A stretch of DNA of 64,000 nucleotides from Bacteroidetes bacterium 2013_40CM_41_45 (lineage in GTDB: Bacteria; Bacteroidota; Bacteroidia; AKYH767-A; 2013-40CM-41-45): positions 62,001 through 126,000 of the forward strand of contig NGFH01000009.1 in NCBI GenBank assembly GCA_002215675.1, written 5' to 3'. Within the stretch, counting starts at the first letter, position 1, and each line of letters begins with the position of its first letter. The position numbers were made by a program, and so were the translations under genes. Below are positions 1 to 64,000 of this stretch, in pieces. Below the pieces are notes generated by a model that ran no database searches, was not told the origin of the DNA, and worked only from the letters and a program-made list of their open reading frames with translations.

Positions 1-57
1 AATTCTGAAATCGTTACAAGAATTTTTGTTGCCGTGATGAAATTATTTCGGGAATAA
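1..57 (+). CDS. C-terminal tail of an upstream gene (partial)
   Basis: Frame 1 is open from the first base and ends at TAA (55-57), giving 18 residues that end in VMKLFRE. The next gene starts 19 bp later on the same strand. This would fit the tail of a coding sequence beginning outside the window. It is too short to assign to a family and could be chance. Confidence 0.35.
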   Translation, partial: NSEIVTRIFVAVMKLFRE

Positions 58-76
58 AAATCGGAATGAATCAACT

Positions 77-679
77 ATGTTTCAACTGCTTTCCATTTTT
101 AATATTGAAGACAACAAGTTGCAAAACCTGATCAGGGTTATTACTTTAATTCTACTAAGCAGCGTCAAGTTCGTTGCAGGCCCCACGGTAGTTTACTTCA
201 ATCAAAAATATGACTTCTCTTTTTTAAAGACTAACCTGTATACCATTATAGGAGGAATGCTGGGTGTGGCTGTAGTACTTTATTTGTCGCCATTTATTAT
301 GCGGTTCTGGTACTGGATTAAGTTTTTATATCACAGGCGCTTTGTCAAACACGACCCCTATTTTTCGGACCCGACAGTTGATATTTCCCTGCCTGTGGAA
401 ATTCACTATCGTTACATATCAGGCAAGAAGAAAAAAATATTTTCTCCGCGCAGCAGGCGCATTGTTCGCCTTTGGAAACGATACGGATTTGCAGGCGTTG
501 CTGCTATTACACCCATTTTGCTGTCCATCCCGTTGGGCACATTTATTCTTACCCGTTTCGAAAGCAAGAAGAAAAAAATCCTGGTTTATCTTTTCATCTC
601 CATTGTCTTCTGGTCATTTACGCTTACCTCGGTATTTGAATTGCTTCGTGTACGCAGTATTCCTGAAATTTTACCATGA
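77..679 (+). CDS. small polytopic membrane protein, DedA/small-multidrug-export-like
   Basis: A 200-residue protein with hydrophobic segments at about residues 15-35, 50-72, 138-160 and 168-190, and a basic stretch between them (KKKK and RSRRIVR near 115-128). The segment GFAGVAAITPILLSIPLG resembles the re-entrant motif of the small multidrug export family (Pfam PF06695), so a transport role is possible. No substrate can be inferred. The stop overlaps the start of the HAD gene by 4 bp (ATGA), which indicates translational coupling. Family assignment is tentative. Confidence 0.7.
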   Translation: MFQLLSIFNIEDNKLQNLIRVITLILLSSVKFVAGPTVVYFNQKYDFSFLKTNLYTIIGGMLGVAVVLYLSPFIMRFWYWIKFLYHRRFVKHDPYFSDPTVDISLPVEIHYRYISGKKKKIFSPRSRRIVRLWKRYGFAGVAAITPILLSIPLGTFILTRFESKKKKILVYLFISIVFWSFTLTSVFELLRVRSIPEILP

Positions 680-1380
680 AGAAAAAAAATTACAGGCATA
701 TTTTTTTTGACCTCGATGACACGCTTTGGGATTTCAGGACCAATTCGGGCGAATCGCTTCGCGCTCTTTATTCGAAATATGCTCTCGATAAAACCGCTGG
801 GATTTCTTCGGTGGAAGAATTCATAAGCAAATACCAGGAGCGTAACGTGATGATGTGGGAACAATACCGCTTAGGCGCCATTGACAAAACAACGTTGCGA
901 AGCAGGCGGTTTGAATTAACCTTCTGGGATATGGGTATTGATTCTTCGCTGGTTCCTCCCGGGATGGCTGAGGATTATCTCGCTCATCTGACTTCGCGGA
1001 GCAATTTATTTCCGCACACCCGGGAAGCGCTGGAATACCTTAGCGCGAAATATTCTCTCTGCATCATTACCAACGGCTTTCCTGATGTTCAGCATAATAA
1101 ACTAAAAAGCAGCGGCATCAGTGATTTTTTTTCAGGTGTTTTCACCTCGGAAGTGGCAGGATATCGCAAGCCCGATGTGAATATTTTTTTTCATGCCCTT
1201 CAATCCAGCGGGGCAGTTGCAGATGAATCCATTATGGTTGGCGATGGTCTTGAAGTGGACATTGCAGGTGCGCGCAATGCCGGAATGGACCAGGTTTATT
1301 TTAATCCCGAAAAAATTCCTCACCAGCACCAGGTAACTCATGAAGTACATTCGCTTCAAGAGCTAAAGAATTTTCTGTAG
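676..1380 (+). CDS. YjjG-family HAD hydrolase (noncanonical pyrimidine nucleotidase type)
   Basis: A 234-residue HAD phosphatase. Motif I is FFDLDDTLWDF near residue 10, with the nucleophile and acid/base aspartates. Motif II is IITNGF near 132. The conserved lysine is in YRKPD near 165, and motif IV is MVGDGLEVDIAGARNAGM near 187-205. Helical cap residues lie between motifs I and II. The DLDDTLWDF start and TNG motif match YjjG proteins, which dephosphorylate modified or noncanonical nucleoside monophosphates; that activity is known for the family and inferred here. It is coupled to the upstream membrane protein. Its 3' end overlaps the converging next gene by 18 bp. Confidence 0.9.
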   Translation: MKKKNYRHIFFDLDDTLWDFRTNSGESLRALYSKYALDKTAGISSVEEFISKYQERNVMMWEQYRLGAIDKTTLRSRRFELTFWDMGIDSSLVPPGMAEDYLAHLTSRSNLFPHTREALEYLSAKYSLCIITNGFPDVQHNKLKSSGISDFFSGVFTSEVAGYRKPDVNIFFHALQSSGAVADESIMVGDGLEVDIAGARNAGMDQVYFNPEKIPHQHQVTHEVHSLQELKNFL

Positions 1381-1956
1381 TTCAGAGCTGCTGGCGCAGT
1401 ATTTTACCAGTTCAGGAAAAAATTGGAGAAATTCCTGTTCGTAGAAAGCGAAGTCTTTTTTTAAATCTTCTGCAGCATTCTCCATTCCAGATTCAAATGT
1501 TGCTCTCATTGCCAGTCCGCGCAAAGCACGCTCAATCCCTTCCAATGTTCTGTAAGATGTAAGCCAATCGTGCAATGCCATGTAATGCAGCGCTCTCTTA
1601 GCGCGTTCAGGAAAAATCTCTTCATATTGTTTAAGTGTTCCATAAATTTCTGCGGAAAATTTTTCAAGAGGTGTCTTCTCAAAAGAATTCCAATGGATGG
1701 CAAGAAAATGGTCATAGTATACATCGGTAATCACCATAGCATATTTATGATAGGTACTCCGCAGGCGTTGCCGGCTGGCCTGTACAATGGGGTGCTTATC
1801 CGTGAAGGAATCTATTCTCCTGTGGATATTTATGCCTTTGGTAATTTTTTTGCTGAAGTGATTTTGTCCGTTTCCTCTTACAAAATCGGCCAGGAAATTT
1901 CCAACGGTTAATTCATTGTTGTATCGGGTAAGATAAAAATGAGCCAGGAAATTCAT
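1363..1956 (-). CDS. acyl carrier protein phosphodiesterase-like protein (AcpH/DUF479 family)
   Basis: About 197 residues, starting MNFLAHFYL, the typical N-terminus of the ACP phosphodiesterase family (Pfam PF04336). Five extra codons precede this Met, but the family start favours position 1956. Conserved features are GNFLADFVRG, the histidine- and arginine-rich stretch INIHRRIDSFTD near residue 50, and DVYYDHFLA near 83. The E. coli member removes the 4'-phosphopantetheine arm from holo-ACP. The family is HD-domain-like and metal dependent. The 3' end overlaps the converging HAD gene. Confidence 0.87.
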   Translation of the reverse strand: MNFLAHFYLTRYNNELTVGNFLADFVRGNGQNHFSKKITKGINIHRRIDSFTDKHPIVQASRQRLRSTYHKYAMVITDVYYDHFLAIHWNSFEKTPLEKFSAEIYGTLKQYEEIFPERAKRALHYMALHDWLTSYRTLEGIERALRGLAMRATFESGMENAAEDLKKDFAFYEQEFLQFFPELVKYCASSSELQKIL

Positions 1957-1999
1957 CGTAAAAACATTCATGCAAAGATAACATAGACTAATCTTAACT

Positions 2000-2007
2000 T
2001 ACTTTTG
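2000..2007 (+). promoter_or_regulatory. possible Bacteroidota -7 box upstream of the Kazal gene
   Basis: TACTTTTG matches the TAnnTTTG consensus of the primary sigma factor of Bacteroidota and lies 16 bp before the ATG at 2024. No clear TTTG -33 element was found at the expected distance, so the call rests on the -7 box and its position. Confidence 0.4.
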
Positions 2008-2023
2008 TATTGCTTATGATGAA

Positions 2024-2515
2024 ATGAAACACAGCTTACTTCTGCTGGCTTTACTTGTTTCTGCTTCAGCGATTTTTGCCCAGGTACAACCTCCATGTGT
2101 AGATACACTAGCGGTTAATCCTTATCATGATTGTTATATAGAATATAACCCCGTTTGCGGATGCGATTCAAGCACCTATAGGAATTATTGTTTTGCCCAG
2201 AGCAAATCAGGAGTTAACTATTACCGCACGGGTATCTGCAACAAGCAGATTTTCGATATTGACCTTGTGCCAATACCTGTGCAGCTTGAGCCGTTCGTTT
2301 TCAGCGCTGCATTTCGTGTTCCATCTTCATGCTATATTTTCATCACCGATGTTTTTGGCTCTGTAGTTTATAGCACTAACATTTACACAACCTATGATGA
2401 TGAGATTAAAACCTTTGAAATTGAAACCGGTGATTTCCGCAACGGAGTGTACGCACTGATTGCTGTTGTAAACGGAGAAAAAAAATTTAAAGAGTTTACT
2501 AAAGTCAGGTATTAG
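2024..2515 (+). CDS. secreted Kazal-type serine protease inhibitor domain protein with a sorting-domain-like C-terminus
   Basis: A 163-residue protein with a signal peptide ending near SAIFAQ (residue 20). Residues about 25-70 carry a Kazal fold signature: a cysteine pair, then NPVCGCDSSTYRNYC, then SGV and GIC, with the cysteine spacing of Kazal inhibitors, which block serine proteases by a canonical loop. The last 70 residues (ITDVFGSVVY, then FRNGVYAL) resemble a T9SS sorting domain, suggesting surface or secreted localisation, although the PNP motif is missing. The 3' end overlaps cas6 tail-to-tail by 11 bp. The target protease is unknown. Confidence 0.82.
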   Translation: MKHSLLLLALLVSASAIFAQVQPPCVDTLAVNPYHDCYIEYNPVCGCDSSTYRNYCFAQSKSGVNYYRTGICNKQIFDIDLVPIPVQLEPFVFSAAFRVPSSCYIFITDVFGSVVYSTNIYTTYDDEIKTFEIETGDFRNGVYALIAVVNGEKKFKEFTKVRY

Positions 2516-3257
2516 GTTCTTTTGGCGCAACGATATCTATCATTCCGAATCCGTTGTTGCAATAAAGCCCTAGTCCTGCGTCCCAGATAAATTTCTGAAC
2601 CCTGGGATGTGCATGTAGCACAAAAGGAATCAGGTAACCGGACATGGCCTCGTTATTGTCATTTTTATAATTGCGGGAAAGTTTTTTTCCCTCTGCCACC
2701 ACCTTGTTTATATAGCTCATGTCGGGCTGAAGTTCAAATTCGGCAAATGAATTAAGCTCTTCATCCGGATACCCGGCATCTTCCATGCGTTCAATTACAG
2801 AGTTGTAAAGATGGTCTGAAAATTCATGCGATGCCGGGTCAAGCGCTTCGGGCTTTATGTCATCTTCTGCAACGGATGGCTCAACGATAAGCGGAGAAAT
2901 ACAAACGTATTTCATTCGCTGGTTAAACATGGGGTCATCTATCAATTGGTGCGATTTGGGAAACAACTCCAGCTTGCCAATGTTAATTTGCTGAAAAGAG
3001 AAAATGCGCTCAATAACGTGCTCGGTCAGCTTGTCGTCAACAGAAGAAAACACCAAACTCACCTTCGAAGAATGAAACCGGATTTGCCCGGTTTGAACTT
3101 TGGAGGTTCCCTTGAGCGTAGAAAAATTATATAACGCAGTATGCCCGGGTAAATCCTCCATCATCTCTCTCATTACATGCGAAATAAGTTTCTGGTGATG
3201 AAGCGGAATAGCACCGTCATTGTTTTTCGATTTCAAAAAGGAAAACTTTACACGCAT
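2505..3257 (-). CDS. cas6: orphan Cas6-family CRISPR RNA endoribonuclease
   Basis: A 250-residue protein with the Cas6 RAMP layout. It has an N-terminal strand MRVKFSF, then IPLHHQKLISHVM (residues 17-29) where Cas6 proteins have a P-x-x-H-Q segment. HTALYNFSTLKG (39-50) aligns with the family FTFS/FTYS strand. KYVCISPLIV (116-125) matches the conserved xxxSPI/L strand. The glycine-rich loop near the C-terminus is GLGLYCNNGFGMID (228-241). H39 or a nearby residue is the candidate catalytic histidine, by analogy with archaeal Cas6. Cas6 cuts repeat RNA to make crRNAs. No other cas gene or repeat array is visible within 64 kb, so the substrate must be encoded elsewhere or the gene has another role. 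Confidence 0.85.
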   Translation of the reverse strand: MRVKFSFLKSKNNDGAIPLHHQKLISHVMREMMEDLPGHTALYNFSTLKGTSKVQTGQIRFHSSKVSLVFSSVDDKLTEHVIERIFSFQQINIGKLELFPKSHQLIDDPMFNQRMKYVCISPLIVEPSVAEDDIKPEALDPASHEFSDHLYNSVIERMEDAGYPDEELNSFAEFELQPDMSYINKVVAEGKKLSRNYKNDNNEAMSGYLIPFVLHAHPRVQKFIWDAGLGLYCNNGFGMIDIVAPKEPNT

Positions 3258-3436
3258 ATCAGAAAAGTGGTTATAAAAAAGGTCTTATTATACCTGCCAG
3301 ATGTTCAGTGATGCAAAAATGTAAAAAAAACTTAACCGTTCTACATTCTCAACGTATAAGTTTAACTTTTATAGTTGATACTCATATTCTCTTAATAACT
3401 AATAATTTAAACTAGCCTTTAGCAAAAAATATTTTT

Positions 3437-4144
3437 ATGATGGATGATGACCAAAAAATACGTGATGCTTTCTCCGATAGAAACTGGGGTGAAATAAAAG
3501 CTCACGACAGCTGGCAGGTCTTCCGCGTTGTATCAGAGTTTGTGGAAGGATTTGAAAAGCTGAGTAAAATAGGTCCCTGTGTATCTGTATTCGGCTCGGC
3601 AAGGTCTAAAGAGGAAAATAAATACTACGGACTTGCTGAAGACCTTGCCTATAAGCTTACAAAAGATGGCTATGGAATTATTACAGGCGGTGGGCCGGGA
3701 ATTATGGAAGCAGCAAATAAAGGAGCGCAGCGGGCAGGAGGAAAATCTGTGGGGTTGAATATTGAACTGCCCCATGAACAAAAACCGAACGATTTCATTG
3801 ACCCCGATAAGCTGATAAATTTCAGTTACTTCTTTGTCCGCAAGCTTATGTTCATCAAATATGCACAGGGCTTTGTGGTGATGCCGGGCGGTTTCGGCAC
3901 TCTGGACGAATTCTTCGAAGCGCTCACGCTGATTCAAACAAAAAAAATAGGCCGTTTTCCTATCGTACTTATGGGCACTGAGTATTGGAGCGGACTGATG
4001 AAATGGGTGAATGACAAACTTCTTACAGAGCAATATATAGACAAAGAGGACCTTAACCTGTTCAGAATTTTTGACACGGTAGACGAAGCAGTTAAGTATA
4101 TAAACGAATTTTATTCCCGCTATATGCTGCGCCCGAATTTCTAA
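3437..4144 (+). CDS. LOG-family protein (TIGR00730, nucleotide phosphoribohydrolase-like)
   Basis: A 235-residue Rossmann-fold protein. The signatures are FGSARSKE near residue 52, GGGPGIMEAANKGA near 85 and MPGGFGTLDE near 154; the last matches the PGGxGTxxE motif whose glutamate is catalytic in LOG enzymes. Family members hydrolyse the N-glycosidic bond of nucleoside 5'-monophosphates (cytokinin riboside monophosphates or AMP-like substrates); the true substrate here is unknown. Tandem ATGs open the frame at 3437. The stop overlaps the stop of the converging TPR gene by 4 bp. Confidence 0.93.
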   Translation: MMDDDQKIRDAFSDRNWGEIKAHDSWQVFRVVSEFVEGFEKLSKIGPCVSVFGSARSKEENKYYGLAEDLAYKLTKDGYGIITGGGPGIMEAANKGAQRAGGKSVGLNIELPHEQKPNDFIDPDKLINFSYFFVRKLMFIKYAQGFVVMPGGFGTLDEFFEALTLIQTKKIGRFPIVLMGTEYWSGLMKWVNDKLLTEQYIDKEDLNLFRIFDTVDEAVKYINEFYSRYMLRPNF

Positions 4145-6285
4145 GGCATTTTATTTTTTATACCTGCTTTTCTAAAATATTCGTTCGCTTTGGCAGTATC
4201 CCCCAGGTAATAATAGGTAACGGCAAGATTATTGACTGCCTTAGGATTATTGGGATTCAGCTTCTCGACTTGCAAAAAATATTTCAGTGCATTTTTATAA
4301 TCGCTCATGGCAGCATAGCTGTTTGCAAGGTTGTTCCATCCGTCTTCACTAAGCGGATTTAATTCTACAGCTTTGTTGAAGGCCTGGATGGCTTTGGGAT
4401 AATCTTGCTTCTTTGCCCATGCATTTCCCAGGTTAAACCATGCGTTATAAAACGATGAATCAAGCTGCACAGCTTTCTCAAGGTATATGATGGATGAGTC
4501 TGTAAGATTGAGCTCCATGAGATAAAGCCCCATGTTATTGTAAAGATTTTTTGATGACGGATATTTTTCCATCGCGATTCTCAGAATTGCAAGTGCTTTG
4601 TCGTACTCTTTAAGCGAGCCGTAAGAAAGAGCTGCGGCGGTTAAAAATTCTTCTTTGGGATTTTTCTTCATAGCATATGCTCTCTCCCAGTTGAACACAG
4701 CTTTTTGATAGTCGCCCCATTCTCTGTATGCCATCATAAGATGATACATAGCTTCGGCATAGGTCGGCAGTATGGCGATTCCCTTTTCAAGTTCAGCAAT
4801 ACTTTTTTGCAGATATTCCCTTTTTATTTCCTCGTTTTTTTCGGGAAATGCTTTCTCAAACAAAAGAGCGCTGCCGTAAGCATAGCGAATGCGTGCACTT
4901 TCGGGAGATGACTTTACATCATGAGAGAGCAGCGTGTAGTTATCTTTCCAATCACTATTGCGAGCAAATGTCTTAACAGAAAAAAGAATTGCAATTACAA
5001 ATACCGGAACCAAAACTCTTTTATTTCCGACAATAAAATCCCGTACAGATTTATAGGAAAGTGCAATGTTCCGGGACATGAAATTAACGAACAGACATGC
5101 CAAGGCAAAACAAATTCCTAGTGAGGGAATAAAAAGAAAACGTTCAGCAAGGGTTGATTCGATTAGAATAAAAATATTAGACACCAAAGCAATGGTCAGC
5201 AAATAAAACCATATACCAAATGACAGAGGATTTTTTTTCCTGAGCCCTGCCAAGGCAATAATTAATAATGCAACGTAAGCGATAAATGAAACAATAAATC
5301 CAGGGTCAGAAATTTTATGAAGCGGAATAACGCGGTAAGAATAGTCCCAGGTGAGAGGGTGAGGGAAAAAGTTAAGCAGCAAATATTTTCCGAGTATAAA
5401 AACAGCGGAGGCAAAGCGTATAACCTTGTCGCTCGTTTCAACAAGCGAATTATTAATGACCAGGATTTCGGAAAAATTTGAAATTCCTCCGAGGGCATTA
5501 ATACGCAGCAGGAAATAAATCAGCGTAACACCTGCAAACATTAATGTATAGCTAATAAGCTTTTTTAGGGGGGCGCCGGAGAAAAAATAAATCGCCAGCG
5601 GAAAAACTACAAGCATGGTAATGGAATTTTCTTTTGAGAGGAGAGAAAGAAGAAAAAATACCAGCGAATAAATCATCAAAAGAAATCTTGCGCTCTTCAG
5701 GTATCTGAATAAAAAATACAAAGAAAGCAATGCAAAAAGCAGGCACAAAATTTCATCACCACTCTTTACGTTATCTACCACTTCGGTATGTACGGGATGA
5801 GCAGCATACAGCAGCGAAGTAATAAATGCAATCAAAATCCCCCTGATGCCCGGGAGCAACAGCGCAAATGTTTTCATCATTACAAAAACTGTGAGAGCAA
5901 AAAGCAACACATTCACAAAGTGAAACAAGAATGGATTTTCGGGTGATATTTCCCATTCTACCGCAAATAACATGATGGACATGGGGCGGTATAAACTTTC
6001 TTTTCGCTCCCAAAAGCCCTTACGATAGGGTGAAACCATTATTTCGGGAATCGCTTTTGCACCTTGCGTTGTAATTTTATTTTTTGCGATTACCGTGTCA
6101 TCATCTCCAACAAATCCATGGCCGAGCGAATTGGCATAAAGTATAAATGCAAATGCCGCGCAGAGCAATGCAAGAGCGGTAACCAGTTTTTTTTCTGACA
6201 GAAAACTTGGCACGAACGCAGGTGTAGCTGTTGTTACGGCCGGTGCCGGTTTTTTTACAAGGGGTTTGCGCTCTTGTTTTTTCAT
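4141..6285 (-). CDS. TPR-containing polytopic membrane protein, TMTC/GT-C glycosyltransferase-like
   Basis: 714 residues in two halves. Residues about 30-440 contain roughly ten hydrophobic helices. The first periplasmic loop reads NSLGHGFVGDDDTVI, where the acidic cluster is the catalytic-type motif of GT-C (PMT-like) enzymes. YRPMS and HPVHTEVVDNVKSGDE follow, as in bacterial DUF1736/TMTC-like proteins. Residues about 455-710 hold five to six TPR units such as YNAWFNLGNAWAKKQDYPKAIQAF. This architecture suggests transfer of a lipid-linked sugar to protein, but donor and acceptor are unknown. The N-terminal tail is rich in Lys and Pro. The flippase lies 28 bp upstream on the same strand. Confidence 0.85.
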   Translation of the reverse strand: MKKQERKPLVKKPAPAVTTATPAFVPSFLSEKKLVTALALLCAAFAFILYANSLGHGFVGDDDTVIAKNKITTQGAKAIPEIMVSPYRKGFWERKESLYRPMSIMLFAVEWEISPENPFLFHFVNVLLFALTVFVMMKTFALLLPGIRGILIAFITSLLYAAHPVHTEVVDNVKSGDEILCLLFALLSLYFLFRYLKSARFLLMIYSLVFFLLSLLSKENSITMLVVFPLAIYFFSGAPLKKLISYTLMFAGVTLIYFLLRINALGGISNFSEILVINNSLVETSDKVIRFASAVFILGKYLLLNFFPHPLTWDYSYRVIPLHKISDPGFIVSFIAYVALLIIALAGLRKKNPLSFGIWFYLLTIALVSNIFILIESTLAERFLFIPSLGICFALACLFVNFMSRNIALSYKSVRDFIVGNKRVLVPVFVIAILFSVKTFARNSDWKDNYTLLSHDVKSSPESARIRYAYGSALLFEKAFPEKNEEIKREYLQKSIAELEKGIAILPTYAEAMYHLMMAYREWGDYQKAVFNWERAYAMKKNPKEEFLTAAALSYGSLKEYDKALAILRIAMEKYPSSKNLYNNMGLYLMELNLTDSSIIYLEKAVQLDSSFYNAWFNLGNAWAKKQDYPKAIQAFNKAVELNPLSEDGWNNLANSYAAMSDYKNALKYFLQVEKLNPNNPKAVNNLAVTYYYLGDTAKANEYFRKAGIKNKMP

Positions 6286-6313
6286 TTTAATATCGGTGAA
6301 TTTAGCAAACCTC

Positions 6314-7774
6314 TTACTGTTCGTGCTTCAATATATAGTACAGGTTCTTTAAGCTGATGATTCGTAAAAGCAGGGCCAGCGCCAGCCCTATGCCACCACA
6401 TAGGATTAATCTCACAGCAAAATATGAATGAAGCTTAGTAGAGATAAGCCAGCATTCAGTGATAAGGAGAATAAGAAACGCAACAACAGAAAAAACAAGC
6501 TTATAGTTGATATGAAATTTAAAAATGTACTTCACCATGACAACCTGTGCAACGGCCGTAAGCACCTGGGTGATTAAGCTGGAGACAGCAGAACCTTCTA
6601 CCTTGTATATTGGAATAAGAATAAGATTGAGTGTTATGTTTATGACCATGCCGGTAGCAGCCATAATATTAAGTTGCTTGAGATTGCCGTTTGCAGTAAG
6701 CAATGTCCCGAAAATGTACGTTGAAGAAATGGGGATAAAGCAAAACATTAAAATGCCAAACACCAAAGATGATTCACTGATGTGAGGTGTTTTACTGTAA
6801 AGCAATTGCATTAAATCATGACGATAAAAGTAAGAGCATATCGATACGATGAATGCCGGAACCACAAGAAGACAAAATGAAAGATGTACCATTTTAACAA
6901 CGGACTCATTTTTCTTTAGCATCCGGGCAAACATAGGTAGAAGCAGTCCGGCAAACAGGAATGCAATCATATTAGAGGCATCCAGTATGCGATAAGCAGA
7001 AGCGTAAATACCCGCCTGTACAGCTCCATCGGGCAGCATGCGTTCCAGCATAACGGTATCGATTCGGTTGTAAAACGTCATGAGTAATACCAGCACCGCA
7101 TAGGGATAGCTGTTTTTAAGAATCATCAGGAAGAATGAAAACCTCCAGGTAAGTTTTTTGAGCTTTGCCTTATCTATTACTATAACCAGGGTAAGGATAG
7201 CGGTGATGAGGTAGGCAGCTGTCTGCGAATAGACAAACCATCGAATGTCAAAGGGAGCGCCATCAGGATTTTTGTGATGCATAATGAGTAGAAAACCGCA
7301 GATTACAATCATAATAAGACGGTCGAGGACCGAAACAAAACTGTCAGTCCGGAAAAGATGCAGGCCCGAAAGATTGGAACGCAGGTAAAGAATAAAGGAA
7401 ATCAATGCCTGGTTAAAGACCAGCACAATGAGCATCTTGAGCATATCGGCCGTGTAGCCGATAATCCAGCCCAGCGTCATGGTAATGATGCAGAATAGTA
7501 TGGCAAGCATCATCCGCAGCGCCAGTATGCTCGACAAATGCTTGTTAAGCAGGTAATGATGCTGCGAAATATTTTTATTGTTGAAAGTGGTAATTCCTAA
7601 ATCAAGGAGTATGTTGAAGAGGAACGAAAAATTGAACAAGGCATAATAAAAGCCGTACATCTCAGCGCCAACAGCTATCTGAACGTACCGGTCTATACCC
7701 AGTATCCAGAAGGGTTTTATGAGCAGGTTAAGGCCTATAACCAGTATAAGATTGGTGACAAAAGTTCTTTGCAT
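6314..7774 (-). CDS. oligosaccharide flippase / polysaccharide biosynthesis membrane protein (Wzx-like, MATE-type)
   Basis: About 486 residues with 12-14 predicted membrane helices. It begins MQRTFVTNLILVIGLNLLIKPFWILGIDRYVQ, typical of the polysaccharide synthesis/MurJ-like group of the MOP superfamily. The fragment YNRIDTVMLERMLPDGAVQAGIYASAYRILDA is characteristic of that family. Such proteins flip undecaprenyl-linked glycans across the inner membrane. A Met six codons upstream (7792) is an alternative start. It precedes the TPR/GT-C gene on the same strand, so the two may act in one surface glycan pathway. The specific glycan cannot be read from the sequence. Confidence 0.88.
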   Translation of the reverse strand: MQRTFVTNLILVIGLNLLIKPFWILGIDRYVQIAVGAEMYGFYYALFNFSFLFNILLDLGITTFNNKNISQHHYLLNKHLSSILALRMMLAILFCIITMTLGWIIGYTADMLKMLIVLVFNQALISFILYLRSNLSGLHLFRTDSFVSVLDRLIMIVICGFLLIMHHKNPDGAPFDIRWFVYSQTAAYLITAILTLVIVIDKAKLKKLTWRFSFFLMILKNSYPYAVLVLLMTFYNRIDTVMLERMLPDGAVQAGIYASAYRILDASNMIAFLFAGLLLPMFARMLKKNESVVKMVHLSFCLLVVPAFIVSICSYFYRHDLMQLLYSKTPHISESSLVFGILMFCFIPISSTYIFGTLLTANGNLKQLNIMAATGMVINITLNLILIPIYKVEGSAVSSLITQVLTAVAQVVMVKYIFKFHINYKLVFSVVAFLILLITECWLISTKLHSYFAVRLILCGGIGLALALLLRIISLKNLYYILKHEQ

Positions 7775-7935
7775 GTGAGGGAAGCAGGGCAAAGTTAAAC
7801 GGGCAACTTATATAACAAAACAAAGCAGCGTATATTCTAATATTCTTGTCTGGTTTTAGGTGAGCCGTGAATAGAAAAACGCGAGGGATGCTTTTCCCTT
7901 CATATTTTTTTGTTTTTTTGAAAATCAATCTGTTT

Positions 7936-9537
7936 ATGAATACTCTAAGAGCTATTGGTTTGGTTTTGCTCTGCTTTGTTGCTGTTTTATCATGCAAAAA
8001 GGAAAGTGAAAATCCACAGTGGGATGTGGATATACTTGCACCGCTTGTCACATCAACCCTCGACATCAGTAACCTGGTTGCCGATTCATTGCTTCAATCG
8101 GATTCGGCAGGTGTTATGCATGTGGTATTTGAAAAAAATCTTTACAAAACCAACCTTGATTCGTTGGTTAAAATTCCGGATACGGTATTAACCACCCTAT
8201 TTTCTATTCCGGCTTCGATTCCCATCGCTCCCGGAACTACTATTTATGCTGATACTACGGAGTTTGCCTTTGGGACCAGCGGACCGCAAATTCGCTTTGC
8301 TATTTTGCGCAGGGGGATGCTCAACATGCGGGCAGTAAATTACTCAACCGCTGATTTAGATTTTACACTTCAGATTCCCGGTGCGGTTTTAAACTCAGTT
8401 GCATTTTTCCGAACCGGCGTGGTAGAGGCGGCTCCTGCACCAGGTGATTCATTGGTGAAATTATTCTCCTATGATTTGTCCGGGTATCATCTGAACCTGG
8501 GAGGCATCAGTGGTTCAGCTTATAATAAATTGAGCTATATTTTACAGATGAAAACCAGCGCCGGCAGCGATACGCTATATAGCACTTCAAACCTGCCCAT
8601 CTTCAAAATAGATGAAACATTTACGGGTATTTTTCCTGAATACGTTAGGGGCAAACTCGGGCAGGACACTATTATGGAAAATTCTTCCGCTTCGCTTGAC
8701 CTGTTCCGTAACATCCGAAGTGGAATTCTTAACCTGAAAGATGCCATGCTTACCTGCACGGTGGAAAATGGTATTGGCGCTGATGCGCGACTCAAGATTA
8801 ATTATCTTACCTCTGTGAACAGCAGAACAGGAAACAGTGTGCCTCTTTCTTCTGCATCGCTTATTGGAAACACTATTAACATTAACCGCTCTACAGAAAC
8901 CGGAAACAGTTCTGACCCTGTGAATGAAACATTTTACACCGTAACACTCAATAAGACAAACTCTAACCTTGTGCCATTCATAGAGAATCTTCCTGATAAG
9001 CTTTCATATTCCATTTATCTTACCACTAACCCATTAGGGCCTGATATTTCGGGTGGCAACGATTTTATTTATGCCGATTATCTTGTGAATACTAAAATGC
9101 GTTTTGAAATGCCGCTGGCATTTTCGGCAAGCGCGCTCACCTTTTCAGATACGGTTGATTTTGTCAGCAACCCTGAAGAAACATTCGGCAATTTTCGCTC
9201 TGGTACGCTTACGTTAATAGCAGATAACGGCTTTCCCTTCCAGGCATCGTTTACGCTTTTACTCCTGGATGAAAATATGAATGTGAGCGCTTCGCTTGCA
9301 GGAAATAGTCTCATTGCAGCGGCTGCCGTTGGGGGAGACGGTCGTGTGAACCAAAGGAGAAAATCATATGTAGCTATTCCCGTCAGCGAAGAGCAGATGA
9401 AATATCTTAAAAAAACAAAAAAGATAATCACCCAGGCATCCTTCACTACTATACAATATCCACGGCTACTCAGCATTTATGATGATTACAATATCCGCCT
9501 TAAACTGGTTGCCGATTTTACTTATATGATTCGCTGA
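7936..9537 (+). CDS. large surface/periplasmic lipoprotein of unknown function
   Basis: The ATG at 7936 is chosen because it gives a short lipoprotein signal ending in AVLSC (lipid-modified Cys at residue 20). The open frame runs 23 codons further upstream, but those codons do not resemble a signal sequence. The mature part, about 510 residues, is rich in Ser, Thr, Asn and beta-type segments without cysteines. It begins WDVDILAPLVTSTLDISNL, a pattern seen in uncharacterised Bacteroidota lipoproteins. It is the first gene of a chain with the barrel protein, kdsA and others; the next start overlaps its stop by one base (TGATG). No enzymatic motif was recognised. Confidence 0.85.
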   Translation: MNTLRAIGLVLLCFVAVLSCKKESENPQWDVDILAPLVTSTLDISNLVADSLLQSDSAGVMHVVFEKNLYKTNLDSLVKIPDTVLTTLFSIPASIPIAPGTTIYADTTEFAFGTSGPQIRFAILRRGMLNMRAVNYSTADLDFTLQIPGAVLNSVAFFRTGVVEAAPAPGDSLVKLFSYDLSGYHLNLGGISGSAYNKLSYILQMKTSAGSDTLYSTSNLPIFKIDETFTGIFPEYVRGKLGQDTIMENSSASLDLFRNIRSGILNLKDAMLTCTVENGIGADARLKINYLTSVNSRTGNSVPLSSASLIGNTININRSTETGNSSDPVNETFYTVTLNKTNSNLVPFIENLPDKLSYSIYLTTNPLGPDISGGNDFIYADYLVNTKMRFEMPLAFSASALTFSDTVDFVSNPEETFGNFRSGTLTLIADNGFPFQASFTLLLLDENMNVSASLAGNSLIAAAAVGGDGRVNQRRKSYVAIPVSEEQMKYLKKTKKIITQASFTTIQYPRLLSIYDDYNIRLKLVADFTYMIR

Positions 9538-10823
9538 TGGTGAAGAGATTTCCGGTTGTTGTAATTTTACTTTTGTACACCTTTGGCGCAAGGGCACAAT
9601 GTGATTTTCTGCATGCGGAATATTTCCCCCTTTCATTTCATGAGTTTTATCCTGCAAAAAAAAATATTTCTTTATCAACTGAATATTATTTTGGCTCAAC
9701 TGCAATCACGAATAAGTTCTTCAACTATTATTATCTTGGAAAATTCATTGACACTAAATTAAAAAACGATGTAAGCAAGCGGCTGGATGACAATGACAAC
9801 CGTATAGGCGCCGGATTTAATGCGTCATTGATTTATGCGTACAGAATTAAAGAGGACACCGGAAGTAAAACAATTTATTTTGCAGGGATAGGCAGCAGAA
9901 ATTTTGCTGAAGCAAATTTCAGCCGTGATTTGTTTGAACTTTATTTCCGCGGCAACAAAAGTTTTGAGGATGAAACGGCTGACTTCAATAATTTTCGTTT
10001 TCGCTTGTACCAATACCAGAAACTTACCTGGGGCAAACTTTTGGTTAACGACGGTGATTCTTCCAAAGTGTCATTCGGTTATTCCGCCTCTCTACTGATT
10101 GGTCAAAGGTTTAATGACATTAACGTCAGCGGAGGTATGTACACTGCCCCACATGGAGAATATCTCGATGTGAATGCAAACGGCAACCTGCACGCTACAG
10201 ATTCGGCCCATACTTCTTTTGGCTCATTCAACGGTTATGGAGCGTCTATTGATTTTTATTTTCATTATCCTGTATCTGGCTCGCTTGCATTAAGTTTCCT
10301 GGTCAGCGATTTCGGATTCATCAACTGGAATAATAAAACATCTGTAATTACGGTGGATACCTCATATCACTTCGAGGGCGTTAACGTAAACGACTTGTTT
10401 AATTTTTCAGATACAGTCTTCAGCTCTCCTTCACTTACAGACACCGCGCAGGCGAATGCATTTCTTACCCGTCATGTAAAGCAAAACTATTCCACCATAT
10501 TGCCGGTGAAAGCATCGCTGGAATTAGCGTATGCTTACAACGAAAAAATTTCTTTTTCATTGATAGATGAAATCATGACAGGAGAATTTTTTCGTAATGC
10601 TATTACGCTGCGCGCAGGATGGAAACCTTCAACGAAGGCAATTCTTTCTGCCGAGGTATCCTATGGCGGTTATGGAAATTTTAATGAAGGACTCATCGCA
10701 TCATTCCTTATGAAGAAAGAATATACATTTACCATTGGCACTTATTCCGTAAACGGCCTTCTCTTTCCGGCTTATTTCACCTCGCAAAGCGCTTTTGTAT
10801 CTTTGAAAAAATATTTCAACTGA
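9537..10823 (+). CDS. outer-membrane beta-barrel protein, DUF5723-like
   Basis: 428 residues with a signal peptide ending at ARAQ (residue 20). The mature part alternates aromatic and polar residues as expected for membrane beta strands, and ends in a strand with a terminal aromatic (SAFVSLKKYFN), the usual BAM recognition signal. The opening (FLHAEYFPLSFHEFYPAKKNISLSTEYYFG) and the inserted loop rich in Asp and Asn resemble DUF5723 barrels, whose function is unknown. Its start overlaps the upstream lipoprotein stop by one base, so the two are probably partners. kdsA follows 8 bp downstream. Confidence 0.8.
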   Translation: MVKRFPVVVILLLYTFGARAQCDFLHAEYFPLSFHEFYPAKKNISLSTEYYFGSTAITNKFFNYYYLGKFIDTKLKNDVSKRLDDNDNRIGAGFNASLIYAYRIKEDTGSKTIYFAGIGSRNFAEANFSRDLFELYFRGNKSFEDETADFNNFRFRLYQYQKLTWGKLLVNDGDSSKVSFGYSASLLIGQRFNDINVSGGMYTAPHGEYLDVNANGNLHATDSAHTSFGSFNGYGASIDFYFHYPVSGSLALSFLVSDFGFINWNNKTSVITVDTSYHFEGVNVNDLFNFSDTVFSSPSLTDTAQANAFLTRHVKQNYSTILPVKASLELAYAYNEKISFSLIDEIMTGEFFRNAITLRAGWKPSTKAILSAEVSYGGYGNFNEGLIASFLMKKEYTFTIGTYSVNGLLFPAYFTSQSAFVSLKKYFN

Positions 10824-10831
10824 ACTTATAC

Positions 10832-11644
10832 GTGATTTCAGCTATACCGAATATAAAGCATACTAAAGGCAATAATTTTTTCCTCATTGCCGGCCCTTGT
10901 GTGGTAGAAGAAGAAGCGCTGACACGAAGCATTGCAGAAAAAATTTCTTCGCTTTGCGACCGCTTTAAAATTCCTTTCATCTTTAAAGCATCGTTCCGCA
11001 AGGCAAACCGCACACGCATGGATTCTTTTTCCGGCATAGGGGATAAGCAGGCACTAACTATCCTAAAAAAAATCCGAAGCGATTATAAAGTTCCCGTACT
11101 CACCGATATACATGAGAGCACCGAAGCTGCAGAAGCTGCAGAAGCCGTTGATGTTTTGCAAATCCCCGCTTTCCTCTGCCGGCAAACAGATTTGCTTGTT
11201 GCTGCCGGAAAAACCGGTAAACATGTGAATATAAAAAAAGGCCAGTTCGTTTCAGCAGAGTCAATGAAGTTTGCTGTGGATAAAGTTAAAAGCACTGGTA
11301 ACAACAATATAATGCTCACCGAACGCGGCACCATGCTTGGCTACAGCGACCTTGTGGTTGATTTCAGAAATATCCCTGCAATGAAATCACTCGGAGTCCC
11401 CGTTGTCCTTGACATAACACATTCCTTGCAGCAACCCAACCAAAGCAACGGAGTAACGGGCGGCAGGCCGCAGCTGATTGAGACTATTGCAAAAGCCGGC
11501 ATTGCAGTTGGGGCAGATGGTATTTTCCTGGAAACCCATCCTGAACCTTCGAAGGCAAAATCAGACGGAGCCAATATGCTGAAGCTCGATTTGCTGGAGG
11601 GGCTGCTGGAGAAATTATTAAAAGTAAAAGAGGCAATTGCATGA
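10832..11644 (+). CDS. kdsA: 3-deoxy-8-phosphooctulonate synthase (KDO-8-P synthase)
   Basis: 270 residues. KdsA condenses phosphoenolpyruvate with arabinose 5-phosphate to KDO-8-phosphate for the LPS inner core. Visible motifs are LIAGPCVVEEE near residue 17, FKASFRKANRTR near 50, TDIHE near 87, and LTERGTMLGYSDLVVDFRN near 155-173. Cys in AGPC suggests the metal-dependent class, which uses that Cys as a ligand; metal-independent enzymes have Asn there. The start is a GTG at 10832; no ATG lies near the expected N-terminus. The stop overlaps the next ATG by 4 bp. A lone LPS gene inside an otherwise surface-protein chain is mildly unusual. Confidence 0.95.
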   Translation: MISAIPNIKHTKGNNFFLIAGPCVVEEEALTRSIAEKISSLCDRFKIPFIFKASFRKANRTRMDSFSGIGDKQALTILKKIRSDYKVPVLTDIHESTEAAEAAEAVDVLQIPAFLCRQTDLLVAAGKTGKHVNIKKGQFVSAESMKFAVDKVKSTGNNNIMLTERGTMLGYSDLVVDFRNIPAMKSLGVPVVLDITHSLQQPNQSNGVTGGRPQLIETIAKAGIAVGADGIFLETHPEPSKAKSDGANMLKLDLLEGLLEKLLKVKEAIA

Positions 11645-13134
11645 AAACAATTTTTGTTTCTTTAATAGACGCGATTCGACATTCTTTTATTGGTTGTATA
11701 CTAATGAGTCTTTCTTTTTATTCATTTTCGCAAGCTACCAAATTTGAAATTGTATTTGATGGAAGTGAGTTTGATTATGCACGGTCAATAATTCAGACAT
11801 ATGACAGCGGCTATGCTATTACTGGTTCTTCAACGAGCTATGGCGGCGGAAATACTGATATTTTCCTTCTGAAAATACAGAAAGACGGAAGCTGGGAATG
11901 GAATAAATACTTTGGCGGGACAAATGTTGATTGGGGATATTCATTGATACAGGCATCAGATAGTGGTTATATTATAACCGGTTTCACAAATAGTTTTGGT
12001 GCTGGGGGATATGACATTTATTTAATCAGAACTAACTCAAACGGAGATACGCTTTGGACAAAAACCATTGGTGGTACTGACTGGGATTTTTCTTATTACA
12101 TTGAAAAAACTACCGATGGAGGCTTTATAATTTCCGGCAGCACATTTGAAAGCGGTTCTGAAAATATGCTTCTTGTTAAACTTGATGCAGCAGGAAACAT
12201 CAGTTGGCAAAAAGGATACAATGCCAATGAAGGAGGAAAATTGTATTGCGTCAGGCAGTGCATGGATTCAGGGTTTATTGCCGTCGGTGAAATCACTTCT
12301 TCCGCCAATAAGGATATAATCCTTATGAAAGTCAATGCTTCCGGTGACTCCTTATGGACAAGGACATTCGGCAATTCTCTTGAAGATGTCGGTTATTTCG
12401 TTGAACAAACTTTCGATGCAGGATATATCCTTTCGGGAAAATTTACAGATACTTTAACCGGAAATTACCGGATTGCGGTAATTAAAACGGATTCTCAAGG
12501 TAATCCAGGTTTTGTACAAGCGATAGACGGCGTGGTTGCAGATGATGTTTCAAATTGCGTTCATCAATATGCTGATTCGGGCTATATAATTTCCGGGTAT
12601 ACCAAGTCAATTGGAGGCGGAGGCAAGGATTATCGTTTAATAAAATTAAAGTCAGATGGTGGATGGGGTTGGGGAAAAAGCTATGGAGGCAGCCAGGATG
12701 ATGAATCATTCAACATGCAGATAACTAAAGATAGAGGATTTGTCCTGGTGGGAGAGACGAACAGTTATGGTACGACAACTCCTAATACTTATGTTTTGAA
12801 GTGCGACAGTTTGGGCGTGTCAACCGGCAATGTTGTCATTGGAATTCCCGAACAAATTAGGCAGGTTTTACCGGATATGATTGTTTACCCTAATCCTGCG
12901 CGAAGCCAAGAGCAAATAAATATTTTATTACCTCAGGGTTTCAAAGGCCTTAATAATCACTCGACAAAATTATCCCTGTATGATACAATAGGTAGAATCC
13001 TCGACTGCAGAGAGATTGACATTTCTTCGCACCATATAATCTTAAAGAACATTGCGCTTGAAGCCGGTATGTTTTTCATTCGAGTTGAATCTGCAAATAA
13101 ATCGTTCACACAAAAAATAATAATCACTGATTGA
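11641..13134 (+). CDS. secreted repeat protein with T9SS C-terminal sorting domain
   Basis: 497 residues with a signal peptide ending around FSFSQA (residue 33). The body contains about seven repeats of 50-60 residues with the core DSGYIITGxTxSxGxGxxDIYLIKxxxxGDxxWxKxxGG, a beta-propeller-like repeat common in Bacteroidota secreted proteins. The tail (about 420-497) has YPNPA, LYDTIGRIL and AGMFFIRVES, the three landmarks of a type A sorting domain. The expected fate is export across the outer membrane and attachment to the surface. It is coupled to kdsA by a 4-bp overlap and to the next gene through TTGA. The ligand is unknown. Confidence 0.85.
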   Translation: MKTIFVSLIDAIRHSFIGCILMSLSFYSFSQATKFEIVFDGSEFDYARSIIQTYDSGYAITGSSTSYGGGNTDIFLLKIQKDGSWEWNKYFGGTNVDWGYSLIQASDSGYIITGFTNSFGAGGYDIYLIRTNSNGDTLWTKTIGGTDWDFSYYIEKTTDGGFIISGSTFESGSENMLLVKLDAAGNISWQKGYNANEGGKLYCVRQCMDSGFIAVGEITSSANKDIILMKVNASGDSLWTRTFGNSLEDVGYFVEQTFDAGYILSGKFTDTLTGNYRIAVIKTDSQGNPGFVQAIDGVVADDVSNCVHQYADSGYIISGYTKSIGGGGKDYRLIKLKSDGGWGWGKSYGGSQDDESFNMQITKDRGFVLVGETNSYGTTTPNTYVLKCDSLGVSTGNVVIGIPEQIRQVLPDMIVYPNPARSQEQINILLPQGFKGLNNHSTKLSLYDTIGRILDCREIDISSHHIILKNIALEAGMFFIRVESANKSFTQKIIITD

Positions 13135-14438
13135 ATTCTGTAAAAGATACTTTGCTTAACCGTATCCATTCGGTGTATTTTTTTCTTTTCATTCTTTTTC
13201 CAGTTTTGTCGTTTTTGGCTTTTAACAGACATCATAAAGATGATTACAAAAGTTATCATAGCGTAATTTTTGCCGATGCTGCGGGATACTATGTATACCT
13301 TCCTTATTGGTTTATTTATGGAAATAATATTGAGAGCTATCCTGACAGCATTGTTCAGCATACAGGTGATGGTTTCCGCCTCGATAAATCAAGTCAAATT
13401 ATTTATACCAAGTATACCTGTGGAGTTGCGATGCTTCAGATGCCATTTTTTATAGCTGCGCATTTGCTTGCAAAGCCTTTAGGATTTTCTCCTAATGGTT
13501 TTTCAAAACCTTATCATTGGGCAATTTTTATCGCTGCATCATTTTACTGCGCACTGGGGTTGTTTTTTTTGAATAAATTATTAAGAAAATACTTTAGTTC
13601 TTGGGTTTCCGTGGCAACTTCACTGTCGCTTCTTCTTTGTACAAACCTATATTATTATACAGTGACTAGTGGCGGCATGGCCCACGCATATTCTTTCTTT
13701 CTGATATCAGTTTTGTTTTATGCGGCAGATGTCTTTTATCAGAACCCAAATATCATAACCCTGGTTTTGCTTGCTGCTGTTTCTGAGTTAGCACTACTAA
13801 CCCGTCCGTTAAACTTCCCCATCTTGCTACTGGTTTTCTTTTACAAAATAAATTCGTGGAGGCAACTGCTCGTGCGAATCCGGTTTTGGATTACTTCCTG
13901 GAGATATATTATTGCCTTTGCCGTATTGGGGTTTGTAATTATGCTGCCTCAAATGCTGTACTGGCATAAAATATCGGGGCAATGGATTTTCGATTCTTAT
14001 CAGAACGAATCTTTTATTTATTGGAATCAGCCGAAATTGGCAAAGCTTTGGTTTAGCACTAATAACGGATTATTCACCTATTCGCCTTTCCTTTTGCTTG
14101 GTGTAATTGGAGTGAGTACAATGTATCGGCTTGAGGCGGAAAACAGAGTTCTTTTCCCTACCATCTTTTTTATTACATCTTATGTTTTTGCAAGTTGGCA
14201 TAGCTGGTATTTTGGATGTGCATACGGAGCAAGGGCCTTTGTTGATTATTTACCTCTCTTTGCTTTTCCAATAGCTTATTCTCTACAAGGTGCGCAGAAT
14301 TCATTTAGGAAATATATTATTGCGGCCTTCATTATTATCTGCCTCTCAATAAATTTTGATATAATATACTATTATTCCAGCTGCTTCACTTATGGAGATT
14401 GGAACTGGAAAAGTTATTTAGATCTCTTCAAGGATTAA
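13131..14438 (+). CDS. polytopic membrane protein, GT-C glycosyltransferase-like
   Basis: 435 residues with about ten hydrophobic helices. The frame opens with TTG at 13131, overlapping the previous stop as TTGA; no ATG lies nearby, so this coupled start is plausible. After the first helix comes FADAAGYYVYLPYWFIYGN, where the acidic residue and aromatic cluster sit where GT-C enzymes place their catalytic loop. TSGGMAHAYSFF and ALLTRPLNFPILL follow. These features match an uncharacterised Bacteroidota family of predicted dolichol- or undecaprenyl-type mannosyltransferases. Activity is inferred only from topology. Last gene of the chain that starts at 7936. Confidence 0.75.
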   Translation: MNSVKDTLLNRIHSVYFFLFILFPVLSFLAFNRHHKDDYKSYHSVIFADAAGYYVYLPYWFIYGNNIESYPDSIVQHTGDGFRLDKSSQIIYTKYTCGVAMLQMPFFIAAHLLAKPLGFSPNGFSKPYHWAIFIAASFYCALGLFFLNKLLRKYFSSWVSVATSLSLLLCTNLYYYTVTSGGMAHAYSFFLISVLFYAADVFYQNPNIITLVLLAAVSELALLTRPLNFPILLLVFFYKINSWRQLLVRIRFWITSWRYIIAFAVLGFVIMLPQMLYWHKISGQWIFDSYQNESFIYWNQPKLAKLWFSTNNGLFTYSPFLLLGVIGVSTMYRLEAENRVLFPTIFFITSYVFASWHSWYFGCAYGARAFVDYLPLFAFPIAYSLQGAQNSFRKYIIAAFIIICLSINFDIIYYYSSCFTYGDWNWKSYLDLFKD

Positions 14439-14451
14439 TCGGCACACAATT

Positions 14452-15549
14452 ATGAGCACCATTTTAGAAGTAACCACAGCTCTTGACCAATTGGCTCCAC
14501 CGGCCTTGCAGGAGAGTTACGACAATTCGGGGCTGTTGATTGGTAATGCAAAGAGTAAGATTACCGGCGCACTTATTTGTATTGATGTTACCGAAGAAAT
14601 CATTGATGAAGCTGCCCGACGAAAATGCAACATCATAATTTCACATCACCCTCTTATCTTTTCATCTCTTAAACGAATAACAGGGAAAAATTATGTGGAG
14701 CGGAGCATTATTAAAGCAATTGAAAAAAGGATTGCCGTTTATGCTATTCATACCAACCTGGACAATGTGCTGCATGGAGTAAATCAAAAGTTCGCAGAGA
14801 AGTTAGGTCTAACGGATACAAAAATCCTCAGGCCTCTGCCAGGTAGGCTGAAAAAATTGGTAACATTCTGCCCGTTAAAGAACTCAGAAAAAGTAAGACA
14901 GGCGCTCTTTGATGCCGGGGCCGGGCGCATCGGAAATTATGATGAATGCAGCTTCAACATGGAAGGTACGGGTACCTTTCGCGGTTCAGAAAACACGAAT
15001 CCCTATGTAGGCAAAAAAGGAGTTCAGCACAGGGAACAGGAAGAGAGGATTGAAACCGTTTTCGAGTCGCATTTACAGAACCGGATTATTGCAGCGCTTT
15101 TTTCAACTCATCCCTATGAGGAGGTGGCATATGATATTTATCCGCTTGACAACCTTCACCCGAACATAGGGGGGGGGCTTATAGGTAACTTAAAGAAACC
15201 GTTGAGTGAAATGGCTTTCCTGAAAATAGTTAAGAAAAATATGAAAGCCGGCTGTGTTCGTTACACAAGGCTTCTTGGCAAAAATGTCAGCAGGGTAGCG
15301 GTCTGTGGCGGTTCCGGGAGCTTTCTTCTTGAAGACGCTGTTAAGAACAATGCGGACGTTTTTGTTACCGCCGATTTCAAATATCACCAGTTTTTTGATG
15401 CGGAGAGAAAAATCGTAATTGCCGATATAGGCCATTATGAGAGCGAACAATTCACTACAGAAATCATAAGGGACTTTCTGAATCGAAATTTTTCTACATT
15501 TGCCGTCCGTTTGGCTGAAACGAGAACGAATCCCGTCAATTACCTATAG
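14452..15549 (+). CDS. Nif3-like dinuclear metal-centre protein (YbgI/YqfO family)
   Basis: 365 residues, the long YqfO-type version: a central insert (about residues 140-240), expected to form a PII/CutA-like domain, splits the two Nif3 halves. Metal ligands are visible in ISHHPLIF (near 64) and IHTNLD (near 101) in the N-terminal half, and in DIGHYESE (near 327) in the C-terminal half. The family is often called GTP cyclohydrolase I type 2, but its biochemical role is unsettled. The zinc-ribbon gene begins 3 bp after the stop; this pair is conserved in Bacteroidota. Confidence 0.94.
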   Translation: MSTILEVTTALDQLAPPALQESYDNSGLLIGNAKSKITGALICIDVTEEIIDEAARRKCNIIISHHPLIFSSLKRITGKNYVERSIIKAIEKRIAVYAIHTNLDNVLHGVNQKFAEKLGLTDTKILRPLPGRLKKLVTFCPLKNSEKVRQALFDAGAGRIGNYDECSFNMEGTGTFRGSENTNPYVGKKGVQHREQEERIETVFESHLQNRIIAALFSTHPYEEVAYDIYPLDNLHPNIGGGLIGNLKKPLSEMAFLKIVKKNMKAGCVRYTRLLGKNVSRVAVCGGSGSFLLEDAVKNNADVFVTADFKYHQFFDAERKIVIADIGHYESEQFTTEIIRDFLNRNFSTFAVRLAETRTNPVNYL

Positions 15550-15552
15550 GCC

Positions 15553-16569
15553 ATGGCAAAAAAACAGAAAAACAGCAAGCCGGTAAAAAAGGCATCGGTT
15601 AAAAGCAGCAAACCGAAAGCGCCCAAAAAAAAACCGGCGGCTAAAAAAATTGTAAAACACACCCAGGCGAAAATGCCTGTAGTAAAAACCAAGCAAAAAG
15701 TGACCATTGTAAAAGTAAGAAAAACAGCTGGAAAGCTGAAACCGAAAGCAGAAGCCGTTCCCGTAAAAAAAATTGAAAAAATTATTGACTTCAGCGAAAT
15801 TGACGTTTTAATGACTAAGCTTCCGAAAGGAAATGGAGCGCAAAGTACTGTAGAAGATAAGCTGAAAGCGCTTTACATCCTCCAGCAGGTAGACTCTAAC
15901 ATTGACAAGATACGCACCGTTCGCGGAGAACTTCCTATGGAAGTTACAGACCTTGAAGACGAAATTGCCGGACTGGAAACCCGCATTGCTAACCTTGAAA
16001 CTGAACTGGTGAATGCCGATGAAACTGCGCTTAAGCATAAGCAGGCAATTAAGGATTCGCAAACGCTTATTAAAAAATACGAGGCGCAGCAGAATAAAGT
16101 AAAAAACAATCGCGAGTACGAAGCCCTTATTAAGGAAATTGAGTATCAAACGCTGGAAATACAGTTGTCTGAAAAGCGAATCAAGGAAAATAAATTTGAT
16201 ATCCAGAATAAAAAAGCTGTCCTGGATTCATCCCGCGAGGTGCTTCAGCAAAAAAAACAGGAACTGGAAACAAAAAAAGCTGAGCTGAATAGCATTATAG
16301 AAGAAACCAAAAAGGAAGAAGCTGTATTGGAAAAAACATCTACGGAAGCCGCCAGGCTTATTGAAGACCGCCTTTTCCAGGCATACAAAAAAGTCCGCGA
16401 CAATGCGCGTAACGGTTTGGCCGTAGTGGCCATTCAGCGCGATTCATGCGGCGGATGCTTCAACAAAATTCCTCCGCAAAGGCAACTGGACATACGTCAA
16501 CACAAAAAAGTAATCGTATGCGAGCACTGCGGCAGAATATTGGTTGATTCTAAGATTGTAGAAAACTAA
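15553..16569 (+). CDS. coiled-coil protein with C4-type zinc ribbon (CT398-like)
   Basis: 338 residues. The first 75 are extremely rich in Lys, Ala and Pro (AKKQKNSKPVKKASVKSSK), a basic tail likely to bind nucleic acid. Residues about 95-265 form a long coiled coil. The C-terminus has CGGCFNKIPPQRQLDIR and then CEHCGRIL, a CxxC-x(n)-CxxC zinc ribbon (zf-RING_7, Pfam PF02591). Homologues have been linked to flagellar, secretion or RNA functions, but none is established here. It is co-transcribed with the Nif3-like gene. The lysine-rich extension is longer than in typical members. Confidence 0.92.
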   Translation: MAKKQKNSKPVKKASVKSSKPKAPKKKPAAKKIVKHTQAKMPVVKTKQKVTIVKVRKTAGKLKPKAEAVPVKKIEKIIDFSEIDVLMTKLPKGNGAQSTVEDKLKALYILQQVDSNIDKIRTVRGELPMEVTDLEDEIAGLETRIANLETELVNADETALKHKQAIKDSQTLIKKYEAQQNKVKNNREYEALIKEIEYQTLEIQLSEKRIKENKFDIQNKKAVLDSSREVLQQKKQELETKKAELNSIIEETKKEEAVLEKTSTEAARLIEDRLFQAYKKVRDNARNGLAVVAIQRDSCGGCFNKIPPQRQLDIRQHKKVIVCEHCGRILVDSKIVEN

Positions 16570-16617
16570 GGGTATTAACAGCGAATCATTACGAATATTC
16601 GAATTACAAAAAGGCTT

Positions 16618-18132
16618 TTGATAAACGGGATTTCGATAAGCAAAAGAAATCCCGTTTTAATTTTTACATCCTTTTTCCTCGTATGTGTTTTTTCTTCCCT
16701 ATCACTTCAGGCATCTTTTGATTTTAATTCTGACTGCCGAAAAGCATACGCGGAAATTTTTAACCTTAATTTTAAAACAGCGGGAGAAATTATTGCGCAG
16801 GAGAGAATCAGGAATCCCATGAACGCGGTGCCCGTGCTTCTTGAAAACGATGTTGATTTTCTTTCTGCATTTGTTTCGGAAGAGGATTTGTATTACAAGC
16901 GGCTGATGGGCAAAAGAAAGGAACGGCTGAAGGAAATTCAAAGCGGTGATTCGCAATCACCATTTTATTTGTATGCACAGGCAGACCTTCACCTGCAAAG
17001 CGCGCTGGTCAAACTTAAATTCGGAGAATATATTTCAGCGTCCGCAGATTTGCTCAAGTCCAATTCACTGCTTAAGAAAAACCAGGATTTATTTCCTGCA
17101 TTCCGCCTTAATATGAAAGGGTTGGGAATGTTGCATGCTGTGGCCGGGCTTATCCCTTCTGATTTCAGATGGGCTGCAGACCTTGCGGGATTTGAAGGAA
17201 CAGTTACACAGGGCATCGGTGAGTTGGATTCGCTTTTCAAAAATATGGATTCAACAGAATATAGTTTCCTCAAGCCGGAAGTTGTCATGATTCTCTTTTA
17301 CCTGAAAACAAATTTTGAGAAGAGCGATTCAGGCCAATACTTTACAGAATATTTTTCGGACAGCACACTGCTGCAAAATCCACTGGTTGTTTTTTCCTAC
17401 TCAGGATACCTGATGAAAAAAGAAAAAACAGATGACGCAATAAAAATTCTTGGAGCAGAAGACAATGCCGGTAATTTTCCTTTTCTCATGCTTGAGTACC
17501 GGTTAGGGTATGCTAAACTTTGCAGGGGCGACAAAGATGCTATTGAACATCTGCTGAAATTTGCCGCATCGTTCAAGGGAAAGAATTATATCCGCTCCGC
17601 ATTTCGTTTTATTGCATGGTATTACCTGCTGAACGATGATGAAAAAAAATACAAGCAGTTCCTTGCCGATGTACTTTATTCTGGTAATACCTATACCGAT
17701 GAGGACAAAGATGCTACACGTGAAGCTGAACAGGGACGAATACCGGGTAAAAAGTTACTTCGTGCCAGATTATTTTATGACGGAGGGTATTATAAAAATG
17801 CATTAAGCGAAATTGAAAACCCGGAAAACATCATTCTCAGAAATAAAATTGATTCCGCAGAATACGATTACAGGCTGGCACGCATTTATCATGCAGAGAA
17901 AGACAGTGTGCGCGCCGAAGAATCCTATATAAAGGCATTTAACAAAGGCAAGTATTTGAGTCAGCACTATGCGGCAAATTCAGCGCTGCAATTGGGAAAT
18001 ATTTATGAGCAGCGTGGAGATAAACTAAAAGCAAAAGAGTGGTATCAAAAATGCCTTTGGCTTCCCCCGCATGATTACCGCAATAGTATTGAGCAAAAAG
18101 CCAAAGCAGGATTGGAAAGGGTTCGGAACTAA
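16618..18132 (+). CDS. TPR-type periplasmic protein of unknown function
   Basis: 504 residues, from a TTG at 16618 that puts a signal peptide (ISISKRNPVLIFTSFFLVCVFSSLSLQA) at the N-terminus; no nearby ATG offers this. The mature protein is almost all alpha-helical with poorly conserved TPR-like pairs. The last unit, SALQLGNIYEQRGDKLKAKEWYQKCL (about 457-482), is a clear TPR. It resembles conserved Bacteroidota proteins of unknown role. Probably a scaffold in the periplasm. It lies 48 bp after the zinc-ribbon gene, across a short sequence with CGAAT echoes. Confidence 0.78.
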   Translation: MINGISISKRNPVLIFTSFFLVCVFSSLSLQASFDFNSDCRKAYAEIFNLNFKTAGEIIAQERIRNPMNAVPVLLENDVDFLSAFVSEEDLYYKRLMGKRKERLKEIQSGDSQSPFYLYAQADLHLQSALVKLKFGEYISASADLLKSNSLLKKNQDLFPAFRLNMKGLGMLHAVAGLIPSDFRWAADLAGFEGTVTQGIGELDSLFKNMDSTEYSFLKPEVVMILFYLKTNFEKSDSGQYFTEYFSDSTLLQNPLVVFSYSGYLMKKEKTDDAIKILGAEDNAGNFPFLMLEYRLGYAKLCRGDKDAIEHLLKFAASFKGKNYIRSAFRFIAWYYLLNDDEKKYKQFLADVLYSGNTYTDEDKDATREAEQGRIPGKKLLRARLFYDGGYYKNALSEIENPENIILRNKIDSAEYDYRLARIYHAEKDSVRAEESYIKAFNKGKYLSQHYAANSALQLGNIYEQRGDKLKAKEWYQKCLWLPPHDYRNSIEQKAKAGLERVRN

Positions 18133-18136
18133 TTTA

Positions 18137-20320
18137 TTATTCAATTATGACTTTTCCGTAACCGAGTAGTTCATTGTTACCGGTTACTTTGTAGAAATAT
18201 ATTCCACTTTGTAAGCTGCCTCGGTCAAATTTGAAGCTTGAAGTTTGAGGTTTGAGGTTTAAAACTTTTCTTCCCATAACATCATACAGTACAAAATCGT
18301 AAATCGTAAATCGTAAATCGTAAATCCGGATTGTTGCCGAGGTGCTGAACGGATTTGGAAAAATCTCAACGGCATTTTCAAAATGGTTTTCTCCCGCTGC
18401 GGAAGTTATAAGACAAGAATTATCAAGAAAGCGCGAAAGCAGCCGCACGTATGCTGCTTGTGTATAGATACCAATTTCGGTAACTGTCCATGAATTCTGG
18501 GGCCAGCCGGTGTTCCAGTCATAATACGATTTTTGTATGGGTTGATTTAGTGGAGGGGTCACCAGTGTAGGGTTGCAAAGCGCATTGAAGCTTGCGCAAT
18601 TAGTGGGACAGCAGGCATCAACGGCATAAGAAGGATTCGGTCCGCCCGGAACAAAGCCGGGCGCAGGCCCATAGGTAGAAACTCCAACTCTATCCCATAA
18701 AGCGCTTCCGTCAGTAAACCATGAATGATAAAATTCATTGATGGAATTTTCAGCTTCATAATTTCCCATGTTGCTCAGGTAAGCGAAGGCAGTGGGATTA
18801 ATTCCATGAAAATAATTTACAAAGCCCAGGGCGGCTTCGGTATAATTGGTGTTGTTAGCCGCATCAAGATTATATTGAATCATATTCGTAAACATAATTC
18901 CCTGCCTTGCCTTGGTAGTGTTGCTTCCCCAGGTGTAATTGTTGTCGGCAAGAAACGCGCGGTAGGCATCCGTTTGATTCAGATACGCCTGCAGATTATC
19001 CGGGTTACCGTTTTGAAGTGAGTTTCTGTAATTGTTTTTTATATCTGTTGCGACAGAAGTAGTGGCATTGTTCATTGCAGCATAATAAAGAAGCATGTTC
19101 TGCTCGGCAGCTTCAAACGGGTAAGCATAACCCCATTGTATTAAATGCATCTGCGAATAATTGTTGTCTATAAATGCCTGGTACGAGCTGTTTCCTGTAA
19201 GTTCGAGCAGAAAAACAGCAGCAGCCATTTTTCTTACCGACACGTCATAAGTTCCAACCTCCTGTTCACCTGCAGCAATAATTCCCGAACTAAAAAAAGT
19301 AACATTCGGATTGCTATTAGCCCAGGTGTATGCGCTTAAAGCAGCATTCATCAGCGTATTTCCATACACAGATTGACCAATACTGTTAAAATGAATTGCT
19401 CCGAATGCAAACAAGGCTGCGGCCGTAAAAGACGCAGAAGTGGTTGCAGGCCCATAAAGCCGCTGTGCATTGTCTGCCGATGGCGGGCTAGCTGATGCAA
19501 AATTCTGAACACCCACCACGCTAAGCACAGAGCCGTCCGTTTGTTGCATGCGAAGCAGCCAGTCCATTTCGTATTTTACTTCATCCAGAATATCGGGAAT
19601 GCCGTTGCCCGATTCCGGAATATTATAATCATCGCCCCAAACATTTGGACTTTCTGAATAGGCAAACATTAAGTCGAGCATTGGTTCAAAAGTGAAGTTC
19701 ACGTATTTATTATAGTCGCCTGCATCATGCCACCCACCTGACAGATTTTTTGAGGTGCTGGCGGCAGTGTTACTGTATAAGCGACAATCGGTATCTTGTA
19801 AGGCACCCACGTGGCAGACGGCATCTGTCCAGCCGGTTTGCGCATAAGGCGATGCTTTTGCACAGCCGCAGCGCTGGTAATAAAATGCGCGAAACGCCTG
19901 CTTCATTACATCTTTGTATACGCAGTCGCCGATTTCAAATTTATAAGAGCCCACATTATTATTTACATCGAATACATAATAAAAGCCGGGCATGGTAACA
20001 GAAGAGAAATCGAACCACCATACTTTGTCACCGCTTTGCGCATGCGTTGCCCCGCCGTTCCATTGAGAAATAATCCCTGCATAAATAAGGGCGTCATCGC
20101 TCCACCTACGGATTTGATAATTGCCGCCGGGGGAAAAAGTATCGGTAGCATTATATCCTGCCTGGGGATTACTGATGACGGCTATTTTTTTATCCGTAGT
20201 TCTGTAACCGAACTGGTCGACTTTAATATGATTGTCAATGAGCGCAGGGGGTATAGCCGCGGCAGAAAGGCTGATTACCACGGCAAGCGAAAACAATAAG
20301 CGGTGGAAAAAAAAATTCAT
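18137..20320 (-). CDS. secreted glycoside hydrolase family 9 enzyme with T9SS sorting domain
   Basis: 727 residues. The order is signal peptide (1-22), an N-terminal Ig-like domain of the cellulase type (about 30-130), a GH9 alpha/alpha barrel (about 135-635) and a T9SS type A sorting domain (about 650-727). The GH9 catalytic aspartates lie in GGWHDAGDYNKY near residue 195, and the catalytic acid is the Glu of WTVTEIGIYTQAA near 620. GH9 enzymes are inverting beta-1,4-glucanases or exo-glucosaminidases; the substrate is not certain. The sorting domain is interrupted by two heptanucleotide arrays encoding LKPQTSSFKF and RIYDLRFTIYDF. Convergent with the upstream TPR gene, 4 bp apart. Confidence 0.92.
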   Translation of the reverse strand: MNFFFHRLLFSLAVVISLSAAAIPPALIDNHIKVDQFGYRTTDKKIAVISNPQAGYNATDTFSPGGNYQIRRWSDDALIYAGIISQWNGGATHAQSGDKVWWFDFSSVTMPGFYYVFDVNNNVGSYKFEIGDCVYKDVMKQAFRAFYYQRCGCAKASPYAQTGWTDAVCHVGALQDTDCRLYSNTAASTSKNLSGGWHDAGDYNKYVNFTFEPMLDLMFAYSESPNVWGDDYNIPESGNGIPDILDEVKYEMDWLLRMQQTDGSVLSVVGVQNFASASPPSADNAQRLYGPATTSASFTAAALFAFGAIHFNSIGQSVYGNTLMNAALSAYTWANSNPNVTFFSSGIIAAGEQEVGTYDVSVRKMAAAVFLLELTGNSSYQAFIDNNYSQMHLIQWGYAYPFEAAEQNMLLYYAAMNNATTSVATDIKNNYRNSLQNGNPDNLQAYLNQTDAYRAFLADNNYTWGSNTTKARQGIMFTNMIQYNLDAANNTNYTEAALGFVNYFHGINPTAFAYLSNMGNYEAENSINEFYHSWFTDGSALWDRVGVSTYGPAPGFVPGGPNPSYAVDACCPTNCASFNALCNPTLVTPPLNQPIQKSYYDWNTGWPQNSWTVTEIGIYTQAAYVRLLSRFLDNSCLITSAAGENHFENAVEIFPNPFSTSATIRIYDLRFTIYDFVLYDVMGRKVLNLKPQTSSFKFDRGSLQSGIYFYKVTGNNELLGYGKVIIE
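18230..18264. repeat. heptad array (TTTGAAG/TTTGAGG type), five units
   Basis: Five consecutive 7-bp units: TTTGAAG, CTTGAAG, TTTGAGG, TTTGAGG, TTTAAAA. It lies inside the sorting domain of the GH9 gene and is read on the minus strand as LKPQTSSFKF. Confidence 0.85.
18294..18326. repeat. perfect heptanucleotide repeat (AAATCGT)x4
   Basis: Four exact copies of AAATCGT followed by a partial AAATC, 30 bp from the previous array and in the same sorting domain. A change of one unit would shift the reading frame of the GH9 C-terminus and could detach the enzyme from T9SS export. Confidence 0.92.
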
Positions 20321-20439
20321 ACCGGCGGTTGTTGATGTAAAAGTAAAACTAAATTTTGGAGGATAGGGTTAATAAGTAAAGCGTAATTGAACATAGCGCT
20401 TTTAATTAATTTCATATTTTTAGCGGAAATAAAATTGAC

Positions 20440-21600
20440 ATGGACTTCTTAAGTTTGGGCATTGGTATTATTATCGGAATTGCTGCTGGCGCATTTTTGA
20501 CTTGGGCTTTTTTTTCTCGGACTCAAAAGCATTTACAAGATTCATTTGATGCTTTATCCCGAAAAGCACTTTCAGATAACTCAAATGATTTTTTGAAGCT
20601 AGCAAATGCTACTCTCGCTGCTCAAACTATTTCAGCGGAGGGCAATTTAAATTCAAAGAAGCAATTAATCGATCAAACTCTTGATGCGATAAGAAAGGAA
20701 CTTGAAAAAGTTGATTCTACAGTAACGGAACTTGAGAAAGACCGCATCAAAAAATTCAGTGCACTCGATGAGAGATTGACTAACGCTTCTCAGGTTATCT
20801 CATCACTGAACCTCACAACCGACCAATTGCGAATTGCTTTAGCCAATCCCCAAGCTCGTGGGCAATGGGGAGACAGAATGGCAGAAGATATTTTACGACT
20901 TGTAGGATTTATTGAGGGAGTAAATTATTTCAAGCAGAGGGTTATTGAATCAAATAACAAACGTCCGGACTATACTTTTCCGTTGCCGCAAAACCTGAAA
21001 GTGAACATGGATGTGAAGTTTCCACTTGAAAATTATATGCTTTATATTAAATCTGAAAATGATAGAGACAAGGAATTTCATAAAAATGAATTCTTTAAGA
21101 ATGTACGTAAACACATTAAAGATGTACTTAGCCGGGACTATATAAATCCTGATGAAAATACAGTGGATTATGTAATAGTATTTATTCCCAATGAACAGAT
21201 ATACGGGTTTATTAATTTAAATGACAATACTATTCTTGATGAAGCTCTTCGAAAGAAAGTAATTCTTTGTTCTCCGTCAACGCTTTATGCAGTTCTGGCG
21301 ATCATGCGTCAAGCTGTTGATAATTTTAACTTAGAAAAAACAGCGTCTAAGATTCTTCAATTACTAGGGACATTTAATAAACAATGGGAAGCCTTTATTG
21401 ATTCGATGGACAGAATGGGAGATAGAATAGATGCAGTCCAAAAGGAATATACAGCTTTAAAAACCACTCGTAAAAATCAGTTAGAAAAACCTTTAGGGCA
21501 AATTGAAGCATTACGAAGGGAAAAGCACATCGCCTTGGAAGACCCCTCAGAACAAAAGCCTCATAACAATGCGGAAATATATAGCCTAGAAAGCAGATGA
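20440..21600 (+). CDS. rmuC: DNA recombination protein RmuC homologue
   Basis: 386 residues. An N-terminal membrane anchor (about 4-26) is followed by a coiled coil (about 35-130) and the RmuC nuclease-like domain (PD-(D/E)XK related; RMGQWGD-like segment ARGQWGDRMAEDIL near 147, KVNMDVKFPLENY near 190, YVIVFIPNEQIY near 247). RmuC limits recombination at inverted repeats in E. coli. Codon and base use look more A/T-rich than in the flanking genes, so recent acquisition is possible but not measured. Its own promoter probably lies in the 119 bp upstream. Confidence 0.93.
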   Translation: MDFLSLGIGIIIGIAAGAFLTWAFFSRTQKHLQDSFDALSRKALSDNSNDFLKLANATLAAQTISAEGNLNSKKQLIDQTLDAIRKELEKVDSTVTELEKDRIKKFSALDERLTNASQVISSLNLTTDQLRIALANPQARGQWGDRMAEDILRLVGFIEGVNYFKQRVIESNNKRPDYTFPLPQNLKVNMDVKFPLENYMLYIKSENDRDKEFHKNEFFKNVRKHIKDVLSRDYINPDENTVDYVIVFIPNEQIYGFINLNDNTILDEALRKKVILCSPSTLYAVLAIMRQAVDNFNLEKTASKILQLLGTFNKQWEAFIDSMDRMGDRIDAVQKEYTALKTTRKNQLEKPLGQIEALRREKHIALEDPSEQKPHNNAEIYSLESR

Positions 21601-21629
21601 TTTTTTAATTATCGCCATTTAGATGAAGC

Positions 21630-22895
21630 ATGAACCGTGGAATTCTTTTTTTAATTCTCAATTCTGTATTCTTAATTCTTAATTTCTCCTGTGCTACTCC
21701 GGGTAATATCCAGAATGAAAATCTTTCTTATCTCTACAGGAAGGATAAGCAGCATTTTAGTGTAAAGTTTAATGTCTGGCATTTTTCTAATGACAGCTCT
21801 CAGCTTTTCATCCGCGTTGACCCGAAAGAATTTCTATACAAGCGCAGCGGTGACTTTTTTACTGCCGAGGTTTCTGTCAGCTATCGACTGCTTGAATCGT
21901 ACGAGAATCCATTGCTCATAGACAGCGCAAGTAAAAAATTTATATTTCAGAAAAAAGAAAATCCTTTACCGGTGACGGTGAGTTTGGAATTCCGTTCAAG
22001 CCGGCAGATAGAAATGCTGATGGAATGTAAAATCAGCGATGTTAGCAAAAACATCACCGATATTTTTTACTTCAACGTTGACCGCTCAACAGAGCAAAGC
22101 AGAAATTATTTCCGGGTAGCTCCACTGCATGATGAAACTCCTTTCTTCTCATATGGCATCTCACCGGCAGACAGTTTTCGAATTCTGCATAAGGATACTT
22201 CGTTCAAAAATCTTATTGTGCATTATTACCACCGCGATTTCCCCCTGGCGGCTCCGCCTTTCTCTTTCGATTATCACGAATCATTCGATTACAAATCCGA
22301 CAGCATATTTACTATTGAGATTGGAGAAGGGAAAATATTTTCTTTTCCCGGTGAAGGATTTTACCACATTCAGAAAGACACAACCGTAAAATCGGGCCTC
22401 ACGCTTTTCCGTTTTTATCCTGATTTTCCAAACCTTACCAATCCCGAACAATTGCTTGCGCCTATTCGCTACCTCACAGCCCGCAGGGAGTTTGATGACA
22501 TGAAAAGTAATAAAGATTATAAAACAGCAGTGGATAAATTCTGGCTCGATGCCGGCGGCAATCCTGAACGAACACGATACCTGATTAAAAAATATTATTC
22601 GCGTGTGCAGTTCGCGAATGAAAATTTCACCTCCTATTTGGAAGGATGGAAAACCGATCGTGGACTTATCTACATAATTTTCGGCCCGCCTCACATGGTT
22701 TACCGTACTTCAAAAACAGAAGTATGGATTTATGGAGAAGCATCTGCAGCAATGTCATTGAATTTTTCTTTTATAAAAGTGATTAATCCTTTTACAGATA
22801 ATGACTATACACTAAGCCGTGCTCCTGTTTACGAATCAAACTGGTATCGCGCTGTGGATATGTGGCGGCAGGGAAGAGTGTACAATGATTTTTGA
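21630..22895 (+). CDS. GWxTD domain-containing lipoprotein
   Basis: 421 residues. The signal sequence ends NFSC, with Cys21 as the lipidation site. The C-terminal region (about 290-400) has FWLDAGGNPERTRYLIKKYY, then EGWKTDRGLIYIIFGPP and VWIYGE, the hallmarks of the GWxTD domain (TIGR04514), found in Bacteroidota and relatives and of unknown function. The middle portion is beta-rich. The signal peptide itself is encoded by a heptad array (see 21653-21687), which may explain its repeated FLILN look. The stop is 9 bp from the converging dtd gene. Confidence 0.9.
   Translation: MNRGILFLILNSVFLILNFSCATPGNIQNENLSYLYRKDKQHFSVKFNVWHFSNDSSQLFIRVDPKEFLYKRSGDFFTAEVSVSYRLLESYENPLLIDSASKKFIFQKKENPLPVTVSLEFRSSRQIEMLMECKISDVSKNITDIFYFNVDRSTEQSRNYFRVAPLHDETPFFSYGISPADSFRILHKDTSFKNLIVHYYHRDFPLAAPPFSFDYHESFDYKSDSIFTIEIGEGKIFSFPGEGFYHIQKDTTVKSGLTLFRFYPDFPNLTNPEQLLAPIRYLTARREFDDMKSNKDYKTAVDKFWLDAGGNPERTRYLIKKYYSRVQFANENFTSYLEGWKTDRGLIYIIFGPPHMVYRTSKTEVWIYGEASAAMSLNFSFIKVINPFTDNDYTLSRAPVYESNWYRAVDMWRQGRVYNDF
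21653..21687. repeat. heptad array (AATTCTN type) inside a signal peptide
   Basis: Five units: AATTCTC, AATTCTG, TATTCTT, AATTCTT, AATTTCT. They encode most of the hydrophobic core of the GWxTD lipoprotein signal peptide (LNSVFLILNFS). Confidence 0.85.
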
Positions 22896-22904
22896 TACAG
22901 AAAA

Positions 22905-23357
22905 TTACTCCCAGTTTTTTGTGTCAATGATAATGGTAACCGGCCCGTCATTGATAAGCGAAACATCCATCATTGCTCTGAACTTTCCTGTTTTGATTTC
23001 TTTCCCCGTTTCATTCTGAAGGCAACGGATAAAATGCTCATAAAGCGGAATTGCTTTTTCAGGTTTGGCAGCGCGTATGTACGAAGGACGGTTTCCTTTT
23101 TTAGTGTTTGCATGAAGCGTAAACTGGCTCACAGTCAAAATTTCCCCATTAACTTCTTTCACCGATAAATTCATTACGCCTTGGGCATCTTCAAATATTC
23201 TAAGCCGTGAAATTTTTCCTGCCAGTGCTTCGGCATCCAGCTCCGAATCATTTTCCTCAATGCCCAGCAAGACCAGCAAACCTTTTTCTATTTGGGAAAA
23301 AATCTGTCCCTCAATAGTCACAGATGCTTCTTTTACTCTTTGAATTACCGCACGCAT
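22905..23357 (-). CDS. dtd: D-aminoacyl-tRNA deacylase
   Basis: 150 residues, full length for Dtd. It starts MRAVIQRVKEASV. The two active-site motifs are present: SQFTLHA (near 77-83), and NDGPVTIIID near the C-terminus, the bacterial form of the cross-subunit GPxT motif. Dtd homodimers hydrolyse D-amino acids from mischarged tRNA. rsgA lies upstream on the same strand, separated by 44 bp that contain a heptad array. Confidence 0.97.
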   Translation of the reverse strand: MRAVIQRVKEASVTIEGQIFSQIEKGLLVLLGIEENDSELDAEALAGKISRLRIFEDAQGVMNLSVKEVNGEILTVSQFTLHANTKKGNRPSYIRAAKPEKAIPLYEHFIRCLQNETGKEIKTGKFRAMMDVSLINDGPVTIIIDTKNWE

Positions 23358-23366
23358 TGAGAGGAG

Positions 23367-23394
23367 TTATATGTTATACGTTATAAGTTATACG
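23367..23394. repeat. heptad array (TTATACG type), four units
   Basis: TTATATG, TTATACG, TTATAAG, TTATACG in register between rsgA and dtd. The reverse strand would contain TAA in a reading frame, consistent with this unit type occurring only between genes. Confidence 0.85.
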
Positions 23395-23401
23395 AGTAAA
23401 T

Positions 23402-24322
23402 TTATCTGAATGAGTCTTCATTATAAAGGATGCTTACATAACTCTCATAGCGTGACAAGCTTATTTCGCCTCTGCTGACAGCATCAAGCACTGCACATTT
23501 TGCCTCGTTAACGTGAAGGCAATTATTGAACTTACAGTTGCGTCCGGTTTTAAAGATTTCAGGAAAAAAGTGTGACACTTCCATCCGGTCAAAGTCAATA
23601 ATTCCGAATTCGCGGATGCCGGGAGTGTCAATGATAAAACCGCCCCCGGGCAGCCGGTGCATCTCTGCAAAAGTGGTGGTGTGTGTACCTTTTTGATGAT
23701 ATCCTGATATTTCACTTGTCTTCAGATTAAGATCAGGCACCAACGCATTAATGATGGTTGATTTGCCCACACCTGAGTGGCCTGAAAATAAATTTACTTT
23801 TCCTTTTAGTAATTCACGCAGTGATTGAATATCCTTTTCACTCAAAGCGGAAATAATGGCACATGTGTACCCAATTTTTTGGTACATATCTATTAATTCC
23901 CTCACAGCTTTTTTTTCATCTTCATTGTACAAATCCGCCTTATTGAAAATAACTCCCGCAGGAATGCTGTATGCTTCTGCCGTTGCCAGGAAGCGGTCGA
24001 TAAATCCGGTTGAAGTACGCGGCAAAACAAGAGTTGCAATGACAAACGCTTTATCCATGTTGGCAGCAATAATGTGCCGCTGCTTGGAAAGGTTTACCGA
24101 CTTGCGCAGTATGTAATTTTTTCTGCTGAGGAGCGCCGTGATGACGCCTTTTGCTCCTGAATTTTCTTTGTCTATTTCAACCCTATCTCCAACAACAACA
24201 GGGTTGGTAGCTTCAAAACTTGTAAGGCGCAACTGCCCGCGAATGGTGCATGTTACGGTAGCTCCGGTTTCGTCAAGCACTTCGTACTGACTTCCGGTGG
24301 CTTTAATAATGGTACCCTTCAT
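23402..24322 (-). CDS. rsgA: ribosome small subunit-dependent GTPase A
   Basis: 306 residues. It has an N-terminal OB fold (about 1-70) and a circularly permuted GTPase with G4-like NKAD (near 126), G1 GHSGVGKST (near 180-188) and G3 DTPG (near 236). The C-terminal zinc finger has C-x(4)-C-x-H-x(5)-C in NCKFNNCLHVNEAKC. RsgA checks and matures the 30S subunit late in assembly. The order G4-G1-G3 confirms the permutation. The small membrane protein gene ends 8 bp upstream of its start. Confidence 0.97.
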   Translation of the reverse strand: MKGTIIKATGSQYEVLDETGATVTCTIRGQLRLTSFEATNPVVVGDRVEIDKENSGAKGVITALLSRKNYILRKSVNLSKQRHIIAANMDKAFVIATLVLPRTSTGFIDRFLATAEAYSIPAGVIFNKADLYNEDEKKAVRELIDMYQKIGYTCAIISALSEKDIQSLRELLKGKVNLFSGHSGVGKSTIINALVPDLNLKTSEISGYHQKGTHTTTFAEMHRLPGGGFIIDTPGIREFGIIDFDRMEVSHFFPEIFKTGRNCKFNNCLHVNEAKCAVLDAVSRGEISLSRYESYVSILYNEDSFR

Positions 24323-24330
24323 ACATCCGA

Positions 24331-24783
24331 TTAACCTCTCCTGATTTTTCTGAGCGCTCCGAAATTAAAAAGCAACTGCAGAAGCGGCATCACGGCTCCT
24401 GCATGATACTCCGAAACCACCAGTATATTTTTCACCGATGTTTGAAAATCGCAGTAATAAAAGACAAGCACAATTGCCGCGCAGATAAAAACATAATTCA
24501 ACCCGCACAATTTAACCAAGGTTGAAGGATTTTTTACCAGCAGAAGAATTGCAAATGAATTAAGTATAGAGAGAATAATACTCACTGGAAGCAAAATATT
24601 TCTCCCGGCATCCTTATTGCCTTCAGGAAGAATTTCTGTTTTTCCAAATGCAGACATTTCAAGAGTTCTCACTTTGCTTTCTTCAAATCCCGATGTAGTT
24701 ATCCGAACGGTGCTTATGGGTAGAAAAAGCATGATGACGCCTGCGGCAATAACCACGATGAGATAAATTGAATATGGGCGCAT
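24331..24783 (-). CDS. four-helix membrane protein, DUF4293-like
   Basis: 150 residues with hydrophobic helices at about 5-25, 64-82, 88-108 and 124-145, and a soluble loop (about 30-60) between helices 1 and 2. Length, topology and gene context match DUF4293, a small Bacteroidota membrane family without known function, but no diagnostic motif could be verified by eye. It is transcribed toward rsgA with an 8-bp gap, so they probably form an operon. A heptad inverted repeat lies upstream. Confidence 0.75.
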   Translation of the reverse strand: MRPYSIYLIVVIAAGVIMLFLPISTVRITTSGFEESKVRTLEMSAFGKTEILPEGNKDAGRNILLPVSIILSILNSFAILLLVKNPSTLVKLCGLNYVFICAAIVLVFYYCDFQTSVKNILVVSEYHAGAVMPLLQLLFNFGALRKIRRG

Positions 24784-24791
24784 GATGAAAG

Positions 24792-24861
24792 TTATCCGTT
24801 ATCCGTTATTTTATCCGCTGGAACTGCGAATTCCAATAACGGATGACAAATAACGGATAAA
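24792..24861. repeat. paired heptad arrays forming an inverted repeat (TTATCCG type)
   Basis: The left arm is TTATCCG, TTATCCG, TTATTTT (24792-24812). The right arm, 24834-24861, reads on the other strand as TTATCCG, TTATTTG, TCATCCG, TTATTG. TTATCCGTTAT at 24792-24802 and ATAACGGATAA at 24850-24860 pair exactly. It fills most of the gap between msrA and the DUF4293-like gene. Confidence 0.88.
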
Positions 24862-24876
24862 GATACAGTAACGAAA

Positions 24877-25545
24877 TTAGGATTTTTTCAGCTTATCCTT
24901 AAAAACCTTTTTAAATTTTTCAACTTTTGGTTGAATGACAAAGCGGCAATAGGGCTGGTCGCCATTCTCGTTAAAATAATTCTGGTGATAATCTTCGGCT
25001 TTATAAAAATTGGTGAAGGGACTTATTTCGGTCACGATTGGTTTATCAAATGCACCGGAAGCATCGAGATCCTTTTTATATTTTTCTGCGAGCTCTTTTT
25101 GCTTTTCGCTGTGATAAAATATAGCTGAGCGATATTGTGTTCCAGCATCATTTCCCTGCATATTCATGGTTGTGGGGTCATGGGTTTTCCAGAATACTTC
25201 TAATATTTCGTCAAAAGAAATTTTGGAGGGGTCGTAAACCACGTTGCATGCTTCGGCATGGCCGGTTTCACCCGTACAAACTTCCCTGTATGAGGGATTG
25301 GCAACCTTTCCGCCCGAATATCCCGAGGTTACTGAAATAACTCCGTTAAGATTCTGAAATACCGCTTCTACGCACCAGAAGCATCCTGCTGCAAGAGTGG
25401 CCGTGTCTGTTTGCTTTGACTCATCCATATGAATTGACTTTTGAATTTGAGGTTTAACGTTTGAAGTTGGCTTTGGATTTTGTCCCGAGCAAGAGCTAAG
25501 CGCAAGCACGTAACCAACTACAAAGAAACTGATTTTAGTTTTCAT
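24877..25545 (-). CDS. msrA: lipoprotein peptide-methionine (S)-S-oxide reductase
   Basis: 222 residues. An N-terminal lipoprotein signal ends in ALSSC (Cys19), so the enzyme is predicted to face the periplasm. The catalytic motif is GCFWCVE (near 54-60), followed by SGYSGG, GHAE and the C-terminal AEDYHQNYF, all standard for MsrA, which reduces methionine-S-sulfoxide in proteins. The linker between lipobox and domain, NPKPTSNVKPQIQKS, is encoded by a heptad array. MsrB is not nearby. Confidence 0.96.
   Translation of the reverse strand: MKTKISFFVVGYVLALSSCSGQNPKPTSNVKPQIQKSIHMDESKQTDTATLAAGCFWCVEAVFQNLNGVISVTSGYSGGKVANPSYREVCTGETGHAEACNVVYDPSKISFDEILEVFWKTHDPTTMNMQGNDAGTQYRSAIFYHSEKQKELAEKYKKDLDASGAFDKPIVTEISPFTNFYKAEDYHQNYFNENGDQPYCRFVIQPKVEKFKKVFKDKLKKS
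25446..25480. repeat. heptad array (TTTGAGG type) in the msrA linker
   Basis: TTTGAGG, TTTAACG, TTTGAAG, TTGGCTT, TGGATTT in register. On the coding strand it gives KPTSNVKPQ-like residues joining the lipobox to the reductase domain. Confidence 0.8.
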
Positions 25546-25722
25546 TTTATTTTTTACAAACTTACGAAAGAGGTGCCCATATGGATTAGGGGAATTTTTT
25601 TTACGGGTATAAATTCAGTTTAAATTCAGAATCAGATTTTATTGATTAATTTTTAGTGAAAAAGGATTTAAAAGGCCGGATATAAGTCGCAAATCCTCAT
25701 TACATTGCACCGATTTTTAAGA

Positions 25723-26466
25723 ATGAGCAACCGGGAAAAAATTAACGAGAAGAAACTGCCTGTTCACATAGCAATAATTATGGATGGCAACGGAAGATGG
25801 GCAAAGCAGAAAGGCATGGCAAGGATAATCGGGCACCAGAATGGCGTTGATGCTGTGCGCGATACAGTGGAGGCAAGTGCTGAGCTCGGAATAAAATTTC
25901 TCACCCTTTATGCCTTTTCAACAGAAAACTGGAACCGTCCCCGGTATGAAATAGATGCGCTTATGGAGTTGCTGGTTTCTGCGCTGAAAAAGGAATTGAA
26001 AACCATGACAGATAATAATATCCGCCTTCTTGCCGTTGGTGACCTAAAATCGCTCCCCGATAAGTGCAACAGGGAGCTTAACGAGGTAATGGAACTCACT
26101 AAACAGAATACCCGGATGTCACTGGTACTTGCATTAAGTTACAGCTCACGCTGGGAGATTACTGAAGCAGCAAGGAAAGTTTCTGAAGATGTAAGAACCG
26201 GGAAAATTTCTCCTGATAAGTTAGATGAAAATATGTTCAGAAGTTATTTCAGCTCTTCTCACATTCCCGACCCGGAATTGTTGATTCGCACCAGCGGGGA
26301 GCACCGCATCAGTAATTTCCTTTTGTGGCAGATAGCTTATGCTGAATTGTATTTTACTCCCAAGTTATGGCCCGATTTCAGGAGAGAGGACCTTTATGAG
26401 GCTATTGTTGATTACCAAAACCGCGAGCGCAGATTTGGAAAAGTAAGTGAACAGATTATAAGCTGA
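25723..26466 (+). CDS. uppS: isoprenyl transferase (undecaprenyl diphosphate synthase)
   Basis: About 247 residues from the ATG at 25723 (MSNREK); a TTG six codons upstream is open but unlikely. The signature HIAIIMDGNGRWAKQKG carries the catalytic Asp, followed by GHQNGVDAVR, YAFSTENWNRP and the C-terminal PDPELLIRTSGEHRISNFLLWQIAYAE. UppS elongates farnesyl diphosphate with IPP to make the lipid carrier for peptidoglycan and O-antigen. The usual final RTSGE-xRxSNFLLWQ segment is intact. bamA starts 3 bp after the stop, the common Bacteroidota order. Confidence 0.97.
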   Translation: MSNREKINEKKLPVHIAIIMDGNGRWAKQKGMARIIGHQNGVDAVRDTVEASAELGIKFLTLYAFSTENWNRPRYEIDALMELLVSALKKELKTMTDNNIRLLAVGDLKSLPDKCNRELNEVMELTKQNTRMSLVLALSYSSRWEITEAARKVSEDVRTGKISPDKLDENMFRSYFSSSHIPDPELLIRTSGEHRISNFLLWQIAYAELYFTPKLWPDFRREDLYEAIVDYQNRERRFGKVSEQIIS

Positions 26467-26469
26467 AGA

Positions 26470-29022
26470 ATGAAACTTCGAAAAGACAATTCACAGGCAA
26501 AACCGGCTTCGGCTTGGCGCCATTTTTACTTCCTTGTATTCTGGCTTTTGCTTTCTCCATTACTCACTTTTGCTCAGGTGCAGATTGGAGGAGAGAACCT
26601 TGAGTTCGATTATGCCCACCCGAAGGATTATGTAGTTGGAGGAATTGTAATAACAGGTCCCAAATTCCTGGACGAAACTGTGCTTAAGAATTTATCAGGG
26701 CTTTCTGTAGGTGATACGATTTCAATTCCCGGGGAAAAAATTACCAAAGCCATGGACAATCTCTGGAAGCAGGGACTTTTTTCGGACGTAAAGATTGTAG
26801 CTCAAAAGGTTATCGGAGAACAAATCTTCCTCGAGTTTCAGTTGCAGGAAAAACCGCGCCTGTCAAAGTTTTCTTTCAGGGGTGAAGTGAGCAAATCGGA
26901 CGCAGATAAAATCAGGGAAAAAATTAACCTTGAAAGAGACCGCGTCATTACCGATTACCTGATTTCTTCAACACAGAATACCGTAAAAGAATATTATGTT
27001 GATAAAGGGTATTTCAATACGGAAGTAAAAGTTGAACAGGTTCCCGATACGGCTTACCAGAATAAAAATGTGGTATACATTACCGTTGATAAAAAAGATA
27101 AAGTGAGAATAGAAAAAATTATTTTTCACGGCAATAAAGAAATTAAATCGGGCAAGCTGCGCAGGGCCATGAAGGACACGAAGGAAAAAAGTCTGTGGAA
27201 AATTTTTACTTCATCAAAATTTATCCAGGAGAATTACGAAAAAGACAAAGCCAATATCATTACAAAATATACCGACCGCGGTTTCAGGGATGCGCGCATT
27301 GTCTTTGATACGGTCTATAAAGTTAGCCCCAACAGGATTGATATTGAGATAACTATTGACGAAGGAAAAAAATATTATTTCCGGGACATTACCTGGGTTG
27401 GAAATACAAAACATAGCTCACAGGAGCTGAGCAGCATCCTGGGAATTAAAAAGGGCGATATTTTTGAGCAGTCGGTTTTGGATGAACGGCTTTATATGAA
27501 TCCAAATGGAAGAGACGTGAGCTCGCTGTATATGGATGACGGGTATTTATTTTTTCAGATAACCCCGGTAGAAGTAAACGTAGAGAACGATTCTATAGAC
27601 CTGGAGATGAGAATTTATGAAGGCAAGCAGGCAACGGTAAATAAAGTTACTGTAGTTGGAAATACAAAGACGCACGACCATGTAATTATGCGCGAAGTGA
27701 GAACCAAACCCGGCCAGTTGTTCAATCGTTCGGATATTATACGTACTCAAAGAGAACTTTCTCAGCTGGGATATTTCAATCCCGAAAAACTTGCGGTGAA
27801 TCCTAAACCCAATCCCGCAGACGGAACAGTAGACATAGAGTATGTTGTAGAAGAAAAGCCGTCGGACCAGGTCGAGCTGTCGGGCGGATATGGTGCAAGC
27901 CAGCTTGTGGGTACGCTGGGATTAAGTTTTACTAATTTTTCTTTGAGAAATTTTTTCAAGAAAGGCGCATGGACTCCATTGCCTTCGGGTGACGGGCAGC
28001 GCCTGAGTCTGCGCGCCCAAACCAATGGTAAATATTACCAGTCCTACAACATGTCTTTTACCGAGCCGTGGCTTGGAGGAAAAAAGCCCAACTCGCTAAG
28101 CACATCTGTCTTTCATTCCATTCAATCTAATGGAAGAAGCACAGAAGACCCGCTTAGGCAATCCATTACCATAACAGGCGGTTCTGTGGGTTTGGGAAAG
28201 CGGCTCAAATGGCCCGATGATTATTTTACTATTTATGTTGAAGGAAGCTACCAGTACTACGTCCTCAATAATTTTTCTTCTACATTTCTTTTTAATAACG
28301 GTACGTCAAACAACCTTAGTTTATCCGGTACGTTTTCACGCAACTCTATTGACGCCCCCATTTATCCACGCACCGGCTCTCAGATTTCACTTTCCTGCCA
28401 GCTTACTCCTCCTTATTCTTTAACCTTTCGGAAAGATGTAGACTTTAAGACGGCAAGCGATAACGTTAAATATAAATGGATTGAGTATCACAAATGGAAA
28501 TTCACTTCATCATGGTTTACGCGTCTTGCAGGCGACCTGGTGCTTAATACAAAGCTTAACTATGGTTTTCTGGGACATTATAATAATGATATCGGTGATT
28601 CTCCTTTCGAAAGGTTCTATCTTGGAGGTGACGGGCTTTCAGGTTTTGCGCTTGACGGGAGGGAAATCATTGGGCTTCGCGGCTATTCCAATAATTCCCT
28701 TACACCCAGAAATTCAAGCGGTTATATAGGTGGCACAATCTTTGAAAAATATACGCTCGAAATGAGATACCCCATGTCCCTAAATCCCCAGGCAACCATC
28801 TTTGTACTTGCATTTGCAGAGGGCGGTAACGCTTACCTTCGTTTTAAGGAGTTTAACCCCTTTAAATTTAAGCGTTCTGCCGGATTCGGTGTGCGCGTCT
28901 TTCTGCCGGTGTTTGGTTTGCTCGGCTTGGACTGGGGTTATGGATTTGATGATATTCCCAACACCAATCCGGGCCAAGACAACAAGGGACAGTTCCATTT
29001 CTCGATTGGACAACAATTTTAA
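26470..29022 (+). CDS. bamA: outer-membrane protein assembly factor BamA
   Basis: 850 residues. After a signal peptide (LLLSPLLTFAQ near 30) come about five POTRA domains (roughly 45-480), marked by repeated patterns such as VVGNTKTHDHVIMREVRTKPGQLFNRSDI. A 16-strand barrel follows to the C-terminus (GQFHFSIGQQF). BamA folds and inserts outer-membrane proteins. The barrel contains ERFYLGGDGLSGF, similar to the lid-loop region, and RGY within LRGYSNNS as in Omp85 proteins. Downstream Skp genes fit the same pathway. Confidence 0.97.
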   Translation: MKLRKDNSQAKPASAWRHFYFLVFWLLLSPLLTFAQVQIGGENLEFDYAHPKDYVVGGIVITGPKFLDETVLKNLSGLSVGDTISIPGEKITKAMDNLWKQGLFSDVKIVAQKVIGEQIFLEFQLQEKPRLSKFSFRGEVSKSDADKIREKINLERDRVITDYLISSTQNTVKEYYVDKGYFNTEVKVEQVPDTAYQNKNVVYITVDKKDKVRIEKIIFHGNKEIKSGKLRRAMKDTKEKSLWKIFTSSKFIQENYEKDKANIITKYTDRGFRDARIVFDTVYKVSPNRIDIEITIDEGKKYYFRDITWVGNTKHSSQELSSILGIKKGDIFEQSVLDERLYMNPNGRDVSSLYMDDGYLFFQITPVEVNVENDSIDLEMRIYEGKQATVNKVTVVGNTKTHDHVIMREVRTKPGQLFNRSDIIRTQRELSQLGYFNPEKLAVNPKPNPADGTVDIEYVVEEKPSDQVELSGGYGASQLVGTLGLSFTNFSLRNFFKKGAWTPLPSGDGQRLSLRAQTNGKYYQSYNMSFTEPWLGGKKPNSLSTSVFHSIQSNGRSTEDPLRQSITITGGSVGLGKRLKWPDDYFTIYVEGSYQYYVLNNFSSTFLFNNGTSNNLSLSGTFSRNSIDAPIYPRTGSQISLSCQLTPPYSLTFRKDVDFKTASDNVKYKWIEYHKWKFTSSWFTRLAGDLVLNTKLNYGFLGHYNNDIGDSPFERFYLGGDGLSGFALDGREIIGLRGYSNNSLTPRNSSGYIGGTIFEKYTLEMRYPMSLNPQATIFVLAFAEGGNAYLRFKEFNPFKFKRSAGFGVRVFLPVFGLLGLDWGYGFDDIPNTNPGQDNKGQFHFSIGQQF

Positions 29023-29049
29023 ATCACCTTTTTAACCGACATAAAAACT

Positions 29050-29661
29050 ATGACGAACATTTTGAAAAAATTAATTATTCCGGCGGCAGCGTTTTTCTTT
29101 GCGGCATTCAATGCATCTGCGCAGAAATATTGCTTTGTAAATTCTGAATATATCCTGGAGCAGATTCCTGCCTATAAAGATGCGCAGGCGCAATTAGACC
29201 AGCTCTCTGTAAAATGGCAGAAAGAAATTGAAGAAAAGTACGCCAACATTGACAAGCTCTATAAAGCATACCAGGCAGAGCAGATTCTGCTTACGGAAGA
29301 AATGAAAAAGCGCAGGCAGGACGAAATTCTGAACCGCGAAAAGGATGCAAAGGATTTGCAAAAACAACGCTTTGGTTATGAAGGTGATTTATTTAAAAAG
29401 AAACAGGATTTGGTAAAACCTATCCAGGATAAGATTTACAATGCGGTTAAGAAATATGCCAACGACCAGAGCTATGCCGTTATTTTTGATAAGTCGAGCG
29501 ACCTGACAATGCTCTATGCCAATCCTAAATACGATAAGAGCGATGCCGTACTTAAAATTATGGGAATAAAAATTGGTGCTAAAAGTTCGGGTGCAGCCAA
29601 ACCAACAGAGACTATAACCCCCGAAAAAGGCGGAGAAGTGCCTTTGCCCCCAAAAAAATAA
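29050..29661 (+). CDS. OmpH/Skp-family periplasmic chaperone (copy 1)
   Basis: 203 residues. The signal peptide ends at ASA (near 25). FVNSEYILEQIPAYKDAQAQLDQL follows, the typical opening, then a long coiled-coil tentacle (about 50-125) and the closing strand SYAVIFDKSSDLTMLY. Skp-like proteins hold unfolded outer-membrane proteins in the periplasm before BamA. The C-terminus has a Pro- and Glu-rich tail absent from copy 2. It starts 27 bp after bamA. Confidence 0.93.
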   Translation: MTNILKKLIIPAAAFFFAAFNASAQKYCFVNSEYILEQIPAYKDAQAQLDQLSVKWQKEIEEKYANIDKLYKAYQAEQILLTEEMKKRRQDEILNREKDAKDLQKQRFGYEGDLFKKKQDLVKPIQDKIYNAVKKYANDQSYAVIFDKSSDLTMLYANPKYDKSDAVLKIMGIKIGAKSSGAAKPTETITPEKGGEVPLPPKK

Positions 29662-29720
29662 TTAGTTAATTTCTGAAATAGTATATCAAATGAAGTCGCA
29701 CTTTGGACGAAAACTGCTTG

Positions 29721-29802
29721 TTATATGTTATTTGTTATACGTTATACGCAAATCCGTCAACTTTGTAACCATATCGTATAACATATAATGTATAACGTAT
29801 AA
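29721..29802. repeat. paired heptad arrays forming an inverted repeat (TTATACG type)
   Basis: The left arm is TTATATG, TTATTTG, TTATACG, TTATACG (29721-29748). The right arm is CGTATAA, CATATAA, TGTATAA, CGTATAA (29775-29802), the reverse complement pattern, with a 26-bp spacer. It lies between the two Skp genes. Confidence 0.92.
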
Positions 29803-29879
29803 CTATTTCTTTTAATATCGCACCCCCGATTAGTATTATCGGTCATTAAGAAATTATTTCATTTAACTATTCTAAAATC

Positions 29880-30398
29880 ATGACAGTAAAATCAAAATAC
29901 ACTTTTATGGCGCTGGTGCTGTTTGTTGCCGGCTTAATGAACCTGCAAGCGCAGTCACTCAAATTTGGTCACGTCAACTCTGCCGATTTAATCGCGATGA
30001 TGCCCGAAACCAAAGCCGCAGATACGGCTCAGGCCAAGTACCGCAAATCGCTGGAAGACCAGATGAAAACCATGACGGCCGAGTACCAGAACAAGCTGGC
30101 GGATTACCAAACAAAAGTGGGAACTATGCAGGAAGCTATCAAAGCGACCAAGGAGAAAGAGCTGGAAGATTTAGGCCAACGCATCCAGGATTTTCAGCAA
30201 ACCGCCCAGGAGTCAGTTCAGAAAAAGAAAGAAGAACTTTACAGCCCCATTCTTAAAAAAGCCGAAGACGCCATTAAAGCAATCGCCAAAGAAAAAGCGT
30301 ACTCCTATATTTTCGATACCAGTGCCGGAGTAGTGCTCTTTGCTCAGCCAAGCGATGATATCATGAGCATGGTAAAAACTAAGCTGGGGATTAAGTAA
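29880..30398 (+). CDS. OmpH/Skp-family periplasmic chaperone (copy 2)
   Basis: 172 residues with signal peptide ending LQAQ (near 25), then FGHVNSADLIAMMPETKAADTAQAKY, a helical tentacle (about 55-120) and SYIFDTSAGVVLFAQPSDDI. It is a paralogue of the preceding gene and completes the uppS-bamA-skp-skp set. The 217-bp spacer with a heptad inverted repeat, and a CCGAT/ATCGG hairpin at about 29826-29842, suggests it may also have its own promoter. Confidence 0.93.
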   Translation: MTVKSKYTFMALVLFVAGLMNLQAQSLKFGHVNSADLIAMMPETKAADTAQAKYRKSLEDQMKTMTAEYQNKLADYQTKVGTMQEAIKATKEKELEDLGQRIQDFQQTAQESVQKKKEELYSPILKKAEDAIKAIAKEKAYSYIFDTSAGVVLFAQPSDDIMSMVKTKLGIK

Positions 30399-30480
30399 AG
30401 AAACATATTTATTGTTTTAGGACTGTCCGTCTTTTTTATTTTGACGGAAGCAACCATTATACATTCTCACTTCCTACCGT

Positions 30481-30511
30481 CCCCGCAAGCGGGGCTTAGC
30501 TGTGAGCAGCT
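30481..30511. repeat. two adjacent small hairpins downstream of skp
   Basis: CCCCGC-AA-GCGGGG at 30481-30494 and AGCTG-TGAG-CAGCT at 30498-30511. They may end skp transcription or belong to an interspersed palindromic element; no U-tract follows, so a terminator role is uncertain. Confidence 0.5.
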
Positions 30512-30574
30512 TTAATCCTGGCTACCGGCAAGGAAATGCGAAAGTTTTTACTTTTGAGTTTCGTATATTTAAAT

Positions 30575-30605
30575 GTTAGCGGCAACTCGTGGCAACACTG
30601 CTAAC
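30575..30605. repeat. GTTAGC/GCTAAC inverted repeat upstream of the DUF2490 gene
   Basis: GTTAGC (30575-30580) and GCTAAC (30600-30605) enclose a 19-base segment containing GGCAAC twice. It lies 38 bp before the ATG. Function unknown. Confidence 0.45.
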
Positions 30606-30643
30606 TTCAAACTGACTGCAAGAAACAAACGAGACAGACTAAA

Positions 30644-31396
30644 ATGGTGGTGAAGAACATTTCAGCATTAACTCTACTTCTCACAACGGCTTTTTTCTGT
30701 AATGCCCAAAAGAAAGTCACCTATGACAATCAACAGTGGTTGCAATATTTTAACCAACTCAAGTTATCGGAGAAGCTGACATTATACACCGACATGAGTT
30801 TGCGAAGAATAAACAACTTCAATGACTGGTCGCAAATAACATTCCGTACAGGCTTGGGTTATTCACTGACACAAAACCTGCAAGGCATTACAGGAATTGC
30901 TTGTTTCACCTTTTACACTCAAAATAAACTTAGCAGAATTGAGTTCAGACCCTATCAAGAAATTAATACGACACAAACTTTTGGAAAGGTTTCTATTCAA
31001 CACCGCTTTCGTGTTGAAGCAAGGTACTTCAGAAACGTATCGGACGGAGAAATCACCAATACATCTAACTTCAATTTACGTTTTAGATACAGGTTATATT
31101 CTTCGACAGCGATTTTGAAATTATCGGAAACGAAACAAGACCGCAAACTTTTATTGAACATCGGTGACGAAATATTTATTAATGCAGGCAATGAAATAAA
31201 GTACAACATGTTTGACAATAATCGTTTCTCAGTCGGAGTAACCTATCAGAATAATAACAACCTGAGTTTCTATCTTGGTTACATTAACCAATTTGGACAA
31301 CGCAGCAGTCCTGCGACCTATGAAAACTCAGATATATTAATTTTGGGCATCACTCAGAAAATATCATTGTACAAGACTGGAACGAAATCGCCTTGA
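30644..31396 (+). CDS. DUF2490-family outer-membrane protein
   Basis: 250 residues with signal peptide ending CNAQ (residue 22), then an antiparallel beta-strand pattern: LQYFNQLKLSEKLTLYTDMSLRR, FRTGLGYSLTQNLQGITGIACF, FRPYQEIN, IQHRFRVEARY, NLRFRYRLYSS and a closing strand with ITQKISLYK. This spacing and the RFRxExR segment match DUF2490 proteins, predicted porin-like barrels of unknown function. It stands alone between palindrome-rich spacers of 245 and 176 bp, and the flanks look unlike the neighbouring operons, so it may be a small acquired cassette. Confidence 0.8.
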   Translation: MVVKNISALTLLLTTAFFCNAQKKVTYDNQQWLQYFNQLKLSEKLTLYTDMSLRRINNFNDWSQITFRTGLGYSLTQNLQGITGIACFTFYTQNKLSRIEFRPYQEINTTQTFGKVSIQHRFRVEARYFRNVSDGEITNTSNFNLRFRYRLYSSTAILKLSETKQDRKLLLNIGDEIFINAGNEIKYNMFDNNRFSVGVTYQNNNNLSFYLGYINQFGQRSSPATYENSDILILGITQKISLYKTGTKSP

Positions 31397-31572
31397 ATGG
31401 AGAGTCGAGTATGCAGATAACATAAAGATTAAAAGAAATAAAAAAAGAAGTGTGGTAAAGTATGTTGAAAGAGAGTGCAAGTAATAAAGTTCCCTGATGT
31501 GTTACCGCTCTGTCTTCCTCCACTTTCTTTTCTTCGCCCTATATTTGTCTTCCCAAATCAATCTTAGTAAGA

Positions 31573-32349
31573 ATGGAATCAAAAACAATAATGATTACCG
31601 GTGCCACAGCAGGAATAGGAAAAGCTGCCGCATTTCTTTTTGCCGAGCGCGGATGGAATTTAATACTTAATGGCAGGAGGGAAGAACGCCTGAAGCAAAT
31701 AGAAAATGAAATCAAGAATGTTTTCGAAGTAAAAGTTATTTCGCTGCCTTTCGATGTTCGTGATAAAGTGCAGGTAAGCACCGCCATTCGTTCGCTGCCC
31801 TACGACTGGAAAAAAATTGATGTGCTTCTTAACAATGCCGGGCTTGCGCAGGGTTTATCTTTAATTCAGGAAGGAAGCATTGACGACTGGGAAACCATGA
31901 TTGATACCAACATAAAAGGATTGCTATATGTATCACGTGAGGTAATGCCTTTGATGATTGAGAACGGAAGCGGGCACATTATTAACCTGGGTTCCATTGC
32001 CGGTAAAGAAGCATACCTGAAAGGAAACGTGTATTGTTCTACCAAGCATTTTGTGGATGCCATTTCAAAGAGTATGCGCATTGATATGCTTGTGCACCGC
32101 ATAAAAGTTACCGCCGTTCACCCGGGCGCCGTGGAAACTGAATTTTCCCTGGTGCGGTTTAAGGGCGATGAGAAGCGGGCTAAAGGTGCGTACATGGGTT
32201 ATACTCCTCTTACGGCTGAAGATATTGCAGAGGTAATTTACTTTACGGCAACACGCCCGCAGCACATGGTGATTAATGATGTAGTAATCACTCCATCAGC
32301 ACAGGCAAATACTTTTTATATGGTGAAAGATGCTGATGTTAAAAAGTAG
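31573..32349 (+). CDS. short-chain dehydrogenase/reductase (YdfG-like)
   Basis: 258 residues. The cofactor motif TGATAGIGKAA is near 8-18, then NGRREERL, where Arg residues suggest NADP preference. NNAG is near 89, the catalytic Ser is in NLGSIAG near 140, and YCSTK is near 154-158 with the catalytic Tyr and Lys. Overall similarity is to NADP-dependent 3-hydroxy acid dehydrogenases. Substrate is unknown. It converges with the T9SS SGNH-like gene, 11 bp apart. Confidence 0.93.
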   Translation: MESKTIMITGATAGIGKAAAFLFAERGWNLILNGRREERLKQIENEIKNVFEVKVISLPFDVRDKVQVSTAIRSLPYDWKKIDVLLNNAGLAQGLSLIQEGSIDDWETMIDTNIKGLLYVSREVMPLMIENGSGHIINLGSIAGKEAYLKGNVYCSTKHFVDAISKSMRIDMLVHRIKVTAVHPGAVETEFSLVRFKGDEKRAKGAYMGYTPLTAEDIAEVIYFTATRPQHMVINDVVITPSAQANTFYMVKDADVKK

Positions 32350-32360
32350 CAGGTAAAAAT

Positions 32361-33587
32361 TTATTGCTTAACCAGCTTGAGAATAGAAACTTTATTTTCT
32401 GTCCGGGTCTTTACAAAATAAACTCCCGGGGCAAAAGATGAAACATCCAAAGTGATTTGAGATTGAGGATTTGAGGTTCGGGATTGAAAAACGGACTGAC
32501 CAAATGCGTCAAAAATTTCTACGTGTTCAATGTTTAATTCTGAATTCTTAATTCTTAATTCTGCATTTGCCGGATTAGGATAAAGAATTGCTGGCTGCAA
32601 ATCGGCCGTTAGCTCATTCTCGCCCACTGTATTGTTATTCAGAAACCATGGAACTGAAGTTGAATCTGTGGAAAAGAAATTGAAAAGCAAATCCGCGACC
32701 TTTTGCCTGCCGGGCATTGCAGGATGTGTACCGTCCGAATTAAAATCAGCAGGGCAAACCCAGGTTAATCCGTCACTTCGTGGAATAAGACCATCGGCCC
32801 AGAGGTAAGGCCCCCATGCAAGCCATGCAGAGTTCGGAGAAGAGCCGGTGAAAGTCAGAGAGGTGTCTCCGCTAATCTGGTCTTCTATCAACCGCTTTAC
32901 GCTCCATCCCGAATAATAAGCATAAGGTTCAGGATTAAGTGTCGAGGTAGCATAACCCGCATAAATTCTGCTCGATAAATAACATAGTTTAAGATTTGGA
33001 AATTTTGTTTTACACAATTGCATTGCCTGGCGGAATTTATTTTTCAACGCATCAGGATACGTGGCGAATGATGTGTCTGTAGGACTGATTTCTGCCTGCT
33101 TGAACCACGCCACCTGGACTTGCTGCCTTGTTTTGCCTGCAGAGGCAAGACGGCTGTTTACCGTGGGCCAAAATGACCCGGTGGTGTCAAGCATTTGCAT
33201 GATGGCCTGTCCGCCCTGGGCGCAGTCAACAAGTTTAAGTTTGGGATTCTTAAGAGAAAAAGTATCCGTCAGGGGAATAAAAACCTGCGTCTCCTGCGTG
33301 GTGTTTGACATGCCGAGTGAAACCCAGACAACACTTCCGTTTGCAGCATCAATGTTTCCGCTGGTGTCGAGCGGCTGGATGTTGTTTGCAATACTAAGTC
33401 CCGCGTTCATATGCGAAACAGGAATAAAATTTGAACCGTTAGGATACAATCCTCCCATAGCTCCATGCCAATATCCAGCACCCAAATCATTTATAGGAGG
33501 ATAGCCCACTGATGTATTGCTGCAATTTTGAGCAGACGAAAACAGAGTGCTTAAAACGCAAATGAAAATGAAAGTAGTTTTCTTCAT
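32361..33587 (-). CDS. secreted SGNH/GDSL-hydrolase-like protein with T9SS sorting domain
   Basis: 408 residues. The signal peptide ends FSSAQ. The body has VVWVSLGMSN near 87-96, where GMSN could supply the nucleophile region, VDCAQGGQAI near 138, and DGTHPAMPGRQKVADLL near 290, a plausible Asp-x-x-His pair as in SGNH esterases. The block resembles sialate O-acetylesterase-type folds but is not a clear match. The type A sorting domain (about 335-408; LYPNPAN, IFDAFGQSV, GVYFVKTRT) carries two heptad arrays. The exact substrate is unknown. Confidence 0.8.
   Translation of the reverse strand: MKKTTFIFICVLSTLFSSAQNCSNTSVGYPPINDLGAGYWHGAMGGLYPNGSNFIPVSHMNAGLSIANNIQPLDTSGNIDAANGSVVWVSLGMSNTTQETQVFIPLTDTFSLKNPKLKLVDCAQGGQAIMQMLDTTGSFWPTVNSRLASAGKTRQQVQVAWFKQAEISPTDTSFATYPDALKNKFRQAMQLCKTKFPNLKLCYLSSRIYAGYATSTLNPEPYAYYSGWSVKRLIEDQISGDTSLTFTGSSPNSAWLAWGPYLWADGLIPRSDGLTWVCPADFNSDGTHPAMPGRQKVADLLFNFFSTDSTSVPWFLNNNTVGENELTADLQPAILYPNPANAELRIKNSELNIEHVEIFDAFGQSVFQSRTSNPQSQITLDVSSFAPGVYFVKTRTENKVSILKLVKQ
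32454..32488. repeat. heptad array (GATTTGA/GATTGAG type) in a sorting domain
   Basis: GATTTGA, GATTGAG, GATTTGA, GGTTCGG, GATTGAA in register; read on the minus strand as SRTSNPQSQI. Confidence 0.8.
32536..32563. repeat. heptad array (AATTCTT type) in a sorting domain
   Basis: AATTCTG, AATTCTT, AATTCTT, AATTCTG in register; read on the minus strand as AELRIKNSELN between the PNP motif and the next strand of the same sorting domain. Confidence 0.85.
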
Positions 33588-33724
33588 GCCTGAAAAATTT
33601 GAACACGAAAGTTAAATAAAAAATGTTAATTATCAGACAGAAATCTGCAGGTAAGGTTTAAGCGCATTGATATGCTTGCAGGCGGGTCATGCTGAAAAAT
33701 TATCTTTACACAAATTACTCCTTT

Positions 33725-35362
33725 ATGAGGAATTGTTTATGGATTTTTACTTTAAGTTTATTGATAATATTTGCCGGTTGTTCCATGAGGCAAGATGCAG
33801 ACATCATTTTTTACAATGGTAAAGTTTACACCGTTGACAGCACATTCAGCATTGCCGAAAGTTTTGCGGTGAAGGATGGGAAAATTATTGGTGTGGGGAC
33901 TAACGAGGAAATGGTCTACCGTTACCGCTCTATAAATACGGTTGACTTAAAAGGTAAGCCGGTTTACCCGGGCTTCTACGATGCACATTGTCATTTCTTT
34001 GGTTATGGCAGCGACCTTGTAAAATGCAACTTGCTCGGAACAAAATCATTTGATGAGGTCATTGAAAAAGTGATTACCTATTCAAAGGCGAATAAATTTG
34101 AATGGCTCCTGGGACGTGGTTGGGACCAGAACGACTGGGAAAAACAAGAATTTCCTACCAATCGAAAACTCGACAGCTTGTTTCCTGACATACCCGTTTA
34201 TCTTTTGAGAGTGGATGGTCATGCTGCGCTTTGTAACAGCGAGGCATTAAGACAGGCAGGGGTAACGGCTACAACAAAAGTCAATGGCGGTATGGTTGAA
34301 GTTGCGGGCGGAAAACTGACCGGAATTCTTGTTGACAATGCAGTTGATTTGGTAAAGAAAATAATTCCTCCGTTTGATGAAGCTATGAACCGGAAAGCGT
34401 TTCTCGATGCACAGAAAAATTGTTTCGCTGTAGGGCTTATCAGCGTTTGTGATGCAGGACTGGAAAGAGATACCATTGACCTTATAGAAAAAATGCAGAG
34501 CGAGGGAACGTTAAAGATGCGAATCAATGCGATGGTCTCTGACGCAGAAAAAAATCTCACTTATTATTTCGGACGCGGGCCCATAAAAAATGAACGGCTT
34601 CACGTTACGTCTTTAAAGATGTATGCAGATGGCGCACTTGGCTCGCGAGGCGCCTGCCTGCTTCAGGATTACTCAGACAAAAAAGGACACCGGGGATTTA
34701 TGTTGCATGACAGCGCATATATGACGGACATTGCAAAGCGATGCTATGAGTTCGGGTTCCAACTCAATACACATTGCATAGGTGATTCGGCTGTGAGAAC
34801 CATTTTGAAAATTTACGGTGAGGTCTTGGAAGGAAAAAATGACAAGCGCTGGCGCATCGAGCATTGCCAGGTTGTTAATCCAGATGATATTTCACTTTTT
34901 GGAAAGTTTGACATAATTCCTTCCGTCCAGCCAACCCATGCCACATCAGATATGTACTGGGCTGAAGAACGTTTGGGGGCGGAGAGAATTAAAACCGCTT
35001 ATGCCTATAATGATTTGATGAAGCAGAATAACCTAATCGCCTTTGGTACAGATTTTCCGGTTGAAAACATTAATCCCCTGTATACATTTTATGCTGCTGT
35101 TGCGAGAAAGGATTTGAATAATTTTCCGGAGGGTGGTTATATGCCGGAAAATAAAGTAAGCCGTAAAGATGCTTTACGTGCCATGACAACATGGGCTGCT
35201 TATTCCTGTTTCGAAGAAAAAGAAAAAGGCATGATTGCTCCGGGAATGTTTGCCGATTTCATAATCCTGAGCGAAGACATTATGACGGCCGATGAGAAAA
35301 AAATCCCCGGCATAAAAGTTCTTTCCACTTATATTGGCGGAGAAAAAGTTTTTGAGAAATAG
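33725..35362 (+). CDS. lipoprotein amidohydrolase (Amidohydro_3/YtcJ family)
   Basis: About 545 residues from ATG 33725, chosen because it gives a lipoprotein signal ending IIFAGC. Metal-ligand motif DAHCHFFGYG (near 83), HAALCNSEAL, the conserved KMYADGALGSRGA (near 304), NTHCIGDSAV (near 347), RIEHCQVV and FGTDFPVE follow the Amidohydro_3 family. The C-terminal small beta-domain (GMFADFIILSEDIM) is complete. Members hydrolyse formyl, acyl or N-carbamoyl amides; the substrate is unknown. A membrane-anchored form points to periplasmic use. Confidence 0.93.
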   Translation: MRNCLWIFTLSLLIIFAGCSMRQDADIIFYNGKVYTVDSTFSIAESFAVKDGKIIGVGTNEEMVYRYRSINTVDLKGKPVYPGFYDAHCHFFGYGSDLVKCNLLGTKSFDEVIEKVITYSKANKFEWLLGRGWDQNDWEKQEFPTNRKLDSLFPDIPVYLLRVDGHAALCNSEALRQAGVTATTKVNGGMVEVAGGKLTGILVDNAVDLVKKIIPPFDEAMNRKAFLDAQKNCFAVGLISVCDAGLERDTIDLIEKMQSEGTLKMRINAMVSDAEKNLTYYFGRGPIKNERLHVTSLKMYADGALGSRGACLLQDYSDKKGHRGFMLHDSAYMTDIAKRCYEFGFQLNTHCIGDSAVRTILKIYGEVLEGKNDKRWRIEHCQVVNPDDISLFGKFDIIPSVQPTHATSDMYWAEERLGAERIKTAYAYNDLMKQNNLIAFGTDFPVENINPLYTFYAAVARKDLNNFPEGGYMPENKVSRKDALRAMTTWAAYSCFEEKEKGMIAPGMFADFIILSEDIMTADEKKIPGIKVLSTYIGGEKVFEK

Positions 35363-35484
35363 TTTCGGAGCAGGATTCCGAATTAAAAAGTTTTAATCTA
35401 CTTTTTAACATTTCTTCCGCCAACAGGCATTTTATCTCTGCCAAAATCAGCAATCTGTATGTGAAAATCTTCCTTAATCAAGGG

Positions 35485-35516
35485 TTGGTTATTTCAGTTT
35501 TTTATTGTTAATTTTA
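35485..35516 (+). promoter_or_regulatory. candidate Bacteroidota promoter
   Basis: TTGG (35485-35488) and TAATTTTA (35509-35516; one mismatch to TAnnTTTG) are separated by 20 bp, the spacing expected of -33/-7 elements. The gene at 35554 starts 37 bp downstream. Confidence 0.45.
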
Positions 35517-35553
35517 CATCAGGTGTATTTTGTCTTATGTAAAAATTTTCATC

Positions 35554-36090
35554 ATGAAAACAAATTACAAGCGTGTATCATTAATTCTTATGGTTTTAAT
35601 GGTAAGTCTGCTTTTGAATTTTGCGTCAGCGCAGAATGTAGGTATAGGAACGGCAACGCCTACAGAAAAGCTGGATGTCTTTGGGAATCTCAAGTTTACC
35701 GGGGCCTTAATGCCGAATAATAATCCGGGAACAACGGGTAGGTTATTGATGTCTTCCGGTCCTGGTGCGCCACCTGTGTGGGGACCGCCTTTGCTCAATC
35801 CGGCAGCCACGACTAATATCGGAAAGTTTTACATTCCACTTCCTCCAGCGGTAATTACTCTGAATGCTAACACTATTTATACTCTAACTGTTGCAGATGC
35901 AAATTGTGTTCCCGGAAGCCAAATTTCCGTTTCATTTGCTGGTTTATTGCCGGGAAGTGCTGCACAGAATTCTAATATTCGTATTTATAATGTTCAAACG
36001 GGAACAGGCCAATTTGTGATAGTCGTCGCAAATTTGAATGTAGCTGTTACCTATACCAATGTTGTTTTCGCATTTACTGCTTTTTACTAA
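35554..36090 (+). CDS. secreted protein of unknown function with NVGIGTATPTEKLDV motif
   Basis: About 178 residues from ATG 35554, which gives a signal peptide ending ASAQ. The mature start QNVGIGTATPTEKLDVFGN is the phage-tail-like GIGTxxPxxxLxVxG repeat seen in many Bacteroidota surface proteins with fibre-like beta structure. The rest is low in charge and rich in Asn, Thr and Pro. No cysteine pairs or enzymatic motifs are seen apart from a single Cys. Two further secreted proteins follow closely on the same strand, so they may form one surface module. Confidence 0.8.
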   Translation: MKTNYKRVSLILMVLMVSLLLNFASAQNVGIGTATPTEKLDVFGNLKFTGALMPNNNPGTTGRLLMSSGPGAPPVWGPPLLNPAATTNIGKFYIPLPPAVITLNANTIYTLTVADANCVPGSQISVSFAGLLPGSAAQNSNIRIYNVQTGTGQFVIVVANLNVAVTYTNVVFAFTAFY

Positions 36091-36108
36091 TTGTTAATTC
36101 GGCTAACG

Positions 36109-36483
36109 ATGAAATATTTAAAAATATTTTTTCTTTTGGTTATAACTAACTTGTGCAGTAGGTGGGCTTTTGCGCAGGCTAACCACGTTTATATGACTTT
36201 AACTCCTGCTGCCGGCTATCCCGACCCATCTGTTAAACCGGGTATCATTATGGTTCAACCGCAGGAAAAAAGTATAACTCCTGAAGAACATGTTACATAT
36301 GAGGCAAAAACCGTAATGCCTTCAGCGACATTATCCATCGGCAAGGCAAGTATAGTACCCGCACCAACAAGAGAGAATTCAACATCATCTGTTGAAAAAG
36401 AAAAAGTTAAAGTAAATTACAGTGAGCAAAAAGTCGGGAAACAGGAAACACCGGCTAATAACCCGTCTTTAATTCCAAAGTAG
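36109..36483 (+). CDS. small secreted protein of unknown function
   Basis: About 124 residues from ATG 36109 (MKYLKIFFLL), with a signal peptide ending WAFAQ; a TTG six codons upstream is less likely. The mature part is low complexity, rich in Pro, Lys, Glu and Ser, and probably disordered. It sits 18 bp after one secreted protein and 24 bp before the giant metalloprotease, so it could be an accessory to it. No family was recognised. Confidence 0.65.
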   Translation: MKYLKIFFLLVITNLCSRWAFAQANHVYMTLTPAAGYPDPSVKPGIIMVQPQEKSITPEEHVTYEAKTVMPSATLSIGKASIVPAPTRENSTSSVEKEKVKVNYSEQKVGKQETPANNPSLIPK

Positions 36484-36507
36484 AAATAATCTTCTAAGGC
36501 AAGAGAC

Positions 36508-39500
36508 ATGTTTTCAAAAAAAATAATAGTTACGTTTTTGTGTGTCTTAGCTATCCTGGCAGTGGATGCCCAGTGCCTTACGTATCCCGTTTCTTTTTCC
36601 TCGAAAGCAAATTCAGCATCTGTAATTATTGAAGGAAAGGTCTTATCACAAAATTCGTTCTGGAACAACACCCATGATTTTATTTATACTGCAAATGAAA
36701 TCCAGCTATATAAAATTTTTAAAGGAATAGTTATTCCCGCAAACATTTTTGTCATAACCGAGGGCGGAACGGTGGGTAACGACATGATTGTTGTCGACCC
36801 TTCGCTTAATTTTTCTCCGGATGACAGGGGAATTATTTTTCTTCAGGCGACATCAATAACAAATCCTCTTGTCAGCTATTCTGCAGGCAGCGTGTTTGAA
36901 CCGTATGCTTCGCGCCAGGGATTTATAAAATATGATTTGACTGACCTTACCGCACACGATGACTATAACAGTTACACCAATGTTCTTACTCAATTGTATC
37001 AGCCGCTGGCAGCCTTAACGGGGCAGCCGTTTCAATCCGTAATTCCTTTCAACATCAATGATTACGGAAGCAGTGAAAGCCGCGCACAGCCGGTAATAAC
37101 TTCCATCTCTCCCAACCCTACAACGGCAGGCACGCTTGCCGCAAGCACGGTTACCATTAACGGAAGTAATTTTGGTCCCAGCTTCAGCGCCTCGGCACGC
37201 CTTGAATTCCCTGATGCAAATACCGGGGGAGCGAGTTTTATTATTACTCCTGCCAATCACATTATATCGTGGACGGACGCGCAAATTGTTGCATGGGTGG
37301 TGACCGGCGCAGGAAGCGGAGCATTCCGTATCACTAATACCACGAATGAAACCACCATTTCCGGAATTTCGGAGACAATAAATTATAATGAAACAAATGT
37401 TGTAAGCAGCGGAGCATACATTCAGCCCGACCTTGTAAACCGTAATGCAACAGGCGGATATGTATTTGCATACAATACGACCTTTAACGGAAATGCCCCG
37501 GCCGTTGCGGCATATGAGCGCGCCCTTCAGACATGGCGCTGTGCTACATATGTTAATTTCAGTCACAACGGTACGTCAGCTATCAGCTCTCAAGCGCTTG
37601 ACGGTACCAACGTGGTAACGTTTGACGGTTCCTCTGCCTTACCTGCCGGTGTTCTGGGCACTTCGTACAGCTATTATAGCAGTTGCGGAGCGGGGGTTTG
37701 GTACCTCAATGAAAATGATTTGAAGTTCAGAACAAACGGAACGGGAGGAATCAATTGGAACTATGGACCTGCTGCAACGGCAGGCGGTTTATATGATTTT
37801 GAATCTGTATGCCTTCATGAAATGGGACACTCGCATCAGTTAGGACATACCATACTTCCCGTAACTGTGATGAACTATGCAATAGGAGCTAATACTGACC
37901 GCAGAACTTTAACTGCTGCAAGTGAAATAGCAGGAGGAAATGACATCATGAGCAGAAGCACTGTTAATAATGCCTGCGGGCCAACAGCAATGATTGCTTT
38001 GAACAGTGGCAACTGCAACATCAACGCTCCGGTGGCCAACTTCAGCGGAGCTCCTACAAGCGGCTGCAACAGCATTACGGTAAACTTTACTGACCTAAGC
38101 ACCGGCAGCCCCACCTCGTGGTCGTGGAGTTTTCCGGGAGGAATTCCGGCAACGTCCGCGCTTCAAAATCCAACTATTACGTACAGCGCTCCCGGAACAT
38201 ATAATGTTACACTGACAAGCACCAACGCATTGGGCACCGATACCCGGACATTTACATCGTACATTACCGTTAATAATTGTCCTCCTCCTGCCGCCAATTT
38301 TTACGGAACTCCTACAACGCTGTGTTCAGGTCAAACGGTTTCGTATTTTGATTTGTCAACCAACACACCTACGTCATGGTCCTGGAATTTCCCGGGCGGA
38401 ACTCCGGCAACTTCGACCTTGCAAAACCCTGTAATAACGTATAGTGTTGTTGGCACATATGGAGCTACACTCACTGCAACCAATGCGTACGGTTCAAATA
38501 CGTTTACTCAGAATAATTATATCACGGTAAATTTCTGCCCGCCGCCACCGGTTACTAATTTCACAGGAAGCCCAACCACTTTGTGTGCAGGCAACACGGT
38601 TACATTTACTGACCTCTCGACTAATTCTCCGACCTCATGGAACTGGAGCTTTCCCGGTGGAACACCTTCAACATCCGTAGCGCAGAATCCTGTGGTGACT
38701 TATTCTTCAGCCGGGGTTTTCAACGTAACACTTACAGCAACCAACAGCGGTGGCTCCAACACATTTGTCAGGACGAATTATATCACGGTGAATACGTGCG
38801 CCTCTCCGGTTGTCAGTTTTTCCGGGTGGCCCACAACACTTTGTGCCGGGCAGTCTGTCAATTTTAGCGACATGTCCTCTAACTCACCTACATCCTGGAA
38901 CTGGACATTTCCCGGTGGAACGCCTGCCGGCTCTACAGTACAAAACCCTGTTGTTACATATGCTGCTGCGGGTACCTACAATGTTACATTAAGTGCAACC
39001 AACGCTTTCGGAACAAATACGTCAACACTCTCCAATTATATTAACGTAGGCAATTGTCCGCCTACCGGAGTGGGATTGATAGTAAATGACGGTTCTCTCA
39101 TTCATGTTCAGTCAGGAGGACTGATAACCGTACAAGGAGGATTTATAAACCAGGATAACGGAGCTAATATCGGCAACATTGATAACACGGGATTGATAAC
39201 TCTTACGGGGGATTGGACGAATACATCTGTAAGCAACGCTTTCATTAATGCGAGCCTGGGAGAAACGCAGTTTCTCGGTTCTGCGCAGTTAATAACAGGC
39301 ACTGTTCCTACTTACTTCTACAACCTTACGTTGCTCGGCACAGGAATCAAGACGATGACGCTCGATGCCCGCACGCTCGGAACACTTGCTCTTAACGACC
39401 GCGAGCTTGATGCACAGACGTATGTGATGTATGTAACCAATCCGGCAGTTGGAGCGGTTACCCGCACAGGTGGCTTCAACAGCACACCGGTTCAGGGTTA

Positions 39501-40548
39501 TGTGAGCAGTACGGGGGCGGGGCGGCTTTGGAGAAATACCAACAGCAACGGAACATATTTATTTCCAGTTGGTTCCAGCCAAACGAATCCCCGTTTCAGG
39601 CCGGTTGAGATAAGGCCAGCTTCCAGCACTGCACAGACATACGGTGTGGGGTTTGTAAACCACAACCCGACCGTAGATGGATATAACACCAATAACAAAG
39701 ACCCAAACCTCGGAGTTATTAATTCGCTTTGGTATCAGAAAATAAACCAGGTTTCAGGAACCTCCGCTGCTGACATTGTCCTTTACTTTGATAACTCCGC
39801 AGATGGGGTAGCATCTGTTCCCAGCGTGCGGTTGACGGAATGGGGATTTGCAGTTTCGCCTATCCAATGGCGCGATATGGGTACCGTAACTCCTGTTGGA
39901 GCTGCTTCGCCTGTATTGTCAAAAGCAACCAAGGCAATATGGAATAATTTTGCAACCGAAAATTTTAACATCGCACCGCAATCTATTCCATTGCCTGTTG
40001 AACTTACCGGTTTCAGCGCAGTCTGCAACGGCAATGCGGTAGATGTCGAATGGTCAACGGCTTCGGAATTTAACAACAGCCATTTTGTTATTGAGCGAAG
40101 TACCGATGCGGTGAATGCCGAATATGCCGGAACGGTTACCGGCAGCGGGAATTCAAATACAATTGTGAATTATTCTTTCACCGATAAGTTCACACCCGTT
40201 TCAACCGTATATTATTATCTCACCCAATACGACTATGACGGAAACAGTTTCCGCTATGGTCCCATTGCTCTTAATTGTAACATTAGCGGTGACGGAGAGT
40301 TTGCGGGAGTATTCCCCAACCCTTTTTCTACTGATGTATTTATTTACCTCAACCTTGCTGATAACGGCAATGTTATTTTCACCTTGACGAATTCACTCGG
40401 GCAAACTGCAAAAATGTTTTCCAGTAATCTGAAAAAAGGAACGCACCAGCTTTTAATGAATCTGTCTGATGTTGCTCCCGGATTATATCATCTTAACGTG
40501 AGGACGGTTTCTTCAAGGTTGTCTGTGAAGATGATTAAAGAAAAATAA
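36508..40548 (+). CDS. giant secreted zinc metalloprotease with IPT/TIG, four PKD domains and T9SS sorting domain
   Basis: 1346 residues. A signal peptide ends near VDAQC. An IPT/TIG-like region lies at about 195-290. A metzincin-type protease domain lies at about 300-505, with HEMGHSHQLGH (437-447) and a Met-turn at VMNYAI (M455); the usual Gly at position 8 of the zinc motif is Gln444. Four near-identical PKD-type repeats of about 86 residues (507-850; SPTSWxWxFPGG, TYxVTLTxTN) follow, then a beta-rich region, a fibronectin-like ELTGFSA segment near 1160, and a sorting domain (about 1265-1346; VFPNPF, NSLGQ, GLYHLNV). Probably exported to the surface to degrade proteins; the substrate is unknown. 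Confidence 0.9.
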   Translation: MFSKKIIVTFLCVLAILAVDAQCLTYPVSFSSKANSASVIIEGKVLSQNSFWNNTHDFIYTANEIQLYKIFKGIVIPANIFVITEGGTVGNDMIVVDPSLNFSPDDRGIIFLQATSITNPLVSYSAGSVFEPYASRQGFIKYDLTDLTAHDDYNSYTNVLTQLYQPLAALTGQPFQSVIPFNINDYGSSESRAQPVITSISPNPTTAGTLAASTVTINGSNFGPSFSASARLEFPDANTGGASFIITPANHIISWTDAQIVAWVVTGAGSGAFRITNTTNETTISGISETINYNETNVVSSGAYIQPDLVNRNATGGYVFAYNTTFNGNAPAVAAYERALQTWRCATYVNFSHNGTSAISSQALDGTNVVTFDGSSALPAGVLGTSYSYYSSCGAGVWYLNENDLKFRTNGTGGINWNYGPAATAGGLYDFESVCLHEMGHSHQLGHTILPVTVMNYAIGANTDRRTLTAASEIAGGNDIMSRSTVNNACGPTAMIALNSGNCNINAPVANFSGAPTSGCNSITVNFTDLSTGSPTSWSWSFPGGIPATSALQNPTITYSAPGTYNVTLTSTNALGTDTRTFTSYITVNNCPPPAANFYGTPTTLCSGQTVSYFDLSTNTPTSWSWNFPGGTPATSTLQNPVITYSVVGTYGATLTATNAYGSNTFTQNNYITVNFCPPPPVTNFTGSPTTLCAGNTVTFTDLSTNSPTSWNWSFPGGTPSTSVAQNPVVTYSSAGVFNVTLTATNSGGSNTFVRTNYITVNTCASPVVSFSGWPTTLCAGQSVNFSDMSSNSPTSWNWTFPGGTPAGSTVQNPVVTYAAAGTYNVTLSATNAFGTNTSTLSNYINVGNCPPTGVGLIVNDGSLIHVQSGGLITVQGGFINQDNGANIGNIDNTGLITLTGDWTNTSVSNAFINASLGETQFLGSAQLITGTVPTYFYNLTLLGTGIKTMTLDARTLGTLALNDRELDAQTYVMYVTNPAVGAVTRTGGFNSTPVQGYVSSTGAGRLWRNTNSNGTYLFPVGSSQTNPRFRPVEIRPASSTAQTYGVGFVNHNPTVDGYNTNNKDPNLGVINSLWYQKINQVSGTSAADIVLYFDNSADGVASVPSVRLTEWGFAVSPIQWRDMGTVTPVGAASPVLSKATKAIWNNFATENFNIAPQSIPLPVELTGFSAVCNGNAVDVEWSTASEFNNSHFVIERSTDAVNAEYAGTVTGSGNSNTIVNYSFTDKFTPVSTVYYYLTQYDYDGNSFRYGPIALNCNISGDGEFAGVFPNPFSTDVFIYLNLADNGNVIFTLTNSLGQTAKMFSSNLKKGTHQLLMNLSDVAPGLYHLNVRTVSSRLSVKMIKEK

Positions 40549-40552
40549 TAAA

Positions 40553-41368
40553 TTATTTTTTGAATGGCGAGCCGGGTTCCTCTGCCATGTGGTTAAAGAC
40601 TATTTTATCAAGCAGAGACGGAAAGAATTTACTTAACCAGACTGTCATTTTTCCGTCAGCAGTCAAAATCAAATCACGTTTTCTTTGAAGTACCGCGCGA
40701 GCAATTTTTTCAGCCACTTCTTTGGGCTGCATCATTTTGCTTTCATCGCGCGGTGAATCTCCCTGCGAGTTACCATCTTTATTCAGCGCCCTGTTGCGTA
40801 TGTCCGAAGCAGTGAACCCCGGGCAGGCAACCAGCACATGCAAACCATTGCGCAGGTTTTCTGTGCGTATAGATTGCAGCAATCCTTCCATCGCAAACTT
40901 TGAGGCGGAATAAGCAGTGCGCCCCGGCAAGCCAACTTTTCCTGCAGTAGAAGACATTCCCACCAGTGAACCTTTGGATGCAATTAAATGTGGCAATGCA
41001 TATTTGGTACAATACACTGTTCCCCAGAAATTAATTTCCATTACCTGTTTCAGTACTTTAATGTCTGCTTCTTCAAATAAAGCCCTCATGGAAATACCGG
41101 CATTATTAATGACTACATCTATTCTGCCAAAATTCTTTATTGCGGCTTCAACAAGATTTCTGCAATCTTCCTCGCGCGAAACATCGGTAGCAACTGCAAT
41201 TGATTTTGAAACGGAAGATATTTGAGCGGCAACATTTTCAAGCGCAGCTGCATTTCTTGCCGCCAGCACGATGTTTGCACCTCTCTTTGCAAACTCCAAA
41301 ACACACGCTTTGCCTATGCCCGAAGAAGCTCCTGTTACAATAACGGTTTTACCTGTAAAGAAATTCAT
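40553..41368 (-). CDS. short-chain dehydrogenase/reductase
   Basis: 271 residues. TGASSGIGKAC near 12-22, ARNAAALE, NNAGIS near 89-94, the catalytic Ser in GMSSTAGKVG near 138, and YSASK near 152-156 give a complete classical SDR active site. The C-terminal EEPGSPFKK tail is basic. The SDR is convergent with the metalloprotease, 4 bp apart, and probably transcribed alone. Substrate unknown. Confidence 0.92.
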   Translation of the reverse strand: MNFFTGKTVIVTGASSGIGKACVLEFAKRGANIVLAARNAAALENVAAQISSVSKSIAVATDVSREEDCRNLVEAAIKNFGRIDVVINNAGISMRALFEEADIKVLKQVMEINFWGTVYCTKYALPHLIASKGSLVGMSSTAGKVGLPGRTAYSASKFAMEGLLQSIRTENLRNGLHVLVACPGFTASDIRNRALNKDGNSQGDSPRDESKMMQPKEVAEKIARAVLQRKRDLILTADGKMTVWLSKFFPSLLDKIVFNHMAEEPGSPFKK

Positions 41369-41417
41369 TGATTACAAAGGAAATTAGAATCTGTTGAGAT
41401 GAAAAAATAAAAAATAT

Positions 41418-41490
41418 AACCACAGAGGCACAGTGACACTGTGGGGCATTTATTTATCGTATTCCTCTGTGCCCTTGTGTCTCTGTGGTT
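41418..41490. repeat. AACCACAGAG inverted repeat
   Basis: AACCACAGAGGCACAG from 41418 faces CTCTGTGGTT ending at 41490; the right arm on the other strand starts AACCACAGAGACACA. A small perfect hairpin, CACAGT-GAC-ACTGTG, lies in the left arm. It sits in the 199-bp gap between the SDR and the cupredoxin gene. The ACCACAGAG core is a motif type often seen as interspersed palindromes in bacterial genomes. Confidence 0.8.
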
Positions 41491-41567
41491 AATAATCTTA
41501 ACACACTACTGCAAAATGATGAAGAAATTTTCCTTTGTCTGTTTGCCCGGAAAGGATATAAATGCCT

Positions 41568-42179
41568 CTATTGAATCACAATTTTTTTAGTAAGAATTGA
41601 TTGTCCGGAATAAATTTTTATAAAATAAATTCCCTTTGCCTTATTACTTAAATCAATGTCAGAGCTTGAATTGGAAATTACAGATTGATAAACTCTTTCT
41701 CCGAACGAATTATAAATTGTAATTTCTCTTCCTTCAGTTGCCGGGATAATGTCAGAACTCAAAGAGAATTTTCCGGTTGAAGGATTTGGATAAACAAAAG
41801 AAAGATTGCTTAGGGCACTGTTTTGCTGCACACCTGTGGCAAGAGTAACCACTATGAATGCGTCTTCTCCGTGAGGGGTGGCAGGATGACAGACATAATG
41901 ATAGTTGCCCGCAACCGTTACCACATAATCAAAAGTAAGATGGCTGACATCAATGGGCGCATTCCACATGGCTGCACCGCCTGGTATATATGAAGCATTT
42001 ATCGGACCTACTACATGGTCTCCTGCCACCCAGGTCCAGTGAATAGTGTCCCCGACAAAAGCATTAACCGTAACAGGTAAAAAATGGGAAGGAGTATTCT
42101 GACAAGTCACGGTACGAACTGTTGCATTTGCTGCAGAAACAATTACCACGAATGAAGCGAGTGTAAAAAAGAATTTCAT
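41568..42179 (-). CDS. cupredoxin-like secreted protein with T9SS sorting domain
   Basis: 203 residues. The signal peptide ends SAANA. Residues 21-112 form a plastocyanin/azurin-like domain: GDTIHWTWVAGDHVV (candidate ligand His55) and GNYHYVCHPATPHGEDAFIVV (Cys97). In classical sites Cys is followed by His at +3 and Met at +8; here His is at +1 and +6 and +8 is Glu105, so copper binding, if any, is non-standard. The tail (about 128-203; VYPNPST, IYNSFGERV, GIYFIKI) is a sorting domain. A role in electron transfer or copper handling at the surface is possible. Confidence 0.85.
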   Translation of the reverse strand: MKFFFTLASFVVIVSAANATVRTVTCQNTPSHFLPVTVNAFVGDTIHWTWVAGDHVVGPINASYIPGGAAMWNAPIDVSHLTFDYVVTVAGNYHYVCHPATPHGEDAFIVVTLATGVQQNSALSNLSFVYPNPSTGKFSLSSDIIPATEGREITIYNSFGERVYQSVISNSSSDIDLSNKAKGIYFIKIYSGQSILTKKIVIQ

Positions 42180-42308
42180 TTTTTTGATTTTAATTTTTAC
42201 TCAAAGATAGTTATAGTTTTCAATAAGCTTAATCACAGTTCAGACAACCATAATCACACTTCACTTTTGCCGCATTGGCGATGAACGATGGATTACAAAT
42301 ATGTTTCA

Positions 42309-42353
42309 GGTCGTAGATGTCTCTCGCTTTTGCCTGCCCGCGAATCTACGACC
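42309..42353. repeat. GGTCGTAGAT inverted repeat downstream of the TonB receptor gene
   Basis: GGTCGTAGAT (42309-42318) and ATCTACGACC (42344-42353) are perfect 10-bp arms around a 25-base loop. It could form a long stem-loop at the 3' end of the receptor mRNA, 86 bp past its stop, but no U-run follows. Function unknown. Confidence 0.6.
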
Positions 42354-42438
42354 AACCGGGTTTTCTTTGTGAGAAGCGATGCAAAAGTTTTGTTGAAAAA
42401 CGAATAAACTAAATCCCTGTTCAGAATAAATATATATT

Positions 42439-44823
42439 CTAGAATTTAAAATTATACGTAACGCTGGGAAGGAGCGGGAAGAGGGAAACCTGCTTTGCCT
42501 GGAGCCGTAAATTATTTTCTCCAATGCTTCCGGTATCATCAAAGTAAATAAAGTAGGGGTTAAGGCGGTTGTACACATTGAAGATGGAAAAATTCCAGGA
42601 TGATTCCCAGCGTTTTTTCTTCTTGACATAAAGCGTTGCCGAAATATCGAGACGGTGGTAAGCATCCATGCGGTAACCGTTTCGCTCTCCATATTCATAT
42701 ACAATGTTCCCGTTAATAAAATACCGGGACACAGGAAGCGTAAGTGCATTGCCGGTGGCATAAACCCACGTTAATCCAAACGTCCACTTTTTATTCAGCT
42801 CGTAATTTACCACTACCGATGCATCGTGCCTGCGGTCGTACTTAGCATAAAATTCTTTGCCCATATTCAACTCCGGGAACTTTCGTTTCGTCCACGCAAG
42901 CGTATATCCAATCCAGCCGGTCCATCGTCCCGATGCCTTCTTCAGAAATAATTCTGCGCCGTAGCCCCATCCTTCACCAAATGTAAAATTGTTATCAGCA
43001 TTATCATTTACATTGTCTTCGGGCAAAGCGCCATCGCGGTACTCTATCTGGTTTTTCATTTTTTTATAATACAACTCGAGCGATGTTTCGTAAACATTTT
43101 CGGAAAAATTCCTGAAGTAACCGATGGAATATTGCGTGCCATCCTGGGGTTTTACAACTTCAGAGCTGGGAACCCATACATCGGTCGGAAGCGATACCGA
43201 TGAAAGCGATGCAAGATGTATGTACTGAAAGTTTTTTGTGTACGATGCCTTAAGCGACTGCCTGCTGTTCAGTGCCCAGCGCATAGCAAAACGCGATTCG
43301 ATATGGCTGTATGTTTTTACATTCTCGCCTGCTCCATAGTGGATGGTATCCGTAACCTGGTTAAGTGCATTGCGCACAAATCTTTTGAAAGGGCCCACCT
43401 GCTGAAAATAGGTGTACCGCAAGCCTTCGGATAAACGCAGCTTTTCGTTGAAGTCATAATCATCACTCAGGTAAACGGCAGCGTCATGCGCGTATTGCTT
43501 GATGATATCACTGAGGTTAAACGTCACATCGCCCGAACGGGCAGAAGCATTGCTCGGCACAAACTCGTGGAAAGTATAATTGGTTCCGAACCGTATATCG
43601 TGCTTGATAGAAGGGAAATAATTGAAATCAATCTTTGCATTGTAATCGGTGATACCGGAGAATAATTTAAACTCAAACTCCTGCTGCCCTCCGTCAAATT
43701 CAAAATTGTAATCGGTAAATATCAAGGATGTATTTAAAAATAATTTATCGCTGAAAAGATGATTCCAGCGCAACGTTCCCGTTGCATTTCCCCATGGAAC
43801 ATTCACCTTAAAGCTTGAATTGGGACTCTTGTATGTGAAAACATCGCGGCCAAAATATCCACTCAGGAACAAACGGTCTTTATCAGAGAGCTTATAATTT
43901 ATTTTTGTGTTGAGGTCGTAAAAATAATACGAGTTTCCCTCTACATTTGAACCCTTCCTGATAAACGGTTTGCGCAGAAATAAATCAATAAATGTTCTTC
44001 GTGCCGAAACAATAAAAGAACACGTGTCTTTTTTAATCGGTCCCTGAACCGTAAGGCGCGAAGCAATAAACCCTATGCCTCCCTCGGCATGATATTCTTT
44101 CATGTTACCGTCTTTCATGGAAATGTCCAGCACCGAAGAAAGCCGCCCTCCGTAACGAGCTGGCATTGCACCTTTGCTTAGTGTTGCTGATTTTACCGCA
44201 TCGGCATTAAAGACAGAAAAAAATCCGAAGAGGTGAGAGGCATTGTAAACCACGGCCTCGTCAAGCAAAACTAAATTCTGGTCGGGCCCGCCACCACGCA
44301 CGTAATAACCTGAATTTCCTTCACCGGCGCTTAGTACTCCCGGTAAAAGTTGGATAGTTTTCAGGATATCTACTTCACCCATAAAAGCGGGGAGCGTTTT
44401 TATTTTATCTACTTCCAATGTATTACGAGACATGTCTATGCTTTCCACGTTCCTGTCTTTTCTCTCTGCTTCTATGACCACTTCCTGCGCCTGGTAGGTT
44501 TTGCTTTTAAGGTTGATGTTAATATGCAAATCTTTATCGAGGGTAACAGGAATTTCCTGCTCCAGGAAACCGACGTAAGAAGTCACCAGTGTAAAATTTC
44601 CACCGGAAAGCGTCAGAGAATAAAAGCCGTATGCATTGGTTTGTGTTCCTTTCATCAACTCCTTGATGTAAACATTGGCGCCAATCATAGTTTCTCCTGA
44701 AGCTTCTTCCTTTACGTAACCACTGATGGTAAATTTTTTTTCCAAAGGCGCGGGAGCTTCCTGGGCAAAAAGTGAGGCAGAAAAAGAAAAAATAATTAAG
44801 GATGAAAAAATGAGTTTACTCAT
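42439..44823 (-). CDS. TonB-dependent receptor with carboxypeptidase-like regulatory domain
   Basis: About 794 residues from ATG 44823 (MSKLIF), with a signal peptide ending SLFAQ. The frame extends ten codons upstream, but that segment is not signal-like. Residues about 30-110 form the CarboxypepD_reg-like beta-sandwich (ISGYVKEEASGETMIGANVYI). The plug follows (LLPGVLSAGEGNSGYYVRGGGPDQNLVLLDEAVVYN), then a 22-strand barrel ending VTYNFKF. No partner SusD gene is seen, so this is probably a stand-alone receptor importing a metal complex or glycan. Its ligand is not readable. Confidence 0.93.
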   Translation of the reverse strand: MSKLIFSSLIIFSFSASLFAQEAPAPLEKKFTISGYVKEEASGETMIGANVYIKELMKGTQTNAYGFYSLTLSGGNFTLVTSYVGFLEQEIPVTLDKDLHININLKSKTYQAQEVVIEAERKDRNVESIDMSRNTLEVDKIKTLPAFMGEVDILKTIQLLPGVLSAGEGNSGYYVRGGGPDQNLVLLDEAVVYNASHLFGFFSVFNADAVKSATLSKGAMPARYGGRLSSVLDISMKDGNMKEYHAEGGIGFIASRLTVQGPIKKDTCSFIVSARRTFIDLFLRKPFIRKGSNVEGNSYYFYDLNTKINYKLSDKDRLFLSGYFGRDVFTYKSPNSSFKVNVPWGNATGTLRWNHLFSDKLFLNTSLIFTDYNFEFDGGQQEFEFKLFSGITDYNAKIDFNYFPSIKHDIRFGTNYTFHEFVPSNASARSGDVTFNLSDIIKQYAHDAAVYLSDDYDFNEKLRLSEGLRYTYFQQVGPFKRFVRNALNQVTDTIHYGAGENVKTYSHIESRFAMRWALNSRQSLKASYTKNFQYIHLASLSSVSLPTDVWVPSSEVVKPQDGTQYSIGYFRNFSENVYETSLELYYKKMKNQIEYRDGALPEDNVNDNADNNFTFGEGWGYGAELFLKKASGRWTGWIGYTLAWTKRKFPELNMGKEFYAKYDRRHDASVVVNYELNKKWTFGLTWVYATGNALTLPVSRYFINGNIVYEYGERNGYRMDAYHRLDISATLYVKKKKRWESSWNFSIFNVYNRLNPYFIYFDDTGSIGENNLRLQAKQVSLFPLLPSVTYNFKF

Positions 44824-44837
44824 TTTACAAAAATCAT

Positions 44838-44866
44838 AAAAAAAGGAAGTCAAATATGACTTCCTT
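44838..44866 (-). terminator. intrinsic terminator of the thrS-infC-rpmI-rplT operon
   Basis: AAGGAAGTC (44843-44851) pairs with GACTTCCTT (44858-44866) around a 6-base loop. Seven A residues on the plus strand (44838-44844) give a U-run on the minus-strand transcript. It lies 23 bp after the rplT stop and separates that operon from the TonB receptor gene. Confidence 0.9.
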
Positions 44867-44888
44867 CTGAATTTAATACTGCAAAAAA

Positions 44889-45233
44889 TTATTTCAGTGA
44901 TTCAACCACGGCTTTAAAAGCATCGGGGTCGTTCATTGCAAGGTCAGCAAGCGATTTACGGTTGAGCGTAATATTGTTTTTATGAATCTTGTCCATGAAA
45001 ACAGAATAAGACATTCCAAACTGCCTGACGCCTGCATTGATACGAGCAATCCACAGTGCGCGGAAGTTTCTCTTCTTTGCCCTGCGGTCGCGGTACGCAT
45101 ACTGCATTCCTTTTTCTACCGTCTGGCGGGCTGCGGTGTAAACGTTTCCGCGCTCGCCCCAGTTTCCTTTGGCGCGGTTAAGAATTTTCTTTCTTCTTTT
45201 TCTCGAAGCTACATTATTGACTGAACGTGGCAT
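44889..45233 (-). CDS. rplT: 50S ribosomal protein L20
   Basis: 114 residues, starting [23 protein letters not shown], with the basic N-terminal extension and globular C-terminal part of L20. It binds 23S rRNA early in 50S assembly. L20 represses its own operon in several bacteria. The 91-bp space to rpmI contains a small hairpin (CCGTC-CGTT-GACGG) that could matter in such control, though this is inference. Last gene before a strong terminator. Confidence 0.98.
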
Positions 45234-45324
45234 GGTGATTTGGTTTTTGGCGGCAGCGCTCCGTCCGTTGACGGAAACTTTAATGCTGGTTGCCGGGGTT
45301 ATGAATTTGGATTAGTTGTTAAAA

Positions 45325-45522
45325 TTATTTCATACCTAAAAGATGCATGATTCTTCCTTTGTCAGCATCACTAACCAAGGCGCCGTGTGTAAGAAAACGC
45401 TTGCGTTTCTTCGACTTCTTGGTAAGAATATGACTCTTGAATGCGCTCTTGCGTTTAATTTTTCCGGTGCCGGTAACCTTGAACCTTTTCTTGGCACTGG
45501 AATGAGATTTTGTCTTTGGCAT
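45325..45522 (-). CDS. rpmI: 50S ribosomal protein L35
   Basis: 65 residues, [23 protein letters not shown] at the start and the typical [18 protein letters not shown] end. L35 is a small basic 50S protein and lies in the conserved infC-rpmI-rplT order. No Shine-Dalgarno is visible before its ATG, in contrast to infC. Confidence 0.98.
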
Positions 45523-45568
45523 AATTAGTAGGGAGTAACGAGTTCGGAGACGATTTATTATTCTTTTT

Positions 45569-45596
45569 CGTATAACTTATAACGTGTAACTTTTTT
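45569..45596. repeat. heptad array (CGTATAA type), infC-rpmI spacer
   Basis: CGTATAA, CTTATAA, CGTGTAA, CTTTTTT in register, ending just before the infC stop at 45598. Confidence 0.75.
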
Positions 45597-45597
45597 T

Positions 45598-46194
45598 CTA
45601 TTTCTTCTTCGGCAACGGTGACATAAACAAGAACATCCTCATCCCTTCCAGCTTCGGCATCATATCTACTTTTCCATATTGCTCCAGCGCCTGGGCAAAC
45701 TTCAGCAACATTATTTCTCCCCGTTCTTTGTATGTAATGGCTCTTCCCCTGAAATGAACGTATGCTTTAATTTTTGATCCTTCTTCCAGAAACTTTATAC
45801 CATGTTTTACTTTGAAATTAAAATCGTGTTCATCTGTATTTGGACCGAAACGGATTTCCTTGGTTACCTGCCTTGCACTCTTTGCTTTTAATTCTTTTTC
45901 TTTTTTCTTTTTATCGTAAAGAAACTTTTCATAGTTAACGACTTTACAAACGGGCGGGTCGCTGCCGGGAACTATTTCAACAAGATCAAGACCCAAATCT
46001 GATGCAAGCTTAATGGCCTCTGCAATCGGGTAGACATCTGGTCTGATACCTTCACCCACAACCCTTACACGGGGTGCAGTTATTTCATTATTGATGCGAT
46101 GCTCACCGCCTGCTCTTTTCCGCACCGGAACATATACCGGGCGCACAAAGGGTCTGTAGGGTTTCGGCTTATTGTATTTATTAAATGTTGCTAT
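45598..46194 (-). CDS. infC: translation initiation factor IF-3
   Basis: IF-3 prevents premature 50S joining and checks the start codon. GGEHRINNEI, the IFN3_N domain (VVGEGIRPDVYPIAEAIKLASDLGLDLVEI) and the C-terminal KVKHGIKFLEEGSKIKAYVHFRGR are clear. The conventional start would be GTG at 46146, but the frame stays open upstream and an ATA at 46192-46194 follows a perfect GGAGG (46200-46204) at a 5-base spacing. It adds 16 residues, ATFNKYNKPKPYRPF included, in the style of other Bacteroidota IF-3 N-termini. AUU/AUA-type starts are a known autoregulatory trait of infC. Confidence 0.93.
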   Translation of the reverse strand: MATFNKYNKPKPYRPFVRPVYVPVRKRAGGEHRINNEITAPRVRVVGEGIRPDVYPIAEAIKLASDLGLDLVEIVPGSDPPVCKVVNYEKFLYDKKKKEKELKAKSARQVTKEIRFGPNTDEHDFNFKVKHGIKFLEEGSKIKAYVHFRGRAITYKERGEIMLLKFAQALEQYGKVDMMPKLEGMRMFLFMSPLPKKK

Positions 46195-46199
46195 CGGTT

Positions 46200-46204
46200 C
46201 CTCC
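46200..46204 (-). promoter_or_regulatory. Shine-Dalgarno sequence deciding the infC start
   Basis: GGAGG on the minus strand, five bases before ATA (46192-46194). Neither thrS, rpmI nor rplT has such a site, and Bacteroidota genes usually lack them, so this supports a special initiation mode for infC. Confidence 0.75.
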
Positions 46205-46228
46205 GTTTTTAAATATTAATAATTCTCA

Positions 46229-46301
46229 TTTGGAATTGCGAATTTCGGATTGGTGACTGCGGATTGAAAACAATTCGCAATTTAAAATCCGCACTCCGCA
46301 A
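46229..46301. repeat. paired heptad arrays forming an inverted repeat (TTGCGAA/CTGCGGA type)
   Basis: The left arm has TTTGGAA, TTGCGAA, TTTCGGA, TTGGTGA, CTGCGGA, TTGAAAA (46229-46270). The right arm is TTCGCAA, TTTAAAA, TCCGCAC, TCCGCAA (46274-46301), complementary in pattern. It lies between thrS and infC and could fold in the operon transcript just upstream of the infC ribosome site. Confidence 0.88.
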
Positions 46302-46323
46302 TTGATAATAATATGCAATCACG

Positions 46324-48282
46324 TTATCCAGCATTCACTTCCTCGAATGAGGCAATCTTCTCCTCAATTTCCTTCATCACATAATCCCTGAACTCCTCCA
46401 CCTTTTTCACGCCCAAATCCTCGCCTCCATGTTTTCTCACAGAAACAGTTCCGGTTTCCTGCTCTTTTTCGCCAACAATCAACATAAACGGAAATTTTTT
46501 GACCTCCGCATCACGTATCTTTCTACCCACTTTTTCAGGTCTTTCGTCAACGAGGGCGCGAATATCTGAATTATTAAGCAAGGTACAAACTTTTTTTGCA
46601 TAGTCCATATAGTGGTCGCTTACGGGTAGAATGATGACCTGCTCCGGCGCCAGCCACATGGGGAAATTACCTGCACAATGCTCAATTAAAAGGGCAACAA
46701 AGCGTTCCAGCGAGCCAAACGGAGCTCGGTGAATCATGACTGGCCGGTGCTTTTTATTGTCTGAACCGGTGTATTCCAGCTCGAATCTTTCAGGAAGATT
46801 ATAGTCGACCTGTATGGTACCCAGTTGCCATTTCCTGCCCAAGGCATCCTTAACCATAAAGTCCAGCTTGGGGCCATAGAAAGCTGCTTCGCCAATTTCA
46901 ACGACTGTTTTCAAACCTTTTTCCGCAGCCGCCTCTATAATGGCTTTTTCTGCTTTATCCCAGTTTTCATCAGAGCCGATATACTTCGCTTTATTCTCGG
47001 GGTCGCGCAATGAAATCTGTGCGGTGAATTCCGTAAGGTCAAGTGCACGAAAAACATATAGCACAAGGTCGATTACTTTAATAAACTCTTTCTTCACCTG
47101 GTCGGGGCGGCAGAAAAGATGCGCATCGTCCTGTGTAAATCCTCTCACTCGTGTAAGTCCGTGAAGCTCTCCGCTTTGCTCGTAACGGTAAACTGTTCCG
47201 AATTCTGCCAGGCGCACGGGAAGGTCTTTGTATGAATACGGTTTGCTTTTATAAATCTCGCAATGATGCGGGCAGTTCATCGGCTTCAGAAAAAATTCTT
47301 CGCCTTCTGCAGGAGTGCGTATTGGTTGAAAAGAATCCTTCCCGTATTTTTCGTAATGTCCTGAAGTAACGTACAACTGCTTGTTGCCGATATGCGGAGT
47401 TACCACAGGAACGTAACCGGATTTAAGCTGCGCTTTGCGAAGAAAGGATTCCAGTCTTTCACGAAGCATAGCTCCTTTGGGAAGCCAGAGGGGAAGGCCC
47501 AAGCCCACCTTTTCAGAAAATGTAAACAGCTCCATTTCTTTTCCAAGCTTGCGGTGGTCGCGCTTCTTTGCTTCTTCCACCATGACAAGATATTCCTGCA
47601 ACAGACTCTGCTTCGGAAATGTTATTCCATAAATTCTTGTGAGTTGCTTTTTAGTTTCATCCCCTCTCCAATATGCTCCTGCAATATTCAGAAGTTTCAC
47701 TGCCTTAATATAACCCGTATTCGGAATATGAGGGCCGCGGCAGAGGTCAGTAAAATTTCCCTGCGTGTAAAAAGTAATCTGCCCGTCTTCAAGGTCTTTT
47801 AATAAATCCAGCTTGTATTCATCCCCTTTTTCTTCGAAATATTTTATGGCATCTCTTTTAGAAACCTCTTTCCTTGTATAGGTGTTTGACTGCCTGGCTA
47901 GCTCCAGCATTTTATCTTCAATCTTTTTAAAATCATCTGAAGAAATACTGTTCTTTCCCAAATCAACATCATAATAAAATCCTCCTTCAACAGGCGGACC
48001 AATACCAAACTTAACACCCGGGTAAAAAGACTCCAGCGCCTCTGCCATAAGGTGTGCCGAAGAATGCCAGAGTGTTGCCTTCCCATCGGGGCTATCCCAC
48101 GTAAGCAATTCAAGAGTCGAGTCTTCGGTAATGGGGCGTGTTGTATCCCACAGCTTTCCGTTCACTTTTGCCGAAAGCACATTGCGCGCAAGCCCCTCGC
48201 TTATGGATTTTGCAATATCCATAGCCGTAGTTCCTTCAGGATACTCACGCACTGCCTTATCGGGAAAGGTTATTTTAATCAT
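46324..48282 (-). CDS. thrS: threonyl-tRNA synthetase
   Basis: 652 residues from ATG 48282 ([11 protein letters not shown]), the family start. An 18-codon upstream extension to 48336 is open but is made of repeat sequence and is rejected. Domains in order: TGS (1-65), editing SAD domain with [11 protein letters not shown] (near 75) and a second His in the later CRGPH motif, the class II catalytic core with [11 protein letters not shown] and FTQDDAHLF, and the anticodon-binding domain (about 545-652). ThrRS charges tRNA-Thr and edits Ser. First gene of the thrS-infC-rpmI-rplT operon. Confidence 0.97.
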
Positions 48283-48289
48283 GGGGGCG

Positions 48290-48297
48290 CAAAGGTA
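48290..48297 (-). promoter_or_regulatory. -7 box of the thrS operon
   Basis: TACCTTTG on the minus strand matches TAnnTTTG exactly. Its end is 7 bp from the ATG at 48282, so transcription would begin at or within a base or two of the start codon. The -33 region overlaps the REP-like hairpin at 48315-48335. Confidence 0.55.
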
Positions 48298-48314
48298 ATA
48301 TTTAGAGCCGAAGG

Positions 48315-48335
48315 TGCTGACCGTTAGCGTCAGCA
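48315..48335. repeat. REP-like hairpin TGCTGAC-N7-GTCAGCA
   Basis: Seven-bp arms around a seven-base loop (CGTTAGC). The same arms occur at 52374-52394. A heptad array begins at the very next base (48336). It lies in the thrS promoter region. Confidence 0.8.
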
Positions 48336-48380
48336 TTTGAAGTTTGAGGTTGGATGGATTTTAAAAAGATTTGGATTTGA
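48336..48380. repeat. heptad array (TTTGAAG/TTTGAGG type) next to a REP-like hairpin
   Basis: TTTGAAG, TTTGAGG, TTGGATG, GATTTTA, AAAAGAT, TTGGATT in a 7-bp register, decaying to the right. Confidence 0.7.
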
Positions 48381-48436
48381 AAAATAGGAAGTAAGAAAAA
48401 AATAATTATAGCTTTACATAATCAAACTAGTTCGCC

Positions 48437-49258
48437 ATGAAAAGAATTTTTTTGTTATTTCTTTTTTCTGCAATAATACTTTGCAGCAAAATTGCACATG
48501 CGCAAATTAATTATGAAGCATCATATTATCCATCACTTGTAGTTATGCCTCAGTTGAAATATTTCAATCATATGAGTGCAAAGTGGTTTCTTTTTGATTA
48601 CAGCACTATTAAATTATATAATCTTGACCACTCATTATTCAGAACCATCGTAATACCTCCTCAATCTTTACCATCTTTTGGGATCTATTATCTCACAGAG
48701 GATTTATTCGATAATGACAGTACCAATATTGAATATATTGTAGCGACGGCAATTGGTACTTATAATTATGTAAAGGTTTACAGGGAGAATGGTGCACTTC
48801 TTTTTCAGCGCGACAGTGCGAATGCTAATGTTTTAAATATTGCCGCATCTGATAGTGGCACAAAAATGATTTTAGGGATATACACTCCTTCGTTCAGCCA
48901 TTTTGAAATTTATTCTTTGCCGGGTAAATTACCTTGTCCAATATTATGTGGCGGAGCAAGTGCTGGTGAACTTGCGCATGCTGGAATTCAGGAACATCAG
49001 GACCAAAAATCTACACTGCCTTATCCCAATCCCTCTTCCTCGCAAATCCATATTCCCTATCAGTTGCCGCAAGGAGAAACAACAGGTGAAATTGTATTTT
49101 ATGATTTGACAGGTGCCGAAATGAAACGCTATAAGGTGGATAAAACATTCAGTGAATTAATTCTTTCTACAGCTGATTTGGCTGCGGGAAGTTACTATTA
49201 TCAACTACAAACACCCCATTCAAAAAGCGAAGGAAAAAAATTGGTAGTGATTGAGTGA
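48437..49258 (+). CDS. secreted protein of unknown function with T9SS sorting domain
   Basis: 273 residues. The signal peptide ends IAHAQ. The middle (about 22-170) is beta-rich with many Tyr and no recognisable family motif; the stretch LYNLDHSLFRTIVIPP is propeller-like. The tail has YPNPSSS near 195, FYDLTGAEM near 222 and AAGSYYYQLQT near 250, a complete sorting domain. A Cys pair CPILC lies just before it. It ends 1 bp before the converging barrel gene. Confidence 0.8.
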   Translation: MKRIFLLFLFSAIILCSKIAHAQINYEASYYPSLVVMPQLKYFNHMSAKWFLFDYSTIKLYNLDHSLFRTIVIPPQSLPSFGIYYLTEDLFDNDSTNIEYIVATAIGTYNYVKVYRENGALLFQRDSANANVLNIAASDSGTKMILGIYTPSFSHFEIYSLPGKLPCPILCGGASAGELAHAGIQEHQDQKSTLPYPNPSSSQIHIPYQLPQGETTGEIVFYDLTGAEMKRYKVDKTFSELILSTADLAAGSYYYQLQTPHSKSEGKKLVVIE

Positions 49259-49259
49259 T

Positions 49260-50066
49260 TTACAACTGAAACTCCACACCACCGGTGAGAATCATTTCAG
49301 CAACAAAGAAATGATGGTTGGCATGGGCGGAACCAACGGTGAGAACATTGACATAATTGGCATAACAGCCCTTGAATGCCGGTTCAAGAAAAAACTTTTT
49401 GCAAAAATGATAGCGGATGCCCGTTTCAATTCCCATAATATATCCGGCAACATGAAAAACATTGTCTCTTCTTTCATCAAAGAGTGTAACATCAGTTTTG
49501 GGAATTACTACTCCGATACCGGTCTTAATTAAGGCTTCAAGATTCTGCCTGCCGGTTTTATTACGGTAAAATTCTTTACGCTTCAGTACATTGAGCATTA
49601 AAAAATTTGCACCGTTAGTATGCTCAAACATAAGAAAGTGCTCACCTATTGTAGTGTCTTTATTCAATTCTTCATCATGGATGTAACCGGTAATATGAGC
49701 TTTCTGGTTATGGTTCATGATGTATTTAGCGTGGTCAAAGCTTATTTCAATTCCCAGGTTATGCTTATCGTTAAAATAATATCCAATGCGGTAGCTATAC
49801 TGGGGAACAGATAATTCCCTGGCAAATATTTTATCGAGCAGCGGCCGGTCAGCGGCAGTGGCATCGTGAATGGTAAAATCGTAATTATCGGTTATGTGGT
49901 CTTCCAAATGAATATCGCTGCGGCTGTACCACTCTTTATTATATCCCCACGATACATAAAAATCACGCTTCTTTTTTTTCGAATTTATAGTTTCCTGCGA
50001 GTAAAGAGAGGAGTAACTAAAGAAGAAGAATATGAAAATGAAAAATACGTCAGTCAGTTTCCGCAT
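49260..50066 (-). CDS. outer-membrane beta-barrel protein of unknown function
   Basis: 268 residues. The signal peptide ends YSQE. The mature part begins with basic KKKKRDFYVSWGYNKEW and continues in alternating hydrophobic strands (YSYRIGYYFNDKHNLGIEISFDH; GIETGIRYHFCKKFFLEPAFKG), ending MILTGGVEFQL with a terminal aromatic-strand signal. This matches small Bacteroidota outer-membrane barrels but no named family was confirmed. No promoter with a full consensus was found in the 108 bp before coaD. Confidence 0.78.
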   Translation of the reverse strand: MRKLTDVFFIFIFFFFSYSSLYSQETINSKKKKRDFYVSWGYNKEWYSRSDIHLEDHITDNYDFTIHDATAADRPLLDKIFARELSVPQYSYRIGYYFNDKHNLGIEISFDHAKYIMNHNQKAHITGYIHDEELNKDTTIGEHFLMFEHTNGANFLMLNVLKRKEFYRNKTGRQNLEALIKTGIGVVIPKTDVTLFDERRDNVFHVAGYIMGIETGIRYHFCKKFFLEPAFKGCYANYVNVLTVGSAHANHHFFVAEMILTGGVEFQL

Positions 50067-50174
50067 AACGAGCGGGGGCGAATATATACGTTATTGTTTA
50101 CCACCATAAGCCGGGTATATTCTGGTAATCCACAACACAGTGTTAGTTTTTGTGGTAACACTTGATGGAAAAGT

Positions 50175-50633
50175 TTAAGCAATTACTTCCTTAGGCACAA
50201 ACTTTTTGTAATCTCCTTTATTGCGGATGATGTCGCGCACCACGGTCGAGCTGATATGAGAATATTCGGGGCGGGAGATAAAAAATACCGTTTCAATTTC
50301 GGCAGCCATCTGTGAGTTCATCTGGGCTATCATCCGTTCAAACTCAAAGTCGGCCGAAGTGCGGATGCCTCGTATTATATAGTGTGCCGATACCCTGCGG
50401 CAAAAGTCAATGGTTAATCCATCGTAGCGAATTATTTTTATTTTTTCATTGTTGCTATAAATGTTTTTGAGCCACTCCTCGCGCTTGTCAACCGTGAACA
50501 AATATTTTTTTTCATAGTTGTTTCCCAGCGCAATGAATACTTTATCGAAAATCGGCAGCGCCCGGTCAAGTATGTCGGCATGCCCGACGGTTATCGGGTC
50601 GAACGAGCCGGGGAAGACAGCAATTTTTTCCAT
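50175..50633 (-). CDS. coaD: pantetheine-phosphate adenylyltransferase
   Basis: 152 residues. AVFPGSFDPITVGHADIL carries the nucleotidyltransferase T/HxGH-type motif, with RGIRTSADFEFE and ISSTVVRDI at the C-terminal end. CoaD transfers AMP from ATP to 4'-phosphopantetheine in coenzyme A synthesis. It is downstream of rsmD in the DUF3822-rsmD-coaD order, which is common in Bacteroidota. The spacer to rsmD holds an interspersed palindrome. Confidence 0.97.
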   Translation of the reverse strand: MEKIAVFPGSFDPITVGHADILDRALPIFDKVFIALGNNYEKKYLFTVDKREEWLKNIYSNNEKIKIIRYDGLTIDFCRRVSAHYIIRGIRTSADFEFERMIAQMNSQMAAEIETVFFISRPEYSHISSTVVRDIIRNKGDYKKFVPKEVIA

Positions 50634-50645
50634 GGATTAAATTTT

Positions 50646-50686
50646 GCCTCACCCCTAACCCCTCTCCAAAGGAGAGGGGGATTGGG
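50646..50686. repeat. interspersed palindrome (CCCCTCTCC-AAA-GGAGAGGGG family), copy 1
   Basis: A perfect 9-bp stem at 50659-50667 and 50671-50679 with a 3-base loop, flanked by GCCTCACCCCTAA and ATTGGG. A homologous copy is at 60910-60943. It supplies the last residues of rsmD (PLTQSPSPLERG). Confidence 0.85.
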
Positions 50687-51221
50687 TAAGTGGTTTAAAG
50701 AAACTGAATGAAGTGTGTCCGTATTTCCTGGTTTCGGAGATAATAGCTTTACACGTTGGTTTGGAATGAGACGAATGTTCAAGGATAAGCCAGCCGTTTT
50801 TATTGAGAATATTTTGAGAGAGAATTAAATCAGGAAGCTCCCAAACGTTGCTCATGCTGAAGGGCGGGTCGGCAAAAATGATATCAAAAGTAGTGTGACA
50901 ATTTTTGATGTAACGAAAAGCATCGCTCCGCATGGCATGCATCATGCCGGGAAAATGTTTTTCAGAAAATTCTTTGACGAATTCAATGCATCCGGTGTTA
51001 TTATCCACGCACGTAACGCTGGTGCATCCGCGCGAAAGAAATTCGTAGGATATATTTCCGGTTCCGCAAAAAAGGTCAAGGACTTTTGTTTCCGCAAAAT
51101 CAAAATGATTATTCAGTATGTTGAAGAGGGCAGTTTTGGCAAAATCCGTCGTGGGGCGCACGGGCAAATTGTGCGGAGCACGAATAGCTCTGCCCTTATG
51201 GTTTCCGCTTATGATGCGCAC
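50655..51221 (-). CDS. rsmD: 16S rRNA (guanine966-N2)-methyltransferase
   Basis: 188 residues. It starts MRIISGNHKGRAI and has RPTTDFAKTALFNIL, then the SAM site LDLFCGTGNISYE and the catalytic motif FADPPFSM, matching RsmD, which methylates G966 of 16S rRNA. The end of the protein, LTQSPSPLERG, is encoded by an interspersed palindrome and replaces the usual terminus. Its start overlaps the upstream DUF3822 gene by 13 bp. Confidence 0.95.
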   Translation of the reverse strand: MRIISGNHKGRAIRAPHNLPVRPTTDFAKTALFNILNNHFDFAETKVLDLFCGTGNISYEFLSRGCTSVTCVDNNTGCIEFVKEFSEKHFPGMMHAMRSDAFRYIKNCHTTFDIIFADPPFSMSNVWELPDLILSQNILNKNGWLILEHSSHSKPTCKAIISETRKYGHTSFSFFKPLTQSPSPLERG

Positions 51222-52093
51222 AGGTGCTGGCTTATTAAGGTGTAATGCAACTGACCGGGAATCTCATTGAAACCATAACTGTATTCAAACATGGCAGGTC
51301 TTTTCCCAAGAGAAACTTTTCCGATATATGCAGAGAGCAAAGAGACTAGCTCTGAACCCGAAGTGATTTCACCTAATAATATTAGTTCTGTTTCAGCATG
51401 ATTAAGATTAAGCTGCTCCACTACGAACATAGTATAGTACGCACATTCATTCACTTCCGTTATCGGATAAGAATTATATAGCAACAGTTTTTTTCCCTGT
51501 GTAACGACTACCTCGCAAGAAGTTTTTTGAACATGCAGGTGTATCTTTTTTTCATCAGACGACGGAGATGATAAAAGAATGCTGTCAATAAGAGGAGTTG
51601 AGAAATGATGAAAGGAAGAGTTGGAAAAAAGTTTTCTGAAAACTTCAACAGCATTTTTATTACATGCAAAAACATTAACGATGTTTTCGCCCTTCAGCCG
51701 GTCTGCAAACAATTCCATACCCGTTGATGAAGCAGAATTAAAATTCAGATATTTTTCTTCATCACCCTTTTCAAATAACCCGGCAGGAATAAGCGTTGAA
51801 AATTTATTTACTTCCGAAACATGAACACCGCGGTAATTAACCCCGTTAATCAATATATCATTTTTAAAAGTGGACAAAAAAGATTCGTCAGGAGACGATA
51901 TTTTGGAAGTAAAACTTTTGCTTTTCAATGCAATTACTTTATTTCTTTTTCTGTCCATAACGCTCCACGAAACAGAATTATCGTTAACCATTACGGAAAG
52001 AAAATAATTCTCACCGTTTTCCGGGCTAAAACTTTCATCCACCACATCTGCGTGGGAAAGTAGTAACGATGCTTCTGCAATAAGCGGGTTCAT
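51209..52093 (-). CDS. DUF3822-family protein
   Basis: 294 residues without a signal peptide or membrane segments. The sequence has the alternating blocks of an ASKHA-type (actin-like) fold: YFLSVMVNDNSVSWSVMD, then LLSSPSSDEKKIHLHVQKTSCEVVVTQGKKLLLYNSYP. It is next to rsmD, the usual Bacteroidota arrangement for DUF3822, whose function is unknown. Overlap with rsmD indicates coupling. Confidence 0.85.
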   Translation of the reverse strand: MNPLIAEASLLLSHADVVDESFSPENGENYFLSVMVNDNSVSWSVMDRKRNKVIALKSKSFTSKISSPDESFLSTFKNDILINGVNYRGVHVSEVNKFSTLIPAGLFEKGDEEKYLNFNSASSTGMELFADRLKGENIVNVFACNKNAVEVFRKLFSNSSFHHFSTPLIDSILLSSPSSDEKKIHLHVQKTSCEVVVTQGKKLLLYNSYPITEVNECAYYTMFVVEQLNLNHAETELILLGEITSGSELVSLLSAYIGKVSLGKRPAMFEYSYGFNEIPGQLHYTLISQHLCAS

Positions 52094-52154
52094 ATTTTTA
52101 ATTCAGAACAAAACTAAAACAAAAGAGCAAATCGCGCCTGTACAACCGATTTTT

Positions 52155-52162
52155 TACATTTG
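52155..52162 (+). promoter_or_regulatory. -7 box of the tRNA-Val gene
   Basis: TACATTTG is an exact TAnnTTTG match, 24 bp before the tRNA. No exact TTTG is seen at the expected -33 distance. Confidence 0.55.
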
Positions 52163-52186
52163 CCCTCTGCAATTTTTAATTTTATC

Positions 52187-52261
52187 GGGATGTTAGCTCA
52201 GTTGGTTCAGAGCACTAGCTCGACAAGCTAGGGGTCACTGGTTCGAGCCCAGTACGTCCCA
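52187..52261 (+). tRNA. tRNA-Val (anticodon GAC)
   Basis: 75 nt with a complete cloverleaf. The acceptor stem is GGGATGT/ACGTCCC with one U-G pair. The D stem is GCTC/GAGC, the anticodon stem is CTAGC/GCTAG around TCGACAA, and the T arm is ACTGG-TTCGAGC-CCAGT. The loop gives GAC at 34-36. Position 33 is C rather than the usual U, which is unusual. No CCA is encoded. Confidence 0.9.
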
Positions 52262-52297
52262 CATTAGCAGGATGTTTACCTGTCCAGGCTTCAGATT

Positions 52298-52417
52298 ATG
52301 GATAGGTTCAGAGCATCCCACAATACTGCGGGAGGGTCACTGGTGCTGACGATGCGCAAAGCGCATATCAGCATGCTGACTGAAAACGTCAGCATTCGAG
52401 CCCAGTACGTCCCACCA
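52298..52417 (+). pseudogene. broken tRNA-Val-like copy interrupted by a double hairpin
   Basis: It shares three exact blocks with the adjacent tRNA: GGTTCAGAGCA (52305-52315), GGGTCACTGG (52334-52343) and TTCGAGCCCAGTACGTCCCA (52395-52414), followed by CCA. The anticodon arm is replaced by TCCC-ACAATACTGC-GGGA, and the acceptor 5' end and D stem are lost. A 51-bp insertion sits exactly at the stem/loop border of the T arm. A functional tRNA is very unlikely. Confidence 0.8.
52344..52394. repeat. 51-bp double-hairpin insertion of the TGCTGAC/GTCAGCA family
   Basis: Two hairpins in tandem. The first has TGCTGA and TCAGCA outer arms (52344-52373) with inner ATGCGC-AAA-GCGCAT. The second is TGCTGAC-TGAAAAC-GTCAGCA (52374-52394), the same arms as at 48315-48335. 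The first eight and last eight bases are also complementary (TGCTGACG/CGTCAGCA). Confidence 0.85.
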
Positions 52418-52424
52418 ATAAATG

Positions 52425-52459
52425 CAGAATTAAGAATTAAGAATGCAAAATTAATTTTG
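52425..52459. repeat. heptad array (AAGAATT type) downstream of the tRNA copy
   Basis: CAGAATT, AAGAATT, AAGAATG, CAAAATT, AATTTTG in register, 8 bp after the end of the broken tRNA and ending 24 bp before the next start codon. Confidence 0.8.
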
Positions 52460-52482
52460 TACTGTATTGCAATCTTTTCATC

Positions 52483-52869
52483 ATGCACAATAAGGTTCCT
52501 TTTGATTTTGTTTTAGAGTCTTTGCTTCCTTCAAATCCGAAAATAAAACCTATGTTCGGGTGCTTTGCTGTGTACGTGGGAGAAAAAATAATGCTCGTTC
52601 TTCGCAACCGGCAAAACCACGCTGAAGCAAATGGTGTTTGGATAGCAACAAAGAAAGAATATCATGCTTCCCTAAAGAAAGATTTTCCATTTATGCGCTC
52701 TGTTTATATTTTATCCGAAGGCAAAGCAGAAACAGAATGGCAAATGCTTCCGCTCGATGCAGATGATTTTGAATCCTCGGTAATAAAAGCGTGTGAATTT
52801 ATTTTACGCAATGACGAACGTATCGGAAGAATTCCGAAGCCAAAAAAGAAAAGGAAAAGTAAAGTTTAA
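52483..52869 (+). CDS. TfoX/Sxy N-terminal-like conserved protein
   Basis: 128 residues, no signal peptide. The block KPMFGCFAVYVGEKIMLVLRNR resembles the first strands of the TfoX N-terminal domain (MFGxxxVYxxxK). NGVWIATKKEYHASLKKDFPFMRSVYIL and a basic tail RIPKPKKKRKSKV match a Bacteroidota-specific group. TfoX proteins regulate competence in Gammaproteobacteria, but this short form has not been linked to that. It converges with the PorE-like gene, 13 bp apart. Confidence 0.75.
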   Translation: MHNKVPFDFVLESLLPSNPKIKPMFGCFAVYVGEKIMLVLRNRQNHAEANGVWIATKKEYHASLKKDFPFMRSVYILSEGKAETEWQMLPLDADDFESSVIKACEFILRNDERIGRIPKPKKKRKSKV

Positions 52870-52882
52870 ATTCTATGCAAGT

Positions 52883-54895
52883 TTACTTCGTTGCAGATAT
52901 CGTCATTTCTGTTCTGCGGTTCAGTTGCCGTCCTCCCTCGGTGTCATTGGTTGCAACCGGCTTGGTGTCGCCATACCCTTTAAAGCTCAGCCGCGAAGCA
53001 GAAATTCCGTTTGCGATAAGATAGGTATAAACCGATTGCGCTCGCTTATCCGACAAATTAAGATTATATTTTTTATCGCCAACGTTGTCTGTGTGCCCGC
53101 TGATTTCAATTTTTACATCCGGGTTTGCGTTAAGAAAAATGGCAATACGTTCTAGTTCCGTTTTGGAATCGGACTTTAACTCTGCCGAAGCGGTTTCATA
53201 AAAAATATTTTTCAAAACGGTGGATTGCCCGATTTTTATGGGCTGCAGGGCCACATCAAGACGGAACGGTTCGGGGACTTTGTTGGTATCAGCATCAGCA
53301 AGCGAAAAATTTTCAGAGTAAAATAAATACCCCTCGCGTGAAACATTCAACGCAAAATTTTTCCCTGACGGAAGGCAGACCAGGTATTCTCCCGTTACAT
53401 TGTCAGAGACCGCGCTGGTGACCAGCTCGGCGGTGGCTAAATCAAACAATTCTACGCTCGCCCTGAGTTTTTTCATATTCTCATTATCATGCACAACGCC
53501 TTTAACATACGTAACAGGAATAGGTCGCGCGGCAGGGTAGAGGTCGAAACGGTAAATATCCTGTTTGCCTTTTCCTTCCGGCCGGTTCGAGGCGAAATAG
53601 GCATGCCTTCCATCTGCAGTCACAAAAAAAGAATTATCATCAGCGCTTGTGTTAATCGGGTAACCGAGGTTCACCGGCACGCTCCAGCTGTTCGTTGAAA
53701 TTTTTTTCGTCATGAAAATATCGAAACCTCCCATGCCCGGGTGGCCTTTTGAGGAAAAGTACAATGTGTTGTTATCCGGATGAATGTATGGCGACTGTTC
53801 GTCTTCTGATGTGTTAACCGTTGCGCCAAGATTAACAGGTGCAGTCCAGTTTCCATCTTTGTCTTTTGTTGTCTTCCAGATATCGGCTTTACCAAAACCC
53901 CCCGGGCGCGTGCTTACAAAATAAAGTGTGTTTCCGTCAGAAGAAATACTCGGCTGGCTATCCCATGCACGTGAATTAACGGTGCTGCCAAGATTTACAG
54001 GCTCGCTCCAGGAGTCACCGTTACGTTCCGAAAAATAAATATCACATTTTCCGTAGCCATCATACCTGTCGCAAGCGGTAAAATAAAGATAACGTCCGTC
54101 GGGCGAAATGCAGTGAGCGCCCTCATTGCCCGCTGTGTTAATAGGTTTTCCGAGCGGAACCGATTTGCCCCACACTCCCGCATTGTTCCTGCTTATATAC
54201 AAATCTTCACCTTCTTCGTTCTGGCTTATTTCACCTGCAATGATGTTACTTCTTCTGGTATAAACAAGAATTTTTTCATCAGCGGTTAACTGAGGATGAT
54301 ATTCAGAGTATTCGCTGTTGATATTATCACCAAGATTTTCAGGATTAAAAGGAACAGGATGTTCTGTGGCATAAATGGCAAAGCTGCACGATGCTGTATC
54401 GTGCATAGCTTTTTGTTTGTTCTCCTTTAAAATATCCTTTTGCAGGAGAAATTTTTCAAGATGCGCCAGCGCCTCCTTGTATTTGCCAGCTTTCATTTCT
54501 TCTTTAGCAAGATTCATAAAAGTATTGGGAAAAAATTCAGGATTAATGCGAACCGCTTCTTCATAAGCAGCCACCGATTCTTCTTTCTTCCCCATGTCTG
54601 AATAAATATCTCCCCTAAGCATGTATGCCTCCACAAAATCTTTGTCCTTTTCAATTGCTATCGACAATTCATCCAGCGCTTCCTGGTATTTGCGCTCGTC
54701 ATAGTAAGCAGTTGCCTGGCGGTAATGCTTCACTGCCTTTGTATTGTTGCTCGAAGGCATGGTGACTTTCTGGGCGGAGCAAGGAAGATAGCTCAGAAAA
54801 AATATCAGCGAAGAGAAAGCGAAAAGTTTGAGCGGCAATTTAAGTTTGACGTTAAAAGTTAGACGTTGTTGGCACATGCAAGTTCCGTACCGCAA
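52883..54895 (-). CDS. porE: PorE-like T9SS envelope protein (TPR + PD40 propeller + CRD + OmpA)
   Basis: About 670 residues. TPR units are at about 55-150 (AYMLRGDIYSDMGKKEESVAAYEEAV). A WD40-like PD40 propeller follows at about 200-460 (repeats of PxxSPDGRYLYFTACD type), then a carboxypeptidase-regulatory-like beta domain (about 465-540) and an OmpA_C peptidoglycan-binding domain at about 550-670 (EISGHTDNVGDKKYNLNLSDKRA, then RLSFKGYGDTKPVATNDT). This order is that of PorE, a T9SS component anchored to peptidoglycan. The start is uncertain: TTG at 54838 would give a clean signal peptide and leave the heptad array untranslated. Confidence 0.85.
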   Translation of the reverse strand: MRYGTCMCQQRLTFNVKLKLPLKLFAFSSLIFFLSYLPCSAQKVTMPSSNNTKAVKHYRQATAYYDERKYQEALDELSIAIEKDKDFVEAYMLRGDIYSDMGKKEESVAAYEEAVRINPEFFPNTFMNLAKEEMKAGKYKEALAHLEKFLLQKDILKENKQKAMHDTASCSFAIYATEHPVPFNPENLGDNINSEYSEYHPQLTADEKILVYTRRSNIIAGEISQNEEGEDLYISRNNAGVWGKSVPLGKPINTAGNEGAHCISPDGRYLYFTACDRYDGYGKCDIYFSERNGDSWSEPVNLGSTVNSRAWDSQPSISSDGNTLYFVSTRPGGFGKADIWKTTKDKDGNWTAPVNLGATVNTSEDEQSPYIHPDNNTLYFSSKGHPGMGGFDIFMTKKISTNSWSVPVNLGYPINTSADDNSFFVTADGRHAYFASNRPEGKGKQDIYRFDLYPAARPIPVTYVKGVVHDNENMKKLRASVELFDLATAELVTSAVSDNVTGEYLVCLPSGKNFALNVSREGYLFYSENFSLADADTNKVPEPFRLDVALQPIKIGQSTVLKNIFYETASAELKSDSKTELERIAIFLNANPDVKIEISGHTDNVGDKKYNLNLSDKRAQSVYTYLIANGISASRLSFKGYGDTKPVATNDTEGGRQLNRRTEMTISATK
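54844..54871. repeat. heptad array (GTTAGAC type) at the PorE N-terminus
   Basis: GTTTGAC, GTTAAAA, GTTAGAC, GTTGTTG in register. It either encodes LTFNVKL ahead of the signal peptide or lies in the leader. Confidence 0.7.
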
Positions 54896-54905
54896 GCAGC
54901 AGGCA

Positions 54906-55550
54906 TCAGGGAATGTTCATGTATTTATGCGTCTGTAACGAAATTCTCCACTTAGGGTTTTGCCGCACGTAATTAATTATGAGAGGAATCATTTCATCCT
55001 GCCTGCTGTGTTCGGGCTGCAGAAAGAGTTTACATGCACTATTTACCGTCGCTGCATGCTCTTCAGCCCAATCAAAGTCGAAGCGGTTATAGATTACAAC
55101 TTTGAGTTCATTCGCTTTTTCAAGAGCGCTTTTCATCGGGGCTTTGAACTTTTTGGGAGAAACACAAATCCAATCCCACTCACCCGTTAATGGATAAGCG
55201 CCCGATGTTTCGAGCCAAAGACGAATCTTATTTTGATGAAAAATATCTGTGAGGTAAGTCAAATCATTCATCATCGGTTCGCCTCCCGTAATGACGGCAG
55301 TTGAGGCATTCGCATTCTGAACAAGCTCAACCATTTCCTCAATGCGTGACAGTGGATGCTTCTCTGCATTCCATGAATCTTTTACATCGCACCACACGCA
55401 TCCTACATCGCAGCCGCCCAGACGAAGAAAGTACGCAGGGGTCCCCGTGTTATATCCCTCACCCTGGATAGTGTAATAGTGCTCCATGAGTGGAAGTTGC
55501 TCCGCCAGAATAATTTCGGATTTCGGATTTTGAATTTCGAACTTGTTCAT
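54906..55550 (-). CDS. queE: 7-carboxy-7-deazaguanine synthase (radical SAM)
   Basis: 214 residues. The [14 protein letters not shown] segment, the modified radical-SAM cluster motif [12 protein letters not shown] (CxxxCxxC), and [11 protein letters not shown] match QueE, which converts CPH4 to CDG for queuosine synthesis. The first 17 residues ([12 protein letters not shown]) come from a heptad array and are not part of the family. An internal Met at residue 22 is an alternative start, but conserved residues LPL lie before it. Its start overlaps folD by 4 bp. Confidence 0.94.
55513..55547. repeat. heptad array (ATTTCGG type) at the QueE N-terminus
   Basis: ATTTCGG, ATTTCGG, ATTTTGA, ATTTCGA, ACTTGTT in register; read on the minus strand as [12 protein letters not shown]. 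Confidence 0.85.
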
Positions 55551-56431
55551 TTATAGATTTCCTTCCTGCTGGCAGCCAACGTATTTTTTAAAAGTGCAGT
55601 AATCGTCATCGGTCCAACCCCGCCAGGAACAGGTGTGATGTAAGAACATTTCGGAGCCACATCATCAAACTTGACATCTCCAATTAACCTGTAACCACTT
55701 TTCGTCTCCGAAGATTTTATTCTTGTAATGCCGACATCAATTACTACTGCTCCATTTTTCACCATATCCGCAGTTACAAATTCAGGTTTACCGATGGCAG
55801 TGATAAGAATATCTGCTGTTTGTGTTATCTCAGGAATATTTTTCGTTTTGCTGTGACAAACGGTTACGGTACAGTTCCCGGGATATGTATTTCTTTCGAG
55901 CAAAACACTTACCGGCAACCCGACAATATTGCTTCTGCCCAGAACTACGCAATGCATCCCTGATGTTTCAATCTTGTAACGTTCCAGCAGCAGCATGATG
56001 CCATATGGAGTAGCCGGAAGATAGCACGGAATATTTTGCAACATCCTCCCTGTATTTACCGGATGAAAACCGTCTACATCTTTTGCAGGCGAGACAGCTT
56101 CGGTAATTTTCGGAACGTTAATGTGTTTAGGTAAAGGAAGCTGAACAATAAATCCATCAATATCGGCATCGTTGTTAAGGTCTGAAATTTTTTTCAGTAA
56201 GTCATTTTCAGAAACAGAATTCTCCATCCTGTGCAGCGATGATTTGAATCCGACTTTCTCACACGCCTTGACTTTCCCATTGACGTACGTTTCGCTTGCA
56301 CCGTCGTTTCCCACGAGCACCGCAGCAAGATGGGGAACTTTTCCACCCGAAGATTTAATTACTGCAACTTCCGCAGCAATCTCCGATTGGATCTGTTCCG
56401 ATATTTTTTTTCCGTCTATTACCTGGTGCAT
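55547..56431 (-). CDS. folD: methylenetetrahydrofolate dehydrogenase/cyclohydrolase
   Basis: 294 residues. It starts [18 protein letters not shown], with [13 protein letters not shown] (catalytic Lys), [10 protein letters not shown], the dinucleotide-binding [10 protein letters not shown] and [15 protein letters not shown]. FolD interconverts methylene-, methenyl- and formyl-THF. ffh ends 2 bp upstream and queE overlaps its stop by 4 bp, so ffh-folD-queE is one transcript. Confidence 0.97.
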
Positions 56432-56433
56432 CG

Positions 56434-57762
56434 CTATCGCATTCCCTGCATATTCCGCATGGCCTGGCGCATATTTCCTGAAGATACCATCTTCATCATC
56501 TTCCGCATATCATCAAACTGTTTCATCAAGCGGTTCACTTCCTGAACAGAAGTTCCGCTTCCGTCTGCAATTCTTTTTCTGCGGCTGCCATTAATCAGCG
56601 AGGGATTTGTACGTTCTTTTTCTGTCATTGCAAGAATAATGGCTTCAATATGCTTGAATGAATCATTATCAATGTCAACGTCTTTCAGCGCTTTCCCTGC
56701 CCCGGGAATCATGGACATAAGGTCTTTTACATTTCCCATTTTTTTAACCTGCCTTAACTGGTCAAGGAAATCAGAAAATGTAAACTGGTCTTTCGAAATT
56801 TTCTTCTGCAGTTCTGCCGCTTTCTTTTCATCGAACTGTTCCTGCGCTTTTTCTACAAGAGTAACAATGTCTCCCATTCCCAGGATGCGGTCTGCCATCC
56901 GCTCAGGGTAAAAAATATCAAGCGCATCTATTTTCTCTCCCGTCCCTACAAACTTGATAGGCTTATTCACCACAGACTTAATTGAAATTGCCGCTCCGCC
57001 TCTTGTATCGCCATCTAATTTGGTAAGCACCACTCCGTCAAAATTCAGGCGGTCATTAAACGCCTTTGCTGTATTCACTGCATCCTGCCCGGTCATTGCA
57101 TCCACCACGAATAAAATTTCCTGCGGAGAAACCGCATCGCGTATCCTCGAAATTTCATTCATCATTTCCTCGTCAACAGCAAGGCGCCCAGCCGTATCTA
57201 TGATGAGAACGTTGCAGTTATTTTCCTTTGCAAATGCTATTGACTTCTTCGCAATATCAACCGGGTTTGTATTTCCCTCATCAGAAAATACCGGAACTCC
57301 GATTTGCTCTCCCAAAATTTTCAACTGCTCAATGGCAGCAGGACGATACACGTCACATGCTACCAGCAAGGGCTGCTTTACTTTTTTTGTCTTGAGAAAA
57401 TTTGCCAGCTTGGCAGAAAGTGTTGTCTTTCCTGAACCCTGCAGGCCCGACATAAGAATCACCGTTGGATTTCCCGAAAGATTGATTTCGGTTTTTTGCC
57501 CGCCCATTAACGAGGCAAGCTCATCGCGCACAATTTTTACCAATGTCTGTGAGGGAGAAACAGCCGTAAGCACTTTTTGCCCAATGGCTTTTTCTTTCAC
57601 CGTGTCGGTAAACGTCTTGGCGACTTTATAATTTACGTCAGCATCGAGCAGCGCTTTCCGCACTTCTTTCAGCGTTTCGGAAACATTGACGTCTGTAATC
57701 CGCCCCTGCCCCTTAAGGATTTTAAAGGCGCGTTCCAGCTTATCAGATAAATTTTCAAACAT
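56434..57762 (-). CDS. ffh: signal recognition particle protein Ffh
   Basis: 442 residues: N domain (1-95), G domain with [40 protein letters not shown] and [20 protein letters not shown], and a Met-rich M domain ending [24 protein letters not shown]. Ffh delivers nascent membrane and secreted proteins to FtsY and SecYEG. The 4.5S RNA gene was not seen nearby. Confidence 0.98.
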
Positions 57763-57780
57763 CTTGTAAAATTTTCACTG

Positions 57781-57788
57781 CAAAAATA
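57781..57788 (-). promoter_or_regulatory. -7 box of the ffh-folD-queE operon
   Basis: TATTTTTG on the minus strand is an exact TAnnTTTG match, 18 bp before the ffh ATG, leaving a leader of about ten bases. Confidence 0.5.
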
Positions 57789-57853
57789 GGACTTTGATAC
57801 TTGCCGTAACGAATGCGTAATATTATTTCCGTTAACGCGTTTGTATGGTTGTT

Positions 57854-57861
57854 TATATTTG
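57854..57861 (+). promoter_or_regulatory. -7 box before the beta-helix lipoprotein gene
   Basis: TATATTTG is an exact TAnnTTTG match ending 7 bp before the GTG at 57868, which would make the mRNA leaderless or nearly so. No -33 element at a normal spacing was found. Confidence 0.4.
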
Positions 57862-57867
57862 ACGCCT

Positions 57868-59340
57868 GTGAAATCTGCATTCAAATACGTTTTATTGGTA
57901 CTTGTAATTATTTTTTCTGTCTCTTCCTGTAGAAAAGATATTATTTTGTCAGACACCAACGCAAAACTTCGTTTTTCACAAGACACCATCATTTTTGATA
58001 CGGTATTCGTAACTGTCGGTTCAATAACGGAAGTATTTAAGGTCTACAATGATTATAACGAGGATATTCATATTTCCTCGCTGCGGCTTGCAACAGGGAA
58101 TTCATCACGGTACCGCCTTAATGTGGATGGCATGCCTGGAAAAATTTTCAGTGATGTGGAAATCCGTGCCAAAGACAGCTTGTTCATTTTTGTGGAAGTG
58201 ACTATTGACCCTCATAGTATTTCTACCCCTTTTGTCGTTACCGATTCCATAGTTTTTATAACCAATGGGAATATCCAGGATGTTGATTTGGTGGCATGGG
58301 GGCAGAATGCCGTGTTTCATAAGCCACCGCCGGGAAATAATGCCCAGTTAATTTGTAATGAGGTATGGATTGACACGCTTCCTCACGTTATATATGGATA
58401 TGTGATTGTGAATGATAATTGCTCCCTGACGATTGAGAAAGGAACCAATGTTTTTCTGCATCCGGGTTCGGGAATAATTGTTTTGACGGGAGGAACTTTA
58501 ATTGTTAACGGAGAAAAAGATTCTGTGGTAACTTTTACCGGTGACCGTCTTGAAGCAGATTACAGAGAAGTGCCCGGTCAGTGGGACAGGATTCATCTTT
58601 CCAATATCAGCAATGCAAATCTCAATGGCAGCAGTGTAATTTCACAGGGAACGCACAACAGTATAATTAATTATGCGGTGATAAAAAACGGGAACATCGG
58701 TTTGCTGGTGGATACGGTTTACGGAAATATGTCGGACCCGGGGTATACACTTACATTAAACAATACAATTATAGAAAACATGGCAGGCAGCGGTCTTGTA
58801 GCGAGAGGAACAAAAATCAAATCAGGGAATTGTGTTTTTGCGAATGCTTCCCAGTATGCAGCCGCACTTGCCTATGGCGGAAGATATGATTTCCGCCATT
58901 GCACATTTGCAAACTTCTGGAACTTCAGTAACCGCACAACCCCAACGCTGCTCATCAATAATTTTTTTGATACCTATCTTCGTCCCATTGACAGCGCGTA
59001 CTTCGGCAACTGTGTTGTGTACGGAAACATTGCCGATGAGCTCGGCCTCGATTCAATGAACACTTCAGGAAGCCATTTCAATTATTTCTTTGACCACTCG
59101 CTGGTGCAGGCAGGAAGTTCAATTCCTATTACTTCTGTTCATTTTAATACTTGCGTGGTGAACCAGGACCCTAAATTTAAAAACACTGATAATAATAATT
59201 ACGAGTTGGATACATTGTCGAATGCAAAAAACAAAGGCATCATTTCTATCTCATTACCCGATTATCAATTCGATATAAAAGGCATCGACCGCAATCTGTA
59301 TTTGCCCCCGGATTGCGGAGCTTACGAAAGACCGCAATAA
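57868..59340 (+). CDS. lipoprotein with right-handed beta-helix domain
   Basis: About 490 residues from GTG 57868, which gives a lipoprotein signal (VKSAFKYVLLVLVIIFSVSSC). The frame is open nine codons upstream from a TTG at 57841, a less likely start. The mature N-terminus has an Ig/cohesin-like beta region (about 40-130). A stretch of short parallel strands follows (about 165-460; GTNVFLHPGSGIIVLTGGTL, then NGSSVISQGTHNSIINYAVIKNGNIG) as in pectin-lyase-like helices, with GGRYDFRHCTF. Substrate binding at the surface is plausible; no catalytic triad was found. Divergent from ffh. Confidence 0.85.
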   Translation: MKSAFKYVLLVLVIIFSVSSCRKDIILSDTNAKLRFSQDTIIFDTVFVTVGSITEVFKVYNDYNEDIHISSLRLATGNSSRYRLNVDGMPGKIFSDVEIRAKDSLFIFVEVTIDPHSISTPFVVTDSIVFITNGNIQDVDLVAWGQNAVFHKPPPGNNAQLICNEVWIDTLPHVIYGYVIVNDNCSLTIEKGTNVFLHPGSGIIVLTGGTLIVNGEKDSVVTFTGDRLEADYREVPGQWDRIHLSNISNANLNGSSVISQGTHNSIINYAVIKNGNIGLLVDTVYGNMSDPGYTLTLNNTIIENMAGSGLVARGTKIKSGNCVFANASQYAAALAYGGRYDFRHCTFANFWNFSNRTTPTLLINNFFDTYLRPIDSAYFGNCVVYGNIADELGLDSMNTSGSHFNYFFDHSLVQAGSSIPITSVHFNTCVVNQDPKFKNTDNNNYELDTLSNAKNKGIISISLPDYQFDIKGIDRNLYLPPDCGAYERPQ

Positions 59341-59342
59341 GT

Positions 59343-59377
59343 AAATTGAAAATTGAAAATTGAAAATTGAAAATGCA
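59343..59377. repeat. heptad array (AAATTGA type) upstream of hutH
   Basis: AAATTGA four times, then AAATGCA, in register between the lipoprotein stop (59340) and hutH start (59396). Confidence 0.85.
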
Positions 59378-59395
59378 GAATAAATAGGTTGGTAT

Positions 59396-60898
59396 ATGCC
59401 GGGTAAAACAATTTTAATTGGCAATAGTTTTCTTTCCATTGACCTGGTTGAGAAAATCATTCACGGCAATCTGAAGATTGCTTTACATCCTGCTGCTAAA
59501 AATAAAATCAGGCGGTGCAGGAAGTTTCTTGAGCAAAAACTGAAGAACGATTCTTCCCCTATTTACGGAGTGAATACCGGCTTCGGTGCCTTGCATCACG
59601 TCACCATATCGCCCTCGCAGATTGAAACGCTGCAACATAATCTTGTCCGCTCACATGCTTGCGGTACAGGCAATGTTGTGCGTGATGACATTGTGCGGCT
59701 GATGCTGCTTATAAAAATCAATTCACTGGCGCAGGGTTATTCAGGTGTCCGGCTGCAGCTTGTTGAACGGCTTATTTATTTTTTCAACAATGATATTCTG
59801 CCTGTAGTTTTTGAAGAGGGCTCGCTTGGCGCTTCGGGCGATTTAGCTCCGCTGGCGCATTTTTCACTGCCATTAATTGGCGAAGGAGAAGTCATTTTCA
59901 ACGGCAAAAGATTAAACGCAATAGCTGCTCATAAAAAATTGAATATCAGCCCGCTCAAACTTGTATCAAAAGAAGGACTTGCACTACTTAACGGAACTCA
60001 GTACATGAATGCCTGCGGAATTTATTTATGTATGAAAGCGCAAAAATTGCTTCGCGCTGCAAACCGCACAGCAGCTCTTTCACTTGATGCATTTGATTGC
60101 CATACTTCCCCGTTTGATGCTGACCTTAATGCGTTGAGAAAAGACAAAAGTCAAAGCGCAGTCGCAAATCAAATTTCCGTTTTAAGAAAAGGAAGCCAAA
60201 CCGCAGCCAGGAAAAAATATCATGTTCAGGACCCTTATTCATTTCGCTGCATTCCGCAAGTGCATGGTGCGAGTATGGCTGAGATTTCACGGCTGGCAGA
60301 GGTAATGGCAGACGAAGCAAATGCTGTAACCGATAACCCGGTGATTTTTCCCGGAAAAAATAAAATTGTTTCAGGTGGAAATTTTCATGGGGAGAAGCTT
60401 GCCTTCGCTCTTGACTTTGCTGCCATTGCCATTTCAGAGCTGGGAAGCATTTCAGAACGGAGAATTTACCTGTTGCTCAGCGGGCAGAGAGGATTGCTTC
60501 CTTTCCTGATTCATGATGCGGGATTGAACTCCGGTTTTATGATTCCGCAGTACACAGCCGCTGCCCTGGCAAGTATGAATAAGCAGCTTTGTACCCCATC
60601 TTCGGTGGATTCGATTGTTTCGTCAAACGGACAGGAAGACCATGTAAGCATGGGGGCCAATGCTGCTAACAAGGCGCTTAAAGTTTTAGCCAATACTGAA
60701 AGAATTATTTCCATCGAGCTTTTTACAGCAGCCCAGGCAATGGAATTTCGCAGGCCAATGAAAAGTTCTCCTGTCTTGGAAAAATTACTTCACAACCTGA
60801 GAAAGGAAATTCCGTTTCTTAAAAAAGACAGGTTGATGAAAAAAGAAATGGAGAAAGCGCTTGACTTTCTCCATTCATATTTCGCCCCCGATAATTAA
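59396..60898 (+). CDS. hutH: histidine ammonia-lyase
   Basis: 500 residues. The MIO-forming Ala-Ser-Gly lies in GSLGASGDLAPLAH near 143-150, after GVNTGFGALHHV near 48. Later motifs are QDPYSFRCIPQVHG near 275 and SSNGQEDHVSMGANA near 405. HutH deaminates histidine to urocanate. No hutU, hutI or hutG is nearby, so the rest of the pathway must lie elsewhere, or the enzyme is a related aromatic ammonia-lyase; the sequence favours HAL. Confidence 0.94.
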   Translation: MPGKTILIGNSFLSIDLVEKIIHGNLKIALHPAAKNKIRRCRKFLEQKLKNDSSPIYGVNTGFGALHHVTISPSQIETLQHNLVRSHACGTGNVVRDDIVRLMLLIKINSLAQGYSGVRLQLVERLIYFFNNDILPVVFEEGSLGASGDLAPLAHFSLPLIGEGEVIFNGKRLNAIAAHKKLNISPLKLVSKEGLALLNGTQYMNACGIYLCMKAQKLLRAANRTAALSLDAFDCHTSPFDADLNALRKDKSQSAVANQISVLRKGSQTAARKKYHVQDPYSFRCIPQVHGASMAEISRLAEVMADEANAVTDNPVIFPGKNKIVSGGNFHGEKLAFALDFAAIAISELGSISERRIYLLLSGQRGLLPFLIHDAGLNSGFMIPQYTAAALASMNKQLCTPSSVDSIVSSNGQEDHVSMGANAANKALKVLANTERIISIELFTAAQAMEFRRPMKSSPVLEKLLHNLRKEIPFLKKDRLMKKEMEKALDFLHSYFAPDN

Positions 60899-60909
60899 TC
60901 AGAGCAACT

Positions 60910-60943
60910 CCCTTCTCCTCTGGAGAAGGGTTGGGGATGAGGC
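60910..60943. repeat. interspersed palindrome (CCCTTCTCC-TCT-GGAGAAGGG family), copy 2
   Basis: A perfect 9-bp stem at 60910-60918 and 60922-60930 with a 3-base loop, followed by TTGGGGATGAGGC, homologous to the flank of copy 1 at 50646-50686 in inverse orientation. It occupies the whole gap between two converging genes and could terminate both. Confidence 0.85.
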
Positions 60944-60944
60944 C

Positions 60945-63900
60945 TTACTGCTTCACAAATCTTCCTGAACTCTTTTTGTCTCCCGATAAAATTTCAATGC
61001 TATAAACACCGGGGCGCAACCCTGAAATATCAATTTTGGTTTCAAGTTTATGGTTTGAAGCTTGCGGCTTATAGCTGTAAACTTTTTGCCCGAGCATGTC
61101 ATAAATTTTAACTGCAATGTCGTGTGTCGCATAACCGGTAATGTATAACTCATCCGTTGCCGGATTAGGATAGATTGCATTTACGTTTCCTGAAAGCTCA
61201 GTAATTCCGTTAATTACATTAATAACCTGGTAGGTGGTATCATAACAAATTCCGTCTGATACAATGTGCATAACTGTATACGGTCCGGTAGGAGTTAAAA
61301 ATGTGTGTGCAGGATTTTGTGTGGTTACCACAGGAGTTCCGTCACCAAAATTCCACCACCATTGTGTTGCCAGGCTTGAACTGCTGGTAAAGCTGTAGTT
61401 ATTGGCAATGTTTGTATAGGAAAATCCGGATTGATTTTGGAATAAAACGGTTACCGGCACCGCGTTGCGCACCGTTATGCAGGGTGCTGTTTGAATAACC
61501 CAATCATAAAAGTAGTAATAATATCCTGAGACACCGGCATTAGAACCCGTGATGGAAATTAATCCTGAGAGATTGTATGGATAGGTAGCGCTTCCGTTTG
61601 TGCGATACAGGTTTGCGGTTCCATTTATTCCAAGATGAAGCCCTGTTCCAACAGAAACAGGGAAGTTTAAAGTTACAATGCTCATCCCCGCAGGGAGATT
61701 AGGGGTAAGCGATTGGAGCACGCTGTCGCTTGAATTCCTTAGCTCAATTGTACGATTACCGGCACCTTGAGCGTACACTTTTACAGAAACTAATGTACAA
61801 GGGGCAAGACAGTCAAAGATGAGATAACGACTGGTGCCGTTGGCAAAAAAACTGCCACCACCAATGCTGTCAACTTTTCCAACATTTCCGCTGGAACCCT
61901 GAATAGCACTTTCTATATAATAGTTTGTATTTGAATAAAGCAGTGGAGTTGTAAATGAGCTACCGGTAGCAAGCGGCAATCCTCCCGTCGGATTGGAATA
62001 CCATGAAATGGCAGGAACGCCTGTTGCAGTAAGCATAGCGCTGGTGCCTTTGCAAACCGATGCGCCGGGACAGGTAGGGCTTTGGTCAGTAAGAACAATA
62101 TAAGCGGTATGAACAGTAGTGTCAGTGCCACAGGCGCCTCCGTCTCCGATTAGAGTCACTGTATATGTGCCGAAATTGGTGTAGACATGACTTGGGTTTG
62201 TTTGCGTGCTTGTAGTGGCATCACCAAAATTCCAAAGATAAGTTCCGGCATTGGTGCTTGTATTTGTAAAGTCGACAGTAAACGGTACACCGCACCCTGT
62301 TGTAACATTTGCATTGAAGCTAGTGCTAACGGCATAAGCAAAAACACCGCCTACACCCACTGCATGCCATGCATTGGTAGTTGCAATTACTTCGGGAGTG
62401 CATGCGCCAAACAAATCAATAGCTGACATGATTGAGTAGAATCTTGAATCGGCATACTGCGAGCTTGACGTTAAGTAAACTGTATTTGTTCTGAAAGCAA
62501 CGTCGCTGGCATTCAGCATTCCGATTCCGGTAACGTTATATGAATCACCAATGTCATTGGTTCCTACGCCGCCCTGACAGAGGAGATAAAACCAATAGTT
62601 CTGAACATTGCTGTTGGTGTGAACACCTCCGTTGTCACCGGGGCCGGTTGCCCAATTAGTTCCCATATAAGTGTCAGGGTCACCAACAGAGTTTGGGTTT
62701 GCCATGTTTCGTATGGTGTAACCAATGTCAGAACCCATAAGCCAGTTGGCATTGGAAGGCCGGCCATAAAATTCCACACACGTTCCGAAGATGTCACTGA
62801 AAGATTCATTGAGCGCACCGGATTCATACGAATAATCAAGAGCAGAGGTGAACTCAGTGAGCCCGTGAGTAATTTCATGACCCGCAATATCAAGAGCAGT
62901 AAATGGATTGGTTGTGCCACTGCCGTCACCATAAGTCATTCGGGTGCCGTCCCAAAATGCATTTGAATAATTAGTACTGTAGTGCACATAATTGTCAAGC
63001 TGAAAACCGTTTCCGTCAATGCCGTTTCGGTTATGAATGAGCCAGTAGTAATCGTACGTCATTTCGGCCCCCCAATGTGCATCGGTAGCATATTGGTCAA
63101 GCTGGGCATTTACATTGTTCCACATATTATCAGCATCGGTAAAATCCACGGCATTTCCGTAATTGGTTCCATCCAGCATGTTGAAAGTGCGTATGCCCAA
63201 ACCACGGTCAGCTTCCTGCAGGCGATATCCCCCGCTGAAACTGTCAGTGATAATGTTCTGTGTTCCACTGTAAGCAGTAATGGCGGTGCCGGGTGTATCC
63301 GTGGTGTGAATCCTGTCTTTCTTTAACAGGATTTCTCCTGTCAGGGCGTCAACATATACATAATCTCTCGAGAGCGGCTCATGAGCATAAACATCAAACT
63401 TCCAGGCAAGGCGCAGATTTTGGCTGTTCAGTTTTCCTGCCGGTGTAACATACACAAGCTCCCCTTTTGGAAAATAAGATGCAGCCGGGTTCTTTTCTCT
63501 TTCCCTGATATAATTTTCTTCGGCAGGAATTTGCCACATATATACAGTTGCATTCACAGCACTCAACGCATTTGCAAGAGCAGCGCTTTCATTAACAGAT
63601 GCAACCGCTCCGATTGAAATATCTGAAAGCAATTCTCCGTTCATCGAAATTACTTTTCCGTTTCTGGTGTGCAGAATATACATCGTTCCTTCAACAGGAA
63701 TATTATTGCAATACTGTTTATAACGATAGTGAGTAAATCCCAGCTCATCGGAAGATGCGTTGAGAAGTTGGAACGAATTTTCTTTGCTCATCCCCAATGC
63801 TGATGAAGCCCACATAGGGAACTCGCCTACAGAAAATGCAGCGGCTTCTTTGAATTTAACATATTTAGGAACAGAAGAAACTTCTCCTGGCAGAACAGCT

Positions 63901-64000
63901 TCGCTGCCGTGTATTTGTTTTTCTGCTTCACTCCCGGTTAAAACTTGCGCCCGGAGCCCGGTTGAGACAAATAAAATCAGTACTATAAAAAATAGTCCGC
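60945..64000 (-). CDS. secreted M4 (thermolysin-family) metalloprotease with PKD domains and T9SS sorting domain (5' end outside window)
   Basis: At least 1018 residues; the frame remains open past the window end, and the sequence upstream of residue MWASS continues with a signal-like GLFFIVLILFVSTG and then a propeptide. FTP/PepSY-type pro-regions precede a catalytic domain with HEITH (62865-62879) and GALNESFSDIFG (third ligand Glu). PKD-type domains (FNANVTTGCGVPFTVDFTNTS; YSFTSSSSLATQWWWNFGDGTP) follow, then a sorting domain (IYPNPAT, IYDMLGQKV, GVYSIEILSG) interrupted by a heptad array. Expected to be an exported surface protease. Confidence 0.93.
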   Translation of the reverse strand, partial: GLFFIVLILFVSTGLRAQVLTGSEAEKQIHGSEAVLPGEVSSVPKYVKFKEAAAFSVGEFPMWASSALGMSKENSFQLLNASSDELGFTHYRYKQYCNNIPVEGTMYILHTRNGKVISMNGELLSDISIGAVASVNESAALANALSAVNATVYMWQIPAEENYIREREKNPAASYFPKGELVYVTPAGKLNSQNLRLAWKFDVYAHEPLSRDYVYVDALTGEILLKKDRIHTTDTPGTAITAYSGTQNIITDSFSGGYRLQEADRGLGIRTFNMLDGTNYGNAVDFTDADNMWNNVNAQLDQYATDAHWGAEMTYDYYWLIHNRNGIDGNGFQLDNYVHYSTNYSNAFWDGTRMTYGDGSGTTNPFTALDIAGHEITHGLTEFTSALDYSYESGALNESFSDIFGTCVEFYGRPSNANWLMGSDIGYTIRNMANPNSVGDPDTYMGTNWATGPGDNGGVHTNSNVQNYWFYLLCQGGVGTNDIGDSYNVTGIGMLNASDVAFRTNTVYLTSSSQYADSRFYSIMSAIDLFGACTPEVIATTNAWHAVGVGGVFAYAVSTSFNANVTTGCGVPFTVDFTNTSTNAGTYLWNFGDATTSTQTNPSHVYTNFGTYTVTLIGDGGACGTDTTVHTAYIVLTDQSPTCPGASVCKGTSAMLTATGVPAISWYSNPTGGLPLATGSSFTTPLLYSNTNYYIESAIQGSSGNVGKVDSIGGGSFFANGTSRYLIFDCLAPCTLVSVKVYAQGAGNRTIELRNSSDSVLQSLTPNLPAGMSIVTLNFPVSVGTGLHLGINGTANLYRTNGSATYPYNLSGLISITGSNAGVSGYYYYFYDWVIQTAPCITVRNAVPVTVLFQNQSGFSYTNIANNYSFTSSSSLATQWWWNFGDGTPVVTTQNPAHTFLTPTGPYTVMHIVSDGICYDTTYQVINVINGITELSGNVNAIYPNPATDELYITGYATHDIAVKIYDMLGQKVYSYKPQASNHKLETKIDISGLRPGVYSIEILSGDKKSSGRFVKQ
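61040..61081. repeat. heptad array (TTTCAAG/TTTGAAG type) in the M4 protease sorting domain
   Basis: TTTCAAG, TTTATGG, TTTGAAG, CTTGCGG, CTTATAG, CTGTAAA in register; read on the minus strand as YSYKPQASNHKLE directly after GQKV of the sorting domain. Confidence 0.82.

Follow-up and report, generated by a model that had tools for sequence, protein, structure and literature searches.

Tandem arrays of seven-nucleotide units (heptads) probably arise throughout the genome studied here (3.38 Mb, 11 contigs), and two hairpins of its type-A T9SS sorting domains are probably the main coding niche where they are tolerated. The genome contains at least 150 type-A sorting domains; 150 were scored and the DNA was taken for all of them. 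With a strict definition of an array (lag-7 matches at 12 or more of 14 positions), 28 arrays were obtained in 22 of the 150 domains by a genome-wide search of the kind that the initial annotation had proposed for similar peptides. All of them are confined to two blocks of the alignment: (i) the β2-β3 hairpin (loop 1, from the end of PNPxxxxLxI to the strand preceding YDxxG); (ii) the β4-β5 hairpin (loop 2, from the end of GxxV to the strand preceding GxY). The PNP, YDxxG and GxY motifs and all the sequence past GxY have zero array coverage in the 150-domain alignment. Each of the other periods from 4 to 12 is found in 0 or 1 domain, versus 22 for period 7. When all 150 peptides were recoded synonymously (300 trials), arrays were present in a mean of 1.75 domains, with a maximum of 7. 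Recoding abolishes the signal; the periodicity is thus a property of the DNA. The arrays belong to the class of heptad repeats, i.e., tandem 7-bp units in excess of both chance and other periods. None of the 26 type-B sorting domains carries an array, although the contrast with type A is weak (p = 0.048).

Two other sorting domains of the same genome (C2:228256-228495 and C1:691808-692047) display different repeat-like peptides, DLPAGQAG (CCTGCCTGCCGGACAGGCAGG) in loop 1 and SPLVPLSLRRGDERGEV in loop 2.

The background sample (264 kb) consisted of the window, i.e., the whole 64-kb stretch of DNA analysed, and of ten 20-kb stretches; these were not picked for sorting domains, and genes were called by a simple open-frame rule. 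In this sample, intergenic DNA contains 20 arrays in 28.1 kb (0.71/kb) and other coding DNA 10 arrays in 234.8 kb (0.043/kb). The 150 type-A sorting domains, with 28 arrays in 33.5 kb (0.84/kb), are comparable to intergenic DNA (Fisher p = 0.66) and 20-fold above other coding DNA (Fisher p = 6.5e-18). Heptad arrays are mostly intergenic, type-A sorting domains being the exception.

In the window, only period 7 (with its multiple 14) rises above the threshold; ten Markov-simulated windows yielded nothing above it at any period from 4 to 15. The arrays reported by the initial annotation in the sorting domains of a GH9 enzyme, an SGNH-like protein and an M4 protease are confirmed (Table 1). Their significance was obtained by comparing the lag-7 identity with that of 5000 synonymous recodings leaving the peptide unchanged. 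The p values range from 0.0002 to 0.024: 0.0002 for GH9 loop 1, 0.0004 for both GH9 loop 2 and SGNH-like loop 1, 0.014 for the M4 array (0.008 at lag 14) and 0.024 for SGNH-like loop 2 (0.001 at lag 14). The M4 array is absent from the output of the tandem-repeat finder. The position given for one array per domain is correct for loop 2, but the loop-1 arrays of the GH9 and SGNH-like proteins, which are the stronger ones, had been omitted; that of GH9 sits upstream of YDVMG. The three sorting domains had also been called unrelated. This is true of the carrier proteins, but the domains themselves are homologous, those of the SGNH-like protein and of the M4 protease having 28-29% identity with that of GH9, and all three score above the TIGR04183 curated cut-off.

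Table 1. Heptad arrays and their host domains in the window (positions are those of the window).
Feature	Position	Strand	Remarks
GH9 enzyme, type-A T9SS sorting domain	18140..18364	-	TIGR04183 E 1.1e-11; gene 18137-20320 (-)
GH9 loop-2 array, word CCTCAAA/CTTCAAG	18230..18260	-	encodes LNLKPQTSSFK after GRKV, between β4 and β5
GH9 loop-1 array, word ATTTACG, perfect 4.7-unit AAATCGT	18294..18326	-	encodes IYDLRFTIYDF, spans β2-β3
AATTCTK array, reverse strand of loop-1 word AATTMAG	21651..21684	+	codes hydrophobic signal-peptide-like FLILNSVFLILNFSCA at gene start (signal peptide read by eye)
GTTATAM array	23365..23394	no strand	intergenic
GTTATCC array	24789..24811	no strand	intergenic
Two facing GTTATAM arrays	29718..29804	no strand	intergenic
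SGNH-like protein, type-A sorting domain	32364..32585	-	TIGR04183 E 7.2e-15; gene 32361-33587 (-)
SGNH-like loop-2 array, weak/degenerate, period 7/14	32454..32485	-	encodes SRTSNPQSQI
SGNH-like loop-1 array, strong, word AATTMAG	32536..32567	-	encodes ELRIKNSELNIE
AATTMAG array	52421..52447	no strand	intergenic; word identical to SGNH-like loop 1
ATTTCGG array	55513..55539	-	codes N-terminal start of ORF 54906-55550
AAATTGA array	59340..59377	no strand	intergenic
M4 protease, type-A sorting domain	60948..61175	-	TIGR04183 E 1.2e-11, Peptidase_M4 E 6e-40; gene 60945-63815 (-)
M4 protease loop-2 array, strongly degenerate	61038..61079	-	encodes YKPQASNHKLET

At 21634-21690 (+), the reverse strand of AATTMAG gives the signal-peptide-like MNRGILFLILNSVFLILNFSCA; both strands of one heptad word would then serve two export signals (signal peptide predicted by eye).

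The GH9 sorting domain was modelled from a three-sequence alignment (pLDDT 85), with strands at residues 11-15, 23-27, 33-37, 43-47, 54-62 and 65-74. The best of its PDB matches (TM 0.64-0.72) is RemA-CTD (8gl6_D), the others including the sorting domains of RemZ, mirolase and NucA. The TIGR04183 score and the predicted β-sandwich fold place this domain in type A. The GH9 arrays correspond to residues 13-25 and 34-45, i.e., the hairpins β2-β3 and β4-β5 plus parts of the strands; array residues are located in strands predicted with high confidence. In P. gingivalis, T9SS function depends on motif L-β3-β4 and on the C-terminus, while the other loops vary (PMC11285876). The strand-loop-strand found between the two arrays is probably this motif, the strand numbering having been matched by the order of the elements. 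The arrays would thus occupy variable parts of the sorting domain and avoid the required ones.

The arrays had been described as inserted in the loop. In the sorting domains no net lengthening is seen, array loops having the same length as array-free ones: 17-19 with an array versus a mode of 19 without for the loop-1 block, 20-23 versus 17-29 for the loop-2 block. The PCC-β array also aligns gap-free to the linker of solved PCC-β chains. A net insertion is seen in TsaB (17-residue gap in E. coli) and at the first of the two ValS sites. The clearest case of a loop whose content changes at constant length is given by three related domains (C1:721653, C2:220746 and C2:80143), which have the loop-1 word ATTTACG in common and unrelated loop-2 sequences of equal length: array-free, AATTCAA/AATCCGA and CCTCAAA, respectively. 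Constant loop length is not what a plain model of insertion or expansion would predict.

Since 7 = 1 mod 3, a heptad is read as one seven-residue cycle in every frame, i.e., one word gives one peptide family. Such families include PQTSNLK, ELRIKNS and IYDLRFT. Words of the sorting domains are also found between genes: AATTMAG at position 52421 of the window, AAATCGT at C1:11531 and AAATCCG at C1:418850. CCTCAAA arrays occur in this genome in PCC-β, ValS and TsaB (identities backed by PDB matches) and in KdtA, an ABC-F ATPase and methylmalonyl-CoA mutase (MCM), named by eye from sequence. In bacteria of other phyla, PQTSNLK is contained in what seem to be MnmE, threonine synthase, FeoB and further enzymes (also named by eye). 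No sorting domain was flagged among the 80 foreign CCTCAAA loci read, and one T9SS niche for this word across phyla was rejected on this ground.

Identical words are shared by 43 array pairs within the genome versus 5.4 for letter-shuffled words; the shuffle preserves composition only, and the excess is indicative. Close to foreign CCTCAAA sites, 17 of the 89 other arrays use words of this genome (5.6 for shuffled words). In the sorting domains, CCTCAAA is found in loop 2 only, ATTTACG and AATTMAG in loop 1 only. More generally, words are near-identical in 25 of 191 within-loop pairs versus 4 of 187 between-loop pairs (permutation p = 0.0012); this sorting by loop indicates that the protein filters the surviving word. 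Departures from the word are even across codon positions (30/34/34) and 27% of them are synonymous versus 21% expected, so that selection to keep the exact peptide once an array had arisen is not evident.

The view that the peptides are by-products of DNA heptads is therefore borne out: recoding removes the signal, the words are also intergenic, PQTSNLK is present in unrelated enzymes, the occurrences are scattered on the tree, and the three related domains with a common loop-1 word differ in loop 2. The stronger wording of the initial annotation, i.e., spread at the DNA level and not at that of the protein, is right for the DNA origin but not for the exclusion of the protein, as words are sorted by loop. 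As for the spread itself, the data do not separate copying between sites from repeated birth in place out of a preferred set of words.

Unrelated CCTCAAA sites have no shared flanks, so no linked mobile element is seen. A palindrome, GCTGACGNTNNCGGTCAGC (GCTGACGCTNNCGGTCAGC), has five copies, three of which (C2:110316, C10:128333 and C1:464973) adjoin CCTCAAA arrays. A linked mobile element is ruled out by the absence of common flanks and by this palindrome having five copies only.

Three copies of CCTCAAA in tandem (at most one mismatch) are found in 3 of 41 genomes (this one included), the counts being 8 here and 3 in G006; the exact 20-base form is found in 5 of 296 genomes of the phylum. 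In G006, strict heptads are present in 2 of 25 sorting domains, both in loop 2. Several other loops 2 of G006 (L317, L322, L324, L327, L329, L330 and L334) are filled by palindromes resembling CCCTCTCCTTTGGAGAGGG, which occurs in both orientations, or CCCTGAGCCTGTCGAAGGG; the encoded peptides are SLSFGEGRGE or RSLSLSKGE. Dispersed repeats of at least two classes thus end up in loop 2. The 38 sorting domains sampled from G002, G004, G009, G014 and G022, which are kin at the family or order level only, have no arrays. Among 40 related genomes, none of them of the same genus, the GH9 enzyme has a single match (45% identical).

Two side observations can be added. In the window, an intergenic element, tcccttctcctctggagaagggttggggatgagg, at about 60906-60942 resembles the palindromes of G006 loop 2. 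The CCTCAAA array pattern is matched exactly 17 times in G170 but never in its congener G274 (genus g47), where the reversed word has five matches; this hints at a possible turnover of words between close species.

These results are probably best explained as follows. A genome-wide process would draw on a limited vocabulary to make short tandem heptads of 3-5 units, the majority of these arrays surviving between genes. The generating mechanism is presumably replication (polymerase) slippage or local template switching. Within genes, heptads would persist at places able to accommodate some 10-14 in-frame residues free of stops, i.e., in terminal extensions, linkers and a signal peptide, the chief coding refuge being the β2-β3 and β4-β5 hairpins of the at least 150 type-A sorting domains. 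The protein would act as a filter (i) on word and strand, with no stops, strand-like words in loop 1 and polar words in loop 2; (ii) on loop length; the conserved β3-β4 motif and the C-terminus would exclude arrays. This explains the position, density, word sharing, strand, patchiness and tree scatter of the arrays. Tolerance is the likely cause of the site preference. Tolerance alone may be an incomplete explanation, as the density in sorting domains at least equals that of intergenic DNA despite the cost in frame and stops; counted in the loops alone, the arrays would exceed the intergenic density. Nor does this reading account for the origin of arrays at constant loop length.

Instead of a preferred lexicon, copying could account for the words shared between sites. 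Gene conversion or template switching would then carry sorting-domain DNA or arrays from one to another of the more than 150 homologous domains, shared words reflecting descent. The number of identical words, far above the shuffled expectation, and the three related domains with ATTTACG in loop 1 throughout are in agreement with such copying. It is nevertheless rather unlikely: CCTCAAA sites in unrelated genes do not share flanks, the word is known in other phyla where neighbouring arrays use words of this genome more often than shuffled ones, and arrays do not cluster on the sorting-domain tree (21 changes versus a shuffled-label mean of 20.9; the tree, built from short flanks alone, is poorly resolved). 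With the same reserve on the tree, its scatter together with the differing words rules out inheritance from one ancestral domain.

The sorting of words by loop and the location of array residues in confidently predicted strands would also be expected if β-hairpin peptides with alternating residues were selected, the heptad DNA being a side effect of codon use. Such protein convergence is largely refuted and hardly credible, since the periodicity is lost on synonymous recoding (which rules out any pure protein-level explanation), the same words are intergenic or in unrelated enzymes, and the deviations have no codon-position bias. A phase-variation switch, in which gain or loss of a unit shifts the frame, drops the C-terminal sorting motif and toggles secretion, is very improbable as well. 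A 7-bp step does always alter the downstream frame, and the essential C-terminal motif follows both loops (PMC11285876), but the arrays are imperfect and have just 3-5 units, which sets them apart from typical contingency loci; they are also found in housekeeping enzymes and between genes, and loop lengths are constant.

Heptad repeats are known in bacteria: the heptad LSSRs of Mrazek (2007), as summarised in PMC4679880, TAACTGA arrays in Beggiatoaceae, Cyanobacteria and Bacteroidetes (PMC4679880), GGGNATC arrays in Xanthomonas and Nostoc, under-represented in coding DNA (PMC4692102), and Calothrix heptads, as cited in PMC4692102. The present arrays resemble them, i.e., short tandem arrays with a unit of 7, mainly intergenic, patchy across phyla and with no mobile element seen. 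They differ in having many words per genome versus one dominant word, and a strong coding niche in one domain family whereas those of Xanthomonas and Nostoc are under-represented in coding DNA. A second comparison is that with the Rickettsia palindromic elements (RPE) found in protein genes (reviewed in PMC2229807; see also PMC3767692), where conserved proteins that are not related to each other acquire similar peptides from an in-frame DNA repeat, judged neutral or tolerated. In the same manner CCTCAAA is in frame in TsaB, ValS, PCC-β, KdtA, ABC-F and MCM as well as in sorting domains. However, RPE are palindromes of 100-150 bp with terminal inverted repeats and are net inserts. The arrays here are direct heptad repeats of 21-42 bp with many words and no 100-150 bp palindrome, often without net length change, and concentrated in two loops of one domain. 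The host fold and motifs are as described for the T9SS type-A domain (TIGR04183/PF18962; CTDs of RemA, RemZ, NucA and mirolase). Its variable loops were already known; their filling with heptads is the feature here, and was not found in the literature searched. In summary, heptad repeats (PMC4679880, PMC4692102) and in-frame repeat peptides of Rickettsia (PMC2229807, PMC3767692) are known, and the niche in two loops of the sorting domain is new relative to the literature searched.

The genome offers a clean case in which repeat DNA, and not protein ancestry, is behind common peptides of many secreted enzymes; such shared peptides can mislead motif searches and homology calls. With more than 20 sites in one genome, the origin of heptads (slippage, lexicon or copying) can be tested. 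The arrays also provide a natural map of the parts of the T9SS signal that tolerate variation, in agreement with the mutagenesis of the β3-β4 and C-terminal motifs. It is conceivable, if somewhat doubtful, that they are a continuing source of new secretion-signal hairpins, repeat words becoming working β-strands in more than 20 secreted proteins while length and fold stay constant.

Follow-up and report, generated by a model that had tools for sequence, protein, structure and literature searches.

A hairpin-bearing second copy of a tRNA-Val gene and its possible link to small tRNA-associated GIY-YIG nuclease genes

Comparable elements described so far

Among the described systems closest to the one reported here is that of REP and REPIN sequences with their RAYT transposases: short dispersed palindromes, often paired and bearing a fixed flank, which are apparently moved in trans and of which a few copies lie beside the mobilising gene. 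In our case too dispersed palindromes stand side by side, at 13 places in one genome, but the gene is of the GIY-YIG rather than the Y1/HUH type, TTC stands in the flank where REPINs have GTAG, and the loops of tRNAs are preferred. As Di Nocera et al. set out in 2013 (PMC3733652), RAYT–REP pairs are established; the same paper describes CGTC-tagged REPs. Our palindromes resemble the latter in having no RAYT partner and in holding GAC/GTC in their stems; this likeness need not mean kinship, and the consensus differs, the stems in that paper starting with AT and having CCA tails (PMC3733652). The main text of the RepRanger paper (PMC12306157) contains neither the word “nuclease” nor the word “transposase”. 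Among open-licence PMC papers, we found none in which GIY-YIG genes are connected to tRNA copies or to REP palindromes.

Free-standing GIY-YIG homing endonucleases, of the Seg type, are known from phage T4. The genes described below resemble them in being small GIY-YIG genes that lie between other genes, in encoding the catalytic domain (PF01541, E 1.1e-17) with its conserved residues (Y, Y, G, R, H and E, each retained in 52 to 54 of the 54 members examined), and in that their lineages seem to track the target site, not the host; unlike the Seg genes, they are accompanied by duplicated copies of the target and by palindromes, and no DNA-binding domain besides the catalytic one was found in their roughly 80 aa. 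UPF0213 proteins, which we take to be COG2827, provide the best sequence match among solved structures (PDB 1zg2, E 4.8e-8, followed by 1ywl), but the solved members are named merely hypothetical proteins, and we found no description of a tRNA-linked subclade. Finally, integrative elements use the 3′ end of tRNA genes as an attachment site. With these our loci share an intact tRNA at one end and a duplicate of its 3′ part at the other; here, however, there is no recombinase, the whole spans no more than a few hundred bp, and the duplicate has a palindrome within it.

The altered tRNA-Val copy and its counterparts

Over the window (the whole stretch of 64,000 nucleotides that was analysed), ARAGORN and Rfam found no tRNA other than an intact tRNA-Val, which is followed at once by a second copy (Table 1). 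A sequence-only reading of this DNA had noted three exact tRNA blocks in that copy, a different stem in place of the anticodon arm, a double hairpin between ACTGG and TTCGAGC, and a CCA behind the copy that the intact gene lacks, and all of this holds: the blocks found by repeat search measure 11, 11 and 21 nt, and the insert at 52344-52394 is exactly 51 nt (30 + 21) long and sits precisely at the G53/T54 junction. The copy is longer than that reading had stated, however, since a diverged 5′ acceptor block and foreign D-arm sequence are also visible, making it near-full-length and altered in three arms. The fold of the copy stretch beats those of nearly all shuffles (z -3.3; 1 of 200 shuffles equally good). 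Only 42 nt separate the intact tRNA from the first exact block, which leaves no room for a recombinase gene.

Table 1. Features in the window around the intact tRNA-Val gene and its second copy
Feature	Position	Strand	Basis
Single palindrome of the window family, then TTTGAA; overlaps the upstream end of the 670-aa ORF 46324-48336 on the minus strand (presumably threonyl-tRNA synthetase)	48315-48335	+	pattern search
Intact tRNA-Val, anticodon GAC	52187-52262	+	ARAGORN; Rfam RF00005, 63.8 bits
Second tRNA-Val copy, near-full-length, all three arms altered	52269-52417	+	exact blocks and global alignment
Block of the copy that answers to the 5′ acceptor strand, diverged, AGGATGTT	52269-52276	+	repeat search, global alignment
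D-arm region of the copy: foreign sequence with short CCTG/CAGG palindrome	52277-52304	+	global alignment; weak, one case
Exact block GGTTCAGAGCA, 11 nt = tRNA positions 18-28	52305-52315	+	repeat search, global alignment
Anticodon arm replaced by TCCC..GGGA hairpin TCCCACAATACTGCGGGA	52316-52333	+	sequence; layout shared with Val copies L143, L187, L320
Exact 11-nt block GGGTCACTGGT	52334-52344	+	repeat search
Exact block GGGTCACTGG = variable region and 5′ strand of T-stem	52334-52343	+	repeat search
First hairpin of paired palindrome, 30 nt, TGCTGACG..ATCAGCA	52344-52373	+	sequence, folding
Second hairpin TGCTGACTGAAAACGTCAGCA, 21 nt	52374-52394	+	folding; one of the pattern’s 22 genomic places
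21-nt exact duplicate of tRNA 3′ part from T54 on, TTCGAGCCCAGTACGTCCCAC	52395-52415	+	repeat search
CCA after the copy	52415-52417	+	sequence; intact gene has CAT there

Retention of acceptor-end and T-arm sequence, with CCA next to it, might suggest an intron-like hairpin that is spliced out of a tRNA gene, or an alternatively processed tRNA. We regard this idea, which the sequence-only reading had suggested checking, as hardly credible: because the anticodon and D arms are altered too, removal of the T-loop insert yields no normal tRNA, an intact gene adjoins the copy, and Rfam at gathering thresholds finds no intron family in the window. The encoded CCA was considered as a functional feature and rejected; it is probably due to chance, as no CCA follows any of the other broken copies printed in our genome survey. 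We consider it likely that what we see in the altered copy is a tRNA-Val gene no longer alive, the relic of a tRNA-targeting mobile element that combines a GIY-YIG gene with palindromes and resembles REPINs or free-standing homing genes; because the copy contains no GIY-YIG gene, it would represent a non-autonomous or deleted form.

The copy looks like a lineage-specific gain: in other genomes 22 tRNA-Val(GAC) loci could be tested, and a copy reaching 12 nt was absent from all of them (one further locus, cut 3 nt past the tRNA, is outside the 22). At tRNA-Val(TAC), one of six loci (L320) has a 14-nt copy, with its anticodon arm replaced by TCCCGAT..ATCGGGA. Synteny searches through the neighbouring ORF 52483-52869, presumably TfoX-like, led to eight loci in relatives, all of them without a tRNA and none an empty site; in genus g14, where tRNA-Arg(CCT) and tRNA-Asn were examined for empty sites, the matches broke off or the gene content was different, so that a clean empty site came from neither approach. 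The one usable difference is that of a same-genus pair, which has tRNA-Arg(CCT) without element or copies in G023 and with them in G016, but 4.6 kb of other genes stand there in G023.

The same genome (G000; 3.38 Mb, 11 contigs, with genes and relatives that point to Bacteroidota) holds further broken copies. We surveyed 50 distinct tRNAs, none of them on contig C4, for exact copies within 900 bp: with a minimum length of 12 nt, 14 of the tRNAs had a copy, and with a minimum of 14 nt, 12 had one. Judged by eye, a clear hairpin marks the break in 11: Thr-GGT, Arg-TCT, Trp, Met, Gly-CCC, Arg-CCT, Val-GAC, Arg-CCG, Leu-TAG, Pro-GGG and Ser-TGA. As in the window, the anticodon arm has given way to the hairpin in the Thr, Trp and Leu copies, and the same double hairpin lies at G53/T54 in the copies beside tRNA-Arg(TCT), tRNA-Gly(CCC) and tRNA-Pro(GGG). 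For Arg(TCT), the paired hairpin, 87% identical to the window insert, is followed by TTCGA and 21 nt of the tRNA 3′ part are duplicated; for Gly(CCC) it is again followed by TTCGA, and the 27-nt duplicate extends beyond the tRNA end. Hairpin copies at other tRNAs, which the sequence-only reading had proposed to look for, therefore recur at three, and the objection that there are none near other tRNAs fails. Contig C4 itself carries three tRNA gene clusters and three larger GIY-YIG genes, and may be a large phage or plasmid that brings tRNAs of its own.

We extended the survey of breaks to 99 tRNAs, a biased sample in that the 50 from this genome were joined mostly by tRNAs from GIY-YIG loci. 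A copy of at least 14 nt was found near 42, and in 34 of these the break has the end of a perfect stem of at least 6 bp no more than 3 nt away, vs 73 of 670 random positions. Of the 42 breaks, 34 fall in loops or at the borders of helices and 8 inside stems (by hand count, loop and border classes make up about 33 of 76 tRNA positions); eight are exactly at T54. Further copies have hairpins of other types at the anticodon arm and the D-loop, and single copies can carry two or three (L167, L187). Upstream of the hairpin, tRNA sequence was significant in 10 of 20 copies tested, implying that the hairpin was inserted into, or replaced part of, a longer tRNA copy there; it was not significant in the other 10, implying that the extent of the duplication varies.

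These data bear on a simpler account, in which a tRNA gene was duplicated in tandem and decayed in the ordinary way, with the hairpins serving as transcription terminators. Tandem duplication of tRNA genes is indeed common, and hairpins 3′ of genes often terminate transcription. The hairpins described here, however, lie inside the copies and at one junction in different tRNAs, up to two or three in a single copy, and copies that have a hairpin predominate; nor would decay alone be expected to leave an exact 3′ part of 20-27 nt right behind the hairpin at repeated tRNAs. We therefore judge this account very unlikely.

Small GIY-YIG genes beside tRNA genes

The association with a nuclease, absent from the sequence-only reading, appears at tRNA-Pro(GGG) of the same genome (L012), where the intact tRNA is followed about 17 nt later by an 81-aa GIY-YIG ORF, a paired palindrome of the window type and, last, 21 nt duplicated from the 3′ part of the tRNA, starting at T54. 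The order is the same, with other hairpins, at tRNA-Ser(TGA) and tRNA-Arg(CCG), the ORF being degenerate in the latter case. In a distant relative (G048, apparently contig JACPRZ010000002.1), two hairpins and then a small GIY-YIG gene lie between a 5′ half of tRNA-Thr and the intact tRNA-Thr. A related order is seen outside the closer relatives, on a Cyclobacteriaceae contig at tRNA-Leu (L043) and a Parcubacteria contig at tRNA-Tyr (L022); no hairpin was found at the break of either copy. The window palindrome family adjoins one of the five small GIY-YIG genes of the genome, that of L012; three others lie beside other hairpins (L014, L015, L020), and a search of L013 for the family found none. 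L013 (1430-1830, G000:C10) is a small GIY-YIG gene without a tRNA, with a repeat of the CATTGCGAGCGAAGCGAAGCAATC type on both sides.

We surveyed 94 small GIY-YIG loci from 61 genomes: the 5 of this genome, 29 best-per-genome matches and 60 further ones among the matches listed. L151 and L184, with two listed matches each, were counted as one apiece, G048:C4 was handled separately as L009, and at least six listed small-frame places were omitted, their tRNAs unseen (G039:C401, G038:C246, G036:C60, G048:C31, G023:C24 and G057:C26). Among the matches listed, 41 of the 94 loci have a tRNA within 500 bp, 36 of them within 250 bp; none of 21 UvrC controls, from the same Pfam family, has a tRNA within 500 bp. 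All 41 genes, again among the matches listed, lie on the strand of the tRNA, which is upstream in 35 cases and downstream in 6.

This uniform orientation could also point to a role at the RNA level, with the protein a tRNA-cutting toxin and the copy its decoy, or the copy a structured RNA that guides the nuclease, kept in either case because it functions. The anticodon-arm hairpin layout that recurs in Val copies from different genomes, and the exactness of the copies’ 3′ part, would agree with this; but many copies, the window’s included, have no GIY-YIG gene nearby, and the altered arm varies widely from copy to copy. We find such a role improbable.

The protein tree, which has few columns and many open forks, contains 90 rows: loci cut at a contig end with uncertain gene position (L110, L120, L123, L125) and broken or short frames (L137, L157, L187) were left out, and L009, L022 and L043, picked because of their tRNAs, were added. 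Among these rows, taken from the matches listed, one clade of 33 has no tRNA-adjacent member, whereas the other, of 57, has 43, and BLAST finds tRNA fragments in 7 of its 14 remaining rows. Labelling the tree by tRNA requires 23 changes (mean 32.9, minimum 29 in 300 shuffles), and labelling it by host family requires 21 (shuffle mean 22.3, minimum 16). The lineages of this very small nuclease thus seem, from these sequences, to follow tRNA type rather than host family. The dN/dS ratios of three close tRNA-linked pairs (0.06-0.09; L115/L131, L159/L177, L180/L186) indicate purifying selection.

The recurrent arrangement of tRNA, hairpin and GIY-YIG gene points to a little-known mobile element that lives in tRNA genes. 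In our best reading of these layouts, the element would comprise a GIY-YIG gene of about 80 aa, flanked by the intact tRNA on one side and by a whole or partial second copy on the other, with palindromes in the loops of the copy. Such a tRNA-linked clade would explain why hairpin-broken copies, passed over by tRNA finders, occur at about one in four tRNA genes here (12/50).

Palindromes, the TTC flank and a possible mechanism

The genome contains 22 instances of the pattern TGCTGA-N4..12-TCAGCA and none of its reversed control. Partners in the double palindromes include TCCTGAC..GTCAGGA and TCGAGAC..GTCTCGA; two of the doubles (L281, L007) were identified by eye. CGTC is present inside the palindrome stems, and the triplet after the foot is TTC in 10 of the 13 double copies, including 6 of the 9 outside tRNAs. 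T-loops, too, usually begin with TTC. Together these point to a targeting rule of the kind that the sequence-only reading had suspected: the junction does recur precisely, although the rule appears to be one of sequence (TTC) more than the purely structural stem/loop border proposed there. Judging by these flanks, TTC could be either the insertion target or a part of the element itself.

A paired palindrome with a short fixed flank, dispersed in this way, is REPIN-like. It could be a REP/REPIN of the usual kind that depends on a RAYT (Y1/HUH) transposase for its movement; the broken tRNA copies would then be tolerant landing sites and the GIY-YIG genes bystanders. A Y1_Tnp gene of RAYT type is present in the genome, but the only one found (L331, G000:C1:282186-282527) has an in-frame TAA and stands beside hairpins of its own (CAGTTGGCTGAAGCCAACTG, CCGTCAGCTTTAGCTGACGG); the window palindrome family, which as in REPINs might have been expected to flank it, was not found in this 3.3-kb locus. 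A RAYT as the mobiliser is accordingly not supported here. A RAYT would also leave unexplained the position of the GIY-YIG gene between tRNA and broken copy and the tracking of tRNA type, and overall we consider this origin unlikely.

Returning to a tRNA-targeting GIY-YIG element, we propose that a nuclease, its own or one acting in trans, would cut at or near a tRNA gene, and that repair would duplicate all or part of the tRNA and leave the nuclease gene on the tRNA’s strand, where the tRNA promoter could drive its transcription. Paired palindromes, independently mobile like REPINs, would then enter at the TTC offered by T-loops, other palindromes would enter the anticodon and D loops, and selection would retain one intact tRNA. 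Purely hypothetically, cuts placed where single and double strand meet in a tRNA-shaped single strand would fit the preference for borders; they would also fit the kinship with Slx1 that Dunin-Horkawicz et al. (PMC1564403) discuss for some prokaryotic GIY-YIG proteins. A point against the model is that the intact tRNA adjoining the nuclease gene ought to be cut as well.

A wider proposal, about which we are somewhat more doubtful than confident, is that a large class of palindromic repeats in bacteria owes its mobility to small GIY-YIG nucleases, which would be its missing mobilisers: one clade would have specialised on tRNA genes, recognising the folded single strand of the tRNA or the TTC motif of its T-loop and leaving palindrome-studded copies, and another would travel with dispersed REP-like repeats. 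Were this so, one nuclease of 80-100 aa together with hairpins would constitute a new transposition unit. GIY-YIG genes linked to palindromes are candidates for the enzyme of palindromic repeats without a RAYT.

On public contigs, mostly from Sphingomonas, Methylococcales and Gallionellaceae, small GIY-YIG genes unlinked to tRNAs (L023-L100) are flanked by a common repeat of the CCTTCGACAAGCTCAGGACGAACGG type. This repeat lies within 400 bp of 56 of the 78 loci, at 1.79 per kb near them vs 0.11 per kb farther away, with the motif written after the loci had been seen; the small protein of these loci is a candidate enzyme for RAYT-less REPs. Small GIY-YIG genes also often lie within a few hundred bases of contig ends (G004, G009, G010, G016, G020, G022, G053), where repeated sequences tend to be found in short-read assemblies.
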